Shown: positions 1 through 45,086 of the stretch, in pieces
Layout: every line of letters begins with the position of its first letter
How positions within the stretch are numbered: position 1 is the first letter of the stretch
NCBI GenBank assembly: GCA_902806175.1
Contig: CADCVQ010000166.1
Span: forward strand, 1-45,086
From: an uncultured Solirubrobacteraceae bacterium
GTDB taxonomy: Bacteria; Actinomycetota; Thermoleophilia; Solirubrobacterales; Solirubrobacteraceae
Length of the DNA: 45,086 nucleotides
Direction: 5' to 3'
The notes under the pieces: generated by a model
What the model saw: the letters and a program-made list of their open reading frames with translations, nothing else
What the model was told of the DNA's origin: nothing
The model's database searches: none
Made by a program: the position numbers and the translations under genes

Positions 1-639
1 ATGGCGCTCGGCGATCTGCGCCGCGATCGCGAGGCCGCGGCCGCGCGGCCCGCGGCCGGCACGGGCGCGGCGCGTCAGCTCGGCCAGCCGAGCCGGCAGC
101 CCCGGCCCCTGGTCGATGACCTCGATGCGCACCTTCTGCGAGCCGACGAAGCGCGCCGTCAGCTCGATGCGCCCCGGCGCGTGCTCGAGCGAGTTGGCGA
201 CGAGGTTCGAGATCGCCTGCGCCAGGCGCAGGCGATCGCCGACGATGGTCGCTTGCGGCAGCACGCAGCCGAGCAGCACGTTGCTGTCGAAGGCGCACGC
301 GACGGCCTCCCAGCTGTGGAACTGCTCCTCCATGAGCTCGGCGACCTCGACGGGCTCGGCGCGGTCGAGCATGCGCCGCCCGCTGCGCGCGGCAGCGAAG
401 TCGTCGAGCGCGAGGCCCGCGCGGCGCAACTCGTGGTCGAGCGTCGCCAGGCGCTCTGCCGGCGCCTCGCACCGACGCTCCATCGTCGCGAGCGCGAGCC
501 GCACTGCGGTCAGCGGGCCGCGCAGCTCGTGGCAGGCCCGCGCGACGAGCTCACGGCGCCGGCGCAGCTCGAGCGCGGCGAGGACCGCGAGCGCGAAGCC
601 GGCGGCGGCCAGCGCCCATGGGAGGATGCTCGTGGGCAT
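1..639 (-). CDS. Sensor histidine kinase (3' part outside window)
   Basis: Membrane-anchored histidine kinase that probably phosphorylates the response regulator encoded just upstream. The translation starts MPTSILPW, followed by one hydrophobic helix (about residues 5-24), with no periplasmic sensor domain. An H-box reads ACHELRGPLTAVRLAL (about residues 34-49), the N-box region NLVANSLEHA, the G1 box IDQGPG, and a G2-like stretch GRGLAIAAQIAERH lies at the window edge. Dimerisation and ATPase domains are therefore present and the last part is cut off. The start is the ATG at 637-639. The gene lies 52 bp downstream of the regulator on the same strand, so they are probably one operon. The short N-terminus suggests it senses a membrane or cytoplasmic signal or works with another sensor; this is inference. 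Confidence 0.9.
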   Translation of the reverse strand, partial: MPTSILPWALAAAGFALAVLAALELRRRRELVARACHELRGPLTAVRLALATMERRCEAPAERLATLDHELRRAGLALDDFAAARSGRRMLDRAEPVEVAELMEEQFHSWEAVACAFDSNVLLGCVLPQATIVGDRLRLAQAISNLVANSLEHAPGRIELTARFVGSQKVRIEVIDQGPGLPARLAELTRRARAGRGPRGRGLAIAAQIAERH

Positions 640-691
640 GTGCTTGTACTAGCCGGCGAGCACAAGAAGTTCGCCCCCTCCTACTGCCCCG

Positions 692-1450
692 TCACGCGAC
701 CAGGCGCTCGTCGAGCGCCGCCGCGGCCGCCGACGGCGCATCGAGCAGCCGATAGCCGACGCCCCAGACGTTGACGACGTAGCGGTCGCCGTGGGCGCCG
801 AGCTTGCTGCGCAGCCTGCACGCGTGCGAGTCCAGCGTGCGCGTCGAGCCGCGCGAGCGGTAGCCCCAGATCGTTCGCAGCAGCTCGTCCTTGGTGAAGA
901 CCCTCGTCGGATCGGCGACGAGCGCGCGCAGCAGCGCGAACTCCTTCTGTGACAGCGCGACGCGCTCGCCGTGCAGGCGCACCTCGCGCGACGGCGGGTC
1001 GACCTCGAGCGCTCCGGCGCGCAGGCGCCCGTGCGACGGGCGGTGGTCGGCGCGGCGCAGCAGCGCCGCGATCCGGCCTCGCAGCTCCGGATAGGAGAAC
1101 GGCTTGCAGACATAGTCGTCGGCGCCGCGGTCGAAGCCGCGCACCCGGTCAAGCTCGGTCGCGCGGCCGCTGATGAGCATCAGCGGCATGTCGGGGTTCA
1201 TCCGGCTCGCGACGCCGTCGGCGCTGCGCACGCGGCGCAGCAGATCGAAGCCGCTGCCGTCGGGCAGGCCAACGTCGACGAGCGCGAGATCGGGGAACTT
1301 GCGCTCGATCAGGCTGAGGCCGGTCGAGGCGCAGTCGGCGACGAGCAGGTCGTAGCCGTCGGCGGTGAGGTTGTCGGCGAGGAACGTGCGCGTGGCGTCG
1401 TCGTCCTCGACGATGAGGATCGTGGAGAGATCGTCTTCGGTCATGCCCAT
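692..1450 (-). CDS. OmpR/PhoB-type response regulator
   Basis: DNA-binding response regulator of 252 residues. The N-terminal receiver has the acidic cluster EDDD (residues 15-18), the phospho-acceptor Asp59 in LVDVGLPDGSGFD, and the conserved Lys in DYVCKPFSYPEL. The C-terminal half is a winged-helix Trans_reg_C domain (LSQKEFALLRAL, then WGYRSRGSTRTLDSHACRLR and VWGVGYRL), normal for the OmpR class. Two in-frame ATGs (residues 1 and 3) are possible starts. It is first in the operon and the kinase follows after 52 bp. No target can be inferred from the sequence. Confidence 0.95.
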   Translation of the reverse strand: MGMTEDDLSTILIVEDDDATRTFLADNLTADGYDLLVADCASTGLSLIERKFPDLALVDVGLPDGSGFDLLRRVRSADGVASRMNPDMPLMLISGRATELDRVRGFDRGADDYVCKPFSYPELRGRIAALLRRADHRPSHGRLRAGALEVDPPSREVRLHGERVALSQKEFALLRALVADPTRVFTKDELLRTIWGYRSRGSTRTLDSHACRLRSKLGAHGDRYVVNVWGVGYRLLDAPSAAAAALDERLVA

Positions 1451-1588
1451 ATGAGGTGCGAGGTGGCGAGGATTCGCCCCCCGCGGCGCAGGCTTGGACC
1501 CGCGCCGCGGCAGATGCCGCGGACGGGGTGCAACTTCGCGTGCACTCAGACGCCGGAGAAGGAGTCCTGCCTAGGATGCCGACGCGTC

Positions 1589-2056
1589 ATGGACGAGACA
1601 CAGCGACGCGGCAACTATGACTCGGGGGAGGACTTCGTCCTCGAGTACGGGGAGCTGCGCTTCACCTTCAACGAGCGCGACTTCGGCGAGCGTTGCGAGC
1701 AGGCTGCTCTGAAGCTCTGCTTCGTCCACGGACGCCTCGGCGAGAACGAGCTCGACGACCTCGTCAACCTGGCGGTCAACGGCGAGATCCAGGCCCCCGC
1801 CTCGGGCTTGGGCGAGCACGTCAACGACTGCTGGCCGGAGCTGTGCGGCCCGTCGGACCGCTCGCTCGTGCACTGGTTGCGGCGCCTGGTCTTCCGCTCC
1901 GCCTGGCTTGACCAGCGCGTCAAGGAGGGCGAGCTGGACATCGCGTTCTGCGTCGATACGCGGACCTTCGGCTACATCCAGCCCGATCGCGGCGGCGAGG
2001 CGATCGAGCTTTCACCCGAGCCCTCCTGGGACCGGGTCGCCTACGTGCCGCGCTGA
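1589..2056 (+). CDS. Uncharacterised acidic protein, 155 aa
   Basis: I do not recognise this family. The protein is 155 residues, soluble and acidic, with no signal peptide or membrane segment. It begins MDETQRRGNYDSGEDF and ends WDRVAYVPR. A central Cys/Trp-containing stretch (NDCWPELCGPSDRSLVHWL) is followed by a predicted helical and strand region. The ATG at 1589 is chosen because AGGA at 1573-1576 lies 12 nt upstream and because the same frame further upstream runs antisense through the response regulator. It is transcribed divergently from that regulator and converges with the Rho-like gene, whose stop is 19 bp away. Codon composition is typical of real genes here. Confidence 0.7.
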   Translation: MDETQRRGNYDSGEDFVLEYGELRFTFNERDFGERCEQAALKLCFVHGRLGENELDDLVNLAVNGEIQAPASGLGEHVNDCWPELCGPSDRSLVHWLRRLVFRSAWLDQRVKEGELDIAFCVDTRTFGYIQPDRGGEAIELSPEPSWDRVAYVPR

Positions 2057-2074
2057 CGTACCAGCGAGCGGTTC

Positions 2075-3430
2075 CTAGCCGATCGCGACCGACCGCGCCT
2101 CGGCGATCGCCTCGGCCCCCTTCTCCCCCACGAGCAGTTCGGCGCGCAGCGTCGCGCTTGCGGCGAGGTCGAGCGCCGGCAGGCGCCCGGCCGCGGTCAG
2201 CGCGGCGTCGAGTGCGATGACCGTCGTCTCGCCGCCGACAGGCGCCCCGGCCGTCGCCACGATCGTCAGCGACCCGCCGTCGGCGATGTTGCGCGCGGCC
2301 GCCAGCGACCGGCGGGCGAGCGGTGCGGGCAGGTGCTCGAGCGTGTCGATCAGCACGACGGCGTGGCCGCCGCGCGCGGCGACCCGGCGACCGGTCTCGA
2401 TCGCGCGCTCGATCGCCTGGCCGTGCGCGTCGACCGCAGCGCCGAGGCCGAGCTCGACGACGGGCTGCAGCGGACCCGCCCTCCAGTCACCGAGCTCCTC
2501 GGGGCGAACGCCGGCGAGCACGACGCTGCACTCGAGGTCCTCCTGGCCGGCGAGGGCGACGGCGACGCGACGCAGCGCCTCCGTCTTGCCGGCGCGCGGG
2601 CCGCCGACGATGACGACGCGCGAGCCGCGGCCGAACGGCGTGAGCCACTCGATCGCCTTCAGCGTGATGTCGTCGTCGTCGAGCGCGATGCGCTCGGTCG
2701 CCCACGTGCAGGGCAGGTCGTCGTACTTCGTGCCCTCGGCGACCTCGTCGGCCGCGCGGCCGTTGATCGTGTCGACGCGGATCAGCGACGGGTAGCGCTC
2801 CGAGCGGCGCGGCGGGCGCACCGGCCCGCCGACCTCGTCGCCGGAGACGAGCTCGCAGCGGCGTACCTGCGCGGCCGAGATGTAGACGTCGTCATCGGAA
2901 GGCTCGGGCGGCGACACGCGCACGAAGCCCGAACCGTTTGGCAGCAGCTCGACGGTGCCGGTGACGACGCGGTCCTCGGCCGGCGCGCTGTCGCGCTCGC
3001 CGTCGCGGTCGCGATCACGATCTCGGCCGCGCCCCCCGCGCTCGCCGCGCTCGCGGCCGCCGCGCGGTCCGGCGAGCACCGCCTCGGGCACTGCGGCGGG
3101 CACCGACTCGGCCTCGCCCTCGTCCTCGCCGACCTCGATGTCGCCCGGATCGCGATCGCGCGTGCGACTACGGGCGCGGCCGCCGCGGCGCGAGCGGCGC
3201 GCGGGCTTCTCGTCGACGTCGGCGCCGGCCTCGGCGCGCGCCTCGGCGTCGGCAACGACGCCATCCTCGGCGTCGGGCTCGTCGCCGTTGGCGCCCTGGC
3301 GCTCGATGATCGCGGCGATGAGGTCAGCCTTGCGCAGGCGGCGAAAGCCGTCCATTCCGAGCTCTGAGGCGATCTCGTGCAGATCGGCGAGGGGGCTGGA
3401 TTCCAGCGCGGAGCGAGAGATGACGGACAT
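2075..3430 (-). CDS. rho: Divergent Rho-type transcription termination factor, catalytic loops lost
   Basis: Homologue of the hexameric RNA helicase Rho, 451 residues. Order: Rho-N helical domain (about 8-45, ending RLRKADLIAAIIERQ); a charged Arg/Gly/Asp-rich linker (about 46-153); a well-conserved cold-shock-type RNA-binding domain (about 155-222, with DDVYISAAQVRR and RPPRRSERYPSLIRVD); then the RecA-like ATPase. Walker A is kept (GGPRAGKT, Lys282, Thr283), as is the Walker B Asp362. By alignment to E. coli Rho the catalytic Glu211 is Val308 (AGVRPEE instead of IDERPEE), Arg353 is Gly415 and Arg366 is Leu428. The Q-loop and R-loop segments are shortened by roughly 15-20 residues each. It may bind RNA and nucleotide but looks poorly equipped for translocation. 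An AGGAGG at 3436-3441 supports the start. It follows folP on the same strand after 72 bp. Confidence 0.85.
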   Translation of the reverse strand: MSVISRSALESSPLADLHEIASELGMDGFRRLRKADLIAAIIERQGANGDEPDAEDGVVADAEARAEAGADVDEKPARRSRRGGRARSRTRDRDPGDIEVGEDEGEAESVPAAVPEAVLAGPRGGRERGERGGRGRDRDRDRDGERDSAPAEDRVVTGTVELLPNGSGFVRVSPPEPSDDDVYISAAQVRRCELVSGDEVGGPVRPPRRSERYPSLIRVDTINGRAADEVAEGTKYDDLPCTWATERIALDDDDITLKAIEWLTPFGRGSRVVIVGGPRAGKTEALRRVAVALAGQEDLECSVVLAGVRPEELGDWRAGPLQPVVELGLGAAVDAHGQAIERAIETGRRVAARGGHAVVLIDTLEHLPAPLARRSLAAARNIADGGSLTIVATAGAPVGGETTVIALDAALTAAGRLPALDLAASATLRAELLVGEKGAEAIAEARSVAIG

Positions 3431-3502
3431 ACGGTCCTCCTGTGGATCGTCGGTTGGCGTCCGGCCGCGTTGGACAGCGGCAGGCGACTTGTGGGGCAGA
3501 CC

Positions 3503-4456
3503 TTAGCGCGCGTGGCGGATCGTGTCATCGAGCGCGAGACGCGCATCGACGGCGCCCTCACCGCGCAGCGCCGCGCGCACGACGAGGTAATCCGCCGCGG
3601 CGACGACATCGTGGACGCGCAGGACGTGGGCGCCCGCGTCAAGCCCGTGCCCGATCGCGGCGAGCGTGCCCGCGAGCCGATCGGCGGGTGCGCGGCCCGT
3701 GAGCGCTCCGACGAAGTCCTTGCGCGACACCGCCAGCAGCAGTGGGCGGCCGAGCTCGTGCAGCTCGTCCAGCCGGCTCAGCAGCGCGATCGTCTGCGCC
3801 GGCGTCTTGGCGAAGTCGGGGCCGGGATCGAGGATCATCTGCTCGTCGGCCACGCCGTGATCGCGCGCGACCTGCATCCGCTCGGCGAGAAAGCCCAGGA
3901 CGTCGGCGACGATGTCGTCGTAGAACCCGGGATCCTGCAGACGCTGCTTCGGAGCGGCCCGCGTGTGCATGAGCACGAGCGCCGCGCCCGTCCGCGCGCA
4001 GACGCCGGCCAGCGCCGGATCGCGCAGCCCGCTGACGTCGTTGACGATCGCGGCGCCCGCCTCGATCGCGGCCTGCGCGACAGGCGGCTTGTACGTGTCG
4101 ACGGAGACGATCGCGCCCAGCTCGCCGGCGAGTCGCCGCACGAGCGGCACGACGCGCGCGATCTCCTCGTCGACCGCGACCGGCGGGCGCAGCGTGATGC
4201 CCGACTCGCCGCCGACGTCGATGATGTCCGCCCCCGCGGCGAGCAGCTCGGCGGCGCGCGCGACCTGCGCGTCCAGGCCCGGGTACGCGCCGGCGTCCGA
4301 GAAGGAGTCCGGCGAGGCGTTGACGATCCCCATCAGCCACGGCCGCGCGCCGAGCGCGAACGTGCTCCCCGCGGCGGCGACCGTGTGCCTAGGTGCTGCT
4401 GCCCGCCGCACGTTCACCAGGCTCTCCCGGCGCCCGCTGCGGCCGGCGGGAGGCAC
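3503..4456 (-). CDS. folP: Dihydropteroate synthase
   Basis: Cytoplasmic enzyme of folate synthesis that condenses 6-hydroxymethyl-dihydropterin pyrophosphate with p-aminobenzoate. The 317-residue protein shows the TIM-barrel signatures in order: MGIVNASPDSFSDAG, IIDVGGESGITLRPP, IVSVDTYKPPVA, IVNDVSG, LMHTR, ILDPGPDFAKT, AVSRKDFVG and RVHDV. The second signature differs from the common GGESTRPG form by extra residues between Ser and Thr/Arg, so this is a diverged subtype. About 30 N-terminal residues precede the barrel and a later start is possible. The start lies 6 bp after the stop of the secreted-protein gene, so they are probably cotranscribed. Confidence 0.92.
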   Translation of the reverse strand: MPPAGRSGRRESLVNVRRAAAPRHTVAAAGSTFALGARPWLMGIVNASPDSFSDAGAYPGLDAQVARAAELLAAGADIIDVGGESGITLRPPVAVDEEIARVVPLVRRLAGELGAIVSVDTYKPPVAQAAIEAGAAIVNDVSGLRDPALAGVCARTGAALVLMHTRAAPKQRLQDPGFYDDIVADVLGFLAERMQVARDHGVADEQMILDPGPDFAKTPAQTIALLSRLDELHELGRPLLLAVSRKDFVGALTGRAPADRLAGTLAAIGHGLDAGAHVLRVHDVVAAADYLVVRAALRGEGAVDARLALDDTIRHAR

Positions 4457-4462
4457 TGCGCA

Positions 4463-6295
4463 TCAGCCGATCCGCACCGTCTTGCTGACGACGCGCTCGT
4501 TGCCGGCGCGGTCGCGGCCGGTGATCGTCAGCGGAAATGTGCCGGCGCCCCGGTAGCGGTGACTGGTGCGCAGGCGGGTGGTCGTGGCGCGGGTGCCCTT
4601 GGAGCGATCGCCCCAGGACACGACGACCGAGTGCAGGCCCGAGCGGTGGTGGCCCGGCTGGTCGGGGTCGCGCGCACGGACCGACAGCGTCACGACGCGA
4701 CGCGAGCGCTTGTAGCCGACGCTGACCAGCGGCAGGAGGTCGTCGATCCGCAGGCCGCGCACGCGCGTGCGCTTGACCTGCCCGCGCACGTCGACGGCGA
4801 GCACCTGCCACGTGTGGTTGGGCCCGAGGATCGGGGCGGGGAGCGTGAACGTCGTGCTCGTCGTCTCGCCCACGACCTTGCCGTCGACGGTGACGATGTA
4901 GCGCACGGCGCCCCACAGGCTGAACGACGGCTGCCAGCTCAGGCGCGGCAGCGGGCTCTGACAGCAGCGCTGCGAGGTGTAGCCGGCGAAGTTGCCGGGC
5001 GGGCGGTCCAGGTAGCCGGCGACGATCTTGCGGTCTTCGGCGCCGCCCTGCACCCAGGCGACGACGACGCCGCTCGCGCGGTCAGACGCGGCGTCGAAGC
5101 CGAGCTCCGGCACGACCGCCCCGAGCTCGGGCCGCGAGAGCACTTGCTCGATGGCCGCCTTGTCGTCCTCGATCGTGCGCACGCGCACGAACGGCGGCTC
5201 GCCGGCGCCCGCCAGCACGGCCGCCAGCAGGCCGCTGTTGTTCTCGGCCATCGTCGGCATGACCGCCGGGGCGGCGGCGCTCGGCCCGAAGAGGCGCGCG
5301 CCGGGGCCGAACTGGTCGCGCTCGAGCATCGACCACATCGGCTGGCCGCTGGGTGCGCCGGTCGTCATTGCCGCGCCGACGCCACGGCCGCTCATCTCGA
5401 TCCGCGGAGCCCCGACGGCCTCGCCGGCGTTGTCGTCGATTGCAACCGGCGGCTCGAAGCCCGTACCGCGCTGGCGGCGTGCGAGGATCCGCGTGCCACC
5501 GTCGGCGAAGCTCTGGCGAAAGACGACCCAGGCGTAGCTCGAGTCGTCCTCGGCGTCGACGTCGGGCAGGTCGGACGCAACGGGGACGCGTCCCTCGAAG
5601 TCGGCCGGGGTGAGGTCCTGCGGCGAGGTCGAGAGCGTGCTCGCGAACATCTTGCGCGCGTAGACGCGACCGCCCTCGCCCCAGGTCACGACGCCGATCC
5701 CGTCGGCGGAGATCGCCACCTGCGAGCGCCCGTCGCCGACGCCGGCTGCGCGTGCTGGATCGACGTCCGCCGGCTGCGCGAGGACGTCCCAGGTGTTCGT
5801 CCTGCGATCCAGGCGCGCCACGCGCACGTCGCCGCCGGCGGTGAAGGTCGCGTACGCCGTGCCGTTGATCGACAGGTCGACCGCCGGATCGCTGCCCGCG
5901 CCGAGCGCGACCGGCGCCGACCACGGACCGCCCGCGGTGCGCACGACCCCGTGCACCACGCCCCCGCTGACGAAGACGACGACGGTTCGGCCGGCGTCGG
6001 AGGCACCGGCGACCGGCTGCGAGCCCGGCGTCGGCAGCCCCGGGTCGATCCGCTCTCCGGGTGTGAAGACGCCGCCCTCGAAGCGCGCGACGAAGATGTG
6101 GTCGACGCCGTCGGCGCGCTTGACGTAGGTCAGCGCGCCGGTGCCGTCGCGCGCCAGGTCGAGGTCGCCGAGCGCGCGGATGTCGGCGCTGGGGCCGTCG
6201 ATCGCGTCGCCGAGGAAGAAGCCTGCATGGGCGGGCGCGGCCACGAGGACGGCGTGGGCCGCGAGCAGGGATGTGAGGAGCACAAGACGACGCAT
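4463..6295 (-). CDS. Secreted beta-rich protein with C-terminal PKD-like domain
   Basis: Uncharacterised 610-residue exported protein. A signal peptide is clear (MRRLVLLTSLLAAHAVLVAA then a cut near AHAG). The long middle part has repeating short motifs such as VARFEGGVFTPGERIDPG, GGVVHGVVRTAGGPWS and GDVRVARLDRRTNTWD, which fits a beta-propeller-like or sialidase-like fold without a recognisable active site. The last 90 residues look like a PKD/fibronectin-type domain (VVVSWGDRSKG, then SHRYRGAGTFPLTITGRDRAGN). A CC pair occurs in TSQRCCQSPLPR. It is probably a cell-surface or extracellular binding protein. It sits 32 bp downstream of glpD and 6 bp upstream of folP, a position that may reflect only cotranscription. 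Confidence 0.8.
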   Translation of the reverse strand: MRRLVLLTSLLAAHAVLVAAPAHAGFFLGDAIDGPSADIRALGDLDLARDGTGALTYVKRADGVDHIFVARFEGGVFTPGERIDPGLPTPGSQPVAGASDAGRTVVVFVSGGVVHGVVRTAGGPWSAPVALGAGSDPAVDLSINGTAYATFTAGGDVRVARLDRRTNTWDVLAQPADVDPARAAGVGDGRSQVAISADGIGVVTWGEGGRVYARKMFASTLSTSPQDLTPADFEGRVPVASDLPDVDAEDDSSYAWVVFRQSFADGGTRILARRQRGTGFEPPVAIDDNAGEAVGAPRIEMSGRGVGAAMTTGAPSGQPMWSMLERDQFGPGARLFGPSAAAPAVMPTMAENNSGLLAAVLAGAGEPPFVRVRTIEDDKAAIEQVLSRPELGAVVPELGFDAASDRASGVVVAWVQGGAEDRKIVAGYLDRPPGNFAGYTSQRCCQSPLPRLSWQPSFSLWGAVRYIVTVDGKVVGETTSTTFTLPAPILGPNHTWQVLAVDVRGQVKRTRVRGLRIDDLLPLVSVGYKRSRRVVTLSVRARDPDQPGHHRSGLHSVVVSWGDRSKGTRATTTRLRTSHRYRGAGTFPLTITGRDRAGNERVVSKTVRIG

Positions 6296-6327
6296 CGGAG
6301 CCTTTCAACCGGCGAGCAGCAGCAAAG

Positions 6328-8028
6328 TTACGCGCTGCCGACGACGCCTTCGGCGCGGGCCTCCGCAGCCCAGGCGTCAACCTGCGCTCGCCGCTGCTCC
6401 TCGTCCCACCCCAGCTCGGCCTGCAGGGCGGCCGCGACACGCTGCACGACAGTGCCGTCGTAGGCCAGGTCGCGGCCCGCGAGCAGGCCCAGCCGGGTGC
6501 GCCGCAGCAGGACGTCGGCGATCGAGGCGGCTTGCTCGCGGCGCACGGCGAAGGCGACCTCGGCGAGCAGGTCGGGCAGGCCGTCGACGATCGGCTGGGC
6601 GAGCTCGCCGCGCTCGCGCGCGACCGACAGCACGTCATGGGCGGCGTGGCCGTAGCGCCCCGCCAGCGCCGCCAGCGCCTCCTCCGGCACGCCCTCGACG
6701 CGCGGCAACTCGGCGACGGCGACGGGCGCCCCTAGCGGGATCTCGTGCGTGCGACACGGCGCGTCGCGCGCCTCGCGGTCGACGAGACGGTCGACGGTCA
6801 TCTTCGCCATCCGCCGCCAGGTCGTGAGCTTGCCCCCCGTGATCGTCACCATGCCGCTCGACGTCTCGTAGAGCTCGGCCTTGCGCGAGATGTCGACGGA
6901 CTTCTTCGGGTCGCCCGTCGTGATCAGCGGCCGGACTCCCGCGTAGGCGCCCGTCAGGTCGTCTGCGGCCAGGGACGCGCCGAAGTACTCGTTCGCGGCC
7001 TCGAGCAGGTACGCGATGTCCTCCTCGGCCGGCGCGACGTGGTGGTCGTGCAGCTCGCCGGCGAAGTCGTTGTCGGTCGTTCCGAGCAGGGTTCGCCCCA
7101 GCCACGGCAGCGCGAAGATCGAGCGCCCGCCGCCCGCCGGGACGATCGCGCCGCCGCCGGCGAGCGGCAGATCCTCGTGGTGCAACGTGATGTGCGTGCC
7201 GCGGCTGGGCGCGATGCGGGGCACCTCGGCCTCGTCGTGCAGCTCCTCCGGGCGCAGGCGGTCCGCCCAGACGCCGGTCGCGTTGACGACGTTCGCGGCG
7301 CGCACGACGAAGTCCGTGCCGCCGGCGCCGTCGCGCACCTTCACGCCCGCGGCGCGGCCGGCGTCGTCGCGCACGAGCTCGGTGACGTTCACGCGGTTGG
7401 CCATGACCGCGCCGAAACGCTCGGCCTCCCCGAGGACCGTCAGGACCAGCCGGGCGTCGTCGGTCTGGCAGTCGTAGAACAGGTAGCCCGACGTCGGCGC
7501 GCGATCGGCGAGCGCCGGGATCAGCTCGAGCACCTCGTCGCCGGAGATCACCCGGTGGCGCTCGGGACTCCAGTCGGAGAAGTCGCTTGCGAGCTCCGCC
7601 ACCGGCCGGCCGCGGCGCGCGCGCGGGTAGCGCGAGCGCCCGCGCAGGCGCTCGACCGCCATCACGTCATAGAGGTTCAGGCCGACGCCCGTCAGCCGGT
7701 CGGGCCGCGCGCCCTCGAACGCCGCCACGACGAGCGGCAGCGGCCGCACCAGGTGCGGCGCCAGCGCGACCATCAGCTGGCGCTCGAGCAGCGCCTCGCG
7801 CACGAGCCCGAGGTCGAAGTTCTGCAGGTAGCGCAGCCCTCCGTGGACGAGCTTCGACGACCGGCTGGACGTGCCAGCCGCGAAGTCCGCGCGCTCGACG
7901 AGCGCGACGCTGTAGCCGCGCGTGGCGGCGTCCAACGCCACGCCCGCACCCGTGATTCCGCCGCCGATCACGACGACGTCGAACTGCTCCTCGGCGAGGG
8001 CGGTGAGGGCGTCGGCACGATCGATCAT
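6328..8028 (-). CDS. glpD: FAD-dependent glycerol-3-phosphate dehydrogenase
   Basis: Membrane-associated flavoenzyme that oxidises sn-glycerol-3-phosphate to dihydroxyacetone phosphate and passes electrons to quinones. The 566-residue length is normal. The N-terminus has the FAD-binding dinucleotide fold (DVVVIGGGITGAGVALDAA) and the family signature SSRSSKLVHGGLRYLQNF. The middle contains IVPAGGGRSIFALPWLGRTL and GTTDNDF. The C-terminal part contains TITGGKLTTWRRMAKMTVD and the helical domain typical of GlpD. No glpF, glpK or glpR is next to it. The start ATG at 8028 is only 30 bp from the divergent start at 8059, so both promoters must overlap the neighbouring coding region or be very compact. 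Confidence 0.93.
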   Translation of the reverse strand: MIDRADALTALAEEQFDVVVIGGGITGAGVALDAATRGYSVALVERADFAAGTSSRSSKLVHGGLRYLQNFDLGLVREALLERQLMVALAPHLVRPLPLVVAAFEGARPDRLTGVGLNLYDVMAVERLRGRSRYPRARRGRPVAELASDFSDWSPERHRVISGDEVLELIPALADRAPTSGYLFYDCQTDDARLVLTVLGEAERFGAVMANRVNVTELVRDDAGRAAGVKVRDGAGGTDFVVRAANVVNATGVWADRLRPEELHDEAEVPRIAPSRGTHITLHHEDLPLAGGGAIVPAGGGRSIFALPWLGRTLLGTTDNDFAGELHDHHVAPAEEDIAYLLEAANEYFGASLAADDLTGAYAGVRPLITTGDPKKSVDISRKAELYETSSGMVTITGGKLTTWRRMAKMTVDRLVDREARDAPCRTHEIPLGAPVAVAELPRVEGVPEEALAALAGRYGHAAHDVLSVARERGELAQPIVDGLPDLLAEVAFAVRREQAASIADVLLRRTRLGLLAGRDLAYDGTVVQRVAAALQAELGWDEEQRRAQVDAWAAEARAEGVVGSA

Positions 8029-8058
8029 TCAGCAATCAGTCTGGCAGGGGTTCAAGCA

Positions 8059-8913
8059 ATGGCGCCCGCGTGCCGAATGGGACCTATGCTCGCAATTCGC
8101 TCGCGCCGTGCAGCGGCGCTCCTCTCGATCGGAGCGCTCAGCGCCGGTACAGCCGTCGCCGCAGCGCCCGCACAGGCCCAGCTGCTCGGTGGCGCGCTGC
8201 CGAACATCGGGACCATCATCACGGGCACCGGCGAGACGCTCGGCGGCACGCTCGACAGCGTCGTGCCCGGCGTCGGCGGCGTCGTCACGGGTGTCACCGG
8301 CAGCGTCGGCGGAGTCGTCACCGGCGTGCAGGACACCGTGACGGGGACGCTGGATCAGACGCTCGGCAGCGTCCTCAGCGGCGGTGGCGGGTTGCTTCCG
8401 ACCGACGTCCTCAACACGCTGCTCGGCACGCTGCTGGGCAACAGCACGGCCGCGCCCGGGACGCCCGGCACCGGGAACTCCGGCGGCGTCATCGTGCTCA
8501 GCGGCGGCTCGGTCGGCCCTGGCGGCATCGTCCTCGACGCGAGCGCCCCGCGCCCGACGGTCAAGGTCCTCTCCAAGCTCAAGCAGATCGGCTCCAGCGG
8601 CAAGATGCGCCTGGAGATCCGCACGAACGAGCCCGGCATCGTCGCCGTCGCCGGCAAGGTTCGCCCCGGCGCCGCGGTGAAGGCCAAGCGCGGCACGCAG
8701 GCCGCCAAGCACTCGCGCAAGCTCATCAAGATCCCGCAGATCACGCTCGGCTACCGCAAGGCCGGAAAGCTCGTCGTCACGGTCCGCCTGTCGCGCGCCG
8801 CACAGCGCGCGCTGGGTCGCTCCAAGAACGCCAAGATGTCGGTCGGGACGCTCGCCGTCGACGTCTTCAAGAACCAGGATTCCGACAGCGCGAAGGTCAA
8901 CATCAAGCGCTAG
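8059..8913 (+). CDS. Secreted Gly/Val/Thr-rich repeat protein
   Basis: Exported protein of about 284 residues, function unknown. The signal peptide (RRAAALLSIGALSAGTAVAA, cut near AQAQ) is followed by a low-complexity segment of degenerate GGVVTGV / GGTLDSVV / GSVLSG repeats (about 45-130). A conserved-looking basic C-terminal domain of about 115 residues follows, beginning PTVKVLSKLKQIGSSGKMRL and ending SDSAKVNIKR, probably an immunoglobulin-like beta domain. Three in-frame ATGs exist (8059, 8077, 8086). The first has AGGGG at 8046-8050 at good distance. The architecture of signal, flexible repeat and beta domain suggests a cell-envelope or surface polymer protein; this is inference. Confidence 0.75.
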   Translation: MAPACRMGPMLAIRSRRAAALLSIGALSAGTAVAAAPAQAQLLGGALPNIGTIITGTGETLGGTLDSVVPGVGGVVTGVTGSVGGVVTGVQDTVTGTLDQTLGSVLSGGGGLLPTDVLNTLLGTLLGNSTAAPGTPGTGNSGGVIVLSGGSVGPGGIVLDASAPRPTVKVLSKLKQIGSSGKMRLEIRTNEPGIVAVAGKVRPGAAVKAKRGTQAAKHSRKLIKIPQITLGYRKAGKLVVTVRLSRAAQRALGRSKNAKMSVGTLAVDVFKNQDSDSAKVNIKR

Positions 8914-9031
8914 GCACGGCCCATCGAACAACGGCGACGGTCCGACAGCACGCGCGCAGCCGAACAGGCGATGCGCGAGCGACGGGCCGTCGGTCGTTAA
9001 TGGACGCGCGCGCGTTTCAGCGAGTGCTCGA

Positions 9032-9052
9032 CCGGCTGCCGACGGCAGCCGG
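9032..9052. terminator. Strong hairpin between convergent genes
   Basis: A perfect 9-bp stem (CCGGCTGCC / GGCAGCCGG) with a 3-nt GAC loop lies 23 bp beyond the vapC stop and about 120 bp beyond the stop of the secreted-protein gene. It is in the right place for a bidirectional terminator. There is no T-run on either side, so the call rests on the stem and its position. Confidence 0.5.
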
Positions 9053-9075
9053 CCGCGGCGACGGGTTCGCGCGGG

Positions 9076-9468
9076 TCACACGAGCAGTTCGATGTCACAT
9101 CGTCGTCCGGGAGCCTTTGCCAGCCGGGCATCCGCAGTGAGCAGCACGATGTCGAGGATCTCGGCGAGGGCGACGTACGCGGCGTCGTAGACCGTGAGGT
9201 TGTCTCGCAGCTCCCAGCAGCGCGCGAGCAGCGGCCGGTGCGCAGCTCGGCGGAGGGGCAGCTCGACGAGATCGGTCAGCGCCAGCCCCGCGCGGCGCAG
9301 GTCGAGGAGCCCCGCACCGGACTGCCGGCGGATCACCGAGACCGTCTCCAGGTCGATCAACCCGGGGGCTGCGAGCGATTGCCCCCGCAGTCGCGCCCGC
9401 GCCGCGTCACCGTCAGGCCCGTCGTCTGCCAGTGCGGGCGCAAGGACGCTGGCATCAACGACGAGCAC
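9076..9468 (-). CDS. vapC: VapC-type PIN-domain ribonuclease toxin
   Basis: Toxin of a type II module; PIN-domain proteins of this class cut structured RNAs, often tRNA or rRNA. The 130-residue protein has the expected acidic set: Asp in LVVDASVLAPAL, Glu in GLIDLETVSVIRR, and the later pair in YDAAYVALAEILD and LLTADARLA. I chose the GTG at 9468 (translation VLVVDAS) because the fold starts there and GGGAGGA lies just upstream. It overlaps the antitoxin gene by 14 bp, so translation is probably coupled. A hairpin at 9032-9052 may end the transcript. Confidence 0.88.
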   Translation of the reverse strand: MLVVDASVLAPALADDGPDGDAARARLRGQSLAAPGLIDLETVSVIRRQSGAGLLDLRRAGLALTDLVELPLRRAAHRPLLARCWELRDNLTVYDAAYVALAEILDIVLLTADARLAKAPGRRCDIELLV

Positions 9469-9685
9469 GGTCCTCCCGCAACGCCTCAGCGGCAGCGGAG
9501 AACGGGACCGAGCCGCCGGACCTCCCTCCCGCCCGGTCCAGGATCTCATCGACCGTCGGCGTGCCTGCCTCGTCGATGAGCCTGCCACGCAGGTACTCCT
9601 GCAGCGATTGGCGGGCCGCCGCGGCACGCTGGCGCAGCACCGCGTGGGTCTCCTCCGGAACGTCCTTGATCTGAATACTGGGCAT
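9455..9685 (-). CDS. vapB: VapB/FitA-type antitoxin
   Basis: Antitoxin of 76 residues for the overlapping PIN toxin. The N-terminus MPSIQIKDVPEETHAVLRQR is a typical ribbon-helix-helix DNA-binding segment, followed by a helix (SLQEYLRGRLIDEAG) and an Arg-rich C-terminal tail that would wrap the toxin active site. A perfect inverted repeat immediately upstream (9691-9717) is the likely autoregulatory operator. The ATG at 9685 follows a CATTAT hexamer by 6 nt and no Shine-Dalgarno is present, which suggests a leaderless message. Confidence 0.87.
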   Translation of the reverse strand: MPSIQIKDVPEETHAVLRQRAAAARQSLQEYLRGRLIDEAGTPTVDEILDRAGGRSGGSVPFSAAAEALREDRARR

Positions 9686-9690
9686 GCCGC

Positions 9691-9717
9691 CATAATGGCT
9701 GCTGTGGAGCCATTATG
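9691..9717 (-). promoter_or_regulatory. vapBC operator/promoter dyad
   Basis: CATAATGGCT and AGCCATTATG form a perfect 10-bp inverted repeat with a 7-nt spacer. On the minus strand the proximal arm contains CATTAT (9692-9697), which could serve as the -10 element, 6 nt before the vapB ATG. Binding of the ribbon-helix-helix antitoxin here would block the promoter. The dyad is seen directly; its use is inferred from how vapBC modules regulate themselves. Confidence 0.7.
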
Positions 9718-9858
9718 CAAGCGCTGGCGCCAGTGTCGCCGTTGCCAGGGCAGCATCGACGAGACCCCGATTCCACGACCCGGGCCGCAGCCTAGCCGCG
9801 GTCCTCAGCACGTCCGTCGCCGTCAGATCCTCACGGCGCCGGCGAACGGCGCTCGCGG

Positions 9859-10050
9859 CTATACGCCGTGATTGGGGTTGTGCAGCGGCGCCGGGTTGTC
9901 GCGCGGCGGCTCGGCGGCGTCGCGCTGCTCGGTGCCGAGCGCTTCGACGCGCGGCGGCAGCCCGGGCAGCTTGAGCTTCAGCTTGCGGCCATCCTTCAGG
10001 GTCAGCTCGTGCGGCTTTCGCTTCAGTGGCTCACCGGGAATCGCGCTCAT
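9859..10050 (-). CDS. Small hypothetical protein, 63 aa
   Basis: Possible small cytoplasmic protein, not recognised. It starts MSAIPGEPLKRKPHELTLKD and has a Lys-rich stretch GRKLKLKLPG followed by a Pro/Asn-rich tail ending HNPNHGV. Amino-acid make-up is less Arg/Ala-heavy than antisense shadows in this window, which favours a real gene. No convincing ribosome binding site is visible. It lies about 77 bp upstream of the end of the aldo/keto reductase gene (beyond its stop) on the same strand. Confidence 0.4.
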   Translation of the reverse strand: MSAIPGEPLKRKPHELTLKDGRKLKLKLPGLPPRVEALGTEQRDAAEPPRDNPAPLHNPNHGV

Positions 10051-10127
10051 GCGGCGACACTATCCGAGGATCCCAACGCGCGCCTAAACGGCGCGCTCCA
10101 AGCTCGCGGCGCCGGCCCGCGCCGTCG

Positions 10128-11150
10128 TCAGCGCCGTCGCGCCGCCGGCGTCAGCGCGGGGTTCGTCCAGCCGGCGTCCGCCGGGTTGATCGTCGTCCCC
10201 GGCGCGACGATCTCGTCGATCCGATCGAGCACCGCCGCGTCGAGCACCACGTCTGCGGCGCCGAGCTGCGACTCGAGCTGCTCGAGCGTGCGCGGGCCGA
10301 TGATCGCCGCCGTGACCGCGGGATGGCGGATGACGAATGCCAGTGCCATGTCGATCACCGAGATCCCGCTGTCGTCTGCCAGTTGGCCGAGCGCGTCGGC
10401 CGCGTCGAGCTTGGCCTGATTGACGGGGATCGAGAGGTCGTAGCGCTGCGGGATCCGCTCGGCGCGGCGCGACGTGGGAGGCTCTGCGCCCTTGCGCCAG
10501 CGACCCGAAAGCCAGCCGCCGGCCAGCGGGCTCCACGCGATGACGCCGATCCCGAGCTCACGGCAGGTCGGCAGCACGTCGGCCTCGATCCCGCGCGCGA
10601 GGATCGAGTACGGCGGCTGCTCGCAGACGAAGCGCTGCAGCCCGCGCTCCCGCGCCACCCACTGCGCCTTGACGATCTGCGCCGCCGGGTAGGTCGAGGA
10701 GCCGACGTAGCGCACCTTGCCCTGCGCGACGAGATCTGAGAGCGCGCCGAGCGTCTCGTCGTGATCGGTCCACGGATCCCAGCGATGCACCTGGTACAGA
10801 TCGATCCAATCGGTCTTCAGGCGCCGCAGCGACGCCTCCACCTCGCGGAAGATCCAGCGCCGCGAGTTGCCGGCCTCGTTGGGATCGTCGCCCATCGTGC
10901 CGTGGAACTTCGTCGCGAGCACGACGTCGTCGCGCCGCCCGCCGGCCAGCGCCTTGCCGACGATCTCCTCGGACTCGCCGCGCGCGTAGACGTCCGCGGT
11001 GTCGATGAAGTTGATCCCGCCGTCCAGCGCGCGGTGGATGATCCGCACGCAGGCGTCGTGATCGGTCTCACCCCAGCCCCCGAACATCATCGCGCCCAGG
11101 CACAGCGGGCTGACGTGCACGCCGGTGCGCGCGAGCGTACGCTGATCCAT
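10128..11150 (-). CDS. Aldo/keto reductase
   Basis: NADPH-dependent oxidoreductase of 340 residues with the (beta/alpha)8 fold of the AKR superfamily. Seen in order: GGINFIDTADVYARGESEEI (catalytic Asp and Tyr), VVLATKFHG (Lys), DLYQVHRWDP (His), YVGSSTYPA, VIAWSPLAGGWLSG, and the C-terminal PRTLEQLESQLGAAD that binds the nicotinamide nucleotide phosphate. Substrate cannot be told from sequence; this subgroup includes proteins related to yeast and plant aryl-alcohol or Kv-beta-like reductases. The SDR gene lies upstream on the same strand, 46 bp away. Confidence 0.92.
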   Translation of the reverse strand: MDQRTLARTGVHVSPLCLGAMMFGGWGETDHDACVRIIHRALDGGINFIDTADVYARGESEEIVGKALAGGRRDDVVLATKFHGTMGDDPNEAGNSRRWIFREVEASLRRLKTDWIDLYQVHRWDPWTDHDETLGALSDLVAQGKVRYVGSSTYPAAQIVKAQWVARERGLQRFVCEQPPYSILARGIEADVLPTCRELGIGVIAWSPLAGGWLSGRWRKGAEPPTSRRAERIPQRYDLSIPVNQAKLDAADALGQLADDSGISVIDMALAFVIRHPAVTAAIIGPRTLEQLESQLGAADVVLDAAVLDRIDEIVAPGTTINPADAGWTNPALTPAARRR

Positions 11151-11196
11151 ACCCGGACGTTAGCCGCGTGCGCGAGCCGGCCGGCCCGCCGACGCT

Positions 11197-11982
11197 TCAG
11201 CGCCGTAGGCGGATCGCGTTGGCGTCGTTGGCGACGATCTCGTCGGCCCGCGCGATCAGGTCCTCGATGTCGTCGTGCTCGGCGTGGATGTACCTGCCGG
11301 TCAGCTTGTCGGCGCGACCTGACGCCAGTGCGCGCACGAGCCGCGGCGCCAGCGCGGGCGGGGTCCATGGAGCGTCGTCGCCGAGCCGCTGCGTCATCGC
11401 GCTGCGCACGAGCCCCGGGCTGATCGTGAAGACCGCGATGTCGTGCGGTGCGACCTGCGCGGCGAGCACCTCGCCGAAGCGATACAGCGCGGCCTTGCTG
11501 GGGCCGTAGGCGCTGCCGCCGAGACTGCCCGGGCTCACCGGCAGATACGCGCCGCCGCTGCCGACGTTGACGATCCGGCCGCCGCCGCGCGCGACCATCC
11601 CGGGCAGGACGCTGCGGCAGCACAGATAGCTGCCGAGCATGTTGACCTCGAAGACCCGCCACCAGGCGCCGCCGTCGTCGTCCTCCCAGATCGGCACGCG
11701 GTTGGATGGGCCCGCGATGCCGGCGTTGTTGACGAGCAGGTCGACGGGGCCAAGCTCGCGCTCGGTGTCCTGCACCATCCGCGTGACCGAGGCTTCGTCG
11801 GAGACGTCCACCTCGAGCGCAAGGCCCGCGATCTCCCCGGCCACCTGCTCGACCTGGTTACGCGTACGTGCCGCGACGGCAACTCGCATGCCGGCGCCGG
11901 CGAGCTCGCGCGCGACGTTCGCACCGATCCCGCGGCCCCCGCCGGTGACGAGCGCGACCCGTCCGGAGAGATCATCGGCCAC
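11197..11982 (-). CDS. Short-chain dehydrogenase/reductase
   Basis: Classical SDR of 261 residues. Cofactor motif VTGGGRGIGANVAREL, the adenine-ring Asp in EVDVSDEASVTR, NNAGIAGP, a Ser in IVNVGSGGAYLP, and the active-site Tyr-Lys in SAYGPSKAAL are all present, so it should be active. Arg after the first strand (VAAR.RN) suggests NADP preference. The longer open frame runs to 12144, but homology starts at VADDLSGRVALVTGG, so I use the GTG at 11982. It is divergent from the PadR gene with an AT-rich intergenic region between them and may be its target; this is inference. Confidence 0.9.
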   Translation of the reverse strand: MADDLSGRVALVTGGGRGIGANVARELAGAGMRVAVAARTRNQVEQVAGEIAGLALEVDVSDEASVTRMVQDTERELGPVDLLVNNAGIAGPSNRVPIWEDDDGGAWWRVFEVNMLGSYLCCRSVLPGMVARGGGRIVNVGSGGAYLPVSPGSLGGSAYGPSKAALYRFGEVLAAQVAPHDIAVFTISPGLVRSAMTQRLGDDAPWTPPALAPRLVRALASGRADKLTGRYIHAEHDDIEDLIARADEIVANDANAIRLRR

Positions 11983-12047
11983 GCGGCGGAGGATAGAGCG
12001 GGCACCGATCGGGCGGGCGCGTAACCGCGCCTCAACGAATGGACGAC

Positions 12048-12078
12048 TTGATTTTGCTATGTGTATAAGGCATATATC
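12048..12078 (+). promoter_or_regulatory. AT-rich divergent promoter region
   Basis: This short AT-rich island between the SDR and PadR genes contains TTGATT (12048-12053) and overlapping -10-like hexamers TATAAG (12064-12069) and TATATC (12073-12078). TTGATT to TATATC has a 19-bp gap. An imperfect purine-pyrimidine dyad (ATGTGTAT ... ATATATGC on the opposite strand) could be a PadR operator. Only the base composition and hexamers are seen; the role is a guess from position. Confidence 0.35.
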
Positions 12079-12170
12079 TGTGAAGAAGACGTCCACCGCC
12101 CGAGGTCGCCTCGCCCACCTCCACCACCCCCACTCCGCCGTCACGTAGAGCGCCTCATCCGGACAAGGCG

Positions 12171-12935
12171 TTGCTGACGGGGTGGCTGCTGCTGCTGCTG
12201 GGCAGCTCGGAGAGCTACGGCTGGGCGTTGTTCGGCGAGCTTCGCGACCGCGGCCTGGACGTCGAGCAGAGCCTTGCCTATCGCGACCTGCGCGAGCTCG
12301 AGCGCGATGGCCTGGTGACGTCGCGCTGGACGCATTCCGAGGCGGGGCCGCAGCGGCGATCCTACCGAGTCACGCCCAAGGGCCGCGAAGCACTCGCCGA
12401 TCTCGCGGCGACCATCACAGCAGTGTGGGAGCTGCATGACGCGTTCGTGCGCGCCCACCAGGCCGCGCCGCGAACAAACGAGGATCTGAGCGCCGAGCCC
12501 GACGGCACCGGCCCGCCTCCTGCGGATGGCCGCGATGAGGAGCACCCCCCCGACGGCGATGGCGAGGGCGCTGCTCGCCAGGCACCTGCCGGCGATGACC
12601 CTGCGGCGGTGCGTCCGGGGCGCGAGCTGCTCGCAGCCTGGTTGCTGTTGCTGCTGCAGAGCAGCGTCTCGTACGGCTACGAGCTGCGCCAGGAGCTCGA
12701 CCGCCGTGACATCCGGATCGATCCGGCGACGCTCTATCGCGTCCTGCGAAAGCTCGAACGCGCCGGTTGGCTGCAATCGCGCTGGCTGGCCCCGGCCGCC
12801 GGTCCACGACGGCGCCTGTACCGCGTGACCCCCCGAGGACGCCGCAACCTCGACGAGCTCGTCGGCCTCATCACGCGAACCCGCGACACGCACGGCGCGT
12901 TCCTGCGCGACTACGCGGCCGCGGACCCCATGTGA
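12171..12935 (+). CDS. Tandem (single-chain) PadR-family regulator
   Basis: Protein of 254 residues with two complete PadR winged-helix domains in one chain. Domain 1 (about 1-96) has LLLLLGSSESYGWALFGEL, RDLRELERDGLVTSRW and RSYRVTPKGREAL. Domain 2 (about 150-246) has LLLLQSSVSYGYELRQEL, TLYRVLRKLERAGWLQSRW and RLYRVTPRGRRNL. An acidic Pro-rich linker (about 97-149) joins them. PadR proteins normally act as homodimers, so this looks like a covalent pseudo-dimer. No ATG or GTG occurs in frame after the stop at 12081. The TTG at 12171 is the best start, though the ribosome site is poor and a short upstream extension is possible. It is convergent with pntB. Confidence 0.85.
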   Translation: MLTGWLLLLLGSSESYGWALFGELRDRGLDVEQSLAYRDLRELERDGLVTSRWTHSEAGPQRRSYRVTPKGREALADLAATITAVWELHDAFVRAHQAAPRTNEDLSAEPDGTGPPPADGRDEEHPPDGDGEGAARQAPAGDDPAAVRPGRELLAAWLLLLLQSSVSYGYELRQELDRRDIRIDPATLYRVLRKLERAGWLQSRWLAPAAGPRRRLYRVTPRGRRNLDELVGLITRTRDTHGAFLRDYAAADPM

Positions 12936-12990
12936 CGCAACTCCCAGGACTCGTTCCTGCTGTGCGCGCTCGACGGGCCCTGCGAGCGAC

Positions 12991-13006
12991 GCGCCCTACA
13001 GGGCGC
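12991..13006. terminator. Bidirectional terminator-like hairpin
   Basis: GCGCCC-TACA-GGGCGC forms a perfect 6-bp GC stem with a 4-nt loop (7 bp if the inner T-A pair forms). It overlaps the pntB stop codon (12996-12998) and lies 55 bp after the PadR stop, between convergent genes. There is no T-run. Confidence 0.45.
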
Positions 13007-14408
13007 CGAGCTCAGACGTGATCTCCGCGACGCTCGACTTCGCGTCGCCGAAGAGCATCTGCGTCTTCTCGCCGTAGAACAGCGGGTTCTCGATCCCGGC
13101 AAAGCCCGACGCCATCGAGCGCTTGAGGACGATCACCTGCTTGGACTCGTCGACGTTGAGGATCGGCATGCCGTAGATCGGCGAGTCGGCCTTCAGGCGC
13201 GCGTCGGGGTTCGTGACGTCGTTGGCGCCGATCACGAGCGAGACGTCGGTACGGCCGAACTCGGGGTTGATGTCGTCCATCTCCTTGAGCTGGTCGTAGG
13301 GCACGTCGGCCTCGGCCAGCAGGACGTTCATGTGGCCCGGCATCCGGCCCGCGACCGGATGGATCGCGTACTTGACCTCGATCCCCTTCTTCTCCAGTGC
13401 CTTGGACATCTCGCGCACGGCGTGCTGGGCCTGCGCGACGGCCATGCCATAGCCGGGCACGACGACGACCTGGCGCGCGTAGGCGAGCAGGATCGCGACG
13501 TCGGCGGCGCTCGTCGAGCGAACCGTGCCGCCGTTCTCTGTACCGCCGCCTTCGATCGCCGGGGCCTCGCCGCCGAAGCCGCCCAGCAGGACCGAGCCGA
13601 TCGAGCGGTTCATCGCCTTGGCCATCTGGTCGGTGAGGATCGTGCCCGAGGCGCCGACGATCATGCCAGCGACGATCAGCGCGTAGTTGTCGAGCGCGAT
13701 GCCGGCGGCGGCGGCGCTGAGGCCGGTGAAGGCGTTCAGCGTCGAGATCACGACCGGCATGTCGGCGCCGCCGATCGGCAGCACCGCGAGGTTGCCGAGG
13801 ATCGCGGCGGCGACGAGGATCAGCACGAACAGGCCCTCGCTCTCGGAGCCGAGCAGGATCGCCACGCCGGCGCCGATCGCGATCGCCAGCAGCGCGATGT
13901 TCACGAACAGGCCCGCCGGGATCTTCACCGGGCTGCCGGAGATCAGGCCCTGCAGCTTGCCGAAGGCGATGTTCGAGCCCCAGAAGGAGATCGAGCCGAT
14001 GATCGCCGCGAAGACGAGCGGGATCCCGACGTCGAGCTCGTCGGAGAGCTCGAAGGGCTGACGGAACTCGGCCCACGCAATCAGCGCGACGGCGCCGCCG
14101 CCGACGCCGTTGAACAGCGCGACCATCTGCGGCATCGCGGTCATCTTCACGTTGCGCGCGCTCGGGACGCCGACGATCGTGCCGATGATCAGGCCGATCG
14201 CGATGAGCGCGAAGTCCGCGCCGTCGAGATCGGGGTTCAGCAGCGTCGCGACGACCGCGACGAGCATGCCCAGGGCGGCGATCTTGTTGCCCTGGACGGC
14301 GGTCGTCGGGCTCGTCAGCTTCGCGAGGCCCGTGATGAACATCCCGAAGGCGACGATGTACGCCGCCGTGATGAAGTCGGCCTCTTGAAAGAAGACGGTG
14401 GCGCTCAC
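12996..14408 (-). CDS. pntB: NAD(P) transhydrogenase subunit beta
   Basis: Membrane subunit of the proton-translocating transhydrogenase that uses the proton gradient to reduce NADP+ with NADH. The 470-residue protein has nine or so membrane helices (about 1-270) and then the soluble NADP(H)-binding domain III. That domain contains VVVPGYGMAVAQAQHAV, KYAIHPVAGRMPGHMNVLL, NPEFGRTDVSLVIGANDVTN and GMPILNVDESKQVIVLKRSM, all hallmark sequences. It overlaps the end of the small alpha subunit gene by 4 bp, so the three genes form one operon transcribed from the large alpha subunit. Confidence 0.97.
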   Translation of the reverse strand: MSATVFFQEADFITAAYIVAFGMFITGLAKLTSPTTAVQGNKIAALGMLVAVVATLLNPDLDGADFALIAIGLIIGTIVGVPSARNVKMTAMPQMVALFNGVGGGAVALIAWAEFRQPFELSDELDVGIPLVFAAIIGSISFWGSNIAFGKLQGLISGSPVKIPAGLFVNIALLAIAIGAGVAILLGSESEGLFVLILVAAAILGNLAVLPIGGADMPVVISTLNAFTGLSAAAAGIALDNYALIVAGMIVGASGTILTDQMAKAMNRSIGSVLLGGFGGEAPAIEGGGTENGGTVRSTSAADVAILLAYARQVVVVPGYGMAVAQAQHAVREMSKALEKKGIEVKYAIHPVAGRMPGHMNVLLAEADVPYDQLKEMDDINPEFGRTDVSLVIGANDVTNPDARLKADSPIYGMPILNVDESKQVIVLKRSMASGFAGIENPLFYGEKTQMLFGDAKSSVAEITSELGAL

Positions 14409-14716
14409 CTGTCGGCGTCCTCGGCGACCGGCTCAGGCTTCTTCTTGAACATGCTCAGCATGCGGTCGGTCACGAGGAAGCCGCCGACGACGTTGATCGT
14501 CCCGAAGGCGATCGCGATGACGAGCAGCAGCCGGCTGAGGAAGCCGTCGGCGTGCGCGATCGCGACGAGGCCGCCGAGCAGGACGATGCCGTGGATCGCG
14601 TTCGTGCCCGACATCAGCGGCGTGTGCAGCGTGTTGGGGACCTTCGAGATCACCTGAAAGCCGACGAAGGCGGCGAGGACCAGGATCGCGAGGTTCGTGA
14701 GGATCGTGCTTGCCAT
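14405..14716 (-). CDS. pntAb: NAD(P) transhydrogenase alpha subunit, membrane part
   Basis: Small 103-residue membrane subunit matching domain IIa of the alpha chain. It has three to four hydrophobic helices (ILTNLAILVLAAFVGFQVIS, then GIVLLGGLVAIAHADG and LLVIAIAFGTINVVGGFLVT) and the conserved VPNTLHTPLMSGTNAIHG and VTDRMLSMFKK. In E. coli these residues are fused to the soluble part; here the alpha chain is split, as in many actinobacteria and in Rhodospirillum. It starts 12 bp after the soluble subunit gene and overlaps pntB by 4 bp. Confidence 0.96.
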   Translation of the reverse strand: MASTILTNLAILVLAAFVGFQVISKVPNTLHTPLMSGTNAIHGIVLLGGLVAIAHADGFLSRLLLVIAIAFGTINVVGGFLVTDRMLSMFKKKPEPVAEDADR

Positions 14717-14728
14717 CGCTGCTGTCCT

Positions 14729-16027
14729 CTAGTCCTCGTCGGCCCGCTCGGCCGGCGCCGGCGCCGGCGCGGCCGCGGGCTCCGGCTCGGGCTCGGGCTC
14801 GCTTGCAGGGGCGGGCGGCATGTCCTGCTGCGCCGGTGGCGCCCCTGTCGCGGGCTCCGTCGTCGCGGCCGGCTCGGCCGCTGCGCCGTCGGAAGCCGAC
14901 CCGGCGGCCGCCTCGACGGTCTTCTTCGCGCCCGCGTGCACGATCTCCCCGTCGCGCGTGATGCAGGCGCCGGCGACGATCTCGTCGTCGAAGTCCAGGT
15001 TGATCTCCCCGTCCTCGCCGAGCAGCAGCTCGAGCAGCGACTGGACGTTACGCGAGTACAGCGACGAGGAGTGCTCGGCCATCGAGGCCGGCAGGTTCAG
15101 CGGCGACATGATCGTGACGTCGTGCTTGACCACGGTCTTGCCGGGCTCGGTCAGCTCGCAGTTGCCGCCGGTCTCGGCGGCGAGGTCGACGATCACGCTG
15201 CCGGGCTTCATCTTCTTCACGCTCTCGGCCGACACGAGGCGCGGCGCGGGCCTCCCGGGGACGAGCGCCGTCGTGATGACGACGTCGAAGGTCGCGATCT
15301 TGTCGGCGAGCTCCCGCTGCTGGGCCTGCTTCTCCTCGTCGGTCAGCTCGCGCGCGTAGCCGCCCTCGCCCTCCGCGCCCTTGCCTGCCTCGAGCTCGAG
15401 GAACTGCGCGCCGAGCGACCGCACCTGCTCGGCGACGGCGGCACGCACGTCGTAGCCCGTGACCTGGGCGCCCAGCCGCCGCGCCGTCGCGATCGCCTGC
15501 AGCCCGGCGACGCCGGCGCCGAGCACGAGCACCTTGGCCGGCGGGACGGTGCCGGCGGCGGTCATCATCATCGGAAGAAAGCGGCCGAGGTGGTTGGTCG
15601 CGACGAGCACGGACTTGTAGCCGGCGACGTTTGACTGCGACGACAGCGCGTCCATCGACTGCGCGCGCGAGATGCGCGGGATCGCCTCCATCGCAAAGGC
15701 GGTCGCGCCGGCGTCGGCGAGCGCCTGGGTCGTCTTCGGCGCCGAGAGCGGGCCGAGGAAGCCGATCAGGACGGTGTCCTTGCCGAGCTTTGCGATCTCG
15801 TCGTCCGACGGCGCGGCGACCTTCACGACGACATCCGACGTCCAGACGTCGTCGCCGATCGTGGCGCCGGCGTCCTCGTAGAGCGCGTCGGAGAGCATCG
15901 AGCCCTCGCCGGCGCCGGATTCGACGGTGACCTCGAACTCCTTGGCCGTCAGCTTGCGCACGATCTCGGGGACGAGCGCGACGCGCGTCTCACCTGCTGC
16001 CGTTTCCTTGGGAACCCCGACCTTCAT
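14729..16027 (-). CDS. pntAa: NAD(P) transhydrogenase alpha subunit, NAD-binding part
   Basis: Soluble subunit (domain I) that binds NAD(H), 432 residues. It opens MKVGVPKETAAGETRVALVP, typical of alanine dehydrogenase/PntA proteins, and has the NAD fold VLVLGAGVAGLQAIATARRLG, DVRAAVAEQVRSLGAQFLEL, and the mobile-loop region TTALVPGRPAPRLVSAESV. The last 60 residues form an Ala/Pro/Glu-rich tail (ASEPEPEPEPAAAPAPAPA) that is not part of the fold and may be a tether to the membrane subunit. It is first in the pnt operon. Its start is close to the lipoprotein gene stop at 16067, on the same strand. Confidence 0.96.
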   Translation of the reverse strand: MKVGVPKETAAGETRVALVPEIVRKLTAKEFEVTVESGAGEGSMLSDALYEDAGATIGDDVWTSDVVVKVAAPSDDEIAKLGKDTVLIGFLGPLSAPKTTQALADAGATAFAMEAIPRISRAQSMDALSSQSNVAGYKSVLVATNHLGRFLPMMMTAAGTVPPAKVLVLGAGVAGLQAIATARRLGAQVTGYDVRAAVAEQVRSLGAQFLELEAGKGAEGEGGYARELTDEEKQAQQRELADKIATFDVVITTALVPGRPAPRLVSAESVKKMKPGSVIVDLAAETGGNCELTEPGKTVVKHDVTIMSPLNLPASMAEHSSSLYSRNVQSLLELLLGEDGEINLDFDDEIVAGACITRDGEIVHAGAKKTVEAAAGSASDGAAAEPAATTEPATGAPPAQQDMPPAPASEPEPEPEPAAAPAPAPAERADED

Positions 16028-16066
16028 GCGGCCGTGAAGATACCCGACTCGCGAGTCAACCTCCGG

Positions 16067-16921
16067 TCATGGCTGCGGGACGGCGACCGGCAGATCGCCG
16101 GAGATCGCGAGCGCGAAGCGGTCTGCGAGCACCGATTCGTCCAGTGCCCGCGCCGCGGCGTCGACCCCCGCGACGTCGGTGCCGGTGACGAACCAGACCG
16201 GCTGGCGACGCGCTGCGCGCGTCGCGGCGATCAATCCGGTGCCGGCGCCGAGCGTCCTGGCGACGTTGCCGGCCGCGTCGAGTACGAGCAGCCGCTGCGC
16301 CGACGCGTCGAAGCGCGCGAAGACGCCGCTCTGTCGTGGCCCCGCGTCGATGCGGTCGACCTCGAACTCGCGGCCGCGCAGGCGCTTCCACGGCGCGACG
16401 AGGACCCGCACCGTCATGTCGGCGGCACTGCGGCTGATGATGCTGCGCCCCGCGACGACGCCGAGCGCCACGAGCTTGTCGGCGACCGCCGCGCACGCGC
16501 CGGCGCGCGGGTCGTCGCATTCGACACGCACCGGCAGGCGCTCGCCGTCCACTCCGTGCAGGAACGGCTCGGGAAAGGCGCCCACCACGGCGGGTATCTT
16601 CCGTGCGACGCCGGCTGGATGCTGATCGAGCCAGACGCGGTCGCCGCCGTGCACCTCGAGCCCGGAGACCGGCTTGTCGACGAGGATCCCGTTGACGAAC
16701 AGGCTCTGCGCGCCGCGCGGGTTGCCAAACGGCCGCAGGATCGCCGCGAGCTCGCCGTCGGCGGGAACCGGCTCGCGCGGGAGCGTGACGACGTCATCGG
16801 CGCCGAAGTCACGTGTCAAGGTGAGCGAGATCTCGTTGCTCTTGCCGGCAGACGCTCCGCAGCCGGCGAGCGTCGTCACGGCGAGGACGAGCGCCAGGGC
16901 GCGGACGGATGAGGGCGACAT
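16067..16921 (-). CDS. Lipoprotein with DUF4430-like (transcobalamin-type) N-terminal region
   Basis: Exported lipoprotein of about 284 residues. The lipobox LAVTTLAGC is clear, with Cys about residue 23, if translation starts at the ATG at 16921 (MSPSSVRAL); a longer frame to 16975 would bury the signal. The first mature domain (ISLTLTRDFGADDVV, SLFVNGILVDKPVSG, HGGDRVWLDQH) resembles the DUF4430 / transcobalamin C-terminal beta-grasp family; this match is by eye. The remainder is unrecognised and contains one Cys pair (ECDDPRAGACAAV). It is divergent from the PduO-type adenosyltransferase with 31 bp between the starts. A role in corrinoid binding or uptake is therefore plausible but unproven. 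No transporter genes are adjacent. Confidence 0.65.
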   Translation of the reverse strand: MSPSSVRALALVLAVTTLAGCGASAGKSNEISLTLTRDFGADDVVTLPREPVPADGELAAILRPFGNPRGAQSLFVNGILVDKPVSGLEVHGGDRVWLDQHPAGVARKIPAVVGAFPEPFLHGVDGERLPVRVECDDPRAGACAAVADKLVALGVVAGRSIISRSAADMTVRVLVAPWKRLRGREFEVDRIDAGPRQSGVFARFDASAQRLLVLDAAGNVARTLGAGTGLIAATRAARRQPVWFVTGTDVAGVDAAARALDESVLADRFALAISGDLPVAVPQP

Positions 16922-16952
16922 CGCGCGCGCCACTGTAGCGTTGGTCGGTGCC

Positions 16953-17507
16953 ATGACCGTCAACCTCACACGCATCTACACGAAGCTCGGCGACGGTGGC
17001 GAGACGCACCTCGGCGACATGAGCCGGGTGCCCAAGACGCATCCGCGCATCGAGGCCTACGGCGACGTGGACGAGCTCAACGCGCAGATCGGCGTGACGC
17101 TCGCGGTGCCCGGCCTGCCCGAGCAGTACCGGACCTGGCTGCGCCGGGTCCAGAACGACCTCTTCGACGTCGGCGCCGACCTCGCGGTGCCACACGGTGG
17201 TGATCGCACGCGCCTGCGCGTCAGCGCCGACCAGACGACGTGGCTGGAGGGCGCCTGCGACGAGATCAACGCGACGCTCGAGCCGCTGAAGTCCTTCGTC
17301 CTGCCCGGCGGGACCGCGACCGCCGCCCAACTGCACGTCTGCCGCACGGTCTGCCGCCGTGCCGAGCGCCGCGCGCTGCTCGTCGCGCAGTCAAACCCCG
17401 AGGTCGTGCGCTACCTCAACCGCCTGTCGGACCTGCTGTTCATCCTCAGCCGCGGGGCCAACGACGGCGAAGAGCCGCTCTGGGAGCCGGGAAAGTCGCA
17501 GGGCTGA
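16953..17507 (+). CDS. pduO: Cob(I)alamin adenosyltransferase, PduO type
   Basis: Enzyme that transfers the adenosyl group of ATP to cob(I)alamin to make coenzyme B12; 184 residues. It has the N-terminal ATP-binding signature TRIYTKLGDGGETHLGDMSR, then RIEAYGDVDELNAQIGV, FDVGADLAVP, FVLPGGTATAAQLHVCRTV with RRAERRALL, and RYLNRLSDLLFILSRGAN. These cover the whole family length. The ATG at 16953 is chosen because homology begins at once. It is divergent from the DUF4430-like lipoprotein and followed at once by a VOC fragment. Confidence 0.95.
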   Translation: MTVNLTRIYTKLGDGGETHLGDMSRVPKTHPRIEAYGDVDELNAQIGVTLAVPGLPEQYRTWLRRVQNDLFDVGADLAVPHGGDRTRLRVSADQTTWLEGACDEINATLEPLKSFVLPGGTATAAQLHVCRTVCRRAERRALLVAQSNPEVVRYLNRLSDLLFILSRGANDGEEPLWEPGKSQG

Positions 17508-17701
17508 CGGCCGACTTTCCGTTCACGCTGCTGGGCTGGAGCGTGCGGGACATCGCGGCGACGGTCGCGCGCGGGGTGACGTTTGATCGCTTCGAGGGCG
17601 TCGAGCAGGACGAGCTCGGCGTGTGGCGCTCGCCGGGCGGCGCCCGGGTGGCGTGGTTCAAGGACCCGGACGCCAACACGCTGTCGCTCACGCAGTTCTG
17701 A
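17508..17701 (+). pseudogene. C-terminal fragment of a VOC/glyoxalase-fold protein
   Basis: The frame directly after the pduO stop reads FTLLGWSVRDIAATVARGVT, then FDRFEGVEQDELGVW, SPGGARVAWFKDPDANTLSL and TQF with a stop at 17701. This is the second half of a small VOC-family protein. No start codon or first half is present, and residues seem missing at ATVARGVTF, where a longer helix is usual. The remnant may be translated by read-through only. It looks like the leftover of a deletion. Confidence 0.7.
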
Positions 17702-17713
17702 GACACTCGCGCC

Positions 17714-18001
17714 ATGGCCTCCTCTTCAGCCGACCAGATCCGCGCGCTGCTCGCCGCCGTCCCGCCCCAGCCCTTCATCTGGGCCGAGCAGGGCTGCCTC
17801 GTGATCATGGAGGACAAGGTCGTCGAGGCCGGCGGCGACCTCGACGAGGTGCTTGCGTGGGTGCAGGCCGTCGGTGGCCACGAGGACCGCACGGTCCCGG
17901 TCGCGGCGACGCGGCGCGGCACGAGCGCGGTGCCCAAGCCCGTCGGCCGGCGCTACTACGTCGTACCCGAGACCGCCCTCAGCCGCGACGCCGACGTGTA
18001 A
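17714..18001 (+). CDS. Small uncharacterised protein, 95 aa
   Basis: Soluble 95-residue protein not matched to a named family. Start MASSSADQIRALLAAVPPQP, middle GCLVIMEDKVVEAGGDLDEV with a short helix LAWVQAVGG, and end RRYYVVPETALSRDADV. No signal or membrane segment. Predicted alternation of strands and one helix fits a small single-domain protein. It follows the VOC fragment by 12 bp and precedes the SGNH-like membrane protein by 99 bp on the same strand. Composition is that of a real gene. Confidence 0.65.
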   Translation: MASSSADQIRALLAAVPPQPFIWAEQGCLVIMEDKVVEAGGDLDEVLAWVQAVGGHEDRTVPVAATRRGTSAVPKPVGRRYYVVPETALSRDADV

Positions 18002-18100
18002 CTGTGCCGCGGTGCGGTGCGCCGAGGCGCCGCTTGAGACGTAGCAGAAACGGCGGATGCGGCGGGTGATCCCTCACATCGCGCTGTAGCCTCGCGCCGG

Positions 18101-19309
18101 ATGCGCCGACGCCCGCCGGTCACCATCCTCGCCTACAGCGCCGTAATCATCGCGATCCTCGTCTGGGCGCTGATCGTCGACGGGACCCACCCGGTGGTGC
18201 TGTTCGCCGTGGTCATCCTGGGCGGGAGCGCCGTCGGGTTGTACTTCGGCATCCGGGTGGTGTGGATCCTCGTCATCGCCTTCTACATCGTGAACATCGT
18301 CGGCGTCGTTGCGACGGGGTCCGCGGGCTCGGTAGTCCCGCTCGGGATGGTGTTGGCCTTGCTGATTGCGCCGCCGAGCAGGCGCTATTTCCGCCGGGAC
18401 CCGGCGGCGCCGGCGACCGTCTCCCGTGCCGGCCGCGCGATCAGGCTCACGGCCACCGTGCTTGCGGGACTCGTGCTGGGTCTCGCCGCCCACGCCATCC
18501 TCTTTGCGCCGGACCCCGTCGGCGGCGACCTCGAGCTCGTGCGCAGCAACCGGCCGGGGCTGCGCGTGCTGTTCGTCGGAAACAGCCTCACCGCTGACAA
18601 CGCCATGATCCGCACGGTCCGCCGGCTCGGCGAAGGCGACCCGCGCGCGCCCGCGATCTTCGCCGCCCGGTACACGCGGCGCGGGTTGACGCTCCAAGAC
18701 GCGCTCGAGGACGACCGGCTGAGGGAGCTGCTCGGCGACGAGCGCTGGAACTACATCGTCCTGCAGGAACACAGCCTGCGCGCCTCCCGCCCGGCTGAGC
18801 GCCGGGCGCGGACGCTGCCGGCGGCGGTCGCGCTCGACGCGCTCGCCAGGCACACCGGCGCGCAAACGGTCCTGTTCGTGCATCCGGGCTACGAGCGCGG
18901 TGACGAAGATGCGTCAGGCGATACGCAGGCGGCGATGCGGGCGCGCCTGCGCCAGGGCTCCAACGAGCTGGCGGTGAGCCTGTCGGCCGTCCTCGCACCG
19001 GTCGGCGATGCGTGGGACGCCACCCTGCGCCGCCAACCTCAGATCGATCTCTGGGTCGGTGACGGAATTCGCCCGACCAAGACGGGCTCCTACGTGACGG
19101 CGTGTGTGCTGTATGCCGTGCTGACGCGACGCGATCCGACGGCGAGCCGTTTCGCCGCAGGACTCGACCCGGTCCAGGCGCGGTGGCTGCGAAGCGTCGC
19201 AGCGGCCTCCGTGGCCACACGCGATGATCGCTCGCTCAGGCGGGCCGCGACTGCGGCCCGCCCGCGCGCGCCTTCGCTCAGCGGACCTTCTGCCAGTTCT
19301 GGTCCATGA
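18101..19309 (+). CDS. Membrane-anchored SGNH-hydrolase-like protein, catalytic His replaced
   Basis: Protein of 402 residues with three to four membrane helices (about 8-92), one more (about 114-136), then an SGNH/GDSL-type domain. Block I is VLFVGNSLTADN (Ser162). Block III-like sequence is NYIVLQEHSL. The usual last block, Asp-x-x-His-Pro followed by a Gly-Ser-Tyr helix, is present as VGDGIRPTKTGSYVTACVLY, so the catalytic His is Arg324 (codon CGC) while Asp321 remains. It may therefore be inactive or have changed chemistry. The C-terminal 50 residues are Ala/Arg-rich and disordered. The end overlaps a short convergent open frame by 32 bp. Confidence 0.75.
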   Translation: MRRRPPVTILAYSAVIIAILVWALIVDGTHPVVLFAVVILGGSAVGLYFGIRVVWILVIAFYIVNIVGVVATGSAGSVVPLGMVLALLIAPPSRRYFRRDPAAPATVSRAGRAIRLTATVLAGLVLGLAAHAILFAPDPVGGDLELVRSNRPGLRVLFVGNSLTADNAMIRTVRRLGEGDPRAPAIFAARYTRRGLTLQDALEDDRLRELLGDERWNYIVLQEHSLRASRPAERRARTLPAAVALDALARHTGAQTVLFVHPGYERGDEDASGDTQAAMRARLRQGSNELAVSLSAVLAPVGDAWDATLRRQPQIDLWVGDGIRPTKTGSYVTACVLYAVLTRRDPTASRFAAGLDPVQARWLRSVAAASVATRDDRSLRRAATAARPRAPSLSGPSASSGP

Positions 19310-19436
19310 GGAAGAGGTTCTCGGCCTCGTTGACGAGGCAGAACTGGACCCACGCGACGCCCGGCCGAAGCCGCGCGGCCGCGCCCGACGTTGGATCGTG
19401 TGGGCGCAGCGATATCCAGTTCGGCCGCGGGCTCAT
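19278..19436 (-). CDS. Possible short protein ending FLMDQNWQKVR
   Basis: A 52-residue frame that starts MSPRPNWISLRPHDPTSGAA and continues RLRPGVAWVQFCLVNEAENL to FLMDQNWQKVR. Its second half has the balanced, non-repetitive composition of a true protein, unlike antisense shadows here. A GGAGG (19437-19441) lies directly against the ATG, too close for normal use, so the start is doubtful. The frame is closed by TGA at 19458-19460. It may be a small gene or the end of a decayed larger one. It lies 49 bp below the next gene on the same strand. Confidence 0.4.
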   Translation of the reverse strand: MSPRPNWISLRPHDPTSGAAARLRPGVAWVQFCLVNEAENLFLMDQNWQKVR

Positions 19437-19485
19437 CCTCCGCCGACACGACACGTGTCAGCAGAGCCCGCGCTGCAGGAAATGG

Positions 19486-19794
19486 CTAGCCGGCGCCGGC
19501 GCTGCCGCCGATCTGAGCCAGTCCCTTCTGTAGATCCTCGCGATCCATCACCGGGAACAGCTCGATCCTCGCGTTCAGCTTGGAGAAGAGCGGCTCCGAG
19601 ATGCTCGGAATCTGGGACGGATCCTCGAGATCGAACACGATGAATGCTGTCCGGACGCCGTCCTGCGGGGCGAAGTACGCGGCCTCTGGCCGCAGTCGTT
19701 CGAGGGCCTGTTGCATCACGTCGGTCATCGTCCCGTCCGCGATCGCACGGCTGCCCGCCTCGGTGTCGATCTTCAGCTTCAGCGTGGTCCGCAT
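19486..19794 (-). CDS. Conserved-type uncharacterised protein, about 102 aa
   Basis: Soluble alpha/beta protein of about 102 residues. Features are LKLKIDTEAGSRAIADGTM, LERLRPEAAYFAPQDGVRTA, FIVFDLEDPSQIPSISEPLF and ARIELFPVMDREDLQKGL. The pattern resembles a ferredoxin-like small protein family seen widely in soil bacteria without assigned function; I cannot name it with certainty. Two ATGs lie 6 nt apart; the second (19794) has GGGAGG at 19801-19806 with 6-nt spacing, so I prefer it. Confidence 0.7.
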   Translation of the reverse strand: MRTTLKLKIDTEAGSRAIADGTMTDVMQQALERLRPEAAYFAPQDGVRTAFIVFDLEDPSQIPSISEPLFSKLNARIELFPVMDREDLQKGLAQIGGSAGAG

Positions 19795-19972
19795 CGGCAT
19801 CCTCCCGTCGTGGCTTTGCGTTCCTGCGGAGCATCGCCGCCGGCGACGGCCGGCGCAATGGGCGATCTCCCAATATCTGGGGCGTGGCGATCCCTGTATC
19901 CGCGCTCCGCCTGATCCCGGCGGCGGCGCGTGAGCAGGCGCAGCGCGTGCTCATGAACCCAACCACTCAGCG

Positions 19973-20683
19973 CTACGGGCTCGTCGAGCAACACCCGCTC
20001 TTCTCGTGGGCGGCAAGATCGGGAGGGGCGGAGACGCAGCCGCAGCCCGCGCCGCGCCACGCCTGGCGCCCCTCCTTGACAGCAACCGATGCGATCAGGA
20101 GGCCGACCGCAGCGTCCAGCCACCACGCCCCAACCCATGCGTTGCCGAGCAGACCGACGAGCAACGCGGCGGCGAGATAGGCGCAGAGCATGTTCTGGCG
20201 ACCCTCGCCTCTGGTGGCCGCGGAGCCAACCTGCTCAGCAATCCGTTGCTTGGCGATCCCGAGTACCGGCATGATCACGAGCGATCCGCAGGCGAGCAGG
20301 ATGCCGACGAGCGTTTCGTCGGGCCGATTGCCACTCAGGAGCGCGCGACCCGATTCGGCGGCGACGTAGGGCGCGAGCACGAAGAACTGGATCGCGACGA
20401 GCTTCTGAGCCCGGTCCTCGGCGACGGCGGAGTGGATGCGGCTCCCGGTGAAGCGCCAGATGATGACCAGCGACGCCAGGCCCTCGATCGCCGAGTCGAG
20501 GCCGAAGCCGATGAGCGCGATCGAGCCCGCGACGATGCCGGCAGCGATCGCAACCGCACCTTCGACGGTCATCCACGCGAGCGAGAGCCACGACAGGAGC
20601 CGCGCGCGGCGCGCGAGGCGCTCGAGCGCGGCGCGGTCGTGGCGGGCGGTTCCGCGCTCGATCGCAATCTCGACTGCGCTCAC
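19973..20683 (-). CDS. Cation efflux (CDF-like) transporter with Cys-rich tail
   Basis: Membrane protein of 236 residues with about six helices, related to the cation diffusion facilitator family. Helix 2 region reads GSIALIGFGLDSAIEGLASL, where an Asp-x3-Glu stands in for the usual metal-site pair, and WWLDAAVGLLIASVAV supplies a later Asp. The C-terminus GAGCGCVSAPPDLAAHEKSG followed by CCSTSP carries four Cys and one His and could bind metal. It lacks the usual long cytoplasmic domain. The GTG at 20683 overlaps the ArsR stop (GTGA), so the two are translationally coupled and the substrate is probably the metal sensed by that regulator. Confidence 0.82.
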   Translation of the reverse strand: MSAVEIAIERGTARHDRAALERLARRARLLSWLSLAWMTVEGAVAIAAGIVAGSIALIGFGLDSAIEGLASLVIIWRFTGSRIHSAVAEDRAQKLVAIQFFVLAPYVAAESGRALLSGNRPDETLVGILLACGSLVIMPVLGIAKQRIAEQVGSAATRGEGRQNMLCAYLAAALLVGLLGNAWVGAWWLDAAVGLLIASVAVKEGRQAWRGAGCGCVSAPPDLAAHEKSGCCSTSP

Positions 20684-21030
20684 GTCGACACCTCGGATAC
20701 CGCGGCGACGAGCAGCGCTCGCCCGAGTTCGGTCATCGAGTAGAAGACCATCTTCCCGTCGCGTCGCGAGCGCGCGAGTCCTGCGCTGCGCAGGGCGCGA
20801 GCGTGATGCGACACGAGGTTCTCGGCTCTGCCCGTGACCCACGAGAGGTCACACACGCACAACTCGTCCGAGAGGGAGAGGGCCATCGCGATCGCCAGCC
20901 GCGTCGGGTCCGAGAGGGCCTTCATCCGGCTGGCCGTCGCGCTCAGGCGCTCGTCGGGTGGCAGCGCGGCACGGATTGCCTCCGCCTTCTGCAAGTCCAG
21001 GCAGAGCAGGTCGCAGTGATCTCCGCTCAT
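20680..21030 (-). CDS. ArsR/SmtB-family metal-sensing repressor
   Basis: Winged-helix repressor of 116 residues. It has an N-terminal Cys pair (CDLLCLDL), the recognition-helix region LVSHHARALRSAGLARSRRDG, and ELCVCDLSW, which matches the alpha-3N metal site of the CadC/SmtB group that senses Cd, Pb or Zn. It would release DNA when metal binds and allow expression of itself and the coupled transporter. A perfect 6-bp dyad at 21052-21069 upstream is the likely operator. The ATG follows TAGGAT (21037-21042) by 6 nt, without a ribosome binding site, so the message may be leaderless. Confidence 0.9.
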   Translation of the reverse strand: MSGDHCDLLCLDLQKAEAIRAALPPDERLSATASRMKALSDPTRLAIAMALSLSDELCVCDLSWVTGRAENLVSHHARALRSAGLARSRRDGKMVFYSMTELGRALLVAAVSEVST

Positions 21031-21036
21031 CGCAAT

Positions 21037-21069
21037 ATCCTAACGTCTGTTGCTACGTTGAGTCGTAGC
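21037..21069 (-). promoter_or_regulatory. arsR promoter with operator dyad
   Basis: On the minus strand TAGGAT (21037-21042) ends 6 nt before the arsR ATG and fits a -10 element. GCTACG (21052-21057) and CGTAGC (21064-21069) form a perfect inverted repeat with a 6-nt centre, positioned over the -35 area. A second overlapping pair, CGTTG / CAACG, spans 21056-21077. The geometry fits ArsR-family autorepression; binding is inferred. Confidence 0.55.
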
Positions 21070-21271
21070 TCGCAACGCGCGCGGGAGTCCGCCGAGACCT
21101 CATGGATCTGCTGAAGGCTCGCATCATGCGTCATCGCCGCGGGCCTCGCCCTCGCGCCTCTCGACGGCGATGCACCTCGCGGCGCGCGAGATCACGTCGC
21201 TGCTCGCGCCGGGCTGACACGCAGCGATGAGCTCCGCCGGATCGCATAGCGACCATCGTGCCTCATGGGAG

Positions 21272-21299
21272 TTGGCAGCGGTCGGAATGGCGGTATGCT
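21272..21299 (+). promoter_or_regulatory. Promoter of second vapBC module
   Basis: TTGGCA (21272-21277) and TATGCT (21294-21299) are separated by 16 bp, and the -10 hexamer ends 6 nt before the ATG at 21306. No Shine-Dalgarno is seen, so transcription probably starts at or next to the A of the start codon. Confidence 0.6.
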
Positions 21300-21305
21300 C
21301 ACGGT

Positions 21306-21533
21306 ATGACCACCAAGATTGCGGTCAGCCTGCCGGACGACCTCGTCGCCGCCGCGCGCCAAGCCGTTGCCGACGGCCGCGCGCCATCCGTCTCGGCCTT
21401 CGTCGCCAACGCGATCGAGGAACATGGCCGCTACGAGCAACTCGCCGCGCTGTTGTCCGAGATGGCCGCAGAAGCCGGGCCGCCGACCGAGGAAGACCGC
21501 AGATGGGCGCGCCAGACGCTCGGGCTGCCCTGA
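21306..21533 (+). CDS. vapB: VapB-type antitoxin
   Basis: Antitoxin of 75 residues. MTTKIAVSLPDDLVAAARQA is a ribbon-helix-helix N-terminus, followed by PSVSAFVANAIEEHGRYEQL and an acidic tail with EEDRRWARQTLGLP. An upstream in-frame ATG at 21258 exists, but the fold and the promoter at 21272-21299 support the start at 21306. Its TGA is followed directly by the GTG of the toxin gene, without spacing. It should neutralise that toxin and repress the promoter. Confidence 0.85.
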   Translation: MTTKIAVSLPDDLVAAARQAVADGRAPSVSAFVANAIEEHGRYEQLAALLSEMAAEAGPPTEEDRRWARQTLGLP

Positions 21534-21911
21534 GTGGCCGGCGTCACGCTCGACACGGGCGCGTTGATCGCGATCGAGCGTGGTGATACCCGCCTTCAAG
21601 CCTTGCTCGACGAAGCACATGCCGCCGGTGCCGATCTCGCAGTGCCGGCGGGCGTGGTCGCACAGGCGTGGCGCGGGGGCAGTCGCCAGGCCCGCCTAGC
21701 TCGATTCCTGAGGCTCGCCACGGTGAGTGTCGTACCTCTCGACGAGCCGGAAGCCCGCGCCGCGGGTGCCCTCTGCGGGCACGCGGGCACGATTGATGTC
21801 GTCGATGCATCCGTCGTGATCTGCGCGCGCGACCGCGATCACGCCGTGATCAGTGGCGACCCCGCGGATCTCGTGGCCCTCGACCCGGCGCTCCGGATCG
21901 TTGCGCTGTAG
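21534..21911 (+). CDS. vapC: VapC-type PIN-domain toxin
   Basis: PIN-domain RNase of 125 residues. The acidic residues are in place: Asp in VTLDTGALIAIERGD, Glu in LDEPEARAAGALCG, and Asp residues in TIDVVDASVVICARDRD. Translation starts at GTG 21534 with the antitoxin stop touching it. The module differs from the vapBC at 9076-9685 in both partners, so the two are independent rather than recent copies. It lies 129 bp before the tRNA-Glu gene 3' end. Confidence 0.87.
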   Translation: MAGVTLDTGALIAIERGDTRLQALLDEAHAAGADLAVPAGVVAQAWRGGSRQARLARFLRLATVSVVPLDEPEARAAGALCGHAGTIDVVDASVVICARDRDHAVISGDPADLVALDPALRIVAL

Positions 21912-22040
21912 ATAACGCATGTGATCGCCACGTTGGTGCTCCACGCGTCACAGCCGAGATCGCGGGTTCCCCCAGACCTGGATGCCCGACGCTCGCCCGC
22001 AGTCCACAGGTTCGAACGTGCAGCGCGAGGTTCCTCGCAG

Positions 22041-22113
22041 TACCGCTACGGGGATTCGAACCCCGGTTTCCGCCGTGAGAGGGCGGCGTCCTAGTCCCCT
22101 AGACGATAGCGGC
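22041..22113 (-). tRNA. tRNA-Glu (CTC)
   Basis: The minus strand folds as a 73-nt tRNA. Acceptor arms are GCCGCTA and TAGCGGT (with a G-U first pair), the anticodon arm is CCGCC-CTCTCAC-GGCGG with anticodon CTC, and the T arm is CGGGG-TTCGAAT-CCCCG. CCA is not encoded. It is divergent from the LAGLIDADG-protein gene, with 80 bp between them. Confidence 0.95.
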
Positions 22114-22176
22114 GCGGGCGCCCACGGTAGCAAAGGGATGGGCATTGCAAATGACCTCGGACTAGCGTCCGGTGAC

Positions 22177-22188
22177 GAACATATGTTC
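22177..22188 (+). promoter_or_regulatory. LexA/SOS box
   Basis: GAACATATGTTC is a perfect 12-bp palindrome and matches the Gram-positive/actinobacterial LexA site GAAC-N4-GTTC; with the preceding C it agrees with the Bacillus-type core. It ends 5 nt before the ATG at 22194. TATGTT inside the box (22182-22187) ends 6 nt before the ATG and is the likely -10 element, so LexA binding would block transcription directly. Confidence 0.8.
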
Positions 22189-22193
22189 TCGCC

Positions 22194-22919
22194 ATGCATC
22201 CTCCCGCAGTGCACGCTCGCATCGTGGAGCTGATGGCCGAGGGCTCGTCGGATGCGGCGATCAGCGCCGCGAGTTCTGTGGCGCGTACGACGGTGCGCGA
22301 CATCCGCAGCCGCAGCACTCGCCTCAGGTGCCCGCGATGCTGGCGCGGCGCGAGACCGATGTCCTTCTCGGCAGGCGAGTACGCCGAGCTGCTGGGGTTC
22401 TACCTTGGCGACGGCTACATCGTCGCCACGGGCCGCAGCTACAGGCTGCGCATCTTCCTCGATGCTGCTCATCCCGGCATCGCCGATGAGGTGTGTGCGC
22501 TGCTCTGCATCTGCTTCGGTGCCAACCGGGTTGGCAGAACGCATCTCCGCGCGCGGTCCACGGTCGTGGCTTCGGTCTACTCCGTGCATCTCCCGTGCCT
22601 GTTCCCGCAGCATGGTCCGGGCGTGAAACACGAGAGACCGATCGTGCTGGAGGACTGGCAGCAGGCGTCGGTCGTCGCAGCACCGTGGAGCTTCATCCGC
22701 GGGCTGATCCTGTCCGATGGCTGTGCGTTCATCAACCGCACGGGCCGCTACCGGTACCTCAGCTACGACTTCTGCAACCGCTCGGCGGACATTCGCAGGA
22801 TCTTCATGGCGTCCTGCGATCTCGTCGGCGTGCGGTACACCACCAACAGCGATCGGGTCCGGATATACGGCCGTGCGTGCGTGCGCGACCTTGCGGCCTA
22901 CGTCGGGACGAAGCGTTGA
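22194..22919 (+). CDS. HTH-LAGLIDADG protein (homing-endonuclease-like), tRNA-linked
   Basis: Freestanding protein of 241 residues. Residues 9-40 form a helix-turn-helix (RIVELMAEGSSDAAISAASS, then VARTTVRDIR). A CPRC motif follows (46-49). Two LAGLIDADG-like helices are visible: LLGFYLGDG (66-74) and FIRGLILSDG (167-176), each ending in the acidic residue that binds metal in this nuclease family. Between them is LFPQHGPGVKHERPIVLEDW (136-155), shared with the paralogue at 42649-43388, and SADIRRIF follows. Nuclease activity is expected from the family but not shown. It lies between tRNA-Glu and tRNA-Leu (80 and 24 bp) and has an SOS box at its start, so it is probably induced by DNA damage. 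No intein or intron is present around it. Confidence 0.85.
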   Translation: MHPPAVHARIVELMAEGSSDAAISAASSVARTTVRDIRSRSTRLRCPRCWRGARPMSFSAGEYAELLGFYLGDGYIVATGRSYRLRIFLDAAHPGIADEVCALLCICFGANRVGRTHLRARSTVVASVYSVHLPCLFPQHGPGVKHERPIVLEDWQQASVVAAPWSFIRGLILSDGCAFINRTGRYRYLSYDFCNRSADIRRIFMASCDLVGVRYTTNSDRVRIYGRACVRDLAAYVGTKR

Positions 22920-22943
22920 TCTCGCGCTACAGTTCAGGCGCGA

Positions 22944-23027
22944 GCGGATGTGGTGAAATTGGTATACACGCAGGCTTCAGGTGCCTGTGGGGGCAACCCC
23001 GTGGAGGTTCGAGTCCTCTCATCCGCA
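22944..23027 (+). tRNA. tRNA-Leu (CAG)
   Basis: An 84-nt type II tRNA. Acceptor arms are GCGGATG and CATCCGC with discriminator A. The anticodon arm CAGGC-TTCAGGT-GCCTG gives anticodon CAG. A long variable arm (TGGGGGCAACCCCG) and the T arm GAGGTTCGAGTCCTC follow. CCA is not encoded. It starts 24 bp after the LAGLIDADG-protein stop. Confidence 0.95.
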
Positions 23028-23060
23028 TGACCTCGTTGGGCCGGCGGTCGGGCAGCAGCC

Positions 23061-23852
23061 CTACCGCCGCTCCACGAACAGCGACTGCGCGCAGGTCCCG
23101 AACGGGCCGCCCAGGTCGTGCAGCACGCCGCTCGAGAGCCCGATCCCCGACGGGCCGATTGCCGTGCGGGCCTCCAAGCCGATCCATGTTCCCTGCGGCT
23201 CGCGGTGCAGGTGGATCGTCAGCTCCGTGTTGATGTACAGCCACTCATCGATCGGCAGCGTCCAGCTCAGGCCGTTGGCGAAGTCCGCCGCCGCCGTGGC
23301 ACGGACGAGCTGCGAGGCCGGCACATCCGGCAAGAGCTCGCCGCGCAGGCGGATCCACGCGGCGGCGTGACCGGAGCCGAGCCTCCCGCCGACGTGGCGG
23401 ATCTCGGTCGCATCGGGGTAGAACCCCACACGGTCGGAGCCCACGAACGGCGCCAGCGTCTCGCCGGCGTCGGGCGGCGGCAGCGGCGACACATCAGGCG
23501 CGGCCGCCGCAGCGGGCAGGTCCGCCCGCCGCAGCCGCACGGCGCGCGCCAGGCAGGCGCGGGGACCGCCCGCGTCCAGCGTCGCGTCGACGATCTGAAA
23601 GCGCCGGCCGGACTTCGCGAGCGACGCCTGCACCGACACCTCCCCCAGCGGCACGCCGCCGAAGAAGTCGACGGTGAGGCGCGTGACGACGAGATCGTCG
23701 CCCGGCTGCACGCGCTCGATCGCATGCGCCAGCAACGCCGCGGGCGGGCCGCCGTGCATCATCCGCTCGTCCCACGGTCCGGCAGTCAGCGGCGCGGCGG
23801 CGAAGCCCTCGCCGGCCGGCGAGAACAACGCGGGAACCGGTGCCACGGCCAT
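23061..23852 (-). CDS. Acyl-CoA thioesterase-like protein (double hot-dog)
   Basis: Protein of 263 residues resembling the TesB/thioesterase-like superfamily, which hydrolyses acyl-CoA. The first hot-dog half has WDERMMHGGPPAALLAHAIE and TRLTVDFFGGVPLGEVSV, then SGRRFQIVDATLDAGG. The second has HAAAWIRLRGELLPDVPASQ, ANGLSWTLPIDEWLYINTEL and TIHLHREPQGTWIGLEART. The order and length fit. The start is the ATG at 23852, where homology begins, instead of the longer frame to 24041 that overlaps the helicase gene. Substrate unknown. It lies 28 bp downstream of the helicase gene on the same strand. Confidence 0.85.
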   Translation of the reverse strand: MAVAPVPALFSPAGEGFAAAPLTAGPWDERMMHGGPPAALLAHAIERVQPGDDLVVTRLTVDFFGGVPLGEVSVQASLAKSGRRFQIVDATLDAGGPRACLARAVRLRRADLPAAAAAPDVSPLPPPDAGETLAPFVGSDRVGFYPDATEIRHVGGRLGSGHAAAWIRLRGELLPDVPASQLVRATAAADFANGLSWTLPIDEWLYINTELTIHLHREPQGTWIGLEARTAIGPSGIGLSSGVLHDLGGPFGTCAQSLFVERR

Positions 23853-23880
23853 CGCCGGGCACCCTACCCCGGAGGCGCTG

Positions 23881-25176
23881 CTAGCGCCCGCGGCTGCGCG
23901 GTCGCGCGGACGCGACCGAGCGGCCCGAACCCGAGCCCGAGCCGCGCGAGCCCGAACCGGGCCCCGCGGCAGCCGCGCGTTCGCGGCGGCCCGGACGCTG
24001 CTGCGGACCGCGCGAGCGCTGACCGCCCGCTCCCCCGCCACCGCGCGTCGACGTCGGCAGCCCGCTCAGCGAGAACTCCGCGTGCAGGCCGAGGTCCGAC
24101 GCGATCTTGCTCATGTCGTGGGCCTGGTCGCCGAGCACGAACGTCACGCCGATGCCGGCGGCTCCCGCGCGACCGGTGCGACCGACGCGGTGCACGTAGC
24201 CGTCGCGGTCCTCGGGCATGTCGTAGTTGATGACGTGGGTCACGTCGCGCACGTCGATGCCGCGCGCCGCGACGTCCGTCGCGACGAGCGTGTCGACCTC
24301 GCCGCGCTCGAAGCGCGCCAGCGCCTTCTCGCGCTGGGACTGGGTCTTGTCGCCATGCATCGCGACGGCGGTAACGTAGTTGTCCTTCAGGCGCTTGACG
24401 AGGCGGTCGGCGCCGCGCTTGGTGCGCACGAAGACGATCGTCAGCCCGCGCTCGGCGTCCTTGAGCTCGTGCACGAGCGCGTCGACCTTCGCCTCGTGGG
24501 CGACCTTGACGAAGCGGTGCACGGTCTCGGCGCGCGAGGAGTCGACCGGCGGGACGTAGGAGTGCGTACGCGCGTCGGCACGCGTGTACTCGGCGGCGAT
24601 CTTGCCGGCGGTGCCTTCGAGCGTCGCGGAGAAGAACAGCGTCTGGCGCTTGTTCGGCGTCAGCGCGACGATCCGGTCGACCGCCGGGCGGAAGCCCATG
24701 TCGAGCATCCGGTCGGCCTCGTCGAGGACGAGGATGCGGATGTGCTCGAGCGACACCGCGCGGCGCTGGAGGAGATCCTCGAGGCGGCCGGGGGTAGCGA
24801 CGAGGATGTGCGCGCGGCGCGCCTGCTGGATCTGGCGCTGGATGCCGGCGCCGCCGTAGACGGCCGCGACGGACAGCGCGCGGGCGTGCGCGACGTCGGT
24901 GATGTCGTCGACGATCTGCAGCGCGAGCTCGCGCGTCGGGGCGAGGATCAGCGCGCTCGGGCGGCGGTCGGTCGCGTTGAGGCGCTCGACCATCGGCACG
25001 CCGAAGGCGAGCGTCTTGCCCGAGCCGGTCGGGGACTTGGCGAGCACGTCATGGCCCGCCAGGACGTCGGGGACGACGAGCGACTGGATGGCGAACGGGG
25101 CAGCCATCCCTCGTGCGTGCAGCACGTCGACCACCACCTTGGAGACGCCGAGATCGGCGAAGTTCTGCGAAGACAT
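23881..25176 (-). CDS. DEAD-box RNA helicase
   Basis: ATP-dependent RNA helicase of 431 residues that would remodel structured RNAs or ribosome precursors. Motifs in order: Q motif FAIQSLVVPDVL, I AKSPTGSGKT, Ia PTRELA, II LDEADRMLD, III FFSATL, IV IVFVRTKRGADRL, V ATDVAARGIDV and VI YVHRVGRTGRAG. A C-terminal tail of about 75 residues is rich in Gly, Arg and Ser (RGGGGAGGQRSRGPQ and similar), a typical RNA-binding tail. The upstream leader contains three inverted repeats (25223-25302), suggesting control at the RNA level. It is divergent from the aminotransferase. Confidence 0.95.
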   Translation of the reverse strand: MSSQNFADLGVSKVVVDVLHARGMAAPFAIQSLVVPDVLAGHDVLAKSPTGSGKTLAFGVPMVERLNATDRRPSALILAPTRELALQIVDDITDVAHARALSVAAVYGGAGIQRQIQQARRAHILVATPGRLEDLLQRRAVSLEHIRILVLDEADRMLDMGFRPAVDRIVALTPNKRQTLFFSATLEGTAGKIAAEYTRADARTHSYVPPVDSSRAETVHRFVKVAHEAKVDALVHELKDAERGLTIVFVRTKRGADRLVKRLKDNYVTAVAMHGDKTQSQREKALARFERGEVDTLVATDVAARGIDVRDVTHVINYDMPEDRDGYVHRVGRTGRAGAAGIGVTFVLGDQAHDMSKIASDLGLHAEFSLSGLPTSTRGGGGAGGQRSRGPQQRPGRRERAAAAGPGSGSRGSGSGSGRSVASARPRSRGR

Positions 25177-25222
25177 ATGGAGTTGCTCCTAGCGTGCAGC
25201 CACGTCCTGTGGCCGCAGAAGA

Positions 25223-25302
25223 TTCGGGAGATTCATCTGACCCGAACCGTGCGAAGCGCACTCCTCAAGACAAGAACCTCACGAGCGGCGGCGCCGCTCG
25301 TG
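25223..25302 (-). promoter_or_regulatory. Structured leader of the helicase gene
   Basis: Three inverted repeats are seen: TTCGGG / CCCGAA (25223-25246), GTGCG / CGCAC with a 3-nt loop (25249-25261), and a perfect 10-bp stem CACGAGCGGC / GCCGCTCGTG with a 3-nt loop (25280-25302). Read on the minus strand, the large stem is followed by AGGTTCTTGTCTTG, a T-rich run, which is the layout of an attenuator. It could instead be a terminator-like barrier between the two divergent genes. Confidence 0.45.
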
Positions 25303-25386
25303 CCACCCAAGGTAGCAACGTCCGTATCGGCAGCACGACCTCGTCGCTTGACCGCCGCCGCTCCAGACGCGCGAGAATGCAGGGGA

Positions 25387-26574
25387 ATGCCAGCGCCACC
25401 GCCCTTGCTTGCGACCCGGCTGGGCGACGTGCGCTCCTCGCCGGTGCGCGACATCCTCGAGCTCACCCAGCGCGCGGAGGTGATCTCGTTCGCGGGCGGG
25501 CTGCCCGCGCCCGAGCTCTTTCCCGCCGAGCTGATCGCCGACGCGTTCGCGCGCACGCTCGCGCCGACCGTCGCCGCGCGCGCCCTGCAGTACTCTTCGA
25601 CGGAGGGCGATCCCGGCCTGCGCGCCCTGCTCGCGCAGCGCTTCTGCGGGCGCGGCCTGCGCTGCGAAGCCGACGAGCTGCTCGTGACGACCGGCTCGCA
25701 GCAGGCGCTCGGGCTGATCGCGGCCGTGCTGCTCGATCCCGGCGACGTGGTGCTCGTCGAGAACCCGTCCTATCTGGCGGCGCTGCAGTGCTTCGGCTTC
25801 GCGGGCGCCAGGCTCGTCCCCGTCGCCTGCGACGAGCAGGGCCTCGACGTCGAGGCGCTGCCGGCGCTGATCGCCGAGCACGCGCCGAAGTTCCTCTACG
25901 TCGTCCCCACCTTTCAGAACCCGACCGGGCGCACGCTGCCCGCCGCGCGCCGCGCGCGCCTGGCCGAGATCGCCGCCGAGCACGGCCTGTGGATCGTCGA
26001 GGACGACCCCTACGGCGAGCTGCGCTACGACGGCGAGCGACTGGCGCCGATCGGCGCGCATCCCGCCGCCGGCGACCGCACCGTGACGATCTCCTCGCTG
26101 TCGAAGGTGCTGGCTCCGGGGCTGCGGATCGGCTGGCTGCGCGCACCCGGCGCGATCCTGCGCCCGCTCGCGATCGCCAAGCAGGCGGCCGACCTGCACA
26201 CCTCGACCGTCGATCAGATCGCCGCGCGGACGGCGCTCGAGATCACCGACCTCGACGCGCACATCGCCGCCCTGTGCAGCGAGTACCGCCGCCGTCGCGA
26301 CGCGCTGCTCGCCGGGCTCGCGAGCGCACTGCCGGCGGGCTCGACGTTCAACCGCCCCGACGGCGGGATGTTCGTGTGGGCGCGCCTGCCCGACGGCTGG
26401 GATGCCGCTGCGCTGCTGCGCACGGCGCTGGAGCACGATGTCGCGTTCGTGCCCGGATTTCCATTCTTCGCACTGCAACCCGACGAGCGCACGCTGCGCC
26501 TGTCGTTCACGACGCACGACGCGCAGCAGATCGCCGAGGGGCTCGCGCGCCTGCGCCGCGCGACCGCGCGATGA
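25387..26574 (+). CDS. PLP-dependent aminotransferase, class I/II
   Basis: Cytoplasmic fold-type I aminotransferase of about 395 residues, close to the 2-aminoadipate / MocR-catalytic-domain group. Seen: ISFAGGLPAPELFP, LQYSSTEGDPGLRALLA, TTGSQQALGLIAAVLLDPGD, FLYVVPTFQNPTGRTL, IVEDDPYGELRY, the PLP lysine in TISSLSKVLAPGLRIGWLRA, and LRLSFTT with the substrate Arg. No GntR DNA-binding domain is attached. The ATG at 25387 has AGGGGA directly before it, so the spacing is short. The S4-protein gene overlaps its stop. Confidence 0.92.
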   Translation: MPAPPPLLATRLGDVRSSPVRDILELTQRAEVISFAGGLPAPELFPAELIADAFARTLAPTVAARALQYSSTEGDPGLRALLAQRFCGRGLRCEADELLVTTGSQQALGLIAAVLLDPGDVVLVENPSYLAALQCFGFAGARLVPVACDEQGLDVEALPALIAEHAPKFLYVVPTFQNPTGRTLPAARRARLAEIAAEHGLWIVEDDPYGELRYDGERLAPIGAHPAAGDRTVTISSLSKVLAPGLRIGWLRAPGAILRPLAIAKQAADLHTSTVDQIAARTALEITDLDAHIAALCSEYRRRRDALLAGLASALPAGSTFNRPDGGMFVWARLPDGWDAAALLRTALEHDVAFVPGFPFFALQPDERTLRLSFTTHDAQQIAEGLARLRRATAR

Positions 26575-26792
26575 GCACGCCGCCACGCGATATCGAGATC
26601 CGCGACGAGTCGATCCGCCTCGGCCAGCTGCTGAAGCTTGCGGGCGTCGCCGACACCGGCGGCGAGGCCCGCGAGCTCGTGCAGGAGGGCGCGGTGCGCG
26701 TCAACGGCGCAGTCGAGACGCGGCGCGGACGCCAGCTGCGCGACGGCGACGTCGTCGATGCGCTGGGCGAGCGTCTACGCGTCATCGTGTGA
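26571..26792 (+). CDS. S4-domain RNA-binding protein
   Basis: Small 73-residue protein with an S4-like fold of the YbcJ type. IRLGQLLKLAGVADTGGEAR, ELVQEGAVRVNGAVETRRGR and QLRDGDVVDALGERLRV match the helix-turn-strand layout that binds structured RNA. The ATG overlaps the aminotransferase stop (ATGA), so translation is coupled. Some members act near ribosome assembly or quality control; which applies here is unknown. Confidence 0.87.
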   Translation: MSTPPRDIEIRDESIRLGQLLKLAGVADTGGEARELVQEGAVRVNGAVETRRGRQLRDGDVVDALGERLRVIV

Positions 26793-26826
26793 TCAGGTTT
26801 CTTCGCGCGCGCGAAGAACCTTCCGC

Positions 26827-27009
26827 ATGCAGCGGATCGGGGAGGGAGCCGCGCGGGTGTTCAAGACGCTCGCTGGACAGGATCGCGACGAGCCGATGGG
26901 CTCGCTTGTCTTCGCGCTGTACTTCTTTCTCCTCATCATCGCGATGATGCTGATCTTGGCCTGGCTGACGGGCGCGCCGGTCGAGTGCATCGTGCGCCCC
27001 GCCTGCTGA
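26827..27009 (+). CDS. Small single-pass membrane protein
   Basis: A 60-residue protein, MQRIGEGAARVFKTLAGQDR then DEPMGSLVFALYFFLLII and AMMLILAWLTGAPVE. The N-terminal third is soluble and charged, and about residues 29-49 form one membrane helix. No function is suggested by sequence. It lies 34 bp after the S4-protein stop on the same strand. A start further upstream in the same frame would overlap the S4 gene and is unlikely. Confidence 0.6.
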   Translation: MQRIGEGAARVFKTLAGQDRDEPMGSLVFALYFFLLIIAMMLILAWLTGAPVECIVRPAC

Positions 27010-27133
27010 GCCTCGCGCCCCTCGGCTTGCACCTGCGCGTCGGCGCGCTGGCACACTTGCGGTCGGACCCGCATGAGCATGGCCATCCAGATCGAGATCG
27101 ACGGCGGGCAGACGCGGGGCGCGGCGTAGGCGC

Positions 27134-27907
27134 ATGGCCGCACCGGCAGACCCCGTCGCCGGTCGCATGACGAAGGTCGTGCAGCGCGACGGCGGGCGCG
27201 ACGAGGTGGCGGTCGAGGAGCCGCTGGAGATCCGCGTCGACGGCGCCGCGCTGACGGTGACGATGCGCACGCCCGGCCACGACGAGGAGCTCGCGCTCGG
27301 CTTTCTGCACGGCGAGGGGCTGATCGACGGCCCGCGCGCGGCCGGCCTGAGCGATGACCTCGCCGCGAACGTCGTCGAGGTGCAGGGGCCGCTGCTGGGC
27401 GACCCGGGCGCGCGCCGTTTCTACACGACGTCGTCGTGCGGGGTCTGCGGCAAGGGCTCGCTCCAGGAGGTCGCAGTCCACGCGGCGGTGCTGGCGCCGG
27501 GTCCGACGGTGCCACGCGGGCTGCTCGCGGCGCTGCCCGAGCGGCTGCGCCAGCCGGCCTTCGGCCGCACCGGCGGGATGCACGCGACGGGGCTGTTCGA
27601 CGCCGCCGGCGAGCCGCTGATCGTGCGCGAGGACGTCGGGCGCCACAACGCGATGGACAAGGTCATCGGCCGCGCGCTGCGCGACGGGCTGCTGCCGCTC
27701 GGCGGGCAGATTCTCTGCGTGAGCGGGCGGCTGTCGTTCGAGCTCGTCCAGAAGGCGGCGGTCGCGGGCGCCCCGATCCTCGTCGGCGTCGGCGCGCCGA
27801 CGTCGCTGGCGATCGAGCTCGCGGCCGACCGCGGGATGACGCTGGCGGGCTTCGCGCGCGGGACGAGCGTCAATGTCTACAGCGGCGAGGAGCGCGTCGT
27901 ATCGTGA
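27134..27907 (+). CDS. fdhD: Formate dehydrogenase accessory sulfurtransferase
   Basis: FdhD moves sulfur from a cysteine desulfurase to the molybdenum cofactor of formate dehydrogenase. The 257-residue protein has VEEPLEIRVDGAALTVTMRT, ALGFLHGEGLI, the redox/sulfur-carrying CxxC in FYTTSSCGVCGKGS, FGRTGGMHATGLFDAAG, REDVGRHNAMDKVIGRAL and LSFELVQKAAVAGAPIL. All family blocks are present. No formate dehydrogenase or cofactor synthesis gene is in this window, so its client is elsewhere. A tiny open frame (27073-27129) lies just before it and is not supported. Confidence 0.94.
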   Translation: MAAPADPVAGRMTKVVQRDGGRDEVAVEEPLEIRVDGAALTVTMRTPGHDEELALGFLHGEGLIDGPRAAGLSDDLAANVVEVQGPLLGDPGARRFYTTSSCGVCGKGSLQEVAVHAAVLAPGPTVPRGLLAALPERLRQPAFGRTGGMHATGLFDAAGEPLIVREDVGRHNAMDKVIGRALRDGLLPLGGQILCVSGRLSFELVQKAAVAGAPILVGVGAPTSLAIELAADRGMTLAGFARGTSVNVYSGEERVVS

Positions 27908-27995
27908 GCGCAAGGATTTCACCCGGTGACCGTCGCGCGTGGTTACGATCGCACGCAGCCATGTGCATCCGCGGTATCGCGATAAGAGGATCGCG

Positions 27996-28031
27996 CTAGT
28001 GGGTCGCCCAGGAACGTTGGCGGGCCACTAG
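27996..28031 (+). promoter_or_regulatory. Stem-loop abutting the tyrosinase start codon
   Basis: CTAGTGG (27996-28002) and CCACTAG (28025-28031) are perfect complements. CGCC / GGCG inside add four more pairs after a 2-nt mismatch, leaving a 10-nt loop. The ATG follows directly at 28032. The only AGGA (28010-28013) is in the loop. The element may control translation or be an operator; no experiment is implied by the sequence alone. Confidence 0.4.
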
Positions 28032-28883
28032 ATGCCGACCGTGCCGATCGCGCCGCGCGTCCCGGCCCCACCTCTGCGATGGCGACGCAACGCGACGCAG
28101 CTCACGGCGCAGCAGCTCGCGGACCTCAGGCGGGCGATGACCCGGATGCAGGCGATCGGCGACGACCGTGGCTACATGCGCCACGCGGGCATCCACGGGC
28201 TGCCACTGCCGATTTCGTGCCAGCACGGCACGAACCTGTTCCTGCCCTGGCACCGCGCGTACCTGTACTTCTTCGAGCGCGCGCTGCGCGACCTCGTGCG
28301 AGGGATCGCGCAGCCCTTCTGGGACTGGACGACGACGCAGTCGATTCCGACGGCCTACTCGGCACAGCAGGACCCGTCCGGCGCGCCCAATCCGCTGCAC
28401 CACGGCACCTGCGATCCGCTGGCGCTGCAGCAGGCGCAGAACATGAACCCGCCGATCAACCTTCCCGCGCAGACGTCCCGTCAGCCCGGTCTGCCCGGCA
28501 CCCAGCTGCCGACGCCGCAGGACATCGACGAGATCCTCGAGATCAAGGACTTCTTCACGTTCAGCAACGAGCTCGAGTCCTGGCATGGGAGAATCCACGT
28601 CTGGGTCGGCGGCAGCAGGCACATGCGTCACGTCCCGCTGGCCGCGTTCGACCCGCTGTTCTGGGCGCATCACTGCCAGATCGACCGCCTGTGGAGGATC
28701 TGGCAGCTGCGCCACGCGCCACCGTCATTCACGAGCGGCTTCATGGGCACCGCGCTGCCGCCCTTCCCGATGACCGTCGCGCAGACGATGAACGTGCGCG
28801 CGCTGGGCTACGACTACGCCACGACCGCCGTGCGCGTGCGGGTCCCGGCGCCCACGCCGGTCGGAGGCGGAGGGGGACGCTGA
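28032..28883 (+). CDS. Tyrosinase / polyphenol oxidase
   Basis: Type 3 dicopper oxidase of 283 residues that oxidises phenols to quinones. The CuA ligands are His55 (AGIHGLPL), His65 (CQHGTNLF) and His74 (LPWHRAYLYFFERAL). The CuB ligands are His185 and His189 (WHGRIHVWVG) with the pair His213/His214 in FDPLFWAHHCQIDRLW. A Cys64 next to His65 could form a thioether, as in plant and fungal enzymes. The Pro/Gly-rich tail ends at VGGGGGR without a shielding domain. There is no signal peptide. The next gene overlaps its stop (TGATG) and encodes what looks like the missing C-terminal domain. Confidence 0.93.
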   Translation: MPTVPIAPRVPAPPLRWRRNATQLTAQQLADLRRAMTRMQAIGDDRGYMRHAGIHGLPLPISCQHGTNLFLPWHRAYLYFFERALRDLVRGIAQPFWDWTTTQSIPTAYSAQQDPSGAPNPLHHGTCDPLALQQAQNMNPPINLPAQTSRQPGLPGTQLPTPQDIDEILEIKDFFTFSNELESWHGRIHVWVGGSRHMRHVPLAAFDPLFWAHHCQIDRLWRIWQLRHAPPSFTSGFMGTALPPFPMTVAQTMNVRALGYDYATTAVRVRVPAPTPVGGGGGR

Positions 28884-29329
28884 TGGACCGCTACGTCTCC
28901 GAGCCGATCGAGATCCCGGGTGCCGAGCGCGCCGACTTCAGCCGTGCCGACATCGTGTTCGAGAAGGTCGACCACTCCGGCGAGTCGTTCACGGCGCACG
29001 TGTTCCTCAACAACCCCGACGCCGACGAGCACACGCCGCTGGACGGTGACAACGGCTACGCGGGATCATTCGGGATCTTCGGCCATGGCGGCTGCGCCGG
29101 GGATGAGGGGCACTGCGACCTGCCCGAGGACCAGAACGATCCCGAGGACCAGCGCCTCCTACACCCGCTGACGCCGCACACCAAGGTCGTGCGCGTCACG
29201 TCGGCGCTGAAGCAGATCCCCGGGCCGACGGTGCAGGTCACCGTCGTACCGGTGCTGCCGGGCGAGGACGCTCCGCAGCGCGAGGACGTGCTCTTCTTCG
29301 AGAGCTTCGACCTCACGATCTACGACTGA
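28883..29329 (+). CDS. Stand-alone polyphenol-oxidase C-terminal-domain-like protein
   Basis: Beta-rich protein of 148 residues. Key stretches are ADFSRADIVFEKVDHSGESF, TAHVFLNN, GYAGSFGIFGHGGC, TKVVRVTSALKQIPGPTVQV and EDVLFFESFDLTIYD. Layout and several positions (the AGSF segment, the HxxVRxxS..L strand and a final FESFDL strand) resemble the C-terminal shielding domain of plant polyphenol oxidases, judged by eye. In those enzymes the domain covers the copper site; here it is a separate subunit, translationally coupled to the tyrosinase. It could hold the enzyme latent or help load copper, like the caddie proteins of Streptomyces. Confidence 0.65.
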   Translation: MDRYVSEPIEIPGAERADFSRADIVFEKVDHSGESFTAHVFLNNPDADEHTPLDGDNGYAGSFGIFGHGGCAGDEGHCDLPEDQNDPEDQRLLHPLTPHTKVVRVTSALKQIPGPTVQVTVVPVLPGEDAPQREDVLFFESFDLTIYD

Positions 29330-29374
29330 CGCCGCGGCCGCGCGCTCGTCCTCGCGTGTCCCCGCTGCCGATCG

Positions 29375-29959
29375 TCAGGGCAGCACGACGAGCGGGCTCT
29401 CGAGCCCGGCGGCGAGCCCGCGCTCGCGCGCGACGATCTCGAGCATGATCGCGGTGTCGGCGATCGCGACGCCGGTGAGGTGCTCGTCGCGGCCCGCGAA
29501 GTCGTCGGCGATCGCCGCGGCCGCGGCGGCGTAGGCCTCGCCGTCGCGTGCCGCCAGCGCGCGCAGCGCCGTCGCAGTGCGCTCGAACGCGCCGCCGCGC
29601 GGCTCCATGACGTCGGCGAGCGGCGCGACCGCATTGTCGTCGCCGACGATCAGCGCAGCGACCGCGAGCACGTAGGAGGCCACCGGTGAACCGGCGGCGT
29701 CCGGATCGCCTGCAAGCGCCGCGCGCACCTCCTCGGCCGCCGGACGCGCCGTACCGCCCAGCACCGCCGCCTTCAGCAGGCCGACGAGCCGGCCGTAGCT
29801 CTTGGGCGGAGCGAGCGCCCACGAGCCGCGGTAGCGCTCGACGGCGAGTGCGTACGCCGCCGCCGCCGCGTGCGCGTCGCCCGCAAGCAGCGCGGCGTGG
29901 GCTTCGCCCTCGGCCGCGATCGCCGCCATCATGAGATCGCGATGCTCGCCCTCCTGCAT
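29375..29959 (-). CDS. Uncharacterised alpha-helical protein
   Basis: Soluble Ala-rich protein of 194 residues, almost entirely helical and TPR-like (AEGEAHAALLAGDAHAAAAA, YGRLVGLLKAAVLGG, ASYVLAVAALIVGDD). No catalytic motif is seen. It is the last gene of the operon beginning with the DM13 protein, starting 13 bp after the receiver-domain gene. Its stop converges on the tyrosinase partner gene. A scaffold or adaptor role is possible; it is not recognised further. Confidence 0.7.
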   Translation of the reverse strand: MQEGEHRDLMMAAIAAEGEAHAALLAGDAHAAAAAYALAVERYRGSWALAPPKSYGRLVGLLKAAVLGGTARPAAEEVRAALAGDPDAAGSPVASYVLAVAALIVGDDNAVAPLADVMEPRGGAFERTATALRALAARDGEAYAAAAAAIADDFAGRDEHLTGVAIADTAIMLEIVARERGLAAGLESPLVVLP

Positions 29960-29972
29960 GTCCGGGCGCAGC

Positions 29973-30338
29973 TTACGCGCCGGAGCGTCCGCGAGCGAGG
30001 ACCGCGTCGACGCCCGCCGCGAGGTCGGCCAGGCTGAACGGCTTGGCGACGAAGCCGTCGATGCCGGACTCCTGCGCCTCCTGGGCGCGCGCTGTCAGGA
30101 GGATGAACCGGATCGTCGCCGTCGCCGGATCGGCGCGCATCTGCGCGAGCATCTGCGGGCCCGTCAGCCGCGGCATCATCCAGTCGGCGACCACGAGGTC
30201 GGGATGCTCCGCCCGCGCCGCGGCAAGGCCGGCTTCGCCGTCGGGCGCCGTGCGCACGTCGTGGCCGCAGGCCTCGAGCTTGAGGCGCACGAGCGCGAGG
30301 ATGTCGGGGTCGTCGTCGACGACGAGGATACGCGCCAT
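29973..30338 (-). CDS. Stand-alone receiver-domain response regulator
   Basis: CheY-like protein of 121 residues with no output domain. Acidic residues VDDDPD (7-12), phospho-acceptor Asp in LVVADWMMPRLTG, Thr in ILLTARAQE and Lys in GFVAKPFSL are all in place. It starts 7 bp after the stop of the NqrB/RnfD-like gene, so it belongs to that operon. It may relay a signal to a partner protein or kinase elsewhere. Confidence 0.92.
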   Translation of the reverse strand: MARILVVDDDPDILALVRLKLEACGHDVRTAPDGEAGLAAARAEHPDLVVADWMMPRLTGPQMLAQMRADPATATIRFILLTARAQEAQESGIDGFVAKPFSLADLAAGVDAVLARGRSGA

Positions 30339-30345
30339 CTTCTGG

Positions 30346-31476
30346 CTACTGCGCGTTACGCGGGCCGGTCAGCCCGCGCTCGATCAGCACGAGGTCGTCG
30401 TTCGCCGTCAGCGTCGCGGTCCCGACGAAGGCCGTCAGGACGATGAGCACGACGGCAAGGCTCGCGGGCGCCAGCGCCGCGGGCCGCGGGCGGGCCGGCA
30501 GCGGGACGTCGGCGCCTTCCGCCGGCGGACTGCCCTCCTCGCCCTTGCGCCGACGCGCGAGCGCCTCGAACAGCGGAACGATCGCGCACGCGATCGTCAG
30601 GCTCGCCAGGATCGCGACCTTGATCCCGTACTCCGTCGGCTGAAAGAAGATGAGCCCCGCCGCGACGACCGCGGTGCCAGCGCCGTAGATCATGCGCGCG
30701 ACCGGCAGCTTCGGCGCGGTCGCGGGATCGGACATCATGAAGCAGACGAAGATCAGCAACTCCGGCGATGTGCAGATGTGCAGCCAGTACTCGCCGCCGC
30801 GGATCGGATCGGCATCCCAGATCGCGACGAAGCTGCGCCCGCTCGCGGCGAACGCCGCGATCAGCAGCGTGAACGGCACGAGGAACGAGAGCGCCATCGG
30901 CAGCATCCGGACGGCCCGCAGCACCCAGACGGCGCCGAGCGCGATCACGACGAGGGCGGCGATGACGGGGGCGTCGAGCGGTCCCCAGTAGAGGTACTGG
31001 GGAAACACGTGCACCGGCCCGATCACGAGCAGGACCCAGACGAGGCCGACGTTCGACGGGTTGAACCGGTGGCGCCCGCCGGGACGGACGAAGTACTTCA
31101 CGAGCAGTGCGACGCTCGCCGCGAGCAGGAAGAACTCGATGCCGTGCAGCGTCCACCAGTCCCCGTGCTTCGTCCCCGACGCGCGCAGGATGAAGGCCAG
31201 GCTGTTGCCGGTGAGCAGCGCGCTGGCGGGCCAAGCGAGCACGCCTTGGCGCCACAGCGTGACGCTCGTGTCGACGACCGCGCAGAAGCCGATCGTCACG
31301 AGGATCTGCGCGATCGAGAGCTTGAAGTCCAGGACGGTCTGGCCGAGCACCTGCAGCGTCACGATCACCGCCGACAGCTTCAGGCGCGGGTCGCCGAGCT
31401 TGGGCAGGATCACCGGGATCCGGCGGTCGCCGATCGCGAGCTGCGGCGCCCGCGGCGCTGTGGTCACGGCCGTCAC
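30346..31476 (-). CDS. NqrB/RnfD-like membrane protein
   Basis: Integral membrane protein of 376 residues with about nine helices, related to the NQR2/RnfD/RnfE family of flavin-carrying subunits in ion-pumping redox complexes. Diagnostic stretches are ALLTGNSLAFILRASGTKHG, HRFNPSNVGLVWVLLVIGPV and LIFVCFMMSDPATAPKLPVA. The covalent-flavin Thr motif of true NqrB/RnfD is not evident. None of the other Nqr or Rnf subunits is nearby. The GTG at 31476 overlaps the MFS stop (GTGA). It is likely part of a redox-linked membrane assembly with the DM13 protein. Confidence 0.78.
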   Translation of the reverse strand: MTAVTTAPRAPQLAIGDRRIPVILPKLGDPRLKLSAVIVTLQVLGQTVLDFKLSIAQILVTIGFCAVVDTSVTLWRQGVLAWPASALLTGNSLAFILRASGTKHGDWWTLHGIEFFLLAASVALLVKYFVRPGGRHRFNPSNVGLVWVLLVIGPVHVFPQYLYWGPLDAPVIAALVVIALGAVWVLRAVRMLPMALSFLVPFTLLIAAFAASGRSFVAIWDADPIRGGEYWLHICTSPELLIFVCFMMSDPATAPKLPVARMIYGAGTAVVAAGLIFFQPTEYGIKVAILASLTIACAIVPLFEALARRRKGEEGSPPAEGADVPLPARPRPAALAPASLAVVLIVLTAFVGTATLTANDDLVLIERGLTGPRNAQ

Positions 31477-33101
31477 GGCCCCGCTCCCGCGCGCGCGGCC
31501 GCTTCGAACTCCTGCGCGGTGATCTCCTCGAGCCGGCGGTTGCGCGTCTCGACGCCGAAGACCAGCGCGGCCAGCGCGGCCAGCGCCATCGGCACCGCGC
31601 CGATGAGCGCCGTTCCCGTGATCGTCGGCGGCGCTACCGCGGCGACGACGAACGCGATCACGAGGACGCCGCCGGCCTTGCTCGCCCCCGCCGCGAGGCC
31701 CGATCCGCGCGAGCGCACGCGGGTCGGGTAGACCTCGGCGCTGTAGGCCGCGAGCACCGCCACCACCGAGCTGATCCCCCAGATCGGCACGATCAGCAGC
31801 GCGTAGAGCAGCGTGCGGTCGTCGGCGACCGCGTCGCCGGCGGCAGCGAAGGCAAACAGCGACGCGGCGGTCAGGCCGGCGAGCAGGAAGATCGTCTTCC
31901 TGGAGCTCCAGAAGCCGTACAGCGCGGCGACGAGGAAGTTCAGCGGAAAGCCGATCAGCGCCGAGTCGCGCAGGATCCGGTCCGCGGTGACGTCCTCGAA
32001 GCCGAGGCTGCGCAGGTTCGAGGGGATCCACAGCTGAAAGCCGAAGCTGACGAGCCCGGCGCCGAGACCGAGCAGGACCACGACGCTCGTGGGGCGCCGC
32101 AGCGGCGACTGGAAGAGCTGCGTGAAGCGCGGCTTGACGCGCTCCTCGATCGTGAGATCCGTGCCCTCGTCCTGGCTGACCGCCGCGCCGTAGCGCGCCA
32201 TCACTGCACGCGCCTGCTCGCTGCGGCCGTGTGCGAGCAGAAAGCGCGGCGACTCGGGGATCCAGCGGCACAGCAGGATGAGCAGAAGCCCCGTCGGAAG
32301 CCCGATCAGCCACAGGATGCGCCAGCTGTACTCCGGCACGAGCGAGGTCGACAGCCAGCTCGTGATGATGTACGCGCCCGCGATGTCGCCGCCGATGAGG
32401 ACCATCAGCCAGCCGCGGTGGCGGGCGGGGATCGTCTCGGCGATGAGCGTGAAGATGATCGGCAGCATGCCGCCGACGCCGAGCCCCATGACGAAGCACA
32501 TGACGAGGTTGAGCTGGTAGGACGGCATCGAGCCGCAGATGGCGGTGCCGATGAACAGGACGCCGGCAAGCAGGATCGACGCGCGGCGGCCGATGCGATC
32601 GCCGAGCCAGCCCCAGCAGAACGAGCCGATCACGGTGCCCGCGATACCCGCCAGCGGCAGCAGCGCGGCGGGCGGGCTGCCACCCGGGTTCTGCGGCGAG
32701 CCGAGGCCGTACTCCGTGGCAAAGCCGGGAACCACGAATGCCAGCGTCGTCGGCTTCATGACGTCGATCGTGACGGCGGCGGCCATGACGAGCAACAGGC
32801 CGACATGGGCCTTGCGCAGCGGCGCGTCGTCGAGTGGCTTGACGGAGACGCGGGAGACCGCGCCCGTACCCGGCAGCGCCTTCGGAAACAGGCCGTAGGC
32901 CGTGGCGGTCAGACCGACGAGGATCAGGACCATGCCGGCGATCATCGGCGCGTCGACGGCCATCCCCCTGAGCATGTAGTCGTCTGCGCGCCCCTCCACG
33001 TACATCGGCAGGTGCAGGAGCACACCGGCCGTCACGGCGCCGATGCCCGCCCAGGCCAGCGGCTCGCGGCGCGAGATCCGGCCGTCGCCGAGGTCGCTCA
33101 C
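31473..33101 (-). CDS. MFS transporter with extra N-terminal helices
   Basis: Major facilitator of 542 residues, sugar/metabolite-transporter type. Motif A is GWLGDRIGRRASILL; also present are PIIFTLIAETIPARHRGWLM, RWIPESPRFLLAHGR and YSAEVYPTRVRSRGSGLAAG. Two additional hydrophobic helices (about 15-30 and 52-70) precede the twelve of the MFS core, which is unusual. The GTG start at 33101 overlaps the DM13-protein stop and the stop overlaps the next start, so the three are coupled. The substrate is unknown. Confidence 0.88.
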   Translation of the reverse strand: MSDLGDGRISRREPLAWAGIGAVTAGVLLHLPMYVEGRADDYMLRGMAVDAPMIAGMVLILVGLTATAYGLFPKALPGTGAVSRVSVKPLDDAPLRKAHVGLLLVMAAAVTIDVMKPTTLAFVVPGFATEYGLGSPQNPGGSPPAALLPLAGIAGTVIGSFCWGWLGDRIGRRASILLAGVLFIGTAICGSMPSYQLNLVMCFVMGLGVGGMLPIIFTLIAETIPARHRGWLMVLIGGDIAGAYIITSWLSTSLVPEYSWRILWLIGLPTGLLLILLCRWIPESPRFLLAHGRSEQARAVMARYGAAVSQDEGTDLTIEERVKPRFTQLFQSPLRRPTSVVVLLGLGAGLVSFGFQLWIPSNLRSLGFEDVTADRILRDSALIGFPLNFLVAALYGFWSSRKTIFLLAGLTAASLFAFAAAGDAVADDRTLLYALLIVPIWGISSVVAVLAAYSAEVYPTRVRSRGSGLAAGASKAGGVLVIAFVVAAVAPPTITGTALIGAVPMALAALAALVFGVETRNRRLEEITAQEFEAAARAGAGP

Positions 33102-33985
33102 CGGGCGGCCTGCAGCGTCGCCCCCGCGTAGGCGCTGAAGAGGTTCTCGCACCACATCACGACGGACCGGTAGCGGCTCGGGTCGGTGCCCTCGGGAAGC
33201 ATGAAGTTCATCGCGCCCGTCGTCACGTCGAGCTCTTGCACGAGTCGCGCGGGCGCGCTTCTGTACTCGCGCGTCGTGCGCGGCTTGCGCAGGGGGCTGA
33301 GCCGGATCTCCAGGTCGATGTTCGGCGTGACGTAGAAGTCGTCCAAGCGCAGCGCGTGGCGGCCGTTGGGGAGGCGATAGATCGTGACGCGGCCCTTGCC
33401 GACCTGATCGATGCGGTAGAACGACCCCGTCGCGACCCTGCGCGCGCCGGACGCGCGCATCGCCGCCAGCGGCGGCTCGTTGAGCGGCACGTCGACCTGC
33501 TGCTCGACGTTCATCTCCCACGCGCCGGCGGTCTCCACCCGCAGCGGCCCGCTGGGCTTGGAGACCACCTCCGTGACGCGCCGGCCCGGGCAGCCGGCGT
33601 CGATCAGCGGCTTGGCGGCGCCGGGCGCCGTGACGCGAAAGCGCCCCGAGGTGCAGCGCCAGCGCATGCGCCACTGGATCGCGTTGTCGCCGATCGTCGG
33701 CGCGGCTGCGCCTGCTCCCGTGCCGCGAAAGCTGGCGACCTTCTGCCACCACGGGTGTGACCGCAGGACGGTCTTCTGCGTGCTGCCGGGTGATGCGCTC
33801 GTGACGATGCGGCTGAACGCGGCGGCGCGCGGTGGTGGCGCGGCCGCGCCGAACAGCGACGCGCGACTTCCGAAGAGGTCGCTGCCCACGACGAAGCTGG
33901 CGACGAGCGCCAGGAGTCCGATCGTCGCCGCGGCGCGTCTCAGCGCGCTCGAGTGTCCGCTGGTGAACGCCATGACTAGGTGCAT
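33098..33985 (-). CDS. Membrane-anchored DM13-domain protein
   Basis: Exported protein of about 295 residues anchored by one N-terminal helix (AAATIGLLALVASFVVGSDL). A middle domain (about 85-185) has WRMRWRCTSGRFRVTAPGA and AWEMNVEQQVDVPLNEPPLA. The C-terminal DM13 domain (about 190-290) has TGSFYRIDQVGKGRVTIYRL, LRLDDFYVTPNIDLEIRLSP and DPSRYRSVVMWCENLFSAY with the conserved Trp-Cys. DM13 domains are proposed to carry electrons. First gene of the coupled operon. ATG 33985 or 33973 may be the start. Confidence 0.82.
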   Translation of the reverse strand: MHLVMAFTSGHSSALRRAAATIGLLALVASFVVGSDLFGSRASLFGAAAPPPRAAAFSRIVTSASPGSTQKTVLRSHPWWQKVASFRGTGAGAAAPTIGDNAIQWRMRWRCTSGRFRVTAPGAAKPLIDAGCPGRRVTEVVSKPSGPLRVETAGAWEMNVEQQVDVPLNEPPLAAMRASGARRVATGSFYRIDQVGKGRVTIYRLPNGRHALRLDDFYVTPNIDLEIRLSPLRKPRTTREYRSAPARLVQELDVTTGAMNFMLPEGTDPSRYRSVVMWCENLFSAYAGATLQAAR

Positions 33986-34072
33986 CGAGCATAGACGCGG
34001 TCGCCGCACGACATTCCCGCAATCAGCGGTTTGGCGCCAAGACCGCGGGGGCACGCGAAACCGCGATCCCTC

Positions 34073-34480
34073 GTGAGCGACAGGCGCGACGACCACTTCC
34101 GCAGACGAGCGTCTCGTCGTCTCGCCCGATCGCGAGCGGGTGCGGGTGGTGTTCCCGGATCCGCGCCGGTCGCCGGATCCGATCTCGGACCCGATCCCGC
34201 GCCTCGCGGCCGGACGGCGGACCGCGGCACCCGCGGGCTGGCGCTGGCCACCGGCGCCTGCATCCTCGGGTGCGCCGTCCTGATCGCGATCGGCGACTCG
34301 AGCCTCACGACATTCCTCGGGATCTCGCTCGGGGGCATCGCGTTCGTCCTCGTGCTGTCGACCGTGTTCTACGCGGTCGGGCGCAGCGAGGACCGCGAGC
34401 GGGCCACGCGTGCGGGCAGCGCTGACGACGCTTCCGAGAGCGCGCGCTCGGCGCGAGGCGATGACGCCGCGTCGCGTTAG
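34073..34480 (+). CDS. Small two-helix membrane protein
   Basis: About 135 residues. A basic and Pro/Gly-rich N-terminal half is followed by two membrane helices (ALATGACILGCAVLIAIG and LGISLGGIAFVLVLSTVFYA) and an acidic tail with VGRSEDRERA. Proteins with this hairpin and tail are common in actinobacteria, function unknown. I prefer the GTG at 34073 (VSDRRDD), because the frame upstream overlaps the divergent promoter region; the frame is open to 34031. It is followed by the C26 hydrolase after 33 bp. Confidence 0.6.
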   Translation: MSDRRDDHFRRRASRRLARSRAGAGGVPGSAPVAGSDLGPDPAPRGRTADRGTRGLALATGACILGCAVLIAIGDSSLTTFLGISLGGIAFVLVLSTVFYAVGRSEDRERATRAGSADDASESARSARGDDAASR

Positions 34481-34513
34481 CGTGCGGGTTGCGGGCGACG
34501 CGGTCATCGGTCG

Positions 34514-35245
34514 ATGACGCGCATCACCATCGCCATCACCTGCTCCGTCGGCGACATCCGGTCAGGTGACTGGGACGAGCACGCGGCCTTCTCCCCCATC
34601 GCCTACGTCCGCGCGGTCCAGCGCGCCGGCGCCCGCGCGATCCTGCTCGTCGCCGACGACGAGGACGCCGAGCACCCGCAGCAGCTGCTGCAGACGCTCG
34701 ACGGCGTGATCCTGAGCGGTGGCGGCAGCGACGTCGCGCCCCGCCGCTACGGCCAGGACCCGCACCCGGCGACGGCCGCCGAGGAGCCCGGCCGCGATGC
34801 CTTCGAGATGGCGCTGGCGCGCTGCGCGAAGGAGAACGACATCCCGCTGCTGGGCATCTGCCGCGGCATGCAGCTGCTCAACGTCGCCTACGGCGGCACG
34901 CTGCACCAGCACCTGCCCGACGTGCTGCAGCACGACGACCACCGCGTCCTGCCAGCCGCGTTCGCGCATCACGAGGTGCGGATCGAGCCGGGCTCGCTCG
35001 CCGCGGCGGCCACCGGCCGGTTGGTCGAGACGGTGCTGTCCCACCACCACCAGGGCCCCGCTGAGATCGGAGCTGACCTGCGTGTGACAGGGCGGTCGGC
35101 GCTCGACGACATCGTCGAGGCGATCGAGGATCCCGGCGCGTGCTTTCTGCTCGGCGTCCTCTGGCACCCGGAGGAGGACGAGCGCTCGCGGGTCGTCGGC
35201 GCGCTCGTGGACGCCGCGCGGGAACGGCGGCGTGCGGTGCGTTGA
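34514..35245 (+). CDS. Gamma-glutamyl-GABA hydrolase-family amidohydrolase (peptidase C26)
   Basis: Class I glutamine-amidotransferase-like hydrolase of 243 residues, related to PuuD, which removes gamma-linked glutamate from gamma-glutamyl-GABA in putrescine breakdown. Seen: DGVILSGGGSDVAPRRYG, the nucleophile Cys116 in LLGICRGMQLLNVAYGG, VLSHHHQGPAEIG, and His/Glu of the triad in GVLWHPEEDE. No other polyamine genes are adjacent, so the natural substrate is uncertain. Confidence 0.9.
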   Translation: MTRITIAITCSVGDIRSGDWDEHAAFSPIAYVRAVQRAGARAILLVADDEDAEHPQQLLQTLDGVILSGGGSDVAPRRYGQDPHPATAAEEPGRDAFEMALARCAKENDIPLLGICRGMQLLNVAYGGTLHQHLPDVLQHDDHRVLPAAFAHHEVRIEPGSLAAAATGRLVETVLSHHHQGPAEIGADLRVTGRSALDDIVEAIEDPGACFLLGVLWHPEEDERSRVVGALVDAARERRRAVR

Positions 35246-35284
35246 CGTCGCGGCGCTGGAGCAGCCGGTCGCGCCCCGGCGCGG

Positions 35285-35554
35285 TCACTCGGGCGCCGGG
35301 CGCAGGCTGCGCAGCCAGGCGCGCGCGTCCTCCTCGCGGCCGGCAGCGACGAGCATGGAGTAGATGATCGGGTTCGTCGGATGCGGAAAGGACTTGCGCG
35401 GCTCGACCATCCAGTCCTGCGGCTGGATCTCGGGCAGCGCGCCGGCCTCCACGTCGCGCCATGTGAAGAACACCGACTCCTCGCCATCCTCGAAGACGAC
35501 CCGGACTTCGACCACGACGCGGTCCTTGCTGTGTGGATCATCTGGCGTGCTCAT
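35285..35554 (-). CDS. Small uncharacterised protein, 89 aa
   Basis: Soluble 89-residue protein. MSTPDDPHSKDRVVVEVRVV, FEDGEESVFFTWRDVEAG, QDWMVEPRKSFPHPTNPIIY and EEDARAWLRSLRPAPE suggest two or three strands and a C-terminal helix. Not recognised. The ATG at 35554 has AGGAG at about 9 nt upstream, which favours it over longer forms. It is divergent from the subtilase gene, with the duplicated dyad element between. Confidence 0.7.
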   Translation of the reverse strand: MSTPDDPHSKDRVVVEVRVVFEDGEESVFFTWRDVEAGALPEIQPQDWMVEPRKSFPHPTNPIIYSMLVAAGREEDARAWLRSLRPAPE

Positions 35555-35625
35555 GACCGGCTGCTCCTGAGGTCGCGGTTGCGCGGCGATACTCGCACGA
35601 ACACGACGCGCGCCTGCGCGCGGGG

Positions 35626-35730
35626 TCGTGGCGCACCAGGTGCGCATATCGCACCTGAGGCGCCACGATGGCTCCGGCGCCGGCCGGTCGTGGCGGATCT
35701 GCTGCGTATGGCGCGGCGTTGGCGCCACGA
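35626..35730. repeat. Duplicated 43-bp dyad element upstream of the subtilase
   Basis: Unit 1 (35626-35668) is TCGTGGCGC ... GCGCCACGA with an inner perfect 8-bp pair CAGGTGCG / CGCACCTG around CATAT, so two nested arms total 17 pairs. Unit 2 (35688-35730) has TCGTGGCGG ... GCGCCACGA with the same 25-bp interior length and about half of its interior bases identical. The units repeat at 62 bp. They lie between divergent genes and could be operators or RNA hairpins. Confidence 0.6.
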
Positions 35731-35784
35731 CCGCGTGGCGGGGGGCTGCTTCAGTCCGCTGCCGTATTGGCCGATGGAGAACCC

Positions 35785-37359
35785 ATGTCCTCCCTTCGCC
35801 TTGCCGCCCGCGCTCCTCAGCACGTGAGCTGTCGCGGCCGTCGCCCGTCCAAGAACTCGACTCGGTCGCTCGCGTTCGCGATCGCAGCTCTGGCCCTGGC
35901 GCCGTCCGGCGCGCTCGCCCAGACCGCAGCGCCGCTGACCGCCACAGCGCAGCCGGGCGCGCTTGCCGATCGGTACATCGTCGTCATGAAGAACGCTGCC
36001 AGCGATGCATCCAAGGAGCGCACGAAGACGAAGGCTCGGGCGCGGGGAGGCCGGATCAGTCGCGACTATCGCGTCGCCATCAACGCATTCGCGGCCACGC
36101 TGCCGGCTGCGGCGCTGGCGGAGGTGCGCAGCGATCCTGACGTGGCCTACGTCGAGGCCGACGCCGTCGTTTCGGCGAGCGCGACGCAGTTAGCGGCGCC
36201 ATGGGGCCTGGATCGCATCGATCAGAGCAGCCTTCCGCTGAGCGGCTCCTACTCGTACACCCCGACCGGCGCGGGCGTGAAGGCCTACGTCGTCGACACG
36301 GGCATCCGCTTCAGCCACGCGCAGTTCGCCGGCCGCGCCACCTCGGGCTATGACGCCATCGACGGCGGGTCGGCCGATGACTGCAACGGGCACGGCACGC
36401 ACGTCGCGGGTACCGTCGGCGGCGCGACGTACGGAGTCGCCAAGCAGGTCGGCCTCGTCGGCGTGCGCGTCCTCGACTGCGCCGGCAGCGGCACGACCTC
36501 GGGCGTCATCGCCGGTGTCGACTGGGTGACGGCCGACCATCAGGCGGGCCAGCCGGGCGTCGCGAACATGAGCCTCGGCGGCAGCGCCTCCAGCGCGCTC
36601 GACAGCGCCGTGCAGAACTCGATCGCCGACGGCATCAGCTACGCCGTCGCCGCGGGCAACGAGAACGTGGATGCGTGCTCGGGCTCGCCGGCGCGCACCG
36701 CGAGCGCGCTCACCGTCGCCTCGACGACCACGACCGACGCCCGCTCGTCGTTCTCGAACTTCGGCACGTGCGTCGATCTCTTCGCGCCGGGGTCGAGCAT
36801 CGTCTCGTCGTGGTACACCTCGGACACCGCGACGAGCACGATCAGCGGCACGTCGATGGCCACACCGCACGTGGCGGGCGTGGCGGCGCTGTATCTGGAG
36901 GGCAATCCGGTTGCGTCGCCGGCCACGGTCGCGGGCGTCGTGAAGGACAGCGCGACCGCGGGCAAGGTCACGAATGCCGGCACGGGCTCCCCGAACCGGC
37001 TGCTGTACTCGCTGCTCGCCGCGCCACCGGCCCCGGCCCCGGCCGGCTGTGGGCTCGCCCAGAGCTACAGCGGTTCGCTGAGCGCCACGGGCGCCTCGGC
37101 GATCCAGCCCAACGGCACCTACTACAGGTCTACGACCAGCGGCACCCACCGCGGCTGCCTGCGCGGGCCGTCGACGGCGGACTTCGACCTGTACCTCGAC
37201 AAGTACGTCTCCTCGCGCTGGACGCAGGTCGCACGAGCGGCCGGCTCGACCTCCAACGAGGACGTCGCCTACAGCGGCACGGCCGGCACCTACCGCTGGC
37301 GGGTCGTCTCCTACGCCGGCAGCGGCTCGTACACCTTCGGGCTCAGCAGGCCGAACTGA
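35785..37359 (+). CDS. Secreted subtilisin-like serine protease (S8, proteinase K type)
   Basis: Extracellular protease of 524 residues. It has a signal peptide (about 28-46, ALAQ), an I9 propeptide (about 62-125, RYIVVMKNAASDASK to VRSDPDVAYVEAD), then the catalytic domain with Asp171 (VVDTGIRFSH), His203 (CNGHGTHVAGTV), the oxyanion Asn292 (AAGNEN) and Ser357 (SGTSMATPHVAG). A C-terminal beta domain of about 120 residues (CGLAQSYSGSLSATG to YTFGLSRPN) resembles pre-peptidase C-terminal or jelly-roll domains. GGAG at 35776-35779 supports the start. A 14-bp palindrome follows the stop. Confidence 0.95.
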   Translation: MSSLRLAARAPQHVSCRGRRPSKNSTRSLAFAIAALALAPSGALAQTAAPLTATAQPGALADRYIVVMKNAASDASKERTKTKARARGGRISRDYRVAINAFAATLPAAALAEVRSDPDVAYVEADAVVSASATQLAAPWGLDRIDQSSLPLSGSYSYTPTGAGVKAYVVDTGIRFSHAQFAGRATSGYDAIDGGSADDCNGHGTHVAGTVGGATYGVAKQVGLVGVRVLDCAGSGTTSGVIAGVDWVTADHQAGQPGVANMSLGGSASSALDSAVQNSIADGISYAVAAGNENVDACSGSPARTASALTVASTTTTDARSSFSNFGTCVDLFAPGSSIVSSWYTSDTATSTISGTSMATPHVAGVAALYLEGNPVASPATVAGVVKDSATAGKVTNAGTGSPNRLLYSLLAAPPAPAPAGCGLAQSYSGSLSATGASAIQPNGTYYRSTTSGTHRGCLRGPSTADFDLYLDKYVSSRWTQVARAAGSTSNEDVAYSGTAGTYRWRVVSYAGSGSYTFGLSRPN

Positions 37360-37592
37360 CACACCCGCGACACGTGTCGCTTGACGGCGTGTTGATGCCG
37401 CGCCGGCCGCCCGGAGCCACCGCAAGGGACGCACGACCCCGCCAACCCGAGCCTTCTCTCCGGCCCGTTCCGGCCGTATCCGTGAGTTGGAGTAATGAGC
37501 ATGTGGAGGAATCTCTCGTTGTCAGCCCGCCTGAGTGCTGAAACCTCGGCTCGAAATTGGACCTGGTCGTATGGGTGGCGCCACCATGATTC

Positions 37593-38050
37593 TCATGCCA
37601 TGCCGGCAAGGCGGTAGAGCACGAGGCTGCCGGCGACCACGACGTTGAGGCTCGCGCCACTTCCGACCATCGGGATCTCGATGCAGGCGTCGGCCGTGGC
37701 GACCTGCTCCTCCGGGATGCCATGCCATTCGTGGCCGAGCAGAACCACGGCGCGCTGCCGTGCGGGTTCGAGCCGCGGGAGCGCGATCGCGCCCTCGGCG
37801 AGTTCGACGGCGACGACCCGCCATCCGTGCGCACGCTGCTGCTCGATCCAGCGCTCCTTCCGGGTCCCCACCCAGTGCACACACGGGTGGCGACGGGATC
37901 CCAGCGTGTCGCCGTGGGCGAGCGCCCGGCGGTAATGCGCCGTGTCGGGGACTGCCATGCACGCGCCCAGGGCGTCGCACGTGCGCAAGAGCGTCCCGAG
38001 TTGGCCTGGAAGGCGACCCACAACGGCGCCACGACAAGGTGATCCCAGCA
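37593..38050 (-). pseudogene. SpoU/TrmH-family RNA 2'-O-methyltransferase, frameshifted
   Basis: The main frame (37593-38021) has LGTLLRTCDALGACMAVPDT, VVLLGHEWHGIPEEQ and IEIPMVGSGASLNVVVAGSL, the three SpoU motifs with the trefoil knot. The expected first strand is in another frame: HLVVAPLWVAFQAN lies just upstream. Adding one C near 38000-38001 would give AFQANLGTLLRT, the normal order. This points to a single-base loss or a sequence error. No good start codon is visible upstream in the second frame. If real, the protein lacks its first strand. Confidence 0.7.
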
Positions 38051-38308
38051 GCTGTGCTGACGCTGCCGGCGGCCGCGGCGGATGTCGCGCGGCCGGGACT
38101 TCGCGGCGCTCAACGCGCGCGGGCGTATGCCCTTTCTTTGCTCATGTCGGCAAGGGTACTCGTCGCGAGCGGCGCGCGGCATGGGCGATCGCGACCGGGT
38201 AGCACTCTGCGGGGAGCAGCCGGGCGAGCCGGTGCCGATCTTCGGCTGGGGCACGATCCCGACCGGTAGGGGCGGCCCAGTGGTCGCACGGCAACCACCG
38301 CCGGACCA

Positions 38309-38881
38309 TCACGCGACGCCGACTCGCCCTCCGAGGACGGCGTTGACGTCGTCGGCGTCGAACGCGTGCGGATCGAACTGCGCCGCGGTCTCGATCCCGA
38401 GCCACTCGAGCATGTCGGCGTGGTTCTCGTGGGTCGGATCGGCGAGCGTCTCGCGGAGCTCCGCGTACCCCCACACGCCGCCGCAATCCTCGGGCGGGCA
38501 GCGTCCCTTGCCGGCGAGGCAGATCGGGTACCGCGAGCCGGGCTCGGCCGCCAGCACCTTCTCGACGACGACGTCGTGCTGCCAGTGGTCGCCGAAGTCG
38601 TAGACGTAGCGCATCCGGTCTCCACGCTCGCTGATCACGTGGCCGAGCCTCGTCCTGCGCTCGCTGCGATGGCCCAGCTCGGGATCGGGCGGTCCGTAGT
38701 CGACGTCTTTTGCCGTGAAGGCGTGCAGGTGGTAGTCCTGCCAGCCCATCGCGGCTTGGATCGCGTCGTGCAGTCGGTCCAAGCGCGTACTCCCCGGCAC
38801 GAGCAGCCGGCGCCAGATCGGCGGGTCAGATGCACCCACGAGGCTCACCTTCAGTTGCAGGACGGGCTCGCCCGCGGCCAT
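38309..38881 (-). CDS. Plasmid pRiA4b ORF-3-like protein
   Basis: Protein of 190 residues matching the PRiA4_ORF3 family, which is frequent near mobile or plasmid-derived DNA but whose function is unknown. Family marks are LQLKVSLVGASDPPIWRRLL, DRLHDAIQAAMGWQDYHLHA, FTAKDVDYGPPD, RMRYVYDFGDHWQHDVVVEK and CPPEDCGGVWGYAELRE, with paired Cys at RYPICLAGKGRCPPEDC. A GGGAG upstream at suitable spacing supports the ATG at 38881. There is no transposase nearby. Confidence 0.88.
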   Translation of the reverse strand: MAAGEPVLQLKVSLVGASDPPIWRRLLVPGSTRLDRLHDAIQAAMGWQDYHLHAFTAKDVDYGPPDPELGHRSERRTRLGHVISERGDRMRYVYDFGDHWQHDVVVEKVLAAEPGSRYPICLAGKGRCPPEDCGGVWGYAELRETLADPTHENHADMLEWLGIETAAQFDPHAFDADDVNAVLGGRVGVA

Positions 38882-38981
38882 GACGGCTCCCTTCGTTGCT
38901 GCCTATTGCTTACGGCAGGTAAAGCTAGACAGCCCGGCGGACGGTCGTGGACGAGCTTCGTCGGCCGCGACGGTGGACTGC

Positions 38982-39118
38982 TCAGGCCAGCGCGAGCTTG
39001 AGCTGGTCGCGCTGCACGTCGACGACCTGCGGGACCGTCACATGCATGTCGCCGCGAGCAGGAGCTTCGCGTTGACGAGCGTGATCGCGATGATGTGGCC
39101 GTCGCCGTCGTAGCGCAC
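38982..39118 (-). pseudogene. Remnant of a DUF2283-like protein
   Basis: One frame reads VRYDGDGHIIAITLVNAKLL and then stops. The next frame continues GDMHVTVPQVVDVQRDQLKL with ALA and a TGA at 38982. Joined, they match the second half of DUF2283-type small proteins (judged by eye). The N-terminal half is not seen. So this is a shortened gene with a frameshift near 39050. Confidence 0.5.
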
Positions 39119-39455
39119 CCCGTGCCCCTCGGACGTGCCGCACGTCTGGCGAGATGTGGACGCGCTGCATCGACTCGAAGTTCTGCGGTTGGGACGTGTG
39201 AGCGCCATCGACAGCGAGCCGGCAGCGCAGCCAGTCGATGACCTCGTCGAGCGTGTGACGCTCGACGCCGGTACGGATTGGGCGTTGCTCGCGGCCAGGT
39301 CGACAGCGCCGGTCCTGCCTCGAAGCTCCAAGGCGCTCTACGACGTGCTCAAGCGGGAAGCCCAGGTTCGGCTGGTCGACGCGCCCCGATCGCACATCCG
39401 GCGGTGGGCGATCTCGTTGCGATGAGTTTGCGCGAGTGCGACAGTCTTGGTTGCT
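39119..39455. other. Gene-poor stretch
   Basis: Open frames on both strands cross this stretch, but none has a recognisable family, a good start or balanced composition. It may hold decayed sequence belonging to the DUF2283-like remnant. I see no RNA gene, hairpin or repeat that can be defended. Confidence 0.4.
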
Positions 39456-39854
39456 ATGAGCGATCCCACGCAGGCATCCACCACCATCTCGAACATCGGC
39501 GTCGCGATGTTCACGATCGCCGATCAGGACGCGGCGATCGCCTACTACACACAGACGCTCGGCTGGGAGCTGCGCGCCGACGTCCCGTTCGGCGAGGGCG
39601 GCAACCGCTGGGTCGAGGTCGCCCCGCCGGGCTCAACGGCCCGCCTGGCGCTCAACCCTCCAATGGGCGACTGGGGGCCCGGCGGCAGCGCGATCGGAGT
39701 CGAGACGCCCGACGTCGAGGCAGAGTACGCGCGCGTCCAGGCAATCGACGACGTCAAGACCGGCGAGATGATGGGCGGCGACGGCCCGGTGCCGCGGATG
39801 TTCTCCATCGAGGATCCCGACGGCAACCACATCTGGGTCGTGCAGTCCGCCTGA
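39456..39854 (+). CDS. VOC-family (glyoxalase-like) protein
   Basis: Single-module VOC protein of 132 residues. ISNIGVAMFTIADQDAAIAY, YTQTLGWELRADVPFGEGG, RWVEVAPPGSTARLAL and SIEDPDGNHIWVVQSA fit two beta-alpha-beta-beta-beta units. First-shell residues differ from true glyoxalase I, so a metal-dependent lyase, dioxygenase or resistance role cannot be chosen. The ATG at 39456 gives a natural start; an upstream TTG adds three residues only. Confidence 0.85.
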   Translation: MSDPTQASTTISNIGVAMFTIADQDAAIAYYTQTLGWELRADVPFGEGGNRWVEVAPPGSTARLALNPPMGDWGPGGSAIGVETPDVEAEYARVQAIDDVKTGEMMGGDGPVPRMFSIEDPDGNHIWVVQSA

Positions 39855-40187
39855 CGGCCGACCTACACCGCAGGAAGCGCCAGGGCCGGTCGAACCAGGC
39901 GGTCGTTACAACGGTGCTCGGCTTCCTTCGCGCCGGGTGCGCGTCGAAGCGCCCTGACCGTCAGCCCGGGCTTGCTTGTCGCCGCGCGCCGCGGCGCCGT
40001 CTGGGTCGGGTCGGGCGACGGCACCACCAAAGGCGGCGCCACGACGCGTGCCGCCCGTGGAAGATGTGTCGGGGGAGAGGCTGGTGCGTAGCTCGGTCGA
40101 GGCCTGGCCATTTCCTAGCCGCCAGTAGCTCGCGATGGACTCTATCTCCTTCCAGCATGTTGCTGTGTCGGCGCTCGTGTCATGCGT
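39855..40187. other. Intergenic stretch without a supported gene
   Basis: Stretch between the VOC gene and the anti-sigma-type ATPase gene. Open frames here are typical GC-rich shadows. It contains the word GGCGCCACGACG, similar to the arm of the dyad near 35660, but no paired arm. No RNA gene is seen. Confidence 0.4.
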
Positions 40188-41063
40188 TCAGTCAGGTGCG
40201 CCGAGGCGCGCGCGCAGCGCTGCACGCTGCGTCTCGTCGGCGAGGTCGCCGCGGGCGGCGTCGCCCAATGTGTCGAGGATCGCAGCGGGCGGGGCGGGGC
40301 GCCCGCCGACCCGTCCGCCGAGGCCCCACAAGGCCGCGCCGTCCGGTCGCTCGAGCGGGACGGCGACCCACCACTCCAGCCCGAGGATCTCGCCGGTGCC
40401 GCCCGGGGAGCGGGGCACCGCCGGATCGTGGACGACAAGATGCGGGCCGCCCTCGCGCAGCGCCGCCCACGTTGCAGTGCCGGGCTTGGCGGGCGGGATC
40501 CCGTTGCGTAGCCAGGCGGTGAGGCCGGCGTCGCCGGCGACCTCGCCGGCCACGCGGCGCAGGACGCCGCCGCGCACGAGATCGACGCAGGAGACGTCGG
40601 CCACCGTGTCGAGCGCCAGCCGGCACAGCGTTTCGAGGCCTGGTGCGGGCTCCAAGGCCGGAGCGGCGCCGAACGTCATCGTCACGGTTGTGCCGTGGCC
40701 GTCGCGGCCGGGCGCGATGTGCAGCGCCTCGGCTACCGCTCCGACGATCGCGAGTCCGTGGCCGATCCCGGGCGAGTCGTCGCGGCGTGCCATCCCGACG
40801 CCGTCGTCGGCGACCTCGACGACGAGCTGCTCGTCCGCGGCCCAGCAGCACAGCCGCACCATGCCGATCTTGCGCGCGCCGACGTAGGCGTGGACGATCG
40901 CGTTGGTGACCGTTTCCGAGACGGCCAGCGCGACGGCTTCCTGCAACTCGGGTGGTGCCCCTGCCGCCGCGGCGAACGCGGTGACGTGGCCGCGCAGTTG
41001 GCGCGCCGTGTCCGGCGCGGCGGGCAGCGTCCAGCAGGCTTGCTCGTCGACCGTGCTGACCAT
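40188..41063 (-). CDS. RsbW-like anti-sigma ATPase with a C-terminal GAF-like domain
   Basis: Protein of 291 residues. The first 135 form a GHKL ATPase of the anti-sigma-factor (HATPase_c_2) type: N-box LAVSETVTNAIVHAYV, G1 VADDGVGMAR, G2 GIGHGLAIVGAVAEAL, and HGTTVTMTF. The last 155 residues (LCRLALDTVADVSCVDLVRG, GLEWWVAVPLERPDGAALWG) look like a GAF sensor domain, judged by eye. Proteins of this kind phosphorylate or bind anti-sigma antagonists in stress control. No sigma factor or antagonist gene is adjacent. The domain order, ATPase first, is uncommon. Confidence 0.82.
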   Translation of the reverse strand: MVSTVDEQACWTLPAAPDTARQLRGHVTAFAAAAGAPPELQEAVALAVSETVTNAIVHAYVGARKIGMVRLCCWAADEQLVVEVADDGVGMARRDDSPGIGHGLAIVGAVAEALHIAPGRDGHGTTVTMTFGAAPALEPAPGLETLCRLALDTVADVSCVDLVRGGVLRRVAGEVAGDAGLTAWLRNGIPPAKPGTATWAALREGGPHLVVHDPAVPRSPGGTGEILGLEWWVAVPLERPDGAALWGLGGRVGGRPAPPAAILDTLGDAARGDLADETQRAALRARLGAPD

Positions 41064-41415
41064 CTCGGTCTATCAGCTTGGCATGCCCGCCGCGGCCAGG
41101 CGCGCTCGGTCGCTGACGCGCCGGCTGATCGACGATTCGGCCGGCCGCGAGTTGGACTTCGCCCGGTTTCGCGGACACCTGAGCATTCCAACGATCGTCG
41201 CGGGCTATCGCTGCTGCAAGGCGACCAACCACGGTGAGGTGAGCATCTCCCTGTCCATCGTGTGCCGACGCGGGAATCGTTACCTCTCGCTGGGGCTGCC
41301 GACGACGAACAGTTCGGTTCTCCCGTGCCAGCAGCCGGTCGTCGACCGGACGTTGAGCCCGGTGGTGGCTGTGCCCAGGCGCCGTGGGCTCGCGCTGGTC
41401 CGCACTTCTGGCGAG
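41064..41415. other. Intergenic stretch upstream of ATPase gene and beside tRNA-Pro
   Basis: No supported coding region. An open frame on the plus strand (MPAAARRARSLTRRLIDDSA and onward) runs into the antisense of tRNA-Pro and is not credible as a whole. This stretch should contain the promoter of the anti-sigma-type gene on the minus strand. Confidence 0.4.
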
Positions 41416-41489
41416 TCGGGGAGACAGGATTTGAACCTGCGACCGCCCGGCCCCCAGCCGGGTGCGCTACCAGACTGCGCCACTCCCCG
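41416..41489 (-). tRNA. tRNA-Pro (GGG)
   Basis: A 74-nt tRNA. Acceptor arms are CGGGGAG and CTCCCCG with discriminator A. The anticodon arm CCCGG-CTGGGGG-CCGGG gives anticodon GGG, and the T arm is GCAGG-TTCAAAT-CCTGT. C at position 1 is normal for tRNA-Pro. CCA is not encoded. It is 11 bp downstream of tRNA-Gly. Confidence 0.95.
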
Positions 41490-41500
41490 TGGCCTGTGAA

Positions 41501-41571
41501 AGCGGGCGACGGGAATCGAACCCGCCCTAGAAGCTTGGAAGGCTTCTGTGCAGCCACAACACTTCGCCCGC
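41501..41571 (-). tRNA. tRNA-Gly (TCC)
   Basis: A 71-nt tRNA. Acceptor arms are GCGGGCG and CGCCCGC with discriminator T. The anticodon arm AGAAGC-CTTCCAA-GCTTCT gives anticodon TCC, and the T arm is GCGGG-TTCGATT-CCCGT. CCA is not encoded. It lies just upstream of tRNA-Pro on the same strand, so they are probably cotranscribed. Confidence 0.95.
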
Positions 41572-41641
41572 ACGCCCAGGTGCGCAGGATACTCCGCTCG
41601 CTGGCCGCTGCGGCGTTTCCAGCGTCGAGACGCTGTCGCTT

Positions 41642-42619
41642 CTAGCGCTCGTGCCCCGCGTCGGCCGTGTGTCCGAGCGCGCGCTTGACCGCGGCGAGTG
41701 CCGGTCGCGCCTGGTTGTCAGCGCCGATCAGCGCCGAGTCCCAGCTGTCGCGCCGGGTCGAGGAGCGCCAGTGGTAGAAGTAGATGCGCGCCACACGGCG
41801 ATCCAGCCGCGCGAGGCGATCGAAGATGAAGCGCGCCACGCGGGCCGCATGCGCCTTGCCCTGCGGCAGCTTGATCCGCGAGCGGTTGCGGCGCGCGACG
41901 AGCCCGCCGATCTCCGTCAGCCAGACCTCGCCCCGAACCGCCCTCAGCAGCGAGACCGTCCGCGTCGACTGCAGGCGATTGGCGTCGATGTAGCCATGCA
42001 GGCCCCAGTACTTGGGCTCAAAACGCGCCGCGCGGCGAAACGCGCGCGCCCAGCTGACCATGTTCGGCTGGTCGAGCAGGTCGGCGGCGACGATCTTGCA
42101 GCCCGCGCAGTTGCGGCGCATCAGGGTGTAGTAGCGCGCGACGAGCTCGGGCCTGCGGCAGGTGCCCACGCCGCACATGTTCGCCTCGTTCCAGGCCGAC
42201 CACGTCTTCACGGTCGGGTAGCGCTTGCGCAGGCGCAGAAACTCGCGCAGGTACCGGCCCGCGGTCGGCGGGCGGTACGTCCGCCCGGTGGCCGGTCCCG
42301 AGCGCGCGAGCGTGACCAGCGGCTCAGCGCCCATGAGCTCGACGCCGGCGATCCACGCGTCGAGGTCCGCGCGCTGGTCGCGGTAGCGCAGGGCGTCCCA
42401 CGCAACCGATCGACGCGCGTAGCCGAAGTTCAGATCGCGCAGGCGCTCCTCGTCGAAGACGGCGGCCTTCTGGTCGGCGATCCCGATCTTCGTCTCGAGC
42501 TTCCCGGTGACGGGCGTGAGCTTGATCGCGGCGCTCGCCGCGGCCGGCACAACGAGCGCGAGGCTCAGGAGCATGACGGCGCAGGCCACGGCGCGGGCTG
42601 AGGGGCGAAGGACTCGCAT
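41642..42619 (-). CDS. Secreted clan GH-A-like glycoside hydrolase
   Basis: Exported TIM-barrel protein of 325 residues. The signal peptide is MLLSLALVVPAAASA. In the barrel, TVKTWSAWNEANMCGVG carries the Asn-Glu pair of the acid/base strand 4, and VRGEVWLTEIGGLVARR carries the nucleophile Glu of strand 7, the clan A arrangement. RFEPKYWGLHGYIDAN and ARIYFYHWRSS complete the barrel. Such proteins hydrolyse polysaccharides (GH5/GH39-like); the family number is not certain. The start ATG at 42619 lies 29 bp after the expected stop of the LAGLIDADG gene. Confidence 0.8.
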   Translation of the reverse strand: MRVLRPSARAVACAVMLLSLALVVPAAASAAIKLTPVTGKLETKIGIADQKAAVFDEERLRDLNFGYARRSVAWDALRYRDQRADLDAWIAGVELMGAEPLVTLARSGPATGRTYRPPTAGRYLREFLRLRKRYPTVKTWSAWNEANMCGVGTCRRPELVARYYTLMRRNCAGCKIVAADLLDQPNMVSWARAFRRAARFEPKYWGLHGYIDANRLQSTRTVSLLRAVRGEVWLTEIGGLVARRNRSRIKLPQGKAHAARVARFIFDRLARLDRRVARIYFYHWRSSTRRDSWDSALIGADNQARPALAAVKRALGHTADAGHER

Positions 42620-42648
42620 GCGACGCGGGAGGGTAGCGGGCCGCGGGC

Positions 42649-43388
42649 TCAGTCTTCGCGCACCCGATCGCATCGAGCCGCGCGACGCTCGGGCGGTGCG
42701 CGACAGACACGTTGCGGGGGTTGGAGAGCGTCCAACGCACGTCGAGCGCGTCGCACGCGGCGCAGAACAGGCCGCGGATGTCCGCCGACAGGTTCGAGAA
42801 GAAGTAGCGCGCGTACGCATACTCCGCAACCCGCCCGCTCGGCAGCTTCGTCTTGAAGCGGTTCGTCGTCCGGCAGCCGTCGGAGTGGATCAGGCCGCGC
42901 ACGAACTCGTCGGGGTGCCTGTCGGCAATCTGCTGCTGCCAGTCCTCGAGCGCGATCTTGCGCTCGTGCTTGCGGCCGGGTCCGTGCTGGGGGAAGGCGT
43001 GCAGCCAGCGCTTGCCGTTCACTTGCACGTGAACGGCCCGGACGCCAGCGAGGGGCGCGAGACGCGGGCGGCAGCTCGGCATCGATAGAACAAGCGCCGC
43101 GCAGCAGTCGTCGATGATCCCTGGGTATTCGGTCCCGAGGCAGACACGCAGCATCACGCCGCCGTGGCCGGTCACGGAAACACAGCCGTCGCCCAGATAG
43201 AGCCCGAGTAGATATGCGTACGACGGGACGTGCGCCGCGCGCCAGCGAATCGCAACCGGCGGCCAGGATCGGCGCCAGCGACCGACGGTGTTCTGAGACA
43301 CACCTGTCCACTCGGCCGCCTCGCGATCGGAGAAACCGCGTTCAAGCAGCTCGCGGACACGGTTCCTGTCGCCATCCGAGCGTTGCAC
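42649..43388 (-). CDS. HTH-LAGLIDADG protein beside tRNA-Trp; 3' end altered
   Basis: Second member of the family at 22194-22919. HTH: RVRELLERGFSDREAAEWTG then VSQNTVGRWRR. LAGLIDADG-like helices: YLLGLYLGDG and FVRGLIHSDG. Shared core: FPQHGPGRKHERKIALEDWQ, and SNLSADIRGLFCAACD. The GTG at 43388 gives the same distance to the HTH as in the paralogue, and the SOS box abuts it. The paralogue stops where this frame reads GCAKTE; here no in-frame stop occurs and the frame runs on to 42324 across the glycosidase start. A TGA one base out of frame lies at 42649-42651, so a small indel near the end is likely. It follows tRNA-Trp by 58 bp on the same strand. Confidence 0.78.
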
Positions 43389-43400
43389 GAACACATGTTC
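43389..43400 (-). promoter_or_regulatory. LexA/SOS box
   Basis: On the minus strand GAACATGTGTTC fits GAAC-N4-GTTC exactly and touches the GTG start of the second LAGLIDADG gene. Its position relative to the start is nearly the same as in the first gene (22177-22188). The two sites differ at one base within 12. Confidence 0.78.
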
Positions 43401-43446
43401 CCACGGCTGCCGGACGGAGCGGCAAGCGGTCGATCCATGACCTGAA

Positions 43447-43519
43447 CGGGGCACGCAGGGCTCGAACCTGCAACCTCCGGTTTTGGAGACCGGCGCTCCT
43501 CCAGTTGAGCTAGTGCCCC
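43447..43519 (-). tRNA. tRNA-Trp (CCA)
   Basis: A 73-nt tRNA. Acceptor arms are GGGGCAC and GTGCCCC with discriminator G. The anticodon arm CCGGT-CTCCAAA-ACCGG gives anticodon CCA, and the T arm is GCAGG-TTCGAGC-CCTGC. CCA tail not encoded. It lies upstream of the second LAGLIDADG gene and divergent from the CatE-like gene. The common tRNA-Trp, secE, nusG order is absent. Confidence 0.95.
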
Positions 43520-43550
43520 AGGGCGCCTCTGAGAGTACCGCGAGCGGGCT

Positions 43551-43556
43551 TACAAT
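43551..43556 (+). promoter_or_regulatory. -10 element of CatE-like gene
   Basis: TACAAT ends 7 nt before the ATG at 43564, separated by a run of C residues with no ribosome binding site, which fits a leaderless message. No clear -35 hexamer is seen. Confidence 0.5.
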
Positions 43557-43563
43557 CCCCCCC

Positions 43564-44448
43564 ATGAGCACCGCAGCCGACGATCCGGCGCTCGCCCCCC
43601 ACCTCCCGGCGACGCTGCGGCTCGGGCCCGTCCATCTGACCGTCTCGCACCTCGACGGCTCGATCGCGTTCTACGAGCGGGCGCTCGGCCTGCAACTGCA
43701 CGACCGCGATGGCGAGGTCGCGACGATGGGTGCCGGCGGCGAGGATCTGCTCGTGCTCTTCGAGGAGGCCGGGGCCGCGCCGGGCGGGCGCCACGCCGGG
43801 CTGTTTCACTTCGCGTTGCTCTTTGCGACGCGCAAGGAGCTCGCGCGCGCCGTGCTGCGCCTGGCGAGCACGCAGACGCGCATCGAGGGCGCCTCCGACC
43901 ACGGCGTGTCGGAGGCGATCTACCTGCGCGACCCCGACGACAACGGGATCGAGCTGTACGCCGATCGCCCGCGATCGGAGTGGCCGGCCGCGAGCATCGC
44001 CGGCGAGCGCATCGAGATGTACACGATCGCGCTGGACATGAAGGGCCTCATGCGCGAGGTCGAGAGCGAGGAGCCGCGCGAGCACGCCGCGCGCGGGCTC
44101 GTCATGGGTCACGTCCACCTGCATGTCGGCAACATCGAGCGCGGGCTGGGCTTCTACCGCGACGTGCTCGGCTTCGAGGTGATGGCCAGCCTACCGAGCG
44201 CGTCGTTCGTCGCGGCGGGCGGCTATCACCACCATCTCGGCTTCAACGTCTGGCTCGGGACCGACGTCAAGCCGCTGCCGCCGAAGACCGCCGGCCTGCG
44301 CCAGTGGACGGTCCTGCTCTCCTCCCGCGACGAGGTCGCCGCGGTGCGTGCGCGCGTCGACGCGGCCGCCCTGCCGGCACACAACCACGACAGCGGCTTT
44401 CTCGTGCGCGACCCGTGGCAGACCGCGGTCGTCTTCGGCGTCGGCTGA
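43564..44448 (+). CDS. Extradiol ring-cleavage dioxygenase-like VOC protein (CatE type)
   Basis: Two-module VOC protein of 294 residues resembling catechol-2,3-dioxygenase CatE. The N-terminal module has LGPVHLTVSHLDGSIAFYER, GLFHFALLFATRKELARAVL and DPDDNGIELYADRPRSEW. The C-terminal module has MGHVHLHVGNIERGLGFYRD, YHHHLGFNVWLG and VRDPWQTAVVF. His and Glu ligands for Fe(II) are available in the N-terminal module (VHL, HFALL, IELY). The enzyme would open catechol-like rings with oxygen, but no pathway partners are nearby. Confidence 0.88.
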   Translation: MSTAADDPALAPHLPATLRLGPVHLTVSHLDGSIAFYERALGLQLHDRDGEVATMGAGGEDLLVLFEEAGAAPGGRHAGLFHFALLFATRKELARAVLRLASTQTRIEGASDHGVSEAIYLRDPDDNGIELYADRPRSEWPAASIAGERIEMYTIALDMKGLMREVESEEPREHAARGLVMGHVHLHVGNIERGLGFYRDVLGFEVMASLPSASFVAAGGYHHHLGFNVWLGTDVKPLPPKTAGLRQWTVLLSSRDEVAAVRARVDAAALPAHNHDSGFLVRDPWQTAVVFGVG

Positions 44449-44456
44449 CGGCGCGT

Positions 44457-45086
44457 CTACGGACAGCACCACTGCACCGAGCGCGGGAACGCGGCGCGAT
44501 CGCCACCGGGTGCGAACTGACGGGCGATGTTCGCGACGGCCGTCCGCGGCGCATCGCGTTGCGGACGCAGGAACAGCCACTGGTCGGCGTCGGGCCAGGG
44601 CAGCAGAAGCCAGCGCCCGTTCGGTGACCAGGCGGGGGCGCCGAAGCGGCCGAGGCGGGCGAACAGCGGCCGCGCCCGCAGGCCCGCGTCGCCATCGAGC
44701 AGGACGAGTTCGCTGCGCGTCGAGCGGACACCTGAGCGCACGAGCGCGACGCGCGCGCCACGCGGCGCCCACGCGGCATGTTCCGCGCGCGTGCCCGCCG
44801 GCAGTTGCCGTGACGCGATCTGCGTGCCGCCGGCACCGTAGAGCGTCAGGCGCCGCGTGCCGACCGCGAGCAGGCGGTCGTTGCGGGGCGACCACAAGAG
44901 CTCGCGCACCGCGCCCAGCGGCCCGCCGCGCCAGCGGCGCGCGCCCGTGTCGGCGTCGACCACGGTGACCCGCCCGCGCGAGTCCGCGTAGGCGAGCGTG
45001 TGCGTGTCGTCCGGGCGCCACGCGGGCGCAACCCCCGCGCGCAGCGCGGCGATGGCGCGGTCGCCCGCGCCGTCGCCGCCGACGAC
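44457..45086 (-). CDS. Beta-propeller (WD40/TolB-like) protein, 5' part outside window
   Basis: The frame is open to the right edge and ends at 44457. It carries repeated blade-like units: APAWRPDDTHTLAYADSRGR, LLWSPRNDRLLAVGTRRLTL, AAWAPRGARVALVRSGVRST and PAWSPNGRWLLLPWPDADQW. The WSP.G.. motif at blade ends fits TolB or WD40-type propellers. It ends RSVQWCCP. Signal peptide and start are not visible, so location is unknown. It converges with the CatE-like gene, 8 bp apart. Confidence 0.75.
   Translation of the reverse strand, partial: VVGGDGAGDRAIAALRAGVAPAWRPDDTHTLAYADSRGRVTVVDADTGARRWRGGPLGAVRELLWSPRNDRLLAVGTRRLTLYGAGGTQIASRQLPAGTRAEHAAWAPRGARVALVRSGVRSTRSELVLLDGDAGLRARPLFARLGRFGAPAWSPNGRWLLLPWPDADQWLFLRPQRDAPRTAVANIARQFAPGGDRAAFPRSVQWCCP

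What the first reader, a model, noticed from the sequence alone, without database searches (positions are those of the whole stretch)
22177..22919. tRNA-flanked HTH-LAGLIDADG gene with an SOS box at the start codon
The sequence shows a freestanding gene with a helix-turn-helix and two LAGLIDADG-like helices, lying between tRNA-Glu (80 bp) and tRNA-Leu (24 bp), with GAACATATGTTC ending 5 nt before its ATG and a -10 hexamer inside that box. LAGLIDADG proteins are usually found in introns or inteins and are not known as LexA targets. A damage-induced, tRNA-linked nuclease or DNA-binding protein would be a new type of system: it could act on tRNA loci, guard them, or use them as homing sites.
Basis: partly seen in the sequence, partly recalled or inferred. 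Interest (0 to 1): 0.88.

Follow-up and report, generated by a model that had tools for sequence, protein, structure and literature searches.

The report
DNA-damage-controlled nuclease gene at tRNA
A small gene for a DNA-cutting enzyme of the homing-endonuclease type sits between two tRNA genes behind a DNA-damage (SOS) switch; all 52 relatives found sit beside leucine or tryptophan tRNA genes, and at least one unrelated nuclease family does the same, which points to selfish nucleases that use tRNA genes as landing sites and are switched on when DNA repair is active.

Summary
The 241-aa protein is an HTH plus a two-motif LAGLIDADG protein. Its confident predicted fold (pLDDT 90) matches I-DmoI-type homing endonucleases, and both motif acids are invariant in 24 of 24 relatives. 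GAACATATGTTC is an SOS box: in this genome such sites precede lexA, dinB, dnaE2 and an imuB-like gene. A second copy in the window (tRNA-Trp) carries the only other such box in 45 kb.

All 52 distinct full-length homologues lie within 150 bp of a tRNA-Leu or tRNA-Trp gene, on either side and in either orientation. About 15 have a box at the start. Three same-genus genomes have the tRNA-Glu/tRNA-Leu pair without the gene, so it is a ~0.78-kb, one-gene insertion. An unrelated nuclease family (PF11645) shows the same pairing: 27 of 28 beside tRNA genes, 10 with boxes.

Best reading: free-standing homing endonucleases at tRNA genes, some under LexA control. Cleavage, target site and induction are inferred, not shown. 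T4 SegB and LexA-regulated mycobacterial 13E12 HNH genes are partial precedents. I found no report of the combination, in a library lacking most subscription papers. New variant of a known kind.

The parts
22040..22113 (-). tRNA-Glu(ctc), left neighbour of the insertion
   Evidence: ARAGORN, Rfam RF00005 58.4 bits
22146..22923 (.). Inserted segment (approximate ends): left homology to the empty sites ends after CACGGTAGCAAAGGG, right homology resumes at GCGCTA just before tRNA-Leu
   Evidence: Comparison with empty sites in three same-genus genomes; ends read by eye from the alignment
22177..22188 (+). SOS (LexA) box GAACATATGTTC, 5 nt before the ATG; contains TATGTT (-10-like), which would place the transcription start at the ATG
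   Evidence: same type of site precedes lexA, dinB, dnaE2 and an imuB-like gene in this genome
22194..22919 (+). HTH-LAGLIDADG protein, 241 aa (homing-endonuclease fold)
22215..22316 (+). Helix-turn-helix (aa 8-41)
   Evidence: Pfam HTH_23 below cut-off; helices 4-15, 20-27, 31-41 in the model
22371..22415 (+). First LAGLIDADG helix (aa 60-74, LLGFYLGDG); acid D73
   Evidence: D73 invariant in 24 of 24; helix 60-73
22683..22721 (+). Second LAGLIDADG helix (aa 164-176, FIRGLILSDG); acid D175
   Evidence: D175 invariant in 24 of 24; helix 164-175
22944..23027 (+). tRNA-Leu(cag), proposed target gene; its D-stem has a compensated change (C11-G24 to T11-A24) against HEG-free relatives
42654..43394 (-). 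Second member of the family (43% identical); frame stays open to about 42327, so its stop codon appears lost
43389..43400 (-). SOS box GAACATGTGTTC overlapping the GTG start of the second copy
43446..43520 (-). tRNA-Trp(cca), same strand, about 45 nt upstream of the second box

Best explanation
It is a free-standing, one-gene homing endonuclease (monomeric LAGLIDADG core with an N-terminal HTH) that has inserted between the promoters of tRNA-Glu and tRNA-Leu(cag). Proposed mechanism: LexA bound over the start region keeps it off (box shown; repression inferred). DNA damage or incoming single-stranded DNA activates RecA, LexA is cleaved and the enzyme is made while recombination proteins are abundant (inferred). 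The enzyme cuts a tRNA-Leu gene of an allele lacking the insertion, and repair from the carrying chromosome copies the gene and its flanks across (inferred). The carrier may be protected by the altered tRNA-Leu beside it (suggested by the D-stem change) and by the insertion itself. Different lineages of the family serve tRNA-Leu(caa), (cag), (tag) or tRNA-Trp (shown as linkage). An unrelated nuclease family (PD-(D/E)XK, PF11645) has the same linkage and the same box in this bacterial class (shown as linkage).
For: Fold: pLDDT 90.3; I-Tsp061I Z 15.9, TliVMA Z 16.1, I-DmoI Z about 15. Both LAGLIDADG acids invariant in 24 of 24. tRNA linkage 52 of 52 within 150 bp, only Leu and Trp, both sides, both orientations (about 1.3% per locus by chance). 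Partner tRNA follows the protein tree (7 changes, 22.1 shuffled), while tRNA + side + orientation needs 13 changes in 44 proteins. Empty sites: tRNA-Glu/tRNA-Leu 139, 115 and 110 bp apart without the ORF in three same-genus genomes, 830 bp here. Decayed copies exist: at tRNA-Trp in G087 with the box kept, and in G093 and others. A viral copy lies between two halves of a tRNA-Leu gene, others 4-16 bp after tRNA-Leu(taa). SOS box identity: lexA, dinB, dnaE2, imuB-like, SplB-like genes; 5 of 39 sites lie within 150 bp of a tRNA, 0.17 expected. PF11645: 27 of 28 beside or overlapping tRNA genes, 10 with exact box upstream. HEG-free tRNA-Leu(cag) keep GCG/CGC D-stems in 32 of 33; 3 of 5 linked ones differ.
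Against: No cleavage, target site or induction has been measured. WhiA, a transcription factor without nuclease activity (from knowledge), matches the fold as well as I-DmoI (Z 15.6). Only 19 of 52 homologues have an exact box, so SOS control is not a family trait. The D-stem signal rests on five linked tRNA-Leu(cag) genes, and for tRNA-Leu(caa) the difference is not significant (p 0.18). The own tRNA-Leu(gag) gene keeps the standard D-arm, so if the target were the D-arm alone the carrier would be cut there. How a gene outside the tRNA protects the target is not explained by position alone. Linked loci are not independent; chance figures are only a scale.
Confidence: 0.7

Rival explanations
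1. A domesticated regulator: like WhiA, the LAGLIDADG-HTH protein binds DNA without cutting and adjusts transcription of the neighbouring tRNA gene during the SOS response.
For: WhiA is among the closest folds (Z 15.6); an HTH is present; the gene lies between tRNA promoters and LexA control would suit a stress regulator.
Against: Both motif acids are invariant, which a pure binder need not keep. Distribution is patchy (25 of 299 and 45 of 396 genomes, partial matches included), with empty sites and decayed copies, unlike an integrated regulator. Side and orientation to the tRNA vary. A second, unrelated nuclease family shows the same linkage.
Confidence: 0.12
2. A toxin/rescue (cleave-and-rescue) element: the nuclease destroys the ordinary tRNA-Leu gene and only cells carrying the altered tRNA linked to the nuclease survive.
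For: Window tRNA-Leu(cag) carries a paired D-stem change absent from 32 of 33 HEG-free relatives; 3 of 5 linked tRNA-Leu(cag) are altered against 1 of 33 (p 0.005). Several linked tRNAs start the transcript of the nuclease (gene start 4-20 nt after the tRNA).
Against: Small numbers; one linked tRNA-Leu(cag) (L010) is standard and tRNA-Leu(caa) shows no significant difference. Some HEG-free genomes carry altered tRNAs. The alleles may simply have been carried along in homing.
Confidence: 0.1
3. Tag-along: tRNA neighbourhoods are general landing zones, and the gene is cargo left by integrative elements, with no tRNA targeting of its own; the SOS box is inherited from such elements, whose excision is SOS-induced.
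For: tRNA genes are common integration sites (established knowledge); SOS boxes are common in prophages (established knowledge).
Against: The inserted segment is about 0.78 kb, one gene, and no integrase was seen beside it. Only Leu and Trp tRNAs occur in 52 loci, whereas generic elements use many tRNAs. The partner tRNA follows the protein tree. No hits in phage or plasmid records.
Confidence: 0.06

Closest known systems
Phage T4 SegB (free-standing homing endonuclease of the T4 tRNA region; Brok-Volchanskaya 2008, seen as a reference in PMC10448857)
   Same: Free-standing endonuclease gene in a tRNA region, promoting inheritance of that region; insertion without intron or intein.
   Different: SegB is GIY-YIG (from knowledge) and phage-borne. 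Here: LAGLIDADG with an HTH, on bacterial chromosomes, one gene beside single tRNA genes, SOS box in part of the family.
I-DmoI / I-Tsp061I and other monomeric LAGLIDADG homing endonucleases
   Same: Fold and two conserved motif acids.
   Different: Those are intron- or intein-encoded; this one is free-standing, has an N-terminal HTH and lies beside tRNA genes. Cleavage not shown.
WhiA (DUF199), HTH plus LAGLIDADG transcription factor
   Same: Same fold core, also carries a DNA-binding HTH domain, Actinomycetota.
   Different: WhiA's HTH is C-terminal and it has lost nuclease activity (from knowledge); it is not tRNA-linked or mobile. Here the HTH is N-terminal and both acids are invariant.
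Mycobacterial 13E12 repeat family (HNH) in the LexA regulon
   Same: Repeated nuclease-like genes placed under LexA (PMC4181829; the original definition is Davis 2002, from memory).
   Different: HNH, not LAGLIDADG; no tRNA linkage described in what I could read.
PD-(D/E)XK_5 (PF11645, I-Ssp6803I-like)
   Same: In this bacterial class also beside or overlapping tRNA genes (27 of 28), some with SOS boxes.
   Different: Unrelated fold; other tRNAs (Ala, Thr, Arg, Ser, Tyr).

Membership tests
LAGLIDADG homing endonuclease | LAGLIDADG fold with two motif helices | tested here: met
   Pfam LAGLIDADG_3 above cut-off; AF2 pLDDT 90.3, I-DmoI Z about 15, I-Tsp061I Z 15.9
LAGLIDADG homing endonuclease | Acidic residue at the end of each motif | tested here: met
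   D73 and D175 invariant in 24 of 24
LAGLIDADG homing endonuclease | Sequence-specific double-strand cleavage | not testable with these tools
   Needs purified protein
LAGLIDADG homing endonuclease | Gene lies at its own target, with empty alleles in relatives | tested here: inconclusive
   Empty alleles found and the gene is always beside a tRNA, but the target site itself is unknown
LAGLIDADG homing endonuclease | Transfer of the gene into empty alleles (homing) | not testable with these tools
   Inferred from re-placements on the tree
LexA/SOS regulon | SOS-box consensus shared with known SOS genes of the same genome | tested here: met
   Same site type at lexA, dinB, dnaE2 and an imuB-like gene
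LexA/SOS regulon | LexA binding and induction by DNA damage | not testable with these tools
   No expression data
WhiA transcription factors | LAGLIDADG fold core | tested here: met
   Z 15.6 to S. venezuelae WhiA
WhiA transcription factors | HTH domain C-terminal to the LAGLIDADG core | tested here: not met
   HTH is at aa 8-41, N-terminal
Group I intron / intein encoded endonuclease | Gene embedded in an intron or intein | tested here: not met
   Free-standing ORF between two intact tRNA genes; no intron family match in Rfam at gathering threshold

The most novel reading that the evidence does not exclude
Several unrelated nuclease families have independently become SOS-timed selfish genes of tRNA loci: expression is tied to RecA activity so that cutting coincides with repair, and the tRNA beside the nuclease is recoded (paired stem changes) so that it works as a tRNA but is no longer cut, giving a natural cleave-and-rescue element in bacterial chromosomes.
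Probability: 0.25. Interest if true: 0.9.

Novelty: new variant of a known kind. Interest (0 to 1): 0.75.

Why it matters
Homing endonuclease genes in bacterial chromosomes are mostly known inside introns or inteins. A family that lives free beside essential tRNA genes, re-inserts around them and in part answers to LexA would explain how such genes persist in bacteria (cutting when recombination is available). It would also make a driver of tRNA-gene sequence change testable, and provides enzymes that may recognise tRNA genes. The shared pattern in an unrelated nuclease family suggests a general niche.

Tried and rejected
Phage (INPHARED) and plasmid (PLSDB) records: no homologue. NCBIfam: no match; PHROGs: only a weak match (E 0.15). 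Boxes with the flanking CG pair and up to two mismatches: 120 hits against 96 expected in the window, useless. Streptomyces homologues: no exact box found. tRNA-Leu(caa) D-stem comparison: not significant. A tRNA acceptor/T-arm pattern as an unbiased tRNA-Leu(caa) sampler covered only 13 of 199 genomes. A search for a second, ordinary tRNA-Leu(caa) in Streptomyces carriers of short tRNA(CAA) found none at E 1e-4, which is not decisive. The third nuclease-like protein (tRNA-Gln) has too few relatives to test (3 of 299). The 2012 M. tuberculosis LexA regulon paper is not held. No integrase was seen near the gene (by eye).

Full report
What is in the sequence. The ORF at 22194-22919 (+) encodes 241 aa. 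It matches Pfam LAGLIDADG_3 (E 5e-5, aa 166-236, above cut-off) and more weakly HTH_23 (E 0.002, aa 8-41, below cut-off). tRNA-Glu(ctc) ends 80 nt before the ATG and tRNA-Leu(cag) begins 24 nt after the stop. GAACATATGTTC at 22177-22188 ends 5 nt before the ATG. TATGTT within it would put the transcription start on the ATG; that is a reading, not a measurement, and no good -35 is visible. GC by codon position (0.61, 0.54, 0.83) is that of a coding frame in this genome.

A second copy. A search of the window's own genome finds one paralogue, 43% identical, in the same window at 42654-43394 (-), near tRNA-Trp. Its start overlaps GAACATGTGTTC. These are the only two GAACN4GTTC sites in the 45 kb. 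Its stop codon seems lost: the frame runs on to about 42327.

The box is the SOS box. The bare pattern occurs 39 times in the 4.1-Mb genome, no more than the reversed control (42). I took 14 sites, mainly those with AT-containing spacers, and looked downstream. They precede lexA (GAACAGATGTTC), dinB (GAACATGTGTTC, start codon inside or next to the box as in the second copy), dnaE2, an imuB-like Y-family gene, a SplB-like radical SAM gene and a DUF5131 gene. LexA control is therefore well founded by analogy, though not shown by experiment.

Fold. AlphaFold2 with 24 family members gives pLDDT 90.3. The closest solved structures are LAGLIDADG endonucleases (TliVMA Z 16.1, I-Tsp061I 15.9, I-DmoI about 15) and WhiA (15.6). 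The fold alone does not separate nuclease from WhiA-like factor. The acids D73 and D175 at the ends of the two motif helices are invariant in 24 of 24 sequences, which favours an active nuclease.

tRNA linkage in relatives. Searches of 299 genomes of the class and 396 of the phylum found hits in 25 and 45 genomes, weak and partial matches included. With six loci from named genomes, this gave 52 distinct full-length loci. All 52 lie within 150 bp of a tRNA gene: tRNA-Leu(caa) 31, Trp 9, Leu(tag) 6, Leu(cag) 5, Leu(taa) 1. Chance for one gene is about 1.3% (loci are related, so this is only a scale). The gene lies on either side of the tRNA and in either orientation. Exact boxes occur within 150 bp upstream in 19 of 52; about 15 are at the start and are credible SOS boxes. 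All Trp-linked copies have one. Copies that begin 4-20 nt after tRNA-Leu(caa) or (cag) have none in the gap and are probably co-transcribed with the tRNA; in one such case (L017) a perfect box lies upstream of the tRNA-gene pair.

It is a single-gene insertion. Three genomes of the same genus keep tRNA-Glu(ctc) and tRNA-Leu(cag) side by side, 139, 115 and 110 bp apart, with no ORF between; the window has 830 bp. Alignment shows homology up to CACGGTAGCAAAGGG on the left and again from GCGCTA on the right. The insertion is about 0.78 kb: box and gene. The stop codon lies at the -10 region of tRNA-Leu, so the -35 region of that tRNA would lie at the end of the gene (inference).

Movement. On a maximum-likelihood tree of 48 proteins the partner tRNA is strongly clustered (7 changes, shuffled mean 22.1), as expected if each lineage has its own target. 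The combination tRNA + side + orientation still needs 13 changes in 44 proteins, so the gene has been placed anew many times beside the same kinds of tRNA. Broken copies occur: in G087 at tRNA-Trp only the C-terminal part and the box remain, and others are truncated or have stops. In viral contigs the family lies 4-16 bp after tRNA-Leu(taa), and in L198 it lies between a 5' half and a 3' part of a tRNA-Leu gene, whose middle is missing. This suggests, without proving, that the tRNA-Leu gene itself is the target.

Target and protection. The window's tRNA-Leu(cag) has a paired change in the D-stem (C11-G24 to T11-A24) and D-loop changes. Of 33 HEG-free tRNA-Leu(cag) genes in the class, 32 keep the standard stem (two of them after correcting a one-base offset in the script's parse); the exception is G230 of the same genus, which may have lost the gene. 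Of five linked ones, three are altered (p about 0.005). For tRNA-Leu(caa) the difference is not significant, and the own tRNA-Leu(gag) keeps the standard D-arm. I treat protection by recoding as a hypothesis.

A wider pattern. In the same genome, SOS boxes and tRNA genes also coincide at a PD-(D/E)XK_5 gene about 22 bp before tRNA-Tyr, an LAGLLEGEG protein at tRNA-Gln and an HTH protein at tRNA-Glu(ttc). Five of 39 boxes lie within 150 bp of a tRNA (0.17 expected; one of these is lexA itself, which may be coincidence). PF11645 in 149 genomes of the class: 27 of 28 examined loci are beside or overlap a tRNA gene, mostly tRNA-Ala(ggc), and 10 have an exact box upstream. Two unrelated nuclease families thus share the niche.

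What is known. I found no paper joining LAGLIDADG, LexA and tRNA; the library holds open-licence papers only. A genome-wide LexA study in Streptomyces venezuelae (PMC9380542) does not mention tRNA or LAGLIDADG in its main text. Precedents: T4 SegB serves a tRNA region (reference in PMC10448857) and mycobacterial 13E12 HNH genes are placed in the LexA regulon (PMC4181829). The mechanism is therefore a known kind (free-standing homing endonuclease); tRNA gene linkage across a bacterial phylum plus SOS control is the new part.

Host.

Noticed in passing
L103:892-1424 (G000:C160, tRNA-Tyr): PD-(D/E)XK_5 gene (PF11645, E 3e-11) with SOS box GAACGTATGTTC just upstream, ending about 22 bp before tRNA-Tyr(gta): the same layout as the window gene, from an unrelated nuclease family.
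   Followed up: yes
L205-L234 (class search with PF11645): PF11645 nucleases in this class overlap or abut tRNA genes in 27 of 28 loci, mostly tRNA-Ala(ggc); in G000:C146 the ORF reads on into the tRNA-Ala gene, so the protein's C-terminus would be encoded by the tRNA sequence.
   Followed up: partly
L107:789-1452 (G000:C175, tRNA-Gln): Small protein with a LAGLLEGEG motif and SOS box GAACACATGTTC beside tRNA-Gln(ttg). A relative in G122 lies inside a long tRNA array.
   Followed up: partly
L089:1918-2724 (G000:C81, tRNA-Glu ttc): HTH protein of 235 aa with SOS box GAACGCATGTTC, starting about 27 bp after tRNA-Glu(ttc); the region after the HTH has no Pfam match.
   Followed up: no
L001, L003, L004, L052-L054, L059, L079 (Streptomyces and relatives): The tRNA with CAA anticodon beside the nuclease is 73-77 nt and lacks the long variable arm usual for tRNA-Leu; a search with a long-arm version from another Streptomyces found no second copy in those carriers tested.
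   Followed up: partly
L198:4930-5770 (viral contig): A family member lies between the 5' part and the T-arm/acceptor part of a tRNA-Leu gene whose anticodon arm is missing.
   Followed up: partly
L017 (G248), box at 1167-1178 on the reverse complement: Perfect SOS box CGAACATATGTTCG upstream of a tRNA-Leu(cag)-nuclease pair, so the tRNA itself may be SOS-controlled.
   Followed up: partly
L037 (G000:C7:1007): Perfect SOS box with a GTG start overlapping it for a 101-aa protein of unknown function (weak HEAT match): candidate new SOS gene.
   Followed up: no
window 21258-21911: Two overlapping ORFs resembling a vapBC-type antitoxin/toxin pair just left of tRNA-Glu (by eye, not searched).
   Followed up: no
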